Below are positions 1 to 33,826 of a stretch of 33,826 nt of DNA, in pieces; positions within the stretch are counted from its first letter, which is position 1; each line of letters opens with the position of its first letter. Source of the DNA: a virus; the IMG/VR virus record IMGVR_UViG_3300017739_000045, positions 1-33,826 of that record; one strand, 5' to 3'. Position numbers and translations under genes: made by a program. Under the pieces are notes generated by a model that saw nothing but the letters and a program-made list of their open reading frames with translations, was not told the origin of the DNA and ran no database searches.

Positions 1-123
1 CTAATGGTACACATTTTGGATACTTTCTTTTAGATCCTTTACTCCTACCACAAGGTTGATACTTACCATTCTTCTTTGGAGCACCAATATCAACCCACTT
101 CTCACCAACCCATTTACGTAAAC
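1..123. repeat. Left copy of 123-bp terminal direct repeat
   Basis: Bases 1-123 are identical to 33704-33826 at the right end. The repeat lies inside one coding gene that is only complete when the ends are joined. This is most simply an assembly overlap of a circular or circularly permuted genome with a unique length near 33,703 bp. A genuine short terminal redundancy is possible but less likely, because the cut point falls mid-gene. Confidence 0.95.
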
Positions 124-127
124 TCAT
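1..127 (-). CDS. Small basic protein, DUF5872-like (5' part, truncated by window edge)
   Basis: This is the N-terminal 42 residues of an 83-residue protein whose remainder lies at 33579-33826; joined across the terminal repeat the frame is open throughout. The start ATG is at 127-125 and follows an AAGGAAG ribosome site. It overlaps the stop of the preceding gene by ATGA, so translation is probably coupled. The N-terminus (MSLRKWVGEKWVDIGAPKK, then QPCGRS and YPKCVP) matches what I remember of the DUF5872 family, small Lys/Arg-rich proteins common in marine phages and of unknown function. The paired Cys residues in PCGRS and PKCVP could bind metal or form a disulfide, but this is not shown. 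The family name is from memory. Confidence 0.8.
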   Translation of the reverse strand, partial: MSLRKWVGEKWVDIGAPKKNGKYQPCGRSKGSKRKYPKCVPL

Positions 128-282
128 GCACGCTTCCTTTTACGTGTAGTTTTTTTCTTAGCAGATTTTGGTTTGATTCTACCAGAACAAACACCAGAAG
201 CATACATATTAGCATAAGCACTTGGATATACTTTAAATTTTCTTTTGGCGGCGGCTTTACCTTTTGCACACAGCTTAGCCAT
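124..282 (-). CDS. Small Lys/Arg-rich protein of unknown function
   Basis: A 52-residue, strongly basic protein starting MAKLCAKGK, with a KVYPSAYANMYASGVCSG core and a KKKTTRKRKRA tail. The YPSAYAN-YAS-VC core recurs, from memory, in small marine phage proteins near the packaging genes; no function is known to me. I chose the ATG at 282 because a GGTAAGGG ribosome site precedes it and it overlaps the stop of the upstream 43-residue gene. A TTG start at 324 in the same frame would add 14 basic residues and overlap that gene entirely. The stop overlaps the next start by ATGA. It is one of four consecutive basic genes, and a DNA-binding or virion role is conceivable but unproven. Confidence 0.75.
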   Translation of the reverse strand: MAKLCAKGKAAAKRKFKVYPSAYANMYASGVCSGRIKPKSAKKKTTRKRKRA

Positions 283-406
283 ACATTGTTCCCTTACCTT
301 TTTTCTTCTTGACCTTCTTACCAACTATGTTGGCAGACTTCTTCATTGGTTTCTTTTTGTTTGTTTTCTTATTCATTGTTCCATAGGATTTCATAGTTCC
401 TGGCAT
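275..406 (-). CDS. Very small Lys-rich protein (43 aa)
   Basis: The reading frame runs from an ATG at 406-404 to TAA at 277-275 and encodes 43 residues beginning MPGTMKSYGTMNKK and ending GKGTMYG. About a third of the residues are lysine. A strong AAGGAG site lies seven bases before the ATG, which supports the start. The end overlaps the start of the next basic gene. It heads the four-gene basic cassette downstream of the small terminase gene, after a 170-base non-coding leader. I do not recognise a domain, and composition suggests nucleic-acid contact only as a guess. Confidence 0.7.
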   Translation of the reverse strand: MPGTMKSYGTMNKKTNKKKPMKKSANIVGKKVKKKKGKGTMYG

Positions 407-576
407 TGTTATCTCCTTGTTATAGATCATACATAAAACATTGAGGAGCTTTTGTAAAGGAAAAATACGAAAGGAAGTCCTCTACCTGTTATCGGTAGCA
501 GAGTTTTCGGATACCCCCAGTAACTACACAACCGAAGGTATAGCAGTCAGAGCATTATTAGTCCGAGCTAAATTAC

Positions 577-966
577 CTATGTTAGATCTATGTTTACTTG
601 GATGTTGTTCGTACCCAGAGTCTGGTTCTGCTCTTCCCGTAAGCCAGCTCGGTCTAATAAGTCTTTACTAGCTTCCAGACGTACATACTCTGAGTTAGCA
701 TATTGTGAGAGATTTGATACAGTTTGTAGTGCTGTTATTGCTCTGACTCCTAGCACCTTCTTAGCACGCTGGTGTAAGTGGTGCAAAACCTTACTGTTCT
801 TGAGTAAGCGACTAGCCTCAACCTTGGCTGATCGTTCTGAGTAACCAGCATCTATGGCACATTGTTTTGCACTAACACCACCAGCTAACAAGTTATCAAT
901 AAAGTTGCTTTGCCTAGTGGTAAGTTCTTGTGTTGTGTCTGATTTAGTGTCTAGTTGCTTCGTCAT
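577..966 (-). CDS. terS: Terminase small subunit (putative)
   Basis: A 129-residue protein with LTTRQSNFIDNLLAGGVSAKQCAIDAGYS at about residues 15-43, followed by a helix with SRLLKNSKV. This is the helix-turn-helix pattern of the Terminase_2-type small subunits (LT-x-RQ, F, G, AAxxAGYS, A, SrLLxxxxV). The small subunit recognises the packaging start on phage DNA and hands it to the large subunit. Here it is the first gene of the leftward late block, directly at the divergent control region, and is separated from the large terminase by six small genes across the circle junction. The start is the only good ATG near the block's 5' end. The C-terminal third is poorly conserved, as is usual in this family. 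Confidence 0.75.
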   Translation of the reverse strand: MTKQLDTKSDTTQELTTRQSNFIDNLLAGGVSAKQCAIDAGYSERSAKVEASRLLKNSKVLHHLHQRAKKVLGVRAITALQTVSNLSQYANSEYVRLEASKDLLDRAGLREEQNQTLGTNNIQVNIDLT

Positions 967-1007
967 CTAACATTCTCTGGTTCTATATTGCAAAGCATCC
1001 ATATAGC

Positions 1008-1028
1008 TGTCAAGTAAATAATTTGACA
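1008..1028. promoter_or_regulatory. Back-to-back -35 hexamers in a perfect dyad
   Basis: TGTCAA at 1008-1013 and TTGACA at 1023-1028 form a perfect 6-base inverted repeat with a 9-base centre. Each is a consensus sigma70 -35 hexamer reading outward. On the minus strand the best -10 candidates are CAATAT (17-base spacing) or TATAGA (20-base spacing), both imperfect, upstream of the small terminase start at 966. On the plus strand no good -10 follows at normal spacing. A divergent promoter pair or a repressor dyad are both possible. Confidence 0.45.
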
Positions 1029-1063
1029 CTACCTGTAACGTAACGTGGCAAAGGACTTAGTTC

Positions 1064-1087
1064 CCAAGTAAGTTGCCAAGCAAGTTA
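1064..1087 (+). repeat. 12-base tandem repeat (two units)
   Basis: CCAAGTAAGTTG (1064-1075) is followed directly by CCAAGCAAGTTA (1076-1087), 10 of 12 positions identical, and then by a further CCA. The units overlap an inverted repeat TGGCAA (1046-1051) / TTGCCA (1073-1078). The pattern resembles protein-binding iterons at a replication origin or operator, but two units are weak evidence. Confidence 0.5.
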
Positions 1088-1092
1088 CCACG

Positions 1093-1134
1093 AACGAATT
1101 GTTATAGCCGAAATGTCATAATGATTCGTTTTTT
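1093..1134 (+). terminator. Rho-independent terminator, orphan
   Basis: Bases 1093-1105 and 1118-1130 form a 13-base-pair RNA stem (11 Watson-Crick, 2 G-U) around a 12-base loop, followed by six T residues (1129-1134). No plus-strand gene lies upstream of it before the minus-strand terminase gene. It may end a short transcript starting near the TTGACA at 1023, or insulate the early block from read-through. Confidence 0.6.
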
Positions 1135-1150
1135 ATCTGGATTTTGTATT

Positions 1151-1195
1151 GGTTTGTCAATGGTAGGTTTGAACTCCGAAGGTTTGTTATGGTTA
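1151..1195 (+). repeat. Three GGTTTG direct repeats at 15-base period
   Basis: GGTTTG occurs at 1151, 1166 and 1181, exactly 15 bases apart, and the first and third 15-base units also share their flanks (TCAATGGTA against TTATGGTTA). Regularly spaced direct repeats of this kind are typical of initiator or regulator binding sites. The function is inferred from layout only. Confidence 0.5.
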
Positions 1196-1222
1196 CAAAA
1201 AAATGTTGCAAGTGCAACTAGC

Positions 1223-1316
1223 ACATATAGATAGGAACCGTCCCTACTAGTCTAGGGTGCGACCCCTGTCGCCCCAGCGAGAGCTGGCTTCGCCCTAGAC
1301 TTTCCTATCTATATGT
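1223..1316 (+). ncRNA. Branched structured RNA candidate (leader or sRNA)
   Basis: The outer helix is a perfect 14-bp pairing of 1223-1236 with 1303-1316. A second perfect 9-bp helix pairs 1249-1257 with 1293-1301. Inside it are two hairpins: CGAC-ccct-GTCG (1260-1271) and CCAGC-gaga-GCTGG (1274-1287), the latter capped by a GNRA-type GAGA tetraloop, giving a three-way junction. CCCTA at 1242-1246 can compete with 1293-1297 for the same TAGGG (1253-1257), so two mutually exclusive folds are possible. A terminator-like hairpin and then the ribosome site of the first early gene follow at once, the usual order of a riboswitch or attenuator. The region is visibly more GC-rich than its surroundings. 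I do not recognise a known RNA class. An alternative is a DNA-level palindrome, such as an origin. Confidence 0.6.
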
Positions 1317-1321
1317 ACTAC

Positions 1322-1339
1322 CCCCTTGGGGATTTTTTT
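1322..1339 (+). terminator. Short terminator/attenuator hairpin
   Basis: CCC-CTTG-GGG (1322-1331, extendable by one pair on paper) is followed by A and seven T residues (1333-1339). CUUG is a known stable RNA tetraloop. The hairpin lies 5 bases after the structured RNA candidate and 11 bases before the AAAGGAG site of the first early gene, so it could end a short RNA or act as a conditional terminator. CCCCA at 1272-1276 could pair with TGGGG at 1327-1331 as an anti-terminator of only 5 bp. Confidence 0.55.
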
Positions 1340-1363
1340 ATAACCAAAACAAAGGAGTTCAAA

Positions 1364-1888
1364 ATGACAAACGCAAAAAAATCACACGATAAAAAAGCAA
1401 ATCAAGACATTTCGTCTACAACAATTCTAGATAAGCTAAAGAAGGCTTCAGAAGAGATTGTGAAGCTAAGTCCTTTACCACGTGACGAGAACGAGGTAGT
1501 GGGTATGTACTATGTAGACAGCATTATGTATGGTATGTTTGCAATGATTAATAAAACCAAAGAGAGTTATGACAAGTATGACGAACTGTACAACGAGTAT
1601 GACTCTAAATCACAAGAACAACACAAGAAAGCATCCGGTTTTGAAGATAAGACTGGTATGATTGACAACGACATAGATGACAAGGCTTCACACTATGAAG
1701 CAATCAGATATGACGTAAAGAGAAGATTAGAAAGACTTGAGATGATCAAGAGTTTCCTAGATGAGATTGTAGCTGTTCCAGCTATCAATCGAATCTACAC
1801 CAAAGGTGACTTTGATATATCAGCTAAAAGAAAACTAGCATATAGAAAAAAGGGTGTAACGAAAGTATACACCCCAGTGAAGCTGTAA
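1364..1888 (+). CDS. First early protein, charged coiled-coil, unknown function
   Basis: A 174-residue soluble, highly charged protein starting MTNAKKSHDKKANQD. I chose the ATG at 1364 because AAAGGAG lies seven bases upstream; an upstream in-frame ATG at 1313 would sit inside the structured RNA and terminator and has no ribosome site. The middle (YDELYNEYDSKSQEQHKKA and VKRRLERLEMIKSFLDEI) is predicted by eye to form long helices or coiled coils, with no signal peptide or membrane segment. It is the first gene of the early block, preceded by a structured leader and followed by a strong terminator, so it is its own transcription unit. That placement is typical of a phage host-takeover protein, but no family is recognised. 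Confidence 0.8.
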   Translation: MTNAKKSHDKKANQDISSTTILDKLKKASEEIVKLSPLPRDENEVVGMYYVDSIMYGMFAMINKTKESYDKYDELYNEYDSKSQEQHKKASGFEDKTGMIDNDIDDKASHYEAIRYDVKRRLERLEMIKSFLDEIVAVPAINRIYTKGDFDISAKRKLAYRKKGVTKVYTPVKL

Positions 1889-1900
1889 CACAGCTTCCTG

Positions 1901-1932
1901 CCCTCTGGGTTCACGCCCAGAGGGTTTTTTTT
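1901..1932 (+). terminator. Strong rho-independent terminator
   Basis: A perfect 9-bp stem, CCCTCTGGG (1901-1909) with CCCAGAGGG (1916-1924), encloses a 6-base loop and is followed by eight T residues (1925-1932). It ends the transcription unit of the first early gene, so a new promoter is required downstream; one is present at 2076-2104. Confidence 0.92.
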
Positions 1933-1940
1933 ATGCGACG

Positions 1941-2010
1941 TTTGTTTAGGAGCTGGCAACCACGACTGGGCTACCGAAGGGCTTGTAGTAGAGTACCACC
2001 AGCAAACAAA
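1941..2010 (+). other. Large inverted-repeat hairpin between terminator and promoter
   Basis: TTTGTTT (1941-1947) pairs with AAACAAA (2004-2010), and GCTGG (1952-1956) with CCAGC (1999-2003), enclosing a GC-richer region that can fold further (CTAC/GTAG). An open frame of 26 codons (1933-2013, ATG to TAA) covers the same bases and would give an Arg-rich peptide beginning MRRLFRSWQPRLGYRR. It starts inside the terminator's T tract and has only AGAGGG eight bases upstream. I cannot decide between RNA structure and a microprotein. Confidence 0.35.
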
Positions 2011-2075
2011 TAAACAATGCAAATACAGAAGAGCTGCAATGTAGTTATTGTTTAATTATTTTGTAAACTTAATAC

Positions 2076-2104
2076 TTGCATTTATGCATTGTATTAATTA
2101 TACT
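2076..2104 (+). promoter_or_regulatory. Sigma70-type early promoter with operator dyad
   Basis: TTGCAT (2076-2081), a 17-base spacer and TATACT (2099-2104) make a near-consensus promoter. The spacer starts within a perfect dyad TGCAT-TT-ATGCA (2077-2088), which also appears at two other early positions (4261 and, with one mismatch, 5611). It should drive the gene group starting at 2128 and is probably controlled by a small HTH protein. Confidence 0.7.
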
Positions 2105-2127
2105 ATTAGTAACAAAGGAGAATGAAA

Positions 2128-2373
2128 ATGACATTAGAAGCAAACATATTACAAGGACTAGAAGATCATATGTGGCAACAGCAACAACTTGATCTTGCAT
2201 ATCTAAAAGAGCTTAATGATTTGATTATGTGCTTGCGTGATTCAATCAAGATAAACTCTGGTAAAGAAAACCTAGAAATAAAGTATGCTTTTCTACGTGA
2301 GTACCAAGAGAAAGCAGAAATGATAAATAAAAGATTACAAAAACAGGGAGTAGATTATGAATGTATTAGCTGA
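2128..2373 (+). CDS. Small early protein of unknown function
   Basis: An 81-residue protein starting MTLEANILQGLEDHMWQQ, mostly helical and rich in Gln, Leu and Lys, with no recognisable domain, signal or membrane segment. Two ATG codons six bases apart follow the AAAGGAG site; the second (2128) has the correct 7-base spacing, whereas the first (2122) sits one base from the site. The same AGGAG-A-ATG-N3-ATG arrangement recurs before several early genes. The stop overlaps the start of the next gene by 17 bases in another frame, so the two are probably coupled. It is the first gene of the second early transcription unit. Confidence 0.7.
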   Translation: MTLEANILQGLEDHMWQQQQLDLAYLKELNDLIMCLRDSIKINSGKENLEIKYAFLREYQEKAEMINKRLQKQGVDYECIS

Positions 2374-2695
2374 ACAAACACACGAACAATTGCTTAACGA
2401 TACGTTGTTTGAAAATGGTTGTAACTTTTTACAAGGTTATAGTTATAGAGTCAAACGTCTTGCTTGTGCTTACATAAACATACAACAACTACAAGCTAGA
2501 TTAAACTATGTAAAAAGTTATCAAAGCGAAAAGCTAGCAGACGTTCACGATCTATGGCTAGAACACAAGAACTTATTAGGTGATGAACTCAGAGTGCTGC
2601 TCAAAAGAAAAGATCTAAATAGTTTTGTGTTAGCTATGAATCAAACACTTCAAGCGTGGAGAAAATATTATAGAGAGGATAGGCATGTCAATTAA
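2357..2695 (+). CDS. Early protein of unknown function, helical
   Basis: A 112-residue protein beginning MNVLAEQTHEQLLNDTLF, likely all helix, with a QQLQARLNYVKSYQSEKLADVHDLWLEHKNLL stretch that looks like a coiled coil (written in parts: heptad-like from about residue 43 to 75). A GGGAG site lies seven bases before the ATG. It overlaps the preceding gene by 17 bases and the following ArdC-like gene by 11, in different frames. No domain is recognised. Its position immediately before an antirestriction gene is compatible with a host-defence role, but nothing in the sequence proves this. Confidence 0.7.
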   Translation: MNVLAEQTHEQLLNDTLFENGCNFLQGYSYRVKRLACAYINIQQLQARLNYVKSYQSEKLADVHDLWLEHKNLLGDELRVLLKRKDLNSFVLAMNQTLQAWRKYYREDRHVN

Positions 2696-3581
2696 ACAAA
2701 TAGCAGAAGATAATCTCAAGGCAATCACCGAGCAGATTATAAAAGATATGGAACAACACGATCCCAGTAAACCATTTATACCAAAGTGGATCGAGAACTT
2801 TCATATGAATGTAGATGGCAAAGCATACACAGGTTGGAATCAGTTTCATCTGAACTTCAAGTATGGTTACAAGACACCTGTCTGGGGTACATACAATCAA
2901 TGGAACAAGATAGGATTACATCCAGCACCACGCACAGGCATACCTTTATGGCAACCCATCATAAAGACAGAAGTAGATCCTAAAACTAACAAAGAAAAAG
3001 TAAGGAAAACATTCAAGACTGTAGCTATTTTTAGTATTGATGATGTAACTGGTGATACAAAAATCATTAACGATCTTAAAATATCTTTGATTAAACCTAC
3101 AAGAAAAGTAGATCACGATGTCATAGAAGAAATAGAAACTGACATACCAAAAGTAGGTGCAAAAATTACTGATGGTAGTAACAGAGCTTGTTATATACCA
3201 CAAACAGATGAGATCAAGATGCCACACAGAACACAGTTTGAGAAACGTGAAGCATACTACAGTACATTGTTTCACGAGATCACACATTGGACAGGGCATA
3301 AAAGCAGATGCGACAGAAACCTCAAGGGTAGCTTCGCATCAAATGACTATGCCTTCGAGGAACTTATAGCAGAACTTGGTGCAAGTTTTCATATGGCTCA
3401 CTATAACTTGTTGCACGAAACAAGAAGTGACCACGTGCATTACTTAAAGTCGTGGGCTAAGGCTCTTAGAGATAAGCCAGACTCACTACGTTCTGCTTGT
3501 AAGTACGCTAGTCAATCCTTCTTCTTTGTACGTGAGAAAGCAGAAGTGATTGCTAGCGATAAAGCAGTAGGTGATGTATGA
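2685..3581 (+). CDS. ardC: ArdC-like antirestriction protein with zincin metallopeptidase domain
   Basis: A 298-residue protein with the two-part layout of ArdC/TraC-type proteins. The N-terminal domain (residues about 5-135, with GKAYTGWNQFHL and PVWGTYNQW) is the ssDNA-binding ArdC-N type. The C-terminal part holds the zincin motif HEITHWTGH (residues 197-205) with a downstream helix EELIAELG (225-232) that should give the third metal ligand. Such proteins protect entering single-stranded or phage DNA from host restriction, and the metallopeptidase part may cleave a host factor; both are family knowledge, not shown here. All metal-binding residues are present, so the enzyme looks intact. 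Its early position fits a need for immediate protection after injection. Confidence 0.88.
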   Translation: MSIKQIAEDNLKAITEQIIKDMEQHDPSKPFIPKWIENFHMNVDGKAYTGWNQFHLNFKYGYKTPVWGTYNQWNKIGLHPAPRTGIPLWQPIIKTEVDPKTNKEKVRKTFKTVAIFSIDDVTGDTKIINDLKISLIKPTRKVDHDVIEEIETDIPKVGAKITDGSNRACYIPQTDEIKMPHRTQFEKREAYYSTLFHEITHWTGHKSRCDRNLKGSFASNDYAFEELIAELGASFHMAHYNLLHETRSDHVHYLKSWAKALRDKPDSLRSACKYASQSFFFVREKAEVIASDKAVGDV

Positions 3582-3649
3582 TTGCAGTCTATATAATTAC
3601 AGTAACTAATGTTATAGTCTGGGCATACATTTATTTATTAACAATATAG
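3578..3649 (+). CDS. Tiny hydrophobic membrane peptide (23 aa, tentative)
   Basis: An ATG overlapping the ArdC-like stop codon (ATGA) opens a 23-residue frame that is almost entirely one hydrophobic segment, MIAVYIITVTNVIVWAYIYL and so on, ending in TAG at 3647. The overlap would allow coupled translation. It fills the otherwise empty gap before the next ribosome site. Single-segment micropeptides are common in phages as lysis or exclusion factors, but nothing else supports a role, and it could be a chance frame in AT-rich DNA. Confidence 0.4.
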   Translation: MIAVYIITVTNVIVWAYIYLLTI

Positions 3650-3659
3650 GAGAATGAAT

Positions 3660-3995
3660 ATGAGTGAAGATTGGTACAATATGGTAAGGCGAACAGATCC
3701 AGAAACTAGTAAGACTGCCGCCAAACAAGAAGTACAAAGAACAAGACGAGCAAAAGACAGAGTGCTGGAGATCATCATAGATATTGGTGGTACATCTGGT
3801 ATGACTGATGAAGAAATATCTTTCCACGATGGTGTGACAACCAGCAAGTATCGCACTGCTAGAGTATGGTTGGAAAGACAACACTACATTGGTGCAGTTG
3901 GTCAACGCAAATCAAAGCATGGCAAGTACCAAAGAGTTTGGTTTGCTACAGAAAAAGGTAAAGTATTATATCTAAAAATAAAGGAGAGTAAGTAA
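3660..3995 (+). CDS. Winged-helix-like DNA-binding protein (putative)
   Basis: A 111-residue protein with the N-terminal signature TDPETSKTAAKQ (about residues 12-23), a basic helix, then GMTDEEISFH and SKYRTARVWLERQHYIGAVGQRKSKHGK. The order of helix, turn, recognition helix (TSKYRTARVWLE) and beta-wing (GAVGQRKSKHGKYQRVWFA) is that of a winged helix. Similar small proteins occur in many phages and are thought to bind DNA. The second of two in-frame ATGs (3654 and 3660) has the right distance from TAGGAG. The stop shares bases with the next start (TAATG). It could be a regulator or replication accessory; it is not a known repressor. Confidence 0.7.
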   Translation: MSEDWYNMVRRTDPETSKTAAKQEVQRTRRAKDRVLEIIIDIGGTSGMTDEEISFHDGVTTSKYRTARVWLERQHYIGAVGQRKSKHGKYQRVWFATEKGKVLYLKIKESK

Positions 3996-4258
3996 TGTAT
4001 ATAGGTACAGTAAGAGAGAAGATGTTTAACAGAGCTTGTTCAAGTACAAGACAAAAGATATTGAGTGGTAAAGATATGTTCTGGATTGTAGAAGAAACTA
4101 GTGCTGGTTTTGATCTTGTTGGTAAAGACTACTATCAAATGATCAAGTGTCTGAACAAAGGTTGGCTACACGAAAAGCAATACTGGGTATTCGATAACTG
4201 GTATGATGCAAGATATAAGTTAGAAGAACTAGAGATAGAAGCAGAAGCAAACATATAA
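3995..4258 (+). CDS. Small early protein of unknown function
   Basis: An 87-residue protein, MYIGTVREKMFNRACSSTRQ at its start, with many aromatic residues (KDMFWIVEE, KGWLHEKQYWVFDNWYDARY) and an acidic tail (EELEIEAEANI). AAGGAG lies upstream and the ATG overlaps the previous stop as TAATG, indicating translational coupling with the winged-helix protein. No family is recognised. It is the last gene before the second dyad-containing regulatory site, so it probably ends this gene group. Confidence 0.65.
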   Translation: MYIGTVREKMFNRACSSTRQKILSGKDMFWIVEETSAGFDLVGKDYYQMIKCLNKGWLHEKQYWVFDNWYDARYKLEELEIEAEANI

Positions 4259-4259
4259 C

Positions 4260-4283
4260 TTGCATTTATGCACTAACTATGAT
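4260..4283 (+). promoter_or_regulatory. Operator-like dyad before HTH gene
   Basis: The perfect dyad TGCAT-TT-ATGCA (4261-4272), with the same flanking CT as at 2075, lies 23 bases before the start of a small HTH gene. TATGAT at 4278-4283 could be a -10 element but is only 12 bases from TTGCAT, so the promoter is less clear than at 2076. The placement suggests autoregulation by the HTH protein. Confidence 0.5.
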
Positions 4284-4294
4284 AGGTATTATTT

Positions 4295-4507
4295 ATGAAT
4301 GAACTTAATACTTATATGAATCAGTTACAAAAACTAGCTGATAAAAAAGGTATCAACTTACGTGAAGCTTTTAGAAAGTCTGGTATTCAAGATAGTACCT
4401 ATCATAGAATAAAGACAGGTGAGTTTTGTTTACGTGAATCAACTGCAAAAACAGTATGGAATTATATATATGAAACCCACTACGAAAAAATCCGTAAAGA
4501 AATCTAG
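4295..4507 (+). CDS. Small Cro/CI-like helix-turn-helix regulator
   Basis: A 70-residue protein whose residues about 17-58 fit an XRE/Cro-type helix-turn-helix: INLREAFRKSG (helix 2), IQDSTYHRIKTGE (recognition helix and loop) and a last helix STAKTVWNYI. It is short enough to be a DNA-binding domain alone, as in Cro. The gene lies directly after a perfect TGCAT-N2-ATGCA dyad, which recurs at the promoters at 2076 and 5601, so it is the natural candidate for the protein that binds these sites. This link is inference. AGGT seven bases upstream is the ribosome site. The 3' end overlaps the next gene by 38 bases. Confidence 0.75.
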   Translation: MNELNTYMNQLQKLADKKGINLREAFRKSGIQDSTYHRIKTGEFCLRESTAKTVWNYIYETHYEKIRKEI

Positions 4508-4871
4508 TGGTAGATACGAAGCATACCAAGGTAATATGGTATACTTCAACTCTACTGCCAAGGCAGATAGATACTTACAGTTAGTACAGTTTGTAGGTGA
4601 TAAACTTATAACTGATCTTGAACTCAATCCACAGCTACCTGTTGTAGTAAACAATGTGCGTATAGCAGATTATGTTGCAGACTTTAGGTATGTTACTCTT
4701 GAGCCTAACAATCATAGAGGATATGTAGTAGTAGAATCTGTTGTTGGTGTAACGACAGATACTTACAAGCTAAAGAAAAGATTAGCTGAAGTAACATATG
4801 GTATAAAAATTCATACAATACCAGCAAAGGAGATTGAAGAATGGAAAGAGATTATACCTCTAAACCAATAG
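4470..4871 (+). CDS. DUF1064-like protein, nuclease-fold relative with degenerate active site
   Basis: A 133-residue protein when started at the ATG at 4470, which gives the typical basic N-terminus MKPTTKKSVKKSSGRYEAY. The order GRYEAY-x-G-x-VYFNSTAKADRY, L-x-DLELNPQLPVVV, IADYVADFRY and TYKLKKRLAEVTYGIKI follows the DUF1064 pattern, a family related to PD-(D/E)XK nucleases and found in phage replication regions. In the family a D-V-K-G motif supplies the catalytic acid and lysine; here the matching place reads VVVESVVGVTT with no lysine, so it may be inactive or use another residue. An upstream in-frame ATG at 4419 lies inside the HTH gene and is less likely. Confidence 0.65.
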   Translation: MKPTTKKSVKKSSGRYEAYQGNMVYFNSTAKADRYLQLVQFVGDKLITDLELNPQLPVVVNNVRIADYVADFRYVTLEPNNHRGYVVVESVVGVTTDTYKLKKRLAEVTYGIKIHTIPAKEIEEWKEIIPLNQ

Positions 4872-5194
4872 AAGAAGATTGGGAGCCAAGTACCACGTTG
4901 CAGTCTTGGTTCTTTGATAAATTTAAGCAAGCAACAATGGAGGATTTGAACTATGAACACGAACAATTTGTCGACTACTACCTCGCAAAAGGTAACAGAA
5001 AAAACAACTGGGATGCCGCCTTCAGATTTTGGTGTCGGTGCTCTTTCAAGTTGGGTAACAAAACACAGAAAACCTGGAACAATTCTAAACCAGCCAGAGT
5101 TTCTGCCAGTAATGCTGACGCAGTCGGAGATTATCTTGATAGATACAATAGCGAGAGCAACATCAGAAGCATTACTAGAACTAAAGGATCATAA
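4841..5194 (+). CDS. DnaT-like replication protein (putative)
   Basis: A 117-residue protein starting MERDYTSKPIEEDW, preceded by AAGGAG. The segment YEHEQFVDYYLAKGNRKNNWDAAFRFWCR (about residues 39-67) matches the compact helical C-terminal domain seen in DnaT and phage replication proteins (E-x-F-x-DYW-x-G-x-DW-x-A-x-R-x-W-x-R). That domain binds ssDNA and helps load the host DnaB helicase in the known cases. It overlaps the DUF1064-like gene by 31 bases and the next gene by about 80 in other frames. Since the genome lacks its own polymerase and helicase, a helicase-recruiting protein would make sense; this is inference. Confidence 0.6.
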   Translation: MERDYTSKPIEEDWEPSTTLQSWFFDKFKQATMEDLNYEHEQFVDYYLAKGNRKNNWDAAFRFWCRCSFKLGNKTQKTWNNSKPARVSASNADAVGDYLDRYNSESNIRSITRTKGS

Positions 5195-5543
5195 AGAACT
5201 AGCACCACTCAAGAAAAAAATTGATGGTGTTATTCATAATCTTGAAGTACAAATGCAACCAGCTCCGAACGAAACTATTGTAAAAAGTTTGCAAGTGCTG
5301 GGCAATACATTTCAAACTGAACTACCACAACGTGAAGGTTTGAAGTATTATATAGAAGCAATCAAAGATATACCAGCTATATTCTTGAAGGATGCTATCG
5401 TATCTGTAATGAAAACACACAAGTATAATACGTTTCCATTACCAGCTACCATACGAGAACCTGTTGACAACAAGATAAATTTCTGTCAAAGTTTTCTTGG
5501 ATGGTGTAGATCTGTCTTACACAGACTCACAACATTCACCTAG
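5112..5543 (+). CDS. Replication-associated protein of unknown function (start uncertain)
   Basis: The frame is open from 4953, but the part before about 5112 runs against the better-supported DnaT-like gene, so I place the start at the ATG at 5112 (143 residues, MLTQSEIILIDTIARATSEA). An ATG at 5013 is the alternative; neither has a clear ribosome site, so translation may be coupled. The part LKYYIEAIKDIPAIFLKDAIVSV followed by YNTFPLPATIRE resembles small phage proteins that follow DnaT-like or helicase-loader genes, where 'FPxPAxIRE' recurs. No enzyme domain is visible. It is the last gene before a terminator. Confidence 0.55.
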   Translation: MLTQSEIILIDTIARATSEALLELKDHKELAPLKKKIDGVIHNLEVQMQPAPNETIVKSLQVLGNTFQTELPQREGLKYYIEAIKDIPAIFLKDAIVSVMKTHKYNTFPLPATIREPVDNKINFCQSFLGWCRSVLHRLTTFT

Positions 5544-5563
5544 TTCATTCTTCAATTTGTTCC

Positions 5564-5596
5564 AAGCCTTGTGATTAATTTTGCAAGGCTTTTTTT
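5564..5596 (+). terminator. Rho-independent terminator
   Basis: AAGCCTTG (5564-5571) pairs perfectly with CAAGGCTT (5584-5591) around a 12-base loop, and a run of seven T residues spans 5590-5596. It ends the second early gene group 20 bases after its last stop; a promoter follows immediately. Confidence 0.9.
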
Positions 5597-5600
5597 ATGC

Positions 5601-5629
5601 TTGATTACAATGCAGAAATGCATTATAAT
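5601..5629 (+). promoter_or_regulatory. Sigma70-type early promoter with operator-like dyad
   Basis: TTGATT (5601-5606), a 17-base spacer and a perfect TATAAT (5624-5629). The spacer contains TGCAG-AA-ATGCA (5611-5622), one mismatch from the perfect dyad at the two other early sites. It lies between a terminator and the recombination gene group and should drive that group. Confidence 0.8.
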
Positions 5630-5654
5630 TTTATTAACAAAAAGGAGAATGATT

Positions 5655-5885
5655 ATGAGTTTATATTTTGATAAAATAAAAATAACTTACACAAGAACAG
5701 AAACAACTTATTACAATCCAAAAACTAAAAAACATATTGACTATAAAAAACCAAAAATAACTACCAAAGTAATATTTGAAGATAGTTGTTTTGATATTGG
5801 TGAATTATATTTGCAGCTTAAAAACTGTCACGACAGAGGTTATGATAAAGTGCAAGTATCTTTTGTTTCAGAACGACATTACTAG
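5655..5885 (+). CDS. Small early protein of unknown function
   Basis: A 76-residue protein starting MSLYFDKIKITYTRTETTYY. It is rich in Tyr, Lys and Thr and looks mainly beta in its first half, with a helix (FDIGELYLQLKNCHDRGYD) and a final strand (KVQVSFVSE). The start is the second of two in-frame ATGs after AAAGGAG. It is the first gene after the 5601 promoter and directly precedes the exonuclease gene. No family is recognised; an accessory role in recombination is only a positional guess. Confidence 0.65.
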   Translation: MSLYFDKIKITYTRTETTYYNPKTKKHIDYKKPKITTKVIFEDSCFDIGELYLQLKNCHDRGYDKVQVSFVSERHY

Positions 5886-5895
5886 GAGAATGACT

Positions 5896-6711
5896 ATGAA
5901 TAATTTTGACCGTACTGTAGGTCTAGGTGGTAGTGATGCCAACAGAATATGGCACAACCAAAACCTAGTACAACTATGGAAAGTAAAAACTAAAAGAGAT
6001 GTGGAAGAAGATTTATCTAATGTATTTCGTGTGCAACTTGGAGTACATACAGAATCATTCCATATTGAATGGTTAGCTAAGACAGAGTTTGCTGGTAAGA
6101 TAGTAACTAGACCAACTCCAGGACAAGAAGTAAAACAATTTACATTTAGAGATGTACCATTGTTTGCTCATCTTGATGCCAAGGTAGACAATGTAATACT
6201 AGAATGTAAACACAGTAATGCAAGAGCAACTGTTGAACACAAGGCTAGATACTATGCACCACAGCTACATCATTATATGAAAGTATATAATCAAGACTGG
6301 TGTTACCTATCTGTTATACTTGGTAATGATGATCCCAAAGTAGTAAGAGTAGATTGGAATCAAGAGTTCTACGATAGACTATTTGCAAAGATGAAAAGGT
6401 TTTGGTTGTTCGTAAAAAATGACAAGCAACCACCAGAATCAAATGGCAAAAGTGCTATTGAAACTTTGGCAGAAGAACACGTACTTGTAGATGGTATGAA
6501 AGACTATCTTGAGTTTGACAATGAATTATACAGAAGCCTTGATGGTATGATGAATCAGTATCAAGGTGCTGTTAGCAGCTTCGAAGAAACGAAGAAGAAG
6601 ATGAAGTTACTTGTACCTAAGGATGCTAGAAGATGTGAGTTTCCTAACAGTAACTATGTAATAACACGCAACAAGAAAGGTACACTTGTTGTCAAAACAA
6701 AAGGAGAATGA
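5896..6711 (+). CDS. YqaJ/lambda-exo-type 5'-3' exonuclease
   Basis: A 271-residue protein with the core of the YqaJ viral recombinase family, a PD-(D/E)XK nuclease like lambda Red alpha. The start GLGGSDANRIW (residues 9-19) is the typical N-terminus, GVHTESFHIEW (about 49-59) carries the first conserved Glu, and HLDAKVDN-VILECKHSN gives Asp94, Glu103 and Lys105, the metal-binding D-ExK triad. YYAPQLHHYMKV then matches the conserved Q-x-x-Y helix. The enzyme degrades one strand from double-stranded ends to expose ssDNA, which the annealing protein encoded two genes downstream uses. The ATG at 5896 has the right distance from TAGGAG; the ATG at 5890 is too close. All catalytic residues are intact. 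Confidence 0.88.
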   Translation: MNNFDRTVGLGGSDANRIWHNQNLVQLWKVKTKRDVEEDLSNVFRVQLGVHTESFHIEWLAKTEFAGKIVTRPTPGQEVKQFTFRDVPLFAHLDAKVDNVILECKHSNARATVEHKARYYAPQLHHYMKVYNQDWCYLSVILGNDDPKVVRVDWNQEFYDRLFAKMKRFWLFVKNDKQPPESNGKSAIETLAEEHVLVDGMKDYLEFDNELYRSLDGMMNQYQGAVSSFEETKKKMKLLVPKDARRCEFPNSNYVITRNKKGTLVVKTKGE

Positions 6712-6713
6712 AG

Positions 6714-6848
6714 ATGAAGTTTACATTGAAAGAACTAATAGATATGTGGGCAAAAACTTACAACGAGAATCTTGTAGGTAAACACCCAGGATTTATCAAC
6801 AACCTAATAGTGGAGTATGACAATGCCAGAACAAAAGACAAAGAATAA
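6714..6848 (+). CDS. Small protein between exonuclease and annealing protein (44 aa)
   Basis: ATG at 6714 to TAA at 6846 gives 44 residues, starting MKFTLKELIDMWAKTYNENL and ending in NARTKDKE. AAAGGAG precedes two in-frame ATGs six bases apart, again the tandem-start arrangement, with the second well placed. It overlaps the following ERF gene by 26 bases in another frame, so translation is probably coupled. It appears helical and carries no known domain. Its place inside the recombination module suggests an accessory role, not demonstrated. Confidence 0.65.
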   Translation: MKFTLKELIDMWAKTYNENLVGKHPGFINNLIVEYDNARTKDKE

Positions 6849-7446
6849 ACCAGACTTTGATAGAGATCTATTCAACTTATTGCACGACGTAAATAATCCA
6901 TATCAAGGTTCTCAGAATCCTCACTACAAAAGTAAGTTTGCTGATCTATTGAGTTGTCTAAAGACAGTCAAGCCAGCACTAAAGGATAACAACTTTGCAT
7001 TACAACAAGTAATAAAACAACTTGAAGGTGGTGGATCTGTATTGCAAACTAATCTTATACATATATCTGGTAAGGTAGTTTGTGATGGTGGTATACCTCT
7101 TGTATCTAAAGATGCTAATGATCCACAGAAACTAGGTGGTTCTATTACATATGCTAGAAGATATGGTTTGTGTGCATTACTTGGTGTAGTAGGTGATCCA
7201 GATGATGATGGTAATGAATCTAGTAAAGCAGATACTTCACCTAAAGCATTAGAAAGATTAAAGAAAGATTTTGCTGAAACTATACACGATTCAGCAGATA
7301 AACCTATGCTTGATGAATTGTATACAACATACAAAGATGAAATATCAGCATTAAAAGATGAAGATCAGAAGTGGTTTAGACAAGCATACAAAGATCAAAT
7401 TAAATTTATGAAAGAAAGAGAGGTAAAGAATGCAGACATTAGCTGA
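6823..7446 (+). CDS. erf: ERF-family single-strand annealing protein
   Basis: A 207-residue protein. Residues about 12-135 show the ERF superfamily pattern: FNLLHDVNNPYQGSQNPHYKSKFADL at the start of the domain (given here by its key parts LHDV and KSKFADL), then LKTVKPALKDNNFALQQ, the central LGGSITYARRYGLCALLGVVGDPDDDG and a charged C-terminus. The SxTYARRYxLxxLLGV-x-x-DDDG stretch is diagnostic. ERF proteins form rings that anneal complementary ssDNA and partner with a 5'-3' exonuclease and SSB, both adjacent here. GGAG lies seven bases before the ATG at 6823. The role is probably recombination-dependent repair, genome circularisation or concatemer formation. Confidence 0.92.
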   Translation: MPEQKTKNKPDFDRDLFNLLHDVNNPYQGSQNPHYKSKFADLLSCLKTVKPALKDNNFALQQVIKQLEGGGSVLQTNLIHISGKVVCDGGIPLVSKDANDPQKLGGSITYARRYGLCALLGVVGDPDDDGNESSKADTSPKALERLKKDFAETIHDSADKPMLDELYTTYKDEISALKDEDQKWFRQAYKDQIKFMKEREVKNADIS

Positions 7447-7780
7447 AGTAACTATACTAGGACATTGTGCAGTAGATCCAGAACGTATGAAAAATGAGGA
7501 ATACTGCAAGTTAGTTGTAACTCACAACTCTGGTAGTAAAGACAATCGTAAAGCACATCATCACAAAATTAGTATATTTGATCCATACAAAACAGATTTT
7601 GTTATGAAGTATATCAAGAAAGGTATGATTGTTTATGTCAAAGGAGAGCTGCAAAATTCTAAATTAGATGATGGTACTTGGTACACAAGTGTTGTGTGTG
7701 GTAGGTTTGATAGCAGAATAGAATTATGCGAAAAGAAAGATAGTGCTGGTATCAAAGATGACGACGCACCTCCCTTCTAA
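7430..7780 (+). CDS. ssb: Single-stranded DNA-binding protein
   Basis: A 116-residue OB-fold protein. LAEVTILGHCAVDPE at the N-terminus, HHKISIFDPYKTDFVMKYIKKGMIVYVKGELQN in the middle and TWYTSVVCGRF further on follow the bacterial SSB fold. The last residues DDDAPPF resemble the acidic DDD-x-PF tip with which SSB recruits replication and repair enzymes; the extra Pro is unusual but the ending Phe is kept. It is shorter than host SSB (about 150-180 aa), having only a brief linker. It overlaps the ERF gene by 17 bases and the next HTH gene by 23. It should coat ssDNA made by the exonuclease and support annealing and host-driven replication. Confidence 0.88.
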   Translation: MQTLAEVTILGHCAVDPERMKNEEYCKLVVTHNSGSKDNRKAHHHKISIFDPYKTDFVMKYIKKGMIVYVKGELQNSKLDDGTWYTSVVCGRFDSRIELCEKKDSAGIKDDDAPPF

Positions 7781-7985
7781 CATTTGTAAGATTCTCCGAA
7801 AAGCTAGGATAGATTGTTCGTATACATATTTAGATGCGAGCAATCTAACTGGCTTATCTATATCTACAATAGTAAATGCAGAAAGAACTATACCAAGTCC
7901 AAGAACTATCAAACTGCTATCGACTTGTTATGGTATAAAAGTAAATCTTGCACACAATACTAAAGGTAATGTAGTATATCTTTAG
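7758..7985 (+). CDS. Small XRE-like helix-turn-helix regulator
   Basis: A 75-residue protein from the ATG at 7758; a GTG at 7743 in the same frame would add five residues. ICKILRKARIDC, then YLDASNLTGLSISTIVNAERTIPSPRTIKLLSTCYGIKV, is a clear XRE fold: the turn LTGLSISTIVNAER places the recognition helix at SISTIVNAE, followed by the proline-containing loop and helix TIKLLSTCYG. It could bind one of the dyads in the control region and help shut off early or turn on late genes, but the target is unknown. The start overlaps the SSB end and has no strong ribosome site, so translational coupling is likely. Confidence 0.72.
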   Translation: MTTHLPSNICKILRKARIDCSYTYLDASNLTGLSISTIVNAERTIPSPRTIKLLSTCYGIKVNLAHNTKGNVVYL

Positions 7986-7994
7986 GAGGTATAG

Positions 7995-8252
7995 GTGGGT
8001 ATATTTGATGATGCTTGGAGAAAAGCGTGTATGAAAAAGAGATGCAAGTATTGCACCAAGAATGCAGTAAAATGGAAAGGTGGTACGTTTTACTGTAAGG
8101 ATTGTTATGATAAGGCAGTGGTAAAAGGAATGAGATTAGAATTTTCGGAACCCCCTCCACAAAAAAAGGGGGGATCTGAAAATTCTAAAGTTAAGGTTAG
8201 TAAAAAGAAACAAAGAAAGATAACAATAGATAAATATAAAGTAGTGAGGTGA
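7995..8252 (+). CDS. Small zinc-ribbon-like protein with Lys-rich tail
   Basis: An 85-residue protein starting at a GTG with an AGGAGG site five bases upstream. CKYC (residues 17-20) and CKDC (34-37), 13 residues apart, form a four-cysteine zinc-ribbon or treble-clef-like knuckle. After residue 50 the chain is low-complexity and basic (PPPQKKGGSENSK, VSKKKQRK), and this part is encoded by a long inverted repeat (8138-8186). It may bind nucleic acid or protein, as many small zinc ribbons do. It sits between an HTH regulator and the endolysin, so a late-gene control role is conceivable but speculative. Confidence 0.68.
   Translation: MGIFDDAWRKACMKKRCKYCTKNAVKWKGGTFYCKDCYDKAVVKGMRLEFSEPPPQKKGGSENSKVKVSKKKQRKITIDKYKVVR
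8138..8186. repeat. Long near-perfect inverted repeat inside a coding gene
   Basis: Bases 8138-8156 (19) and 8167-8186 (20) form a long hairpin with a 10-base A-rich loop. The outer 9 bases (AGAATTTTC / GAAAATTCT) and the inner C5T / AG-run pair fully, with two mismatches and one extra G between. No T tract follows in either direction, so it is not a standard terminator. It encodes the proline- and lysine-rich linker of the zinc-ribbon-like protein in frame. Confidence 0.7.
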
Positions 8253-8253
8253 T

Positions 8254-8697
8254 ATGATAGAAGAACTAATAAATCAATTAGCAGAAGATGAAGGTACAGT
8301 AAAGAATGATAATGGCAGACATATAGTTTATAAATGTCCAGCTGGTAAGTATACTGTAGGATATGGAATCGAAGTTGAAGAACATGGATTATCAGAAGAT
8401 GAAGCAAGAATGTTGTTGCGACAAAGGATCTTAGATGTTATTAAAGAAGTGGATAATAACTATCCATTCATAAAAATTTCTCCTCTCCCTATAAAGCTAT
8501 GTTTCTACAACATGGCTTTCAATTTAGGGATAACAAGATTAAGTAAATTTAAAAAAATGATTGCAGCTCTCGAGGTTGGTGATTATATTACTGCTGGCAA
8601 AGAAGCACAAGACAGTCAATGGTACAATCAAGTAGGTGCAAGAGCAGAACGTATAGTAAAAACAATAAGTGAATGTTCTGAAAAACATTTTTCTTGA
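8254..8697 (+). CDS. GH24 (T4-type) lysozyme endolysin
   Basis: A 147-residue soluble protein without signal peptide, the usual size for phage lysozymes. Glu13 in AEDEG is the catalytic acid; YKCPAGKYTVGYG (26-38) carries Cys28, where most relatives have Asp, and Thr34, at the conserved five-residue distance. LCFYNMAFNLGITRLSKFKKM is the conserved central helix region and QWYNQVGARAERIVKTI the C-terminal helix with the R-A-x-R motif. Cys at the Asp position is known in this family and compatible with activity. It cleaves peptidoglycan at the end of infection and probably needs the holin, which lies on the other strand. GAGGTGAT precedes the ATG. It is the last gene of the plus-strand block, which is odd for a late function. 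Confidence 0.88.
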   Translation: MIEELINQLAEDEGTVKNDNGRHIVYKCPAGKYTVGYGIEVEEHGLSEDEARMLLRQRILDVIKEVDNNYPFIKISPLPIKLCFYNMAFNLGITRLSKFKKMIAALEVGDYITAGKEAQDSQWYNQVGARAERIVKTISECSEKHFS

Positions 8698-8727
8698 TCT
8701 GATTGTATAAGTATATATATTATTTGT

Positions 8728-8834
8728 ACTAGGGATTTTAAAAAACAAACACAATGTTAATTAATTATGTGGATATATTACTATATGTTGTGGTTGGTAT
8801 CCCTAGTCACAAACCCCAGAAATCAGGGATTTTT
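8728..8834 (+). terminator. Terminator-like region with competing stems after endolysin
   Basis: ATCCCT (8799-8804) can pair with AGGGAT (8825-8830), which runs straight into a row of T (8830-8834), a modest plus-strand terminator. The same ATCCCTAGT (8799-8807) can instead pair perfectly with ACTAGGGAT (8728-8736), 62 bases upstream. The two folds exclude each other. Confidence 0.5.
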
Positions 8835-8859
8835 CGATCCATTTAAATGAGCACTGAGT

Positions 8860-8899
8860 GTAGGTAAAAAAGTTTTGCTTATGATTGTACCTACTTTTT
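8860..8899 (+). terminator. Terminator of plus-strand block in convergent junction
   Basis: GTAGGTA (8860-8866) pairs perfectly with TACCTAC (8888-8894) around a 21-base loop, and five T residues (8895-8899) follow on the plus strand. The stem contains the stop codon of the converging holin gene. On the minus strand no T tract follows the stem, so it is mainly a plus-strand signal. Confidence 0.6.
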
Positions 8900-9280
8900 C
8901 AAAGTTTTAGTATCAGTTTTTTTTAACTTATCGAAAGATCGTAAACCACCAAGTCCAAGCATACCTAAAAGCAATGGCATCATTACACTCATATCAGCTT
9001 GTGGTATAGTAATACCAAACCCAGCACAAATTGGCGAAACCATAAAATTAATTCCCAGGGAAATCGCACAGATCCAACCGACAAGGGGTCGCCACGAAGA
9101 TTGAAACCAGTTACCTTTTGCTTCAGCTTTATTTACTTCTAACTGTTGCATCATAAGTTGTTGACTATGCTTCTCTGCCATAGTTGAGATCTCGTGTGCA
9201 AGTTGTGCCTGTTTATCTTTATCTCTGACAAACTTGCCAATAAGTTTAGTTGCTGGTCCGATTAATGCTGTTAGTGCCAT
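8891..9280 (-). CDS. Holin of the three-transmembrane (GTA-holin-like) family
   Basis: A 129-residue membrane protein. The N-terminal half is an amphipathic to charged helix (residues 10-55, KDKQAQLAHEISTMAEKHSQ). NWFQSSWRPLVGWICAISLGIN (58-79) is the signature of the 'Holin of 3TMs' family: an aromatic-rich R-P entry followed by the first membrane segment. FMVSPICAGFGI (79-90) and MMPLLLGMLGLGGLRSFDKLK (100-120) form the others. Such holins open the inner membrane to release endolysin. It is the last gene of the leftward late block and converges with the endolysin gene on the other strand. Confidence 0.85.
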   Translation of the reverse strand: MALTALIGPATKLIGKFVRDKDKQAQLAHEISTMAEKHSQQLMMQQLEVNKAEAKGNWFQSSWRPLVGWICAISLGINFMVSPICAGFGITIPQADMSVMMPLLLGMLGLGGLRSFDKLKKTDTKTLKK

Positions 9281-9282
9281 AG

Positions 9283-9915
9283 TTACTCCTTTTCATTTTG
9301 TAATAAACAACAAGTATTTTGCTGTCTGTATTTAAGACGATCTAAATATTGTTCAGTCAAAGCTATCTCTTTACCTTCATTAAGACATACAAGATAGTAC
9401 TTTGGATAAAACTCCATACATTCTTCTTCTTCCGAAGCAAAGGCAACGTAAGCTATTACACTCAGAAATAATATTAATATTACTATACTAATACCTATCG
9501 TTGCTTGTTTCGCAACATCCATCATTTCTTTTTGTTTCTCTAACTTTCTTTTTTTAATTAATAACTTTTGTTGCTTTACTGCTTCTATCCTACGTTTACG
9601 TTCCATTAGAATCTGATCCCAAGTATTAGGTCCGAATCTAAGATTAATCATATTCTTTACTTCTTGCATTTGCTCATTTGCTAACTTGGCATCAATTATA
9701 CTTTGTGTAACATTTGATAAACCTAACTCATTAGCTGTACTGTTTGCCGCCTTACTGCGTTCTTTGTTTATCTCTTGTTGCCCAGTAAACATTTGATCTA
9801 TCTGTTTAGCTACACCAGATATATCATTTACTGTATTGATATTTTCTTTTATGAATGAGGTTGCTTGTTTTACCAGTGCTATACCAGTAAGTACTGCTGT
9901 TACTGGTTCGACCAT
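9283..9915 (-). CDS. Membrane protein with coiled coil and one TM segment, unknown
   Basis: A 210-residue protein starting MVEPVTAVLTGIALVKQATS, a mildly hydrophobic N-terminal helix. NLRFGPNTWDQILMERKRRIE is followed by a very basic helix to about residue 132, one membrane segment (about 137-160, ATIGISIVILILFLSVIAYV) and a 50-residue tail with CMEFYPKYYLVCLNEGKE and a final CC pair. Proteins with this MVEPVTAVLTGIALV start occur in marine podoviruses, from memory, always uncharacterised. The Cys-rich tail after the membrane segment could lie in the periplasm. It lies between the holin and another membrane gene, so a lysis role (for example spanin-like) is possible but unproven. Confidence 0.7.
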   Translation of the reverse strand: MVEPVTAVLTGIALVKQATSFIKENINTVNDISGVAKQIDQMFTGQQEINKERSKAANSTANELGLSNVTQSIIDAKLANEQMQEVKNMINLRFGPNTWDQILMERKRRIEAVKQQKLLIKKRKLEKQKEMMDVAKQATIGISIVILILFLSVIAYVAFASEEEECMEFYPKYYLVCLNEGKEIALTEQYLDRLKYRQQNTCCLLQNEKE

Positions 9916-10139
9916 TTGATTGCCATCCTATCTAGTTTTTGTTCAAGTCTTATTATAGCTTCTTTTGTTTCTCTTGCTTCATTATTTAACTCAGATTTGG
10001 TAGCATATGTTTCACGTGTATCATTAAGATGTAACTGCAACCTCTTAACTTCTGAAAACATTTTACCAAATGCCCAACCAAAAGGAACTATAATAAAAGA
10101 AAGAACTATATTCCAAACTAGAAAAGGATCAACAGTCAT
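9900..10139 (-). CDS. Small membrane protein, possible holin/antiholin
   Basis: A 79-residue protein with a single N-terminal membrane segment (residues about 7-26, LVWNIVLSFIIVPFGWAFGK) and a long charged helix likely to be a coiled coil (EVKRLQLHLNDTRETYATKS, then ARETKEAIIRLEQKLDRM). This layout occurs in small phage holin-like or antiholin proteins. It overlaps the next gene by 16 bases and the preceding microgene by a TAATG junction. In a cluster with two other membrane proteins next to a holin it is a good lysis-cassette candidate; the exact role is not visible. Confidence 0.6.
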   Translation of the reverse strand: MTVDPFLVWNIVLSFIIVPFGWAFGKMFSEVKRLQLHLNDTRETYATKSELNNEARETKEAIIRLEQKLDRMAIKWSNQ

Positions 10140-10234
10140 TAAAATGCTCTTGTCTTTCGAGGTCTACCTCTTTTACGTTTCTTTTTAAAAATAGATTTTA
10201 TTTTACCTAATATAATCTTGAACTGTGCTATCAC
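10139..10234 (-). CDS. Tiny basic protein with AT-hook-like GRPRK motif (tentative)
   Basis: A GTG start at 10234, with GGTGG five bases upstream, opens a 31-residue frame: a short amphipathic helix (IAQFKIILGKIKSIF) followed by KKKRKRGRPRKTRAF. RGRPRK is the core of the AT-hook motif that binds the minor groove of AT-rich DNA. The frame overlaps the 3' end of the preceding gene and shares its stop with the next ATG (TAATG), filling the only gap in this operon. The length is very short and GTG starts arise by chance, so this is tentative. Confidence 0.45.
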   Translation of the reverse strand: MIAQFKIILGKIKSIFKKKRKRGRPRKTRAF

Positions 10235-10838
10235 TTGTCCACCTATCTATTCTGTTTACTTGTGTTACAACCCCCTCACTGTTTACAGTATCTGCATACA
10301 ATGCTTTAAATGCTGCCATATCACTTGCATTATCAATAGCTGTGCAAATGTCTCCACAATCTTTCCTTATTGCCGCACAATATGTTGTTACTGCACTAGG
10401 TATGGTTGCACTACTATCCATAGTAACTCTTTGCACCAACCAACCAAATCTTTTTATTAAATTATGTGCTTGTGTTTTTGCTTGTTCTTTAGCTAAAGTT
10501 TTTAAACCATAATTAATTACTTTGTTGCCATCATTATCTAAAATGTTTTTACCACTTTCATCTTTAGCTTCAGTATCATCTAATTCTCTATTTGTTTTTG
10601 TCACTGTGCTAGTTACTTTTTTGTTAGAGCTATCAAAGGCATATGTAGGACTAGATGTTACTTCAAATCTATTATCTCCTTCACTTGCACTTTCTACTGT
10701 ATAGATACCTATACTATTTAATTCACTCCAACTCCAAGCACTAAATATTTTTGCAGGATGTTTAACATCATCTATCACTATATTTTTAGGTATAGGTATA
10801 ATTTCTTGTATTTTATTATCTTTAACGTAAGCCCACAT
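10203..10838 (-). CDS. Tail-fibre-associated protein, possible assembly chaperone
   Basis: A 211-residue protein starting MWAYVKDNKIQEIIPIPKNIVI, with a strong AAGGAGG site upstream. The N-terminal 'MWAYV-x-DNK-x-x-EII' with 'FSAWSWSELNSIGIYTV' is found in phage tail assembly-type proteins that follow fibre genes, from memory. The second half (QAHNLIKRFGWLVQRVTMDSSATIPSAVTTYCAAIRKDC) is helical, like the DUF4376-type region that ends many such proteins. It lies directly after the adhesin genes, as fibre chaperones often do. Function is inferred from this context; it might be a structural tail protein instead. Confidence 0.55.
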   Translation of the reverse strand: MWAYVKDNKIQEIIPIPKNIVIDDVKHPAKIFSAWSWSELNSIGIYTVESASEGDNRFEVTSSPTYAFDSSNKKVTSTVTKTNRELDDTEAKDESGKNILDNDGNKVINYGLKTLAKEQAKTQAHNLIKRFGWLVQRVTMDSSATIPSAVTTYCAAIRKDCGDICTAIDNASDMAAFKALYADTVNSEGVVTQVNRIDRWTSDSTVQDYIR

Positions 10839-10852
10839 TTTTTCCTCCTTGT

Positions 10853-12607
10853 TTAAAATGGGTTAGAATAGCGAAATGGAATATCTCCCCAAGCAGAATA
10901 AATATAATCATTATTGCTACCTTGCGACCCTAAATTAGTACCTCTTAAACGAAATCCGTTTGATAAATAATCTACTCCATCGTGTGTATTTGTACCTGTT
11001 TGCTCTGAACTTGTATCATTCCAATACACCTCTCTGTAATCTTCATCATTAAAAGGTCTTCTTGTTGCATCAGACACTAAATACGAACCTGCTCCATCTG
11101 TCCTTTTTAGCATTACTAATTTTGGGCGAAAGCCAGTATACACGAAAGCACCTTGAGTATTGCCTGTGCCGTTGTATGACCCAAATGAAGAGAAACCAGG
11201 AATTGATGTCCACGCATAACAAACATAATTTCCACCATTTTGATTAACTCTACCCTCAGTACCTATAGTAATTAAAGTAGCACTAGGTTCTGTATCATTA
11301 AACCAAGCAGTACCTGTAGCAACAGCATTGTTATTGTTTAAAGCAACGTTTTTTGTGGCTCCTAAACCTACAGAATATACTGCCCAAGTTTGCTGAGAAC
11401 TTAATCTTTTAATTAAAAAAAATTCTGGTGCCTTTCCTAGACCGTGCCCTATTGTAGCACCAGCACTACCATTTCCTGTATAGGTAATTATACTAAAACC
11501 AGCTTCTGCGTTTGCTTGTACTGTAGAAGTTATTGAACCACTACTATTACTAGCTGTTGTTCCCCCATTACAACGCCAACCCCAACCACAATATGTATCA
11601 CTACTATTATTTGAACCACCTGAAGTTCCTAGGGTAAAACCAGTTGATGTAAAAGCATTTGCAATTCCTGTATCTACATGAGTTCCACCATCTGTGTTAC
11701 TTTGTAAAGAATTATTTATTCCTCTTGTGCTATCTATCCAATACCAATTATTAGCTGAACCTCTTTCTTTTATTACTATTAAATCAGGTTGCATACCTAA
11801 AGATATAGCTCTATCATTTACACCATCACCAGTCCAAGTAGCTATAGCAAATTGTTTACCACCTATAAAATCATTATCAGTTTGTGCTGGATCAATGTCA
11901 TCATCAATCGCAACGTTGCCCTGACATAGGGCATTGAAGCCTGTAGGTGGGGTGTAATAAAAATCTCCGAAGCCGTTACCATCAGTTGCATTCGCAGAAC
12001 CACTTGTTTTATTACCATTAAACTGACTGCTTTGACCAGCATTAATGTGCATATAAGAAGAGCCATTATAACTAGCTACCCATATAGACATTTCTGTTCC
12101 AGCAGTAAATGTATCTACTTGCCCAGTTCCAGCTGCTGGATTTCCACTATTAAAATAAGTATTATTTTTACCAAACCACCATTTACCAGCATCTATATCC
12201 ACAGCTATTTGTACTATGTCACCATCTGCCCAAGCACTACCTCCTACAGAAGCACCTGATGTTGAACCAAATGCATTTATGTTACCATTTGTTCCAACAA
12301 TTTCTGACCTATGAGAAACAGTAGCACTTGTATAACCTTGGTAATTACTTACATTTTGCATTATTGAAATAGATGAAGTTTTAAGAAGTCCTAGTGTAGG
12401 CCAACCTCCGTTTGGATTATTTTCTGCATATAATTCTACATACCATTTACCACTTTTCATACTGATTGTAGAAGTTGCAGATGATGTACCACCAGTGTTA
12501 CCTCTGAATCTAGTATTAGCTTTATCAAAAATTGATCCTGAATAAGATAGACCAGGATTTACTTTAGCACCAGGATTCCAAGTTGCAAAATTACAATTAG
12601 CCGCCAT
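10853..12607 (-). CDS. Large adhesin-like tail protein with SPRY-like and DUF7483-like domains
   Basis: A 584-residue secretion-signal-free, Gly/Ser/Asn-rich protein. Residues about 48-200 resemble a B30.2/SPRY sandwich: SGKWYVELYAE, WADGDIVQIAVDIDAGKWWFGKNNTYF and a closing strand. Two similar parts follow (about 250-420 and 420-584): IATWTGDGVNDRAISLGMQPDLIVIKERG with WGWRCNGG, then FSIITYTGNGSAGATIGHGLGKAPEFFLIKRL with CYAWTSIPGFS, and finally FVYTGFRPKLVMLKR. These match DUF7483-type repeats of marine phage tail proteins, from memory. It probably binds the host surface. The N-terminus (CNFATWNP) looks like the internal continuation of the LamG protein encoded just upstream; see findings. 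Confidence 0.72.
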   Translation of the reverse strand: MAANCNFATWNPGAKVNPGLSYSGSIFDKANTRFRGNTGGTSSATSTISMKSGKWYVELYAENNPNGGWPTLGLLKTSSISIMQNVSNYQGYTSATVSHRSEIVGTNGNINAFGSTSGASVGGSAWADGDIVQIAVDIDAGKWWFGKNNTYFNSGNPAAGTGQVDTFTAGTEMSIWVASYNGSSYMHINAGQSSQFNGNKTSGSANATDGNGFGDFYYTPPTGFNALCQGNVAIDDDIDPAQTDNDFIGGKQFAIATWTGDGVNDRAISLGMQPDLIVIKERGSANNWYWIDSTRGINNSLQSNTDGGTHVDTGIANAFTSTGFTLGTSGGSNNSSDTYCGWGWRCNGGTTASNSSGSITSTVQANAEAGFSIITYTGNGSAGATIGHGLGKAPEFFLIKRLSSQQTWAVYSVGLGATKNVALNNNNAVATGTAWFNDTEPSATLITIGTEGRVNQNGGNYVCYAWTSIPGFSSFGSYNGTGNTQGAFVYTGFRPKLVMLKRTDGAGSYLVSDATRRPFNDEDYREVYWNDTSSEQTGTNTHDGVDYLSNGFRLRGTNLGSQGSNNDYIYSAWGDIPFRYSNPF

Positions 12608-12609
12608 AA

Positions 12610-13398
12610 TTAACTCCCTCCACTTGTTGGTGTATCAATAGAAGCGTGATCAGTACCTATGTTGTTGGTAGACCAGTTATTACCATTACCACTTGAATCT
12701 GTACCAAAAGCTCCAGACGCAAATTTTAAATGAAAACCATTATTACCGAATGAAGTTCCAGCTGGATTTTTCGGCACCCAAATATTATTCTTAAATTCGC
12801 CAAACTGCGTTTCATCATAAGCAGTACCATCAACAAAAATCCATTCTGCAAAACTAAAATTAGTACCTTGTACTGCGTGACCTATATTTGTTTTGTTGCC
12901 TATATACATATTGTTATTGTTCCAATTAGGAAAATCTTCTCCAGAAGATATGCTATTAGAAGATATTGTTAATTGTCTACCATTTAACCAAATTTTTAAT
13001 CTATCTATTTGTGTACTTTCATTAGAGTTATATCGCATAACTAAATGATACCAAGAAGAAGGATCAACTAGTGATACATCAAGAGCACCTATACCTAAAT
13101 TATAAAAGTCACAAGTTAAATTTCTGTCTGAAGCTCTTACTTCCAAAAATGAATATTGTCCAGCACCACCACCACTACCAGCAGTCCATAATATATTTTC
13201 TTGTCCACCAGAATATGGGTCGCCACCAAACTTAAACCAAAAACTCCAAGTCATAACATCTCTACTGGTAGCAGTTCCAGGAGAAAAATTCATATAACTA
13301 TCATCTGCAAAATCGAACCTTAAACTTTGCTCGATTTGATACGAATATATTCCTGTAGAACTAGCTGGTTTTTGAAAAAATTCACCTTGTAACGGCAT
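12610..13398 (-). CDS. LamG/concanavalin-like lectin domain tail protein
   Basis: A 262-residue protein. SLRFDFADDSYMNFSPG, then MTWSFWFKFGG, SWYHLVMRYNSN, DRLKIWLNGRQL and FAEWIFVDGTAYDETQFGEF follow the strand order of a LamG/concanavalin-type jelly roll (about residues 27-215), a sugar-binding fold common in phage adhesins. The tail GTDSSGNGNNWSTNNIG-TDHASIDTPTSGG is the usual end of this domain in marine phage adhesins, where it normally runs on into further domains. Here a stop codon occurs instead, two bases before the next start. A host-recognition role is inferred. Confidence 0.72.
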   Translation of the reverse strand: MPLQGEFFQKPASSTGIYSYQIEQSLRFDFADDSYMNFSPGTATSRDVMTWSFWFKFGGDPYSGGQENILWTAGSGGGAGQYSFLEVRASDRNLTCDFYNLGIGALDVSLVDPSSWYHLVMRYNSNESTQIDRLKIWLNGRQLTISSNSISSGEDFPNWNNNNMYIGNKTNIGHAVQGTNFSFAEWIFVDGTAYDETQFGEFKNNIWVPKNPAGTSFGNNGFHLKFASGAFGTDSSGNGNNWSTNNIGTDHASIDTPTSGGS

Positions 13399-13410
13399 TA
13401 CTTATGTCTC

Positions 13411-13992
13411 CTATGCAAATGCAAGTTGTGGTGCTCCTAGTTGAATTGACCCTGATGCTTTAACAAAATATGGTATCACATCTACAGCATTTGCCGCTGT
13501 TGATATTGTTAATCCAGCACCACCAGCAGTTTCATAATCTGTACCTAATGATAATGTTCTGCTTCCTGTACCATCTTGAATAAATACTATGATACCAGAT
13601 TGTCCTACTGATTCAGTTGAAGGATTAGCTAGTGTTACATTACCTGTAGCTGTTAAAACAAAGTTTTGATAAGTATCAAAATCAAGTGTAACACTACCTG
13701 TTTGTGATCCAGCAGTTTGTGTGCTACCTCTTTGTGATTTTGTAAATGTATTGTTTTCATCTTTCTTTACTGTATCAGCATCAAATGCTTGTATATCACT
13801 GCCTATTGCAAGACCTAATGCTGTTCTAGCGGCACTTGCACTTGTTGATCCTGTGCCACCTTTTGCTACTGTTATTGTTGGTAAACTTGATATACCTATA
13901 CCATCTGTAACTACTAAAGAATGTCCAGTAGGTATAGTTACTGTTGTTCCACTTGCTCCTTGTATTTTATCTACTGCTACTGTACTTGCCAT
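13411..13992 (-). CDS. Tail fibre-like protein
   Basis: A 193-residue protein. The N-terminal MASTVAVDKIQGASGTTVTI followed by GHSLVVTDG and the AKGGTGSTSASAARTALGLA segment (about residues 43-62) is typical of phage tail fibres; the 'KGGTG-x-x-x-AxARxALGL' motif recurs in them. The second half is predicted beta-rich (SVTLDFDTYQNFVLTATGNVTL and GIIVFIQDGTGSRTLSLG), similar to fibre tip domains. It lies between the main fibre and the lectin protein. It probably forms part of the distal adhesion apparatus. No catalytic motif is seen. Confidence 0.7.
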   Translation of the reverse strand: MASTVAVDKIQGASGTTVTIPTGHSLVVTDGIGISSLPTITVAKGGTGSTSASAARTALGLAIGSDIQAFDADTVKKDENNTFTKSQRGSTQTAGSQTGSVTLDFDTYQNFVLTATGNVTLANPSTESVGQSGIIVFIQDGTGSRTLSLGTDYETAGGAGLTISTAANAVDVIPYFVKASGSIQLGAPQLAFA

Positions 13993-14001
13993 TTATAACT
14001 C

Positions 14002-16077
14002 CTATAAAATTTCTAATGTGCCATTTCCATTTATTGTCCAAGTAGCAGAACCACTTACAGTTATCGGTCCAAAGAGAAACGCATTCTTTGTGCTGGCTGT
14101 TGTAGAAGTAGCATTACTACTTACACTATTATAATTACTAAACAAATTTCCAGCACTTGTCAACTCACTTGCTTGTATTGTAGCAAAAGTAAGAGTGCCA
14201 GAACCATCTGTTGTTATTGCTTGATTTGCTGTACCATCAGATGTTGGATAACTTAATCCATCTAAAACTACTTTACCAGATCCATTTGGTGTAATATTTA
14301 TATCTCTATTTGTTGTAGATATTATTGAATTTGTTTGAACATCAAGATCTCCACCTAATTGTGGACTACCATCCTGTACTATATCTGTCAAAGAACCAGC
14401 AACAATAGTTACCCAAGCAGATCCATTATAATATTTTAAAACATTTGCTGTACTATTATATGCTAAATCTCCTTCATCTAGTGATGACGTAGGATCACTA
14501 CTTCCTACTCTATATCTTTGTGCAAAACTATTTACTTCACCTATATTACTAGCAACAACATTTATGTTTGAAGTATCTACAGTAATAACATTACCCATAC
14601 CATTTCCATGCGTAGTACAGTAATACTTTAACGAAGCTGGTGCATCTGAAGGTACAACAAATGTAGTTTTTGCTCCAGCATTTCCAGGAGTACCAGTAGA
14701 AGTTACACCTGTTGTATAGCTTGCATCTGCACTAGTCCTAAATGCTATTGGATGTGAAGCATTACTAGAATCACTTTGATCAAATACATATGTATTACCT
14801 CTTATTAAAGTAATTGCTGGATTACCAGTACCATCTAAATAAAATACATTACCAGTACCACCACCATATAATGTACCACTTGCTACTGTTACAGTATAAT
14901 TAGTAGTAGATGCAAGAGCACTAGCAAGAGATGTTACGTCTGAACTTATACCAGCTAATGTAGTTATGTTTGCATTGTTACTAGCAACTGTAGTTATATT
15001 AGCTGATATACCAGCGACTGTAGCAATATTACTTGTAATGCCAGCAACAGTAGTAACGTTACTTGATATTCCAGCTACAGTAGAAATATTAGAATTGTTA
15101 CCAGCTACCGTATTTATGTTTGAGTTATTACCAGCAACTGTTGCAATATTGTTTACATTTGTTGAAGTAGCTATTGTATTTAAATCTGATACAAAATCAC
15201 TAGTAGCAAGTGTATTTAAATCACTTACTATATCACTTGTAGCAAGAGTGTTTATATCAGAAACAATATCACTTGTTGCCAAAGTATTTAAATCACTAAC
15301 AATATCTGATGTGGCTAGTGTGTTAAGATCACTTACAATATCAGAAGTAGCTAATGTATTAATATCATTTACTACATCTGTTACTGCTAATGTGTTTAGA
15401 TCCGATACAAAGTCTGAAGTTATTAAACTTGCAACTGCCGCAACAGAAGTTATTTCTGATGCCTTGCCAGCAACAGTAGTTACATTACTACTAATGCCAG
15501 CTACTGTTGTTACATTACTTGCTATGCCACTTACTGTTGTTATGTTACTTGAAATACTAGCAACGGTACTTACGTCTGTTGCTGTAATAGAAGTTTCTAC
15601 ATTACCTGTACTACTAAATGTTAATACTTTATTTGCTCTACTTGCTTTTAGTGGTAATGTTAATGTTGCAGAAGAATCATCATCAGTTAGTCTTATTGAC
15701 CTTGCTATCTCATCTTCTCTTTCACCCATCATAGCAACCATCTTATCAAGATCAGTATTTAAACTATCTATTACAAATGGACCAGATGTAGGAAAGTCTG
15801 TTGTTCTTGCAACAGGTATATCTCTTACTAATGTATACACATCATTAGCAGTAGCACCACCACCTAATACAATAGTGCCACCACCTGATGTACCAGCACC
15901 TGTAACCCTATACTCAGTTTTGTCCGAAGGACTACTAGCGTATGTTAGGAGTGTAGAACCTTGAAATACTTTTATATCAGTTACTTCAAATATTTCAAAG
16001 GAGTAAGTAAACGTAGTCTGTGTAGACGTAGCTGTGTACTGATTTCTTGGTGTTGTATCATTTACGACTATAGCCAT
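14002..16077 (-). CDS. Main tail fibre, T7 gp17-like N-terminus, repeats and cupredoxin-like domain
   Basis: A 691-residue fibre. Residues 1-155 (NQYTATSTQTTFTYSFEIF, VQRDIP-like LVRDIPVARTTDFP and LNTDLDKMVAMMGE) match the T7 gp17 N-terminal domain that attaches fibres to the tail. A long repeat region follows: TTVAGISSNV-type units, then about eight 12-residue units of the LATSDIVSDLNT type (about 216-307), then more AGISSNI units to about 390, probably a triple-stranded stalk. Residues about 392-502 form a cupredoxin-like domain with His442, Cys487, His490 and Met494. A collar (FAQRYRVGSSDPTSSLDEGD-LAYNSTANVLKYYNGSAW) and a C-terminal tip close the protein. It is about 25% longer than T7 gp17 (553 aa). 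Confidence 0.85.
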   Translation of the reverse strand: MAIVVNDTTPRNQYTATSTQTTFTYSFEIFEVTDIKVFQGSTLLTYASSPSDKTEYRVTGAGTSGGGTIVLGGGATANDVYTLVRDIPVARTTDFPTSGPFVIDSLNTDLDKMVAMMGEREDEIARSIRLTDDDSSATLTLPLKASRANKVLTFSSTGNVETSITATDVSTVASISSNITTVSGIASNVTTVAGISSNVTTVAGKASEITSVAAVASLITSDFVSDLNTLAVTDVVNDINTLATSDIVSDLNTLATSDIVSDLNTLATSDIVSDINTLATSDIVSDLNTLATSDFVSDLNTIATSTNVNNIATVAGNNSNINTVAGNNSNISTVAGISSNVTTVAGITSNIATVAGISANITTVASNNANITTLAGISSDVTSLASALASTTNYTVTVASGTLYGGGTGNVFYLDGTGNPAITLIRGNTYVFDQSDSSNASHPIAFRTSADASYTTGVTSTGTPGNAGAKTTFVVPSDAPASLKYYCTTHGNGMGNVITVDTSNINVVASNIGEVNSFAQRYRVGSSDPTSSLDEGDLAYNSTANVLKYYNGSAWVTIVAGSLTDIVQDGSPQLGGDLDVQTNSIISTTNRDINITPNGSGKVVLDGLSYPTSDGTANQAITTDGSGTLTFATIQASELTSAGNLFSNYNSVSSNATSTTASTKNAFLFGPITVSGSATWTINGNGTLEIL

Positions 16078-16078
16078 A

Positions 16079-19000
16079 TTAATATCTTTCTGGTTTCATT
16101 GAATCCACTATACTGTTAGTTGCACTTTTAAACAACCATTTTAAGTAAAAAATATTATTAAAGGGTAATAACCTTTTTATCATATGTGCTTTTTCATTGG
16201 TTGTAAGTTCTTCATCATAAAATAATCTTGCTACATTTTGAACCATTCCCCCAGCTGGACCAAATGGTTCTGCTATTGCATCACCTGTATTTCTTGCAAA
16301 AGGATTATCTACTCCTAATATATTTGGTCTTATACCATATTCATTTATACTTAGAATTTCTAACATATTATTTATATCGAGCCAATAAGATGTAATACCA
16401 CTATACTCAATAGCTTTATATAATCTTTCTTCAGTTGACATATATGGAAAGTAACCTGGATTTCGTAAAGCAACTCCGATACCTCCAGCTAATATCATAG
16501 AAGCTATACCAGAAAAAACTCCTCTATGTCTTCCTTGCAATGTTGAATTTAATATTTTATTTTGTGCTCCTACTGCCCAAGTCATAAATTGAAATGGTAT
16601 TTTATAATATGTAGATTGATGATCTCTTAACTTTTTATTAAGTTTACTATATCGTACAATACCAGCTTCCATTACTAATGGTTTGTCTGCTTGTGTAGGA
16701 GTCATATAAGTATTTGTAACTTCCATTCTAATAGCATTTAAATACTTTCTAGTAAGTATAGGATCTTTATCATACCAGAATCTATGATTGTCATAATAAA
16801 CTCCAAGTTTGCCTTTGTATGTATTTTTAGAATTGTGCTTTGACCAGTTGTTATGTATAGCTTTTAGATCTTTTTCATCTAATCCATAAGTTTTTAATAT
16901 TTGTAAATCTAAATCAAAATATTTATTTAGTGCAGAACTTTTTTCTCTTTTGTTTAATATTGCACCTACTCTTATTATTCTATCAGCCGCCATTGGTAAT
17001 ATCATTTTTTTACCTTTAGCAGTCCATTCATTTAAACCACTTAATACATATAATTTATCTTTTGCGTAAGATGCTAGTTTTTCTGCACCATCAACAAATC
17101 TACTTGTTGCTCTTCTAAATCCTACACCACCATCATTTATACCTTCTGCTTTCATTCGACTAGCATTGTTTAAAATATTTTCTATTCCTATACCAGCATT
17201 AAAAATAAGATCTTGATTTGCTTTAGTTGCCTTAGACCATTCATCCATATCTCTAAACCAGCTTCTTAAATATCTACCAAACACTTCGTTCATTCCTCTG
17301 TTTAAAATAACTTTCATTGGATCTGCGGCACTTGCAAATAAAACTTGTCCCATCATTGTAGTGTGTGCTAAATCCATTGCTATTCTAGATGCTTGATTTG
17401 TAGGACTGCCAAGATCAGTTGATATAGGTTGTCTTTGTAGTAAAAGACTAAGAGATATTTCAAAATCATCATTTTGATTATTAAATCTACTTAAAAAGTT
17501 TTTAGTATCATTGTTTGCTTCGTCTGCATATTTTACCAATATGTCATCTAACATTTCATATTTTTCTTGTTGTGCAAATCTATCACCTCTAAACATTCTA
17601 GCAGATTCAATACTTGGTCCGACCTTTGTACTATAGTTTCTTGATATTGTTTCTGCATTTGCGTGTATAAAATCTGCTACTCCATTGTATTCTTTTAATA
17701 ATTGATATGGTGGTATATCAAGCTCTCTACTCATTTGATGTCTTGTTAATCCTTTGTTCATAACACCATCAACATCACCCATTACAGATGTTTGTGTTAA
17801 TTTATTTATAGTTTTTTCTGCTTCAAATTGTGCTTGTAATTCTACATCTTCTAGTGTTGGCACTCTTTCTACTTCTAATCTTGTATCATCTGTAAGTCTT
17901 AATAATACTTTTGGATTTTTAAATTTTACTTTTATATTTCTTTTATGTGCTTGTTGTATTGCTTTTAATTTTCCAATAGGTTTATTAAGATAATGATTTT
18001 TAAAAAGATCTACTGCTGTATCTCTATAGGCTACATAGTTTTCTGTAATGTGATTATGAGGAAAATAGTATTTAGTATTAATACTATCTAAACTTAACTC
18101 GCCTCTAAATCTATCATTAATTACTTTATAGTGTCGCATATACGTATCTACATCAATATCTTTTACTTTAATTTTACTAAATACACTATCTGGTATTTTT
18201 GTTTTTTCTGTCTTTAATAAAAATACATTGTCTTTTGGCATAACTGTTTTGTATTGTTTTAGATTTAAACTGTTACCCATTAGATCATCTAACATATCAA
18301 TTAATAAATTTCTATGATCTACAAATAAACTATCAATAAATTGATCGTCAGTTGGATTATTTGATTTTTTAAATGAATGTAAATGACTATCTATTCTTTT
18401 AAGTTCAGCTATATCAAATTCTAATTTGCCCTGGAATTTATTATTTATAGCTTGTTCAATGTTTTGTTCATTAAACTTTCTTTTATATACTTTTGGATAA
18501 TCAGAGTTATCTATAATTTTTTGTAAATACTTTTCACTTACTGGATATAATGATGCTCCTCTTTGTTTTTCAATATTCTTTTTTAATTGTAGTTGTATGT
18601 ATTCATAATCATCAATAGCATCTAATAATCTTTCTGTAGCTAAATTGTATCTTAAAAAATCACTTTTCTTTTTACTTTTTATTTTACTAAGTTCTTTTCT
18701 TCTTAATAAAACATTTTTTATATCTTTTGATATACGTGCTTCTGTATTTTCAAAAGTTCTACTTCGTACAAAAAACCCTACTTCATCACCAGCTACTTCA
18801 AACTTTTTAAAAAATTTATGTAAACTTTTAGCACTATTTAATATATGTGGATTAGGTTGCATCTCAGCATCTAGTTTACCTAATTGTTCTGCTTTAATTA
18901 AAGTTACACCTACTTCTCTTTGAAAATCATCAAAGGTCATTGTTGTATCTTCTTTACCTGTAAATCTATTATATAAACCTTTTGCTTGTTGTTGATAATC

Positions 19001-20134
19001 TTTAAAAGCAAAACCTACTTTTACTTCTAATGGTTCAAATGGTTTGTCTATATTATGTAATGCTAAAAAATCTTTTTGCATACTTTTTATAAATTTAGCT
19101 GTTTCTCCTGTCCATTCTAAATTGTTCATTAGAACAGTACCACCTGAATCATTTATAAAGCCTTTTCTGCCTGATAGTTTTGTTTTATTTAAATACTGCC
19201 CACCATCACCAAAAGCTGATAAAAATATATTTTGTGTTTTATCAGACTTACTAAATCTAGATATACCTTTATATACTGGTGATATTTCACTTAGTTTATT
19301 AAGTGGTGTCCATACAAGTTTATTATCTTTTTCTAATTGTGCTTTTGCTTTTTCGTTTTTTGGTAAATATTCAAAACCATTTTCTTCAAATAATTGTTCT
19401 TCTGATACTTTTTTTATATCTGGTACTTCTATAGTGCCATCAAATTTGTCTGTATTTGTATTGTTAAATTTTACAGTTTTTGTAGATACAGGAAATACAT
19501 TACTTTTTCTTCCTTCTGCAAAATTAGATGCATTATGATAATTTTCGCCAAATCTTTTTGCTGTTATATGACCAACACCACCACCTAATAGTCCTCCAAA
19601 TAATGCAGAACCTCCTACATTTAATACTGATTCAAACATTCCTGTATCAAGAGGATCGGTTTTTTTACGTATTGTTTCTACACCAGCACTTAATGCAAAA
19701 ACACCACCAGCAGTTCTTTTAAATCCTCTATAAAAACCTAAACCTTTTACTGTTGGTAAAGGTATTAAATTTATAGGGTCAGCTATTCCAGCAAATATCA
19801 TTGCAGAAAACCTACCATTAGATAACTCATCTCTTAGTTCAAGATTTTTTTTATACAAATCCATATGAAAATCTACTTCTTCTTGACTATTAGAATCCAG
19901 TACATCATCTAAAATTTCTAAAGGTGCATTAGCTATATGATCTCTATTGACAACAAAATTAGGATCTGCTTGTCCTACAATGCTTTGTCTAAGTTTTGCT
20001 AATGGATTGCCATATGTGTATCTATAGTTATTACCAACATCTTTCCACCAACCAACTTTTTTACTTACATTATCATCTACATTGACACTATTAACAGATA
20101 ATAATTCTGGTGCTTCTTTAAGAATATCTGCCAC
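16079..20134 (-). CDS. Internal virion protein, T7 gp16-like (putative)
   Basis: A 1351-residue protein, about the size of T7 gp16 (1318 aa), and last of three large proteins in the order gp14-gp15-gp16. These proteins are ejected into the cell and form the DNA channel across the envelope in T7. Here the chain is mostly helical with hydrophobic stretches near residues 110-165 (FAGIADPINLIPLP; GGSALFGGLLGGGVG) and about 1210-1235 (GIASMILAGGIGVALRNPGY). I see no transglycosylase motif at the N-terminus, unlike T7 gp16, so cell-wall opening may be absent or done elsewhere. The start ATG shares bases with the stop of the preceding gene. The identity rests on size, order and composition rather than clear motifs. 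Confidence 0.7.
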   Translation of the reverse strand: MADILKEAPELLSVNSVNVDDNVSKKVGWWKDVGNNYRYTYGNPLAKLRQSIVGQADPNFVVNRDHIANAPLEILDDVLDSNSQEEVDFHMDLYKKNLELRDELSNGRFSAMIFAGIADPINLIPLPTVKGLGFYRGFKRTAGGVFALSAGVETIRKKTDPLDTGMFESVLNVGGSALFGGLLGGGVGHITAKRFGENYHNASNFAEGRKSNVFPVSTKTVKFNNTNTDKFDGTIEVPDIKKVSEEQLFEENGFEYLPKNEKAKAQLEKDNKLVWTPLNKLSEISPVYKGISRFSKSDKTQNIFLSAFGDGGQYLNKTKLSGRKGFINDSGGTVLMNNLEWTGETAKFIKSMQKDFLALHNIDKPFEPLEVKVGFAFKDYQQQAKGLYNRFTGKEDTTMTFDDFQREVGVTLIKAEQLGKLDAEMQPNPHILNSAKSLHKFFKKFEVAGDEVGFFVRSRTFENTEARISKDIKNVLLRRKELSKIKSKKKSDFLRYNLATERLLDAIDDYEYIQLQLKKNIEKQRGASLYPVSEKYLQKIIDNSDYPKVYKRKFNEQNIEQAINNKFQGKLEFDIAELKRIDSHLHSFKKSNNPTDDQFIDSLFVDHRNLLIDMLDDLMGNSLNLKQYKTVMPKDNVFLLKTEKTKIPDSVFSKIKVKDIDVDTYMRHYKVINDRFRGELSLDSINTKYYFPHNHITENYVAYRDTAVDLFKNHYLNKPIGKLKAIQQAHKRNIKVKFKNPKVLLRLTDDTRLEVERVPTLEDVELQAQFEAEKTINKLTQTSVMGDVDGVMNKGLTRHQMSRELDIPPYQLLKEYNGVADFIHANAETISRNYSTKVGPSIESARMFRGDRFAQQEKYEMLDDILVKYADEANNDTKNFLSRFNNQNDDFEISLSLLLQRQPISTDLGSPTNQASRIAMDLAHTTMMGQVLFASAADPMKVILNRGMNEVFGRYLRSWFRDMDEWSKATKANQDLIFNAGIGIENILNNASRMKAEGINDGGVGFRRATSRFVDGAEKLASYAKDKLYVLSGLNEWTAKGKKMILPMAADRIIRVGAILNKREKSSALNKYFDLDLQILKTYGLDEKDLKAIHNNWSKHNSKNTYKGKLGVYYDNHRFWYDKDPILTRKYLNAIRMEVTNTYMTPTQADKPLVMEAGIVRYSKLNKKLRDHQSTYYKIPFQFMTWAVGAQNKILNSTLQGRHRGVFSGIASMILAGGIGVALRNPGYFPYMSTEERLYKAIEYSGITSYWLDINNMLEILSINEYGIRPNILGVDNPFARNTGDAIAEPFGPAGGMVQNVARLFYDEELTTNEKAHMIKRLLPFNNIFYLKWLFKSATNSIVDSMKPERY

Positions 20135-23100
20135 TATCTAATCCTTTTATTTCTAAACTCAATATATTTTTTTGTATCATTATTTGTAATATTTGTAATA
20201 TTCTGTAATACACTTTCTGCTTTTTCTTTTGTATCAAATACAGGATACATCATATAATTATGTTCTCTATCAGGCACATCTTTTAGTAATAATTTATTAT
20301 CAGATACTATAGGTGTTTGTGTAGGAACTACATAAAAGTTTCTATTAAATTTTTTTACTTCATATTCTATAGGTTCTTCAATGTTATTTCTAATAATACT
20401 ATTTGTAAGATAAAATCTATTTAAACCAATTAAATAACTTTCTCCGTTATTTTCTATATTTACATTATCAAAATTAAAACGTAATGCTTCGTGCCCTTTT
20501 TTAAATCTAGCTTCTTGCATTCCTACAAAACCACTTGCTTTTTCTGTAATAATAGTAGCATTTTTGTCAGCAGTTATTGCTGTATGATATAAATTAGATT
20601 TTAAATTATTATTAAAAACAACATTACCTGGAATTAAAACTATCTCATTATCTTTATCTAATACTGGTTCTAATGGTCCATTATCTATTTTACGTGCTAA
20701 AGCATATTGACCATCCATTTCTACTAAACCAGCATTTACACCAAGTAATAAAGGTTTATTATCTATAGACAATAAATTTTTTGCTGATGTTTCATTTATG
20801 ATCCCTAAATGTGGTTCGTGTATTTGAGGTATTGTTTCATCAAGATAAGAGTAGTTTTCTGTTTCTTGTGCTGATATTTCTTCTCCACGTACATCAATAC
20901 CACCAGCTTGTTTAAATAGTTGTACTATATGTATATTAGGTAAAAAATTCTTTGGTCTGTATTTACCATCAGTTTTGCTTTGTAACATTCCTTGCACATC
21001 ATATATTGCTCTAAAATTATTATGTGGTGAATAATTAACAGCTCTTAAATCTATAGATAAATTTTCCATAGGATAATTTGATTTTGATGAATGTCCAAAT
21101 ATAACACTTGATCCATCTTCAAAAGATATTTTATTATCTAAAACAAAATCCATATGTTGTTTATAAGAATCTTTTATTGATGATGAATCTATATCTTCTA
21201 CTACACCTATTGATCTTTTTATAGCGTGCAATCTTAAAAACTTTTTTGTTTCTGCTAGTTGATATTTATCCATTTTGCTTAATTTAATATTATCACCTTT
21301 AATATCTTTTCTATATCCAGCTATAAGAAATTCTGAGGTATCAGATATTAGTTCACTGCTTGATGTGCTACTTGTTTTTTTTGAATCGCTATTAATATTT
21401 TGATTTATATTTAATAAAATAGTTCTTACATTATTATTATCTGGATCTTGTGTTAGTTCTCTTATTTTAGTAATATCCTCTTCTGTAATTGAATCTGGTA
21501 ATTGATTCATTGTTTCATAAAATGTATAATCACTTTTAAAATTATTTGTTTCATATAAAACATTTTTAATATCTGTGCTTTGAGATAACAATCCAAATAA
21601 ATTACTAGCTTGTATTATACTATTTCGATCTCCTGATATTCTACTATTTTTCATAAAGTTTATTATATCTGATGGTATTCTTTTTGTTTGCCCTATAATA
21701 TCAAAAGCAACTACTTTTTTTGCTACATCTTCTGGATCATCACTTATCATTGTAGATATTAATTGATCATTACCACCATTTACAATATATCTAATAGCTT
21801 CATTATATACACTCGAGTTTGCTAAACTCATACTATAGATAGCATTTTCATCTAATAAACCATTATCAGGTATTGTATTTAATAAATCTTGTACAGATTT
21901 TTTTACAGTAGTGCTACTTGCTGTTGCCGCATTATCTAGTGATGATATTTGTGTGCTATAAACACCAGAATCAACAAAAGCTGGCAATACTTCTGATAAC
22001 TCTTTTACATCATAATTTGTACCATTTATCATTATTGTTGGTTTTTGATATAAATTATTTGCAATTAAATCAATTTTATCAAATGTACTTTTATTTGCTA
22101 ACAATTCTCCTTTATCATCAACAGACCCTAAATCATTAATAAGAGAATTATATATAGCAATTTTATTTGGTTCTAGTTCTGATAATGCTTTATACTTAGA
22201 TATACCATTATCAACTAAACTTTGTGCGTTATCTTTTATAAGAATAGGATTACTATTACCTACTGCTTCTTTAAGATTTATTTCTAGTATGGCATTTCTA
22301 TTATCTATATTTTTTTTTGTAATATTTGATAAATGTGTATTACGAAGTTTTTGTAAAGAATTATTATATTTTAAAAAAGTATTTTCTATATTTGTTTCTG
22401 TAGTAGGTGTAAAGTTAGATAAATCTATTTTATCATATATATTTGCTATTTTATTTTCTGCATCAGTTATTGCTGTAAGTGCATCTTGATCTGATGAATC
22501 TTTTGCTATTGTTTCAGTAAGATTGTCAAGTATACCTTTAAATGATTTTGATAGTTCTAATGCTTCAGTAGAACCTTTATTCTTTTGATTAATAACTGTA
22601 TTTATTTGTGTAGATAATTTTGTTCTTATATCTGCATCTGGTATAAGTTCTACAATATTACTTCTATTATATTCTTGTCCAGCAATTTCAATAGTTTCTT
22701 CTTCAGAAACTGCACCAGTTAACATCATAGATACCTTGTGTAAATCTGAATCTTTTAAATTAGGCACACCATTTGTTACTCCAAACAGTTGTCTTTTAAA
22801 ACTATTACCAGCTAATGCTGATTGTATTTTTTCATTATAGCTTTCTATAAAAGCCATATTACCATTTGTTATTTGTAAATATTGTTTTGAAACGTTTTCA
22901 AACTCTTTGAAATATTCACTATTATTAAAATCTTCCATAGTAATATTATCATCTACAATACTATCACTTATTTGTGCAATTGTATTTTCTAATCCTTTAA
23001 CTGTATTATTATAATTTAATCTTGCAGTTCTTTCTCTAACATCTGATAGTGTAGTTGTACCAAATTGTTCTATAGCATTTTTTGCTAAATTAAAATATTT

Positions 23101-23550
23101 AGGATCTACAGTTTCTAAAACTCCAGATCTTATAGATGCAATAGCTTCTGCTAAGTTTTCTGGATTATTTCTCTGATCACTTGAATCGTGTGTAAATCTA
23201 GCTTCATTTATTTTTGTTCTTATATCTTGTTGTAATGTTGTTTTATAAACTGATTCTACTGCATCACGATAAGCATTTTCATATATCGGTCCAGCATTTA
23301 CTTCATAAGCTGGTATTACAGGCACACCATTTTTATATTCAATATTTACAGCTAAACCTCTTTCTCTACCTAATTTTTCAGCTTCATTTTTTCCTAATTG
23401 TACTGCTGTTTTTTGCACAGTATCTGCTAAATTTCTTACACTATCTAACATTGTATTTAATGGTCTAGGATCTATACGACCTAAGTTTGGATTGCTTACA
23501 CCACCACTTTGTATTTTAACTCTTGCTGTATCAGAATATCTTTTTACCAT
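20134..23550 (-). CDS. Internal virion protein, T7 gp15-like (putative)
   Basis: A 1138-residue protein with the ATG at 23550 overlapping the stop of the gp14-like gene as TAATG; an in-frame TTG 27 bases upstream is an unlikely alternative. MVKRYSDTARVKIQSGG and NLADTVQKTAVQLGKNEAEKLGRERGL (by parts) is followed by long stretches of helix rich in Asn, Ile, Lys, Ser and no membrane segment. T7 gp15 is smaller (747 aa). The place between gp14-like and gp16-like genes and the helical make-up support an ejected core protein. No enzymatic motif is visible. It is encoded by the most AT-rich part of the genome by eye. Confidence 0.7.
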   Translation of the reverse strand: MVKRYSDTARVKIQSGGVSNPNLGRIDPRPLNTMLDSVRNLADTVQKTAVQLGKNEAEKLGRERGLAVNIEYKNGVPVIPAYEVNAGPIYENAYRDAVESVYKTTLQQDIRTKINEARFTHDSSDQRNNPENLAEAIASIRSGVLETVDPKYFNLAKNAIEQFGTTTLSDVRERTARLNYNNTVKGLENTIAQISDSIVDDNITMEDFNNSEYFKEFENVSKQYLQITNGNMAFIESYNEKIQSALAGNSFKRQLFGVTNGVPNLKDSDLHKVSMMLTGAVSEEETIEIAGQEYNRSNIVELIPDADIRTKLSTQINTVINQKNKGSTEALELSKSFKGILDNLTETIAKDSSDQDALTAITDAENKIANIYDKIDLSNFTPTTETNIENTFLKYNNSLQKLRNTHLSNITKKNIDNRNAILEINLKEAVGNSNPILIKDNAQSLVDNGISKYKALSELEPNKIAIYNSLINDLGSVDDKGELLANKSTFDKIDLIANNLYQKPTIMINGTNYDVKELSEVLPAFVDSGVYSTQISSLDNAATASSTTVKKSVQDLLNTIPDNGLLDENAIYSMSLANSSVYNEAIRYIVNGGNDQLISTMISDDPEDVAKKVVAFDIIGQTKRIPSDIINFMKNSRISGDRNSIIQASNLFGLLSQSTDIKNVLYETNNFKSDYTFYETMNQLPDSITEEDITKIRELTQDPDNNNVRTILLNINQNINSDSKKTSSTSSSELISDTSEFLIAGYRKDIKGDNIKLSKMDKYQLAETKKFLRLHAIKRSIGVVEDIDSSSIKDSYKQHMDFVLDNKISFEDGSSVIFGHSSKSNYPMENLSIDLRAVNYSPHNNFRAIYDVQGMLQSKTDGKYRPKNFLPNIHIVQLFKQAGGIDVRGEEISAQETENYSYLDETIPQIHEPHLGIINETSAKNLLSIDNKPLLLGVNAGLVEMDGQYALARKIDNGPLEPVLDKDNEIVLIPGNVVFNNNLKSNLYHTAITADKNATIITEKASGFVGMQEARFKKGHEALRFNFDNVNIENNGESYLIGLNRFYLTNSIIRNNIEEPIEYEVKKFNRNFYVVPTQTPIVSDNKLLLKDVPDREHNYMMYPVFDTKEKAESVLQNITNITNNDTKKYIEFRNKRIR

Positions 23551-24149
23551 TAATAAGGCTTTCTTGTTTGATACCAACTTGATGTGCCAGAAGCTGTACT
23601 TGTTTGATAATTACCATATCCTCCACTTGGTGAAGATTGTGTATTTACTTGAGGATTGTTTGGTTTTTGTACCATATAATAATTAGATGCACCTGAAGCT
23701 AAACTACCAGCGGCATTTAAATATCCTGAAGTTTTATAATATCCACTCATATCTGGAAGTGCAGATCTGCTAGCATTTACTGATATTTGTGTAGCTAACC
23801 TATTATCTTGTATACGACTACCTAATCTAAGATTTTCTACATCTAGTCTAAAAGCATCACGTTCTGCACTTAAAAACGCATCAAAACTTTTGCTGTTTTT
23901 ACCTCTATTATAAGCTCTTACACTTGATAAATTTCTTTCTAATGCATTTCTTCTATTGTTTTCTTCTATTTGTGCATTTACTTTTGATAATCTTCTTTCT
24001 TCTTTAAGTTGTGCATTTTGTATTTCTGCTTCTCTTTGTGCTCTTTCTCTATTCATTTTATCTATCTTAGCCATTTGATTGCCTTGATAAATTGATGAGG
24101 TTGCACCTACAACTGCTGAACCTATTATTGCCGCTTCTATACTACACAT
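23550..24149 (-). CDS. Internal virion protein, T7 gp14-like
   Basis: A 199-residue protein starting MCSIEAAIIGSAVVGATSSIY, a small hydrophobic/Gly-Ala-rich N-terminus, followed by a long charged helix (MAKIDKMNRERAQREAEIQNAQLKE and so on to about residue 105) and a Gly/Ser/Asn-rich tail. This is the usual look of T7 gp14-type proteins: a membrane-seeking N-terminus followed by a coiled coil. In T7 the protein forms the pore in the outer membrane during ejection. Overlapping start with the preceding tail gene (ATG at 24149) and overlap with the next gene show tight coupling. Confidence 0.75.
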   Translation of the reverse strand: MCSIEAAIIGSAVVGATSSIYQGNQMAKIDKMNRERAQREAEIQNAQLKEERRLSKVNAQIEENNRRNALERNLSSVRAYNRGKNSKSFDAFLSAERDAFRLDVENLRLGSRIQDNRLATQISVNASRSALPDMSGYYKTSGYLNAAGSLASGASNYYMVQKPNNPQVNTQSSPSGGYGNYQTSTASGTSSWYQTRKPY

Positions 24150-26335
24150 TAATACATATACTCCATTACTAATCCTGTTACTCTAAGTGGTAAAGGATCA
24201 CTTTGTGTTAAAGTTACTGTTGCATCTTTATTATACCCTAATAAATAAAAATCTCTTTTGCCTGTAACTGGTGTAGGCGATAAAGACAAATCATCTGTTA
24301 CTTGTCTTAATATTAATCTTGTGCCAGATACAGTTGTTGCTAATGTAGAATTTAATCCCATAACTACTTTACTTATTCTTTTTGGTTTACCTTGTAAAGT
24401 GCCACTTGCTAATACAGTTTCTACAGGCATAGTTTCTACTTCAACATCATAGTCAAAACCTACTGTTATAGTAGTAGTATCAAAACCAGTTGATAATTCT
24501 AAAACACCACCACTTGATACTGCAAACTCACCCATATAAAAATCACCACTTCTTACCTTTACTGTTTTACTAGCATAGTTTGTCAATCCTGTAAATGTTG
24601 TACCAGCACTTCCTATAGTAAAAGTAGTAGAGTGATCTAATGTATTTGCTTCTGTACCCATTTCTTCTATATAATATGCACTATCTCTATATACTGTAAA
24701 AAATAATCTACTGCCAACTGCTTCTACACTTTTAAAAGATGCACCAGATGTTGTTTTCCATTCTGTCCAACCAGCTAGTTTTTCTGATCGTACTGCGTGA
24801 AATATACCAGCAGTACCATCTGAGTTTATAAATATAGCATAAGACTCTGGTCTTTCAGAAGTGCCTTGCAGTATTGTCATATCTACTGGTGTATTAATAA
24901 GATGACTAGCAAGTACACTTATATTTGTTGCAGAATAAGATAATTCTAAATCTGTAAATAATAACTCTCTTACTGCTCGCCCATGTTTTTGAACAAACAA
25001 AACACCACCTTCTAACGTCTTTACATTTACTGTACTACATCCATGCGTTGTCTGTCGTCTTGCTGTAAAGTTTGCTGGTGTTAATACTGCTTGATCTGCT
25101 TGTGGACAAAAAAACTCACCATTAGCTGTAAATATAAGTAAATGTCTATTACTTGTTAAATGTCTTATATCTGCTACTTGTGATGCTCCAATACTTGATT
25201 GTATACTATCACTATCTTCTGCATCTCCTACATCAAAATTAAAATACTCATCTACTTTTGATGCCCATACCCAATCTGGTAAACTAGATGTTCCACCAAA
25301 CCATAATCTACCATCGTGAAATGTAGATGATGCTGGATAACCTCTTACTGCACTAAATACTTGTTCTTCCCATCTAGAGTTTGCTTGACCACTACTAGTA
25401 ATAAATACACCTGTACCACCACCAGCGGCAGTATTATTAGCATTATTAGTACCACCAGCAGTAAATGTATATTCATCATCATTTAATACTGTAATTGTTT
25501 TTGATCCATTTATATCTGAAGCATTTATTCCTTCTATGCTATTAGATCCACTAAATGTAACACTTGCTCCATTTGATAATCCATGCAAAGGATCACTTAC
25601 TGTAATTGTTTTTGTACCATTTTCTGTTCTAAATGGATCTGTTATAAGTTGTTTTCTTAGAGTGCCTTCTACAGTAGCAGTTACTTGTGTAGCACTTGTA
25701 AATGCAGTTATCTCTAAAGTAGTATCTTCTATACGTATATATGTTCCTACATAATTTGCATTAAAATGATCTGCACTTGATGTTATAGTTACACTTCCTG
25801 TAGAACCACTAGCAGTTAATGTAACACCAGCACTAGCAAATTTATAATAAGGTTGATAAACATTTTCTGAATCTTCATCAAATGTAAAAGCTGTTCTTGT
25901 AAAAGAAGTTAATCCTGTTCTAAGTATTTTTTGTGTAGGCATACTAGGATGTGTTACTATCATAGTATCACCAGCTTGACTAAATTGCATATCAAACAAT
26001 ATACTTGTTGTCCAAGGACAACCTGTTATAGCTTGTGCTAATGCGTTTGTTTCAAGATAATATATATCTACTCTTTGATTACCAAATGCCATAATGTATT
26101 GTTCATTATCATCAAAATCAAAACCAATTAATCTAGCATTACCAGTTAAACTTGCGTATCTCTTTGTACCATTACGTCTTTTGAAACCACCTTGCGAAAA
26201 TAAAGCTACATTTTGCATTTGTTTAGCACCATTCGCATAAGCATTAACGTCACTTCTCATATTCATAAGTGGATCTAATTCACCAGCTTGAAATGTTGTT
26301 TTTATTTGTCGTAAAATATTTCTTGATTTTGCCAC
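24149..26335 (-). CDS. Tail tubular protein B, T7 gp12-like (nozzle)
   Basis: A 728-residue protein near the size of T7 gp12 (794 aa). The N-terminus RQIKTTFQAGELDPLMNMRSDVNAYANGAKQMQNVALFSQGGFKRRNGTKRYA (in parts: FQAGELDP, QMQNVALFSQGG, RRNGTKR) is the diagnostic start of this family: it faces the portal adaptor. Later parts VRGYPASSTFHDGRLWFGGT and SLPDWVWASKVDEYFNFD also match. A Gly/Asn-rich insertion near residues 200-300 (ADINGSKTITVLNDDEYTFTAGG) carries an Ig-like or immunodominant repeat and could be an exposed domain. It builds the tail nozzle and contacts the fibre and the adaptor encoded just upstream. Confidence 0.9.
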   Translation of the reverse strand: MAKSRNILRQIKTTFQAGELDPLMNMRSDVNAYANGAKQMQNVALFSQGGFKRRNGTKRYASLTGNARLIGFDFDDNEQYIMAFGNQRVDIYYLETNALAQAITGCPWTTSILFDMQFSQAGDTMIVTHPSMPTQKILRTGLTSFTRTAFTFDEDSENVYQPYYKFASAGVTLTASGSTGSVTITSSADHFNANYVGTYIRIEDTTLEITAFTSATQVTATVEGTLRKQLITDPFRTENGTKTITVSDPLHGLSNGASVTFSGSNSIEGINASDINGSKTITVLNDDEYTFTAGGTNNANNTAAGGGTGVFITSSGQANSRWEEQVFSAVRGYPASSTFHDGRLWFGGTSSLPDWVWASKVDEYFNFDVGDAEDSDSIQSSIGASQVADIRHLTSNRHLLIFTANGEFFCPQADQAVLTPANFTARRQTTHGCSTVNVKTLEGGVLFVQKHGRAVRELLFTDLELSYSATNISVLASHLINTPVDMTILQGTSERPESYAIFINSDGTAGIFHAVRSEKLAGWTEWKTTSGASFKSVEAVGSRLFFTVYRDSAYYIEEMGTEANTLDHSTTFTIGSAGTTFTGLTNYASKTVKVRSGDFYMGEFAVSSGGVLELSTGFDTTTITVGFDYDVEVETMPVETVLASGTLQGKPKRISKVVMGLNSTLATTVSGTRLILRQVTDDLSLSPTPVTGKRDFYLLGYNKDATVTLTQSDPLPLRVTGLVMEYMY

Positions 26336-26336
26336 T

Positions 26337-26960
26337 CTATTCTACAATCCCTTCTATGTTAGAAGCTCCTGTAGAATTACGAGTATTATTAAATCTAGTA
26401 ACTCGAAGTCTACTAGATGTTCTTTGTTGTGCATCTATATTTTTAGCTATTGCTATTTGTCTATTAGCTTTTGCTTCTAATGCATTAGATAAATCTGAAT
26501 TTTGTGCAACTGCATATGCAAATATAGAAGCTAATGTTAGTTCAGCAGAAAATATAAAATATGGTGGAAAAAATGCTTCTGGATTTGATAATGTTGTATC
26601 GTAATATGTATAATCTGCATATACTTTATCAGTAGATACTGCATCATTATAAACCATATCACCATATCTTTCAAAACGTATAGGCATATCATTTACAAAT
26701 ATTCCATGCAGACCTACTAATTCTGCTGGTAATTGGTAAGCTGAATCCCATTTGTGATCTGGTGCATCTGTTAATCTTGAAAGTTGTGCTTGTTTACTAG
26801 CAAACCTCCAACGATAACTAGATAACATATTCTTTATAGTGTCTTCATATAGGTTACTAGCTACTGTACTTTCTGTTGTTCCGTCTGTAAAAGAAGTAAT
26901 AGGACTTGCTCCTATCATTACAAGTGCTCTCGCACATATATCTATTTTTGTTGTTGCCAT
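26337..26960 (-). CDS. Tail tubular protein A, T7 gp11-like (portal adaptor)
   Basis: A 207-residue protein, the standard size of T7 gp11 (196 aa). ICARALVMIGASPITSF, the helix NLYEDTIKNMLSSYRWRFASKQAQL and YQLPAELVGLHGIFVNDMPIRFE are the conserved parts of the family; it bridges the portal and nozzle. The start is the ATG at 26960, without an obvious ribosome site in the 20 bases before it; a strong hairpin (26970-26987) sits just upstream. The end lies two bases from the next gene, so expression is coupled. Confidence 0.88.
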   Translation of the reverse strand: MATTKIDICARALVMIGASPITSFTDGTTESTVASNLYEDTIKNMLSSYRWRFASKQAQLSRLTDAPDHKWDSAYQLPAELVGLHGIFVNDMPIRFERYGDMVYNDAVSTDKVYADYTYYDTTLSNPEAFFPPYFIFSAELTLASIFAYAVAQNSDLSNALEAKANRQIAIAKNIDAQQRTSSRLRVTRFNNTRNSTGASNIEGIVE

Positions 26961-26969
26961 ATGTTGTTA

Positions 26970-26987
26970 GGGGGAGTTACCTCCCCC
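26970..26987 (-). other. Strong RNA hairpin after capsid genes
   Basis: On the minus strand GGGGGAG-GTAA-CTCCCCC forms a perfect 7-bp, very GC-rich stem with a GNRA-type GTAA tetraloop. No T tract follows, so it is not a standard terminator. It lies between the small capsid-adjacent gene and the tail adaptor gene, where it may protect the abundant capsid mRNA from 3' decay or limit translation of the adaptor, whose ribosome site would otherwise be missing. Confidence 0.75.
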
Positions 26988-26995
26988 ATACTCCG

Positions 26996-27244
26996 TTAAG
27001 CAAGTAATGCTACTGTTACTGGTGTAGCACCAGTTGCAGATGTTACAGTTGCTAGGTCTACTGTTGGTGATCCACCACCAGTTGCTCCTATAATAACTAT
27101 TACATCAAATTGCTTTAATTCATTAGTTACACTACTAAAGTAACCAGAATCATCAATAGTGCCTACTGCATCTGTAGATTTGTAAATCCACATTCCAGGA
27201 TTGGCACCACCAACCTTAAATAAATTTGTTGCATCTAAAGCCAT
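26996..27244 (-). CDS. Small capsid-adjacent protein, possible head decoration
   Basis: An 82-residue protein starting MALDATNLFKVGGANPGMWIYKSTDAVGTI, with Gly/Thr/Val-rich, beta-type sequence (DVIVIIGATGG; TVDLATVTSATGATPVTVALL). Small proteins with this N-terminus are often found directly after the major capsid gene in marine podoviruses, from memory. Location and size suggest a decoration or head-stabilising protein, but no structure is known to me. AGGAGG lies upstream. The next feature is a strong hairpin, so the capsid and this gene may be expressed at an unusually high level. Confidence 0.6.
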   Translation of the reverse strand: MALDATNLFKVGGANPGMWIYKSTDAVGTIDDSGYFSSVTNELKQFDVIVIIGATGGGSPTVDLATVTSATGATPVTVALLA

Positions 27245-27253
27245 TTGTACCTC

Positions 27254-28075
27254 CTATTCAGTTATTTGCACTTCAAAGACTGCGTTATCATCAATTAAGG
27301 CGACACCCAGACTCATATATGCAGTTATTAAATTAGACACTCTTTCTGGAATGTAGTTGATTTCTGTTGTTACATCAGCACCCATAGCTACACCCAAACC
27401 AGTTCTGTGATATGCAAAACATTGTCTTCTACCACCTGTTGATGGTAAACCACTATGTATCATCCACATAAAACCGAGCCATCTTTTTGCTACCATTCCA
27501 CCTTTGAATGGAAGTTCATCTGGTCCAATAAAGTCAGCATCTGTAAATGCCGCAATCTGTAACAGATCAACCCAACCATCAGGTGATACGATAAAGTATC
27601 TATCACCATCATCAGGTATATCGTTCTCACCCATTTGAGCAAACACAGCTTCAATCTTAGCTTGTGTTAAACCATTTGAATCAGAGTTACCTGAAAGATT
27701 TGATGTACCATCAAGAGCAGTAGTAATTAGTTCGTCAGTTTTTCTTCCTAACGCACCAGCACTACTTTGTGCTACTACCATTCTTTCATCAATGTTGTTT
27801 TTTAATTCGTCAAGTCTATCTACATAGTCAGCACTAAAGTAATCTTGTAAAGTTACTGTTACATTACTATGATCGATATTCATTATTGGCACTTGTCCAT
27901 GACGTGATTTTTGGACAGCAGAGCCTTTTCCTACTTTTTGAAAAACTGTTTGATTACCATTGACACTTGGCTTCTGTCTAATGGTGTCCTTGAGTTTAGA
28001 TCCCATTCGCTGATAAGCCATATGAACGTCACTCTCAAACTGTTTTATAAAAGCAGTGCTTATTCCTACAGACAT
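27254..28075 (-). CDS. Major capsid protein
   Basis: A 273-residue protein placed after scaffold and before tail genes, as in T7-like phages. FIKQFESDVHMAYQRMGSKLKDTIRQK, then VGKGSAVQKSRHGQVPIMNIDHSNVTVTLQDYFSADYVDRLDELKNNIDER (by parts), GENDIPDDGDRYFIVSPDGW and FKGGMVAKRWLGFMWMIHSG, resemble the HK97-fold capsid family found in many marine podoviruses: an N-arm, E-loop (about 35-80), spine helix (about 95-115) and P domain. It is shorter than T7 gp10A (345 aa). AGGAG lies upstream in a 108-base gap that may have its own promoter. A shell of many copies is expected. Confidence 0.85.
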   Translation of the reverse strand: MSVGISTAFIKQFESDVHMAYQRMGSKLKDTIRQKPSVNGNQTVFQKVGKGSAVQKSRHGQVPIMNIDHSNVTVTLQDYFSADYVDRLDELKNNIDERMVVAQSSAGALGRKTDELITTALDGTSNLSGNSDSNGLTQAKIEAVFAQMGENDIPDDGDRYFIVSPDGWVDLLQIAAFTDADFIGPDELPFKGGMVAKRWLGFMWMIHSGLPSTGGRRQCFAYHRTGLGVAMGADVTTEINYIPERVSNLITAYMSLGVALIDDNAVFEVQITE

Positions 28076-28183
28076 AAGTTATCTCCTATAAAGTTAAAAA
28101 AAGTTTCACCGAGTTTATCTAGCGTATCTTTGTATAGTTATCCAGAAGGGCAATACTCTAATATTCTAGGACTACTAATACAT

Positions 28184-28648
28184 CTATAACGATAAATGTT
28201 TACTTTTGCAACGAGAAAATTTTACAAAGTCAAGATTTTTTCTTTTAACTATTTCATTATCAAAACGACAATCAAGGTGTTTAAGTAATTTTACTGCTTT
28301 TTCATTACCAATCCACACATAATTATATAAAATTTCATAAGGTCTATGTATTAAATCTACCCATTTTCTACTTAATAGTGCAAGTTTCATAGGTTTTTGA
28401 AAAGCTTTATCGCTAGCAAGTAACCAAACTCTTGCCAATCCTATACTTTCTCCTACTGTACCACCCATCAAAACAGGATCTTTGTCATAAAATAATGTAA
28501 ATGTTTGTGCAGATTGGTGTCGTACTGGATATAATAAAGCTGTAAGAGGATCTACATCTACTGCTTCTACTTCCATAATATCTTGCTTTCTCATATTTCT
28601 AGCAAGTTTTACTGCATCCTTCTCAGTTGAAGGTTGTATACTTATCAT
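28184..28648 (-). CDS. T7 gp13-like protein (GNAT-related fold)
   Basis: A 154-residue protein with MISIQPSTEKDAVKLARNMRKQDIMEVEA at the start, FTLFYDKDPVLMGGTVG and ARVWLLASDKAF in the middle, and YEILYNYVWIGNEKAVKLLKHLDCRF near the end. This fits T7 gp13, an acetyltransferase-like fold (KxDxxE, LxNxVWxGNxxxIRFLKxxGAxF). T7 gp13 is needed for virion maturation and absent from the final particle. Here it lies between the scaffold and capsid genes rather than after tail genes, which suggests a role in head assembly. Start overlaps the scaffold stop (ATGA). Family identity is based on the remembered T7 sequence. Confidence 0.72.
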   Translation of the reverse strand: MISIQPSTEKDAVKLARNMRKQDIMEVEAVDVDPLTALLYPVRHQSAQTFTLFYDKDPVLMGGTVGESIGLARVWLLASDKAFQKPMKLALLSRKWVDLIHRPYEILYNYVWIGNEKAVKLLKHLDCRFDNEIVKRKNLDFVKFSRCKSKHLSL

Positions 28649-29367
28649 TTGTAAAGTTTTTCAAAAGCCGTATCTATTTGTTTTACATAGTTTTCATCTC
28701 TACTAGTAGGATGCCAGTATCTTCTATCTTTCATCATTTCTTGTAAATCTTCTCTTGTTTTACCACCCATAGCAGTAGATTCAGGTGCTTGGCTCATACT
28801 ATTTTGAAGCATACTCATAATTTTTTCTACTGTTTCTACTCCAGAAGAAGTGCTACACATCATTTCAAGCATAGGTTTTTGTGACTCATCAAAGTTTTTA
28901 TTTACCCACAATGATACTGCTTCTATTCTTTGATTAGCATTTTCACCAAGTTTTTGTTTTTCTGCTTCTATATCTACTTGTGGTTGTGATTGTATAAACA
29001 AATCAATACCTTTATTAAATGCTTCTTGTCCTAATTTATTGTCGTGACAATATTTTCTCCATCCATCCATAAGTGGTGTATCTGTTTCATACTGTTCTGG
29101 TATCTCTGGTAAAGCATATTTATCTGGTGCTTCTGGTAAAGATTTAATAAGTTCCTGTTCCATTTGTGTTTTTATTTCAGCAGTAAGATCTTCTTTCTTT
29201 TTACCAATATAAGATTCTGCTTCTGTGTAAGATTTAGCTAAACTTTCATAATCAGGATTACCATCTTTAAAAAATTTTTCTGGTAACCACTCTGGTCTTT
29301 CTGCTACTTCTCCTACTTCGTCTTTAGTTTCCTGTTCTGCGTTTATTAGACTCTCTTGCTCTGACAT
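28645..29367 (-). CDS. Scaffolding protein (capsid assembly)
   Basis: A 240-residue acidic, mostly helical protein. The part RPEWLPEKFFKDGNPDYESLAKSYTEAESYIGKK (about residues 24-57, written by key parts RPEWLPEKF and YESLAKSYTEAE) is the hallmark of T7-like scaffold proteins. The rest is Glu/Gln/Lys-rich (AETQMEQELIKSLPEAPDKY; KIMSMLQNSM) with an alkaline C-terminal helix (DTAFEKLYK) that should bind the capsid protein. Scaffolds direct capsid assembly and leave before DNA packaging. It has a strong AAGGAGG site and overlaps both neighbours. Confidence 0.85.
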   Translation of the reverse strand: MSEQESLINAEQETKDEVGEVAERPEWLPEKFFKDGNPDYESLAKSYTEAESYIGKKKEDLTAEIKTQMEQELIKSLPEAPDKYALPEIPEQYETDTPLMDGWRKYCHDNKLGQEAFNKGIDLFIQSQPQVDIEAEKQKLGENANQRIEAVSLWVNKNFDESQKPMLEMMCSTSSGVETVEKIMSMLQNSMSQAPESTAMGGKTREDLQEMMKDRRYWHPTSRDENYVKQIDTAFEKLYK

Positions 29368-29617
29368 TTTTGCCCTCCTTTATTCTTTGTTCAATAATAC
29401 CAACTAAAAATCTCATTCCTTCTCTTTGTCTTAGTTCTTGATCAGATATATTAAATCCAGCAACACTTTCTATAGTAATACTGCGTAAATATTTAAGTGT
29501 TTCTACACCAGCATCTGTTAAAAAACAAGACAATACTGTAGTATTTAGCTTATCTTCATTTGCTTGTGTTCTTCTATATCCGTCTATACTAACTTGGGGG
29601 TGTATTTTCTTGTCCAT
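29324..29617 (-). CDS. Bbp19-like phage protein
   Basis: A 97-residue helical protein. SCFLTDAGVETLKYLRSITIES (about 29-50) and QELRQREGMRFLVGIIEQRIKEG (about 61-83) match the Bbp19 pattern (F-x-T-x-x-G-x-x-x-L-x-x-L, then REGxRxLVxxI), a small uncharacterised phage protein encoded next to portal or scaffold genes. It overlaps portal by 29 bases and scaffold by 44, each in a different frame, consistent with linked translation. A head-assembly role is likely from context. Confidence 0.62.
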   Translation of the reverse strand: MDKKIHPQVSIDGYRRTQANEDKLNTTVLSCFLTDAGVETLKYLRSITIESVAGFNISDQELRQREGMRFLVGIIEQRIKEGKNVRARESNKRRTGN

Positions 29618-31181
29618 CTTGTTGTGCCATTTGTTGAAGTTGTTGTTGTTGTTGTAATGCTTGTTGCATCTGCATCATAACTTGTTCCATTTCTTCTTTA
29701 CTTCTAGTAAGTTTTTCTGGAATACCAAATTTTTCTGCAAGATATTTAGTAGCTTCATTACTATCTACTAATAAGTTTATAAGTTGTGGTCCAAATCTTG
29801 TACCAACTAATTCTAAAAATCTATTGAATCCATTTATATCTTGGTTTGCTTGTGCTTGTGCTAATGGTGATGTAGATTGTATTTTTATTTCTCTACCATT
29901 AACTGTAGGTATATTTATTCTTCCTTGTTTTTTTAAAATATGCACTACTCTTTGTAAAACAGGTTGTACCATTTCTGCTTGTAATCTGCCAAATGATGAA
30001 CCAATTTGTCTTGATAAATCTGCCATACGTTCTGCTACTTCTGTAGCTGACATTGGTGTTCTATTTGGATCACCAAGCATTTCATTATACAATGCACGTT
30101 TAATATTTGTACGCATATCTTTTAATACCAAATCAGCAACATTAAAATTGCCTGCTGGTGCTATAGGTTCTAATCCTCTTGATGATGGACTTCTTGGAAT
30201 GATTGTTCCTGGAAGTAACTGAATTGTATCTACATTTATTATACCATCATCTTCCATTTGATACATACCAGATATTGCCATCTGTGCATTTTCTAAAATC
30301 ATTTCTATTACTAAGTTACAAGTTTTTATTGCTGGCATAGAATTTAAAAGTGGACCACGACCATACACTTCGCCAGCGGCTTTACTCCAACGAAACACCA
30401 CATATGGATTTGATCCTTCACCTAAAAATTTTTTCTGTAAATATATATGTTGTGGATTCATACTAAATACTGTGAAATCATACATCTCTACATTTGGTTT
30501 CGTATAATTTCTAGATACACATTCTACTATTTCAACAAAAAAATCTTTACCAGCAGATAATTGCCTTTCTGTTTCTGGTGCTAATATAGCTTGTGGATAA
30601 GTTAATTTTATATTTGATGCTTTTACTTTTCTTGTTCTATATACAGTATCTACTATATCATTTGGTCCAGTATCTAAACATAATCTTGATAATGGTACTG
30701 CTGTAAATCTTATAGGTTTTATTGCATCTCCTTCTTCTATTAGTAATGCTCCTGTGCCTACAGCAAGATCTAAAAATGATTCGTGTATTTCTTGTGCAAA
30801 ATTACTATTTTGTAAAATTTCAAATACATAGTTTGTTACTGCATCAAGTGATTCATTTACTTGTGTTCGTTCTTCTGCTGGTACTTCAGTTCCAGCAACC
30901 ATCTCTGCCCATCTTGCATAGTTTGGCACAATACCAGCTACTAATCTTGATGCAAATTCTTGTACACCAACAACAGCAGTTTCATCAAATATTTTATCTG
31001 TCTTTGTTTGACCAGCAGTTGTAGGATAAAAGCTTTCTCTTGCTGGCATACTGTATTCATAACATTCTTCAAATGTTGGTCGCCATAATTCTTTAATACT
31101 TTGAGCACGTTTGTAACGTGCTATCATATTTTCAATATCACCCATTTCTTTTGAAATAGGTTCTGGAACTAATGCTACCAT
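29589..31181 (-). CDS. Portal protein (head-tail connector, T7 gp8-like)
   Basis: A 530-residue protein similar in size to T7 gp8 (536 aa). RYKRAQSIKELWRPTFEECYEYSMP (start), FASRLVAGIVPNYARWAEM, RTRKVKASNIKLTYPQAI, PYVVFRWSKAAGEVYGRGPLLNSMPAIKTCN and SATEVAERMADLSRQIGSSFGRLQAEMVQPVLQRV (written in parts; diagnostic pieces are GEVYGRGP and ATEVAERM) match the bacteriophage head-to-tail connecting family. The C-terminus is a Gln-rich tract (QQALQQQQQLQQMAQQ), seen in many such portals. The portal is the ring for DNA entry and the tail attachment site; it works with TerL encoded just upstream. Confidence 0.95.
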   Translation of the reverse strand: MVALVPEPISKEMGDIENMIARYKRAQSIKELWRPTFEECYEYSMPARESFYPTTAGQTKTDKIFDETAVVGVQEFASRLVAGIVPNYARWAEMVAGTEVPAEERTQVNESLDAVTNYVFEILQNSNFAQEIHESFLDLAVGTGALLIEEGDAIKPIRFTAVPLSRLCLDTGPNDIVDTVYRTRKVKASNIKLTYPQAILAPETERQLSAGKDFFVEIVECVSRNYTKPNVEMYDFTVFSMNPQHIYLQKKFLGEGSNPYVVFRWSKAAGEVYGRGPLLNSMPAIKTCNLVIEMILENAQMAISGMYQMEDDGIINVDTIQLLPGTIIPRSPSSRGLEPIAPAGNFNVADLVLKDMRTNIKRALYNEMLGDPNRTPMSATEVAERMADLSRQIGSSFGRLQAEMVQPVLQRVVHILKKQGRINIPTVNGREIKIQSTSPLAQAQANQDINGFNRFLELVGTRFGPQLINLLVDSNEATKYLAEKFGIPEKLTRSKEEMEQVMMQMQQALQQQQQLQQMAQQDGQENTPPS

Positions 31182-31182
31182 A

Positions 31183-31425
31183 CTATCCTAATGTATTACC
31201 ACTACCAGTGTTAGATAAATATCCACCACCACTAGAAGTTAATAAACTTCTTCTTCCTAATCCTTCTGCTATTTGTTTCTTTCTAGCTTTAGTTGCTTCT
31301 TGTTGATTCTGTAATCCTTGTTCACGCATTTGTGTTTCTTTTGCCGCTAAACCTGGATCTGGAGCTGGAGGAGGTGGTATGTATACTTGTGAAGGTTTAC
31401 TTCCACCAAATAATCCTGAACACAT
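31183..31425 (-). CDS. Small protein between large terminase and portal
   Basis: An 80-residue protein beginning MCSGLFGGSKPSQVYIPPPPAPDPGL, with a poly-Pro tract, a charged helix (AKETQMREQGLQNQQEATKARKK) and a Gly/Ser-rich end. Small proteins with an MC(S/F)GxFGG-like N-terminus often occupy this place in marine podoviruses, from memory; their function is unknown. The Cys2 with small residues after it might be lipidated only if a signal peptide were present, which it is not. It is directly upstream of the portal with a gap of one base. Confidence 0.65.
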   Translation of the reverse strand: MCSGLFGGSKPSQVYIPPPPAPDPGLAAKETQMREQGLQNQQEATKARKKQIAEGLGRRSLLTSSGGGYLSNTGSGNTLG

Positions 31426-31437
31426 ATATTATCCTTT

Positions 31438-32970
31438 CTATAATCTTGAACGAATATCAAAGATATTCCATTTCTTTCTTATAGTCTTTTTTGGTTGTTT
31501 TGTAAAGACATCAAAATCAGTTTTTGCTTGCACCACTTTTGCTGGATTTATGGACTTGGTTATGTTTTGTCCTTCACCAGCACCCAACATCAGATATTGT
31601 AACGCATCATGCACGTGAGAATAATGATTTTTATCTGGTTTATCGGTATATCTTTCACCAGAAACTTGCATACGTCTATACTGATACCCACCCTCAAAAC
31701 CTTTGATTAGATGTTTACAGCTTTTATCTATCAGCAATCCTGACTTACCTTCTAACAATCTACTCAATGGTGCTGAAACAGATTCTATACGCAAAGATAC
31801 ATCATTGGATGGTGCTGGAATGGCACGAATACCAGCACCACGTAGTATTTGGAATGGGGTAGACTCATCAGTCTGTGCTCTATAATCCCCAGCTGGGTCT
31901 CCAAATATTCGTGCTACTGGGATTTGTCTAAATTTGGACTGCATTTCTTGTCTAAGCAGTTCTCCAAAACGTACCATCCCCATATCCTTTGCTACGATTT
32001 CGTGTAAGATTATCCATCTTCCTCGGACTTGTTGTGCAAACACACACGCTGGTGTAAGACCAAAGTCTATACCTACATAGTATGGAACTTCTGCTGGTAT
32101 AATTGGTTCTTTTGCTACGTGTATATCTGCTGAAAATTGTTTGTAAACTGGTTTACCATCTTCTATAGATCCTAATCTATTCATTACATAAACATCAATC
32201 CACGATTTAGTTTTACCTCTTATGATAGAAGTATAATAATCTGACATAAGATTCATTTTATTTTCTGCTACTGGATTTATTTCATATCTTTCTACTTCAC
32301 CTTGATTATTTGATTTTTCTATCATACCAGATGGTTGTGTAAAAAATTTCCAGTTATCAGGTTTGACTAACATCATTACTTCTTCTCTAGATAGATGTTC
32401 TGGTGGTGGTGCATCTCCACTCATTACCGACCACCAATGATCTTCATCTGGTGCATTGGTATCTGCTATTACACCATACCAACTCGGACCACCATCTTTC
32501 ATAGAAGGGTATCTGCCTACACGCATTGTGCCAGCATCTATAATTGGTTTTGCTATCTCTCTACTCTCATTAAAGAATAAAAAAGTTAATTCCAGGGAAA
32601 GTAATTTTTTTACATCTTCTGGTCTATCTAAAGCTAAAAAGATAACTTCAAGATCTATATCACCTACTTTGATTCTATGTGTGTATGGTGGTGACCAATT
32701 CATTTTACCAAACTCTTTTTCTGGAAACCAATCAAGCCACGTTTTCATTGTGGTTGTTCGTAACTGAGGATTAGTATTACGCACAACAGCAACACGACTT
32801 TTTCTAATACCATCTGGAGATTTTTTTTGTGCTATTGCTCTTCTAAATATTTCTATACAACAAGCAACTGATTTACCAGAACCAACTGGTCCACGTATAC
32901 CACGAAAGAAACTATTGTCTTTCATAAAATTTTTTAGTATTTGTCCGTCTGGTTTATATTTAAATTGCAT
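31438..32970 (-). CDS. terL: Terminase large subunit (packaging ATPase-nuclease)
   Basis: A 510-residue protein. GPVGSGKS (residues 27-34) is the Walker A P-loop; TFLFFNE (128-134) is Walker B with catalytic Glu134; VVRNTNPQLRTTTMKTW includes the adenine/arginine-finger region. The nuclease half has YVGIDFG (Asp301), RIFGDPAGD (Asp357) and a late HVHDALQYL Asp near residue 460, the RNase-H-like acidic triad. All key residues are present, so the motor should be active. TerL cuts the concatemer and pumps DNA into the head through the portal. The start overlaps the stop of the preceding gene (TAATG). Confidence 0.95.
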   Translation of the reverse strand: MQFKYKPDGQILKNFMKDNSFFRGIRGPVGSGKSVACCIEIFRRAIAQKKSPDGIRKSRVAVVRNTNPQLRTTTMKTWLDWFPEKEFGKMNWSPPYTHRIKVGDIDLEVIFLALDRPEDVKKLLSLELTFLFFNESREIAKPIIDAGTMRVGRYPSMKDGGPSWYGVIADTNAPDEDHWWSVMSGDAPPPEHLSREEVMMLVKPDNWKFFTQPSGMIEKSNNQGEVERYEINPVAENKMNLMSDYYTSIIRGKTKSWIDVYVMNRLGSIEDGKPVYKQFSADIHVAKEPIIPAEVPYYVGIDFGLTPACVFAQQVRGRWIILHEIVAKDMGMVRFGELLRQEMQSKFRQIPVARIFGDPAGDYRAQTDESTPFQILRGAGIRAIPAPSNDVSLRIESVSAPLSRLLEGKSGLLIDKSCKHLIKGFEGGYQYRRMQVSGERYTDKPDKNHYSHVHDALQYLMLGAGEGQNITKSINPAKVVQAKTDFDVFTKQPKKTIRKKWNIFDIRSRL

Positions 32971-33158
32971 TAGTCAACTTGTCTGTTGTCTACTGCAAAC
33001 TTTATCATTTTACCAGCTACATCTGGACCGAGTGAATTTATAAATTTATCTACTTCTGTGTTAGTAAGATAACCATTTGGATAAAATTTAAGATGTGTAT
33101 TACGTACAATTTTACGCAATCTATTTAGATCTGTAAATGATAGTTCTCTTATAAACAT
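32970..33158 (-). CDS. Small protein upstream of large terminase, unknown
   Basis: A 62-residue protein, MFIRELSFTDLNRLRKIVRN at its start, then KFYPNGYLTNTEVDKFINSLGP and VAGKMIKFAVDNRQVD. It looks helical and compact, with conserved-looking charged positions, and similar proteins precede terL in other marine podoviruses, from memory. Its function is unknown. The ATG lies inside the end of the 47-residue gene upstream, and the stop overlaps the terL start, so the three are coupled. AGGAG is found five to ten bases upstream. Confidence 0.65.
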   Translation of the reverse strand: MFIRELSFTDLNRLRKIVRNTHLKFYPNGYLTNTEVDKFINSLGPDVAGKMIKFAVDNRQVD

Positions 33159-33292
33159 TTTTTCTCCTGTATATCTTTTCTTTTAACATAATCATCTTCT
33201 TCTTCAGCAGTGCGTAAAGTAAAACCATCACGCAACAGATCAAACAATTTATTTTCTACATCTGCTTTTGCTGGTCTTTTATGAAAAAACAT
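33149..33292 (-). CDS. Small protein of unknown function (47 aa)
   Basis: The frame from ATG at 33292-33290 to TAA at 33151-33149 encodes 47 residues: MFFHKRPAKADVENKLFDLL, then RDGFTLRTAEEEDDYVKRKD and a short tail. The last bases overlap the next gene's start, and its AGGAG ribosome site lies within this frame. The 5' side has no clear ribosome site. The pattern of a helix followed by an acidic stretch is not assigned to a family. Overlap and orientation favour a real gene. Confidence 0.6.
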   Translation of the reverse strand: MFFHKRPAKADVENKLFDLLRDGFTLRTAEEEDDYVKRKDIQEKKCL

Positions 33293-33312
33293 TTTGTAAT
33301 TAATTACATACA

Positions 33313-33579
33313 TTAGCAGTTCCACGCACGTAGTGATTTATTAATTCTTGAATTAGGATCGTTACGTTTCTTTGCACCAGTAAGTTTTTTCTTCATACCT
33401 TTCATCCTTGCACAAAAACTTGCACGTCTTTTATTACCAACTTTTTTTGATGGTGCTTTAAGATTTCTTTTTTTACCTGTCTTGGTGCGACCTTTGTTAT
33501 AACTAGCACGACCCTTTGCATTTAATCCACCACTAGGGTTCTTGCCTTCTTTACGTTGCCAAGCTGGTGATTTCGCCAT
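33313..33579 (-). CDS. Small basic protein, DUF6321-like
   Basis: An 88-residue, strongly basic protein. MAKSPAWQRKEGKNPSGGLN followed by AKGRASYNKG, LKAPSK, RRASFCARMKGMKKKLTGAK and NDPNSRINKSLRAWNC match, from memory, the DUF6321 family, small proteins of marine phages and bacteria without known function. The 'SFCARMxGMKK-x-L' and 'SLRAWNC' pieces are the most typical, and the two Cys could pair or bind metal. Its ATG is formed from the last base of the preceding stop (TAATG), showing coupling to the DUF5872-like gene. It closes the four-gene basic cassette. Confidence 0.78.
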   Translation of the reverse strand: MAKSPAWQRKEGKNPSGGLNAKGRASYNKGRTKTGKKRNLKAPSKKVGNKRRASFCARMKGMKKKLTGAKKRNDPNSRINKSLRAWNC

Positions 33580-33826
33580 TACTTTTTTTTCTTTCTTTTA
33601 AAGGTTGCTACATTAGTTGGTTTACCACCAACCCCTTGTTTTACTGCTCGCTTTCTTTTTACTGCTGAAGCTTTCTGTGATGCTGTCATTTTTCTAGCCT
33701 TTGCTAATGGTACACATTTTGGATACTTTCTTTTAGATCCTTTACTCCTACCACAAGGTTGATACTTACCATTCTTCTTTGGAGCACCAATATCAACCCA
33801 CTTCTCACCAACCCATTTACGTAAAC
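33579..33826 (-). CDS. Small basic protein, DUF5872-like (3' part, 5' end cut by window edge)
   Basis: This copy lacks only the first four bases of its gene, which continue in the left-end repeat at 124-127. It therefore contains residues 3-83: LRKWVGEKWVDIGAPKKNGK, QPCGRSKGSKRKYPKCVPLA, KARKMTASQKASAVKRKRAV and GGKPTNVATFKRKKKK. The GGKPTNVxTF segment near the end is again typical of the DUF5872-like proteins as I recall them. The stop TAA shares a base with the start of the DUF6321-like gene. Lys and Arg make up over a third of the residues, so binding to nucleic acid is a reasonable but untested idea. Confidence 0.85.
   Translation of the reverse strand, partial: LRKWVGEKWVDIGAPKKNGKYQPCGRSKGSKRKYPKCVPLAKARKMTASQKASAVKRKRAVKQGVGGKPTNVATFKRKKKK
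33704..33826. repeat. Right copy of 123-bp terminal direct repeat
   Basis: Identical to 1-123. Joining the ends through this repeat restores an intact 83-codon gene and links the small terminase/basic-protein cassette (left end) to the terminase-portal operon (right end) without interruption, supporting circular completeness. Confidence 0.95.

Follow-up and report, generated by a model that had tools for sequence, protein, structure and literature searches.

The c4 antisense RNA of phage P1, about 77 nt long, is encoded on the same strand as its target. In eukaryotes, including the MIR genes of plants, long imperfect hairpin RNAs arise from an inverted gene copy residing beside the gene, and these RNAs feed Dicer-type silencing; to our knowledge, bacteria lack silencing of this type, so such processing is not expected there. 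The cabRNA of staphylococcal phages originates within terS/terL, is about 400 nt long or less, and has not been reported to involve an inverted gene copy (PMC10686824). A literature search revealed no phage or bacterial system in which a whole gene is mirrored beside itself for a near-kilobase hairpin on the opposite strand.

The locus considered here belongs to the complete virus record IMGVR_UViG_3300017739_000045, analyzed over its entire 33,826 bases (hereafter, the window). Among cultured phages, Pelagibacter phage EXVC031P Hodr has the closest large terminase (64% identity). The locus is flanked by terS, which heads the leftward late operon and served as the locus marker in relatives, and by the first rightward early gene, E1 (Table 1). 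According to dN/dS and the third-position excess, E1 is coding along its whole length; it has no Pfam or PHROG match, and its structure model (a predicted antiparallel helical hairpin, pLDDT 78) gave no informative match in a fold search against PDB. A common family could not be shown for the first rightward genes across the loci. The start codon of E1 (ATG at 1364) is preceded by an AAAGGAG site at 1351–1357. No convincing plus-strand promoter was found upstream of E1. A strong intrinsic terminator (1900–1925, plus strand) lies directly 3′ of E1, so the gene seems to be a transcription unit of its own; similar terminators follow E1 in the relatives L006, L018, and L019.

Other putative signals surround the locus. 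The probable late promoter of terS (982–1028, minus strand) includes a palindrome, TGTCAAGTAAATAATTTGACA, at 1008–1028, which occurs as a single exact copy in the window and lies 19–21 bases from TATAGA (the reverse complement of 982–987); centered near −42, it resembles a class II activator site. This arrangement of palindrome and TATAGA is conserved in related loci. A strong promoter for the second early gene (2076–2104, plus strand; TTGCAT-N17-TATACT containing the palindrome TGCATTTATGCA) is kept in L006, L018, and L019, and a similar site is present at 5606–5623 on the minus strand. The early gene at 2685–3581 combines an ArdC-N domain with a zincin-like metallopeptidase (anti-restriction type), and the phage encodes RecE-like and Erf-like recombination genes.

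Table 1. Features of the terS–E1 locus (positions in the window).
Feature	Position	Strand	Description
terS (terminase small subunit)	577–966	−	PF03592, E 1.9e-11; phrog_51
Left arm	925–1237	−	Degenerate inverted copy of the 5′ part of E1; proposed 3′ arm of the minus-strand hairpin
SD helix, left strand	1168–1177		10-bp helix
Hairpin A	1205–1218	−	With U-tract 1204–1197, intrinsic-terminator-like, leftward; reported by the terminator scan
Apex	1223–1316	−	Feature of the initial annotation; from folds and per-pair counts
P1 helix	1223–1237 with 1302–1316		15 bp
P2 helix	1249–1257 with 1293–1301		9 bp
Inner hairpin 1	1259–1272		GCGAC-CCCU-GUCGC
Inner hairpin 2	1274–1287		CCAGC-GAGA-GCUGG
Right arm	1302–1629	−	Antisense of the E1 leader and first ~88 codons; proposed 5′ arm of the hairpin
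Hairpin T and seven T	1321–1339 (hairpin 1321–1331, T run 1333–1339)	+	4-bp stem; weak, terminator-like, rightward
SD helix, right strand	1354–1363		GGAGTTCAAA; Shine–Dalgarno and spacer of E1, directly before ATG
E1	1364–1888	+	First rightward early gene, 174 aa; the mirrored gene

The initial annotation described a branched structured RNA at 1223–1339, followed by a terminator, a ribosome site, and the first early gene. All the helices and hairpins it listed, the seven T, the ribosome site, and the gene are present in the sequence, save that the perfect outer helix, given as 14 bp, is one pair longer. The fold itself is real (−62.1 kcal/mol for 1200–1350, z −8.0 vs. shuffles), but it does not end at the limits initially assigned: the element forms the apex of a much larger inverted repeat, imperfect and about 700 nt long, the stem of which reaches out to about 925 and 1640. 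The terminator is a weak, terminator-like site: its hairpin and T run exist, its stem has 4 bp, where an intrinsic terminator would have a G+C-rich stem of at least 5 pairs ahead of the T run, and it is absent from the output of the terminator scan. Hairpin A, the mirror image of hairpin T, sits in the apex ahead of the left arm on the minus strand and is conserved only in the window group. As annotated, CCCTA at 1242–1246 and CCCTA at 1293–1297 compete for one TAGGG (1253–1257), which both of them match; this strand-swap (1242–1257, 1293–1301) is kept in L019, including the loop, within a helix that is otherwise entirely changed. In agreement with the failure to match the element to a known class, no Rfam match was obtained at the gathering score in the window or in 20 relatives; below the threshold, the best match scored 21.8 bits against a cut-off of 40, and a weak match to a tymovirus tRNA-like family (E 0.02) was dismissed. 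The covariance model of the C4 antisense RNA (RF01695) gave no match with cmscan.

Six phages fold alike in this region, each displaying the SD helix, an A/U-tract helix, a junction flanked by small hairpins, P1, and a branched tip. In these phages, the SD helix is 100% paired, with double changes at three pairs and none broken. At the same time, the tip of type A (window, L019) is unrelated in sequence to that of type B (L006, L033, L018). In another pair of loci, L088 and L089, flanks that are 97–98% identical enclose wholly different, yet in each case self-complementary, apex cores upstream of terS, suggesting that the apex behaves as an exchangeable cassette.

The large repeat was also recovered by self-BLAST (1096–1427, E 1e-19) as the only inverted repeat in the genome. 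Its arms align with 248/357 matched, the right arm covering half of E1 and the outer end of the left arm overlapping the start of terS; a window-wide alignment with loose gap costs had over-extended the arms to 304–2165 and was replaced by one with stricter costs. Since E1 codes over its whole length, the left arm mirrors a coding gene without being coding itself. The arms are thus a gene and its inverted copy, as in hairpin RNAs derived from inverted gene duplications. Folding is stronger on the minus strand, both for 1180–1350 (−82.5, z −10.2 vs. −72.7, z −8.2 on the plus strand) and for the larger fold in the window that includes the arms (−292, z −23.6 vs. −268, z −16.9). Two other origins of the repeat were considered and rejected: a decayed divergent paralogue (the left arm of the window lacks a long minus-strand ORF, and the pairing is maintained) and an amplification chimera (such artefacts would be near-identical, but the arms are 65–79% alike, and the isolate Hodr has the repeat).

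The same plan is found in numerous uncultured marine relatives of Pelagibacter phages. Hodr is the one cultured phage that shows it, with arms at 11942–12257 and 12307–12635 and the gene at 12374–12817 of record OQ414635. In relatives found via the neighboring genes, which are related loci, so that the counts are not independent, 60% of 57 loci have upstream DNA complementary, at z > 4, to the 60 bases surrounding the start of their first rightward gene, as do 0.9% of 220 control genes. Long arms exceed z 6 in 37/57 loci, reaching z 136, and are lacking at that level in 20/57. The arms start 44–84 nt, mostly 55–80 nt, before the ATG. In the longest-armed relatives the mirror spans the whole gene, beginning about 65–80 nt ahead of the start codon and ending 29–53 nt beyond the stop. 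In L070, for example, 609/770 columns match, and the right arm reaches 64 nt upstream of the start codon and 53 nt beyond the stop; L097 and L058 show a similar picture. For L058, folding of 1070 nt gives −660 kcal/mol. Within a second set, five loci (L120, L136, L164, L168, L174) have an arm that ends about 29–51 nt past the stop. An independent scan of 50 loci, using a different terS alignment and scored by BLAST alone, yielded 13 at E < 1e-6 (a strict BLAST test; best 9e-112), and in the genome collection the repeat is carried by terS relatives from marine assemblies, L196, L197, L199 (751-bp arms, E 6e-147), and L200. Among more distant terS loci, mostly from Firmicutes, only L227 was otherwise comparable (arm about 116 bp). 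The scaffold of a bacterial isolate, Caldovatus aquaticus (L201), carries a distant terS with an inverted repeat of ~200-bp arms upstream (E 6e-14) and may represent a prophage and a second cultivable case. A set of 50,697 phage records yielded a single close terS relative, Hodr; its entry, OQ414635, bears the title EXVC031P Hodr, yet the locus tags EXVC032PBaldr. In eight loci (L058, L072, L095, L120, L136, L164, L168, L174), the gap between the hairpin and terS harbors a conserved G-rich tract, e.g., GGGGGGAGAGAGGGAGAGGGGGG, downstream of TTGACA and adjoined by ACGTAACG-type repeats, possibly a late promoter start with its operator.

The pairing of the arms is maintained by compensatory changes, as comparison of the homologs shows; the expectation of a conserved structured RNA, for which the initial annotation had named covariation as the check, was thereby borne out. 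In the fold shared by the six phages, changes on both sides were found in 17 pairs vs. 9.0 in shuffles, none of 500 shuffles reaching 17, and the count on the minus strand is 17 as well; it is inflated by related rows, but entire runs of double changes separate the helices. When the partner was slid by 1–3 columns, only 0–4 double-changed pairs were left. Double changes from one Watson–Crick pair to another numbered 99 against ~15 expected under independence, with related pairs being reused in both directions.

The mismatches of the arms are informative of the strand under selection. Read on the E1 strand, they comprised 176 A.C vs. 43 G.T in the first set; for third codon positions alone, at which the gene can vary freely, the figures were 48 and 8. 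The independent set gave 119 vs. 4, with 12 loci in favor and none reversed. Since A.C on the E1 strand corresponds to a G.U wobble on the opposite strand, selection has preserved pairing in a minus-strand RNA antisense to E1; its anatomy and strand are well supported. The features of a cis-encoded antisense RNA were accordingly present at the sequence level: opposite-strand complementarity to the target mRNA and selection on that strand. The bias was absent or opposite in Hodr, L114, L046, and L049, nearly vanished when low-confidence pairs were included (328 vs. 299), and was 29:13 for pairs projected between relatives, confident pairs only. Early tests, confined to short helices, gave an ambiguous result (27 G.T vs. 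44 A.C) because most of the stem had been missed; the outcome became clear once the full arms were used. A part of this picture could also arise if only the left arm underwent strand-biased mutation, but not the 30:1 ratio or the excess of paired double changes.

These findings speak against the plus-strand riboswitch or attenuator that the initial annotation had proposed. Pairing in such a device would be kept on the strand of the regulated gene, contrary to both mismatch ratios; the fold runs through the Shine–Dalgarno sequence and start codon into E1, and the apex core is swapped between close relatives (L006/L018 vs. window/L019; L088 vs. L089), unlike that of a ligand aptamer. The other option, a short terminated plus-strand sRNA, does not account for the paired and covarying sequence that flanks the U-tract on either side. 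What stands of the suggested control of the first early gene is that the element concerns the first rightward gene; the control itself is our inference, as is the transcription of the minus strand, and would be post-transcriptional.

The reading favored here, which we consider just as liable to be right as wrong, is that a fold-back antisense RNA is made from the minus strand over E1; that this RNA controls E1 is given the same even chance. Leftward transcription through E1 would yield first a perfect antisense of the gene, then the branched apex, and last the degenerate, sense-like left arm, which would fold back on the antisense; the resulting imperfect duplex would measure ~300 bp in the window and as much as ~750 bp in relatives. 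We propose that, in the window group only, hairpin A serves as a termination/read-through switch: a stop at hairpin A, before the left arm, would release free antisense blocking E1, and read-through would add the left arm, leaving the antisense sequestered or inactivated. Because of its wobbles and bulges, the 3′ arm would pair more weakly than the E1 mRNA; hence, the mRNA, a perfect complement, could displace it. No convincing minus-strand promoter was found beyond the right arm.

Four other explanations have to be weighed, the first being a plus-strand leader, which we regard as rather unlikely. In rightward transcripts from near terS, the left arm would pair with the start of E1 and mask the ribosome site there; only transcripts that begin inside the apex would then yield E1. 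The Shine–Dalgarno sequence of the first gene is indeed paired with sequence more than 70 nt upstream in 62% of 69 loci vs. 24% of 429 controls (p 7e-10), a pairing that follows from the mirror spanning the E1 start and that permits this explanation, too; the SD helix covaries, and the L070 apex contains, by eye, a promoter-like TTGAAA-16-CATAAT. However, the wobbles are tolerated on the other strand, and hiding a start site does not require mirroring a whole gene past its stop codon. Unlikely as well is the possibility that the left arm only mops up, in cis, unwanted E1 antisense from leftward read-through, so that E1 and the late operon are expressed together; the RNA itself would then lack a positive function. 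The minus-strand wobbles, the arms equal to the mRNA unit, and the late operon as the next genes leftward would fit, but the protection is confined to a single gene, whereas read-through would pass through all the early genes, and a source promoter was not found. With still less probability, the long double-stranded RNA is itself the product, acting as a decoy for RNase III or RNA-sensing defense or as a scaffold for the helical E1 protein; the size and stability of the duplex (see L058 above) and the conserved branched apices are in keeping with this, but it leaves unexplained why the arm must be the neighboring gene. An inverted gene duplication kept alike at the DNA level by gene conversion or template switching, devoid of RNA function, is very improbable: the recombination genes are at hand and the arms track their own gene, but conversion (or drift) predicts equal A.C and G.T, contrary to the ratios in both sets and at third positions, where both arms are free.

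Tentatively, and with a chance well short of even, the fold-back RNA over E1 may exemplify a widespread phage class, in which a gene and its full-length degenerate mirror give a 300–750 bp imperfect duplex on the opposite strand, adjusted to be less stable than the perfect gene:antisense duplex so that the mRNA of the gene can open it, i.e., a natural strand-displacement switch over one gene. If true, this would be a new RNA-based control of phage genes, or it would show that long double-stranded RNA has a part to play in bacterial infection. Some "intergenic" phage DNA is under strong base-pair selection hidden from annotation. The arrangement is amenable to testing, since it is also present in the cultured phage Hodr.

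Compared with the known systems, the locus combines familiar elements in a different way. Like HK022 put RNA, riboswitches, and attenuators, it places a folded RNA ahead of a terminator-like site and the first early gene; those are plus-strand leaders with a conserved core, whereas here the core is swappable and the wobbles lie on the other strand. Like cabRNA, it would give a structured phage RNA with double-stranded stretches from the terminase region (PMC10686824). With P1 c4 (RF01695) it shares phage RNA segments complementary to the ribosome-site region of a neighboring gene, but in the present locus hundreds of bases are paired, and the pairing evolves like that of a minus-strand RNA. 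As in bacterial cis-encoded antisense RNAs, the predicted transcript comes from the strand opposite the gene and is fully complementary to the mRNA; those RNAs are not known to carry a second, degenerate gene copy folding back along their length. Unlike in the plant MIR genes and other eukaryotic hairpin RNAs, one arm of the hairpin is the gene itself.
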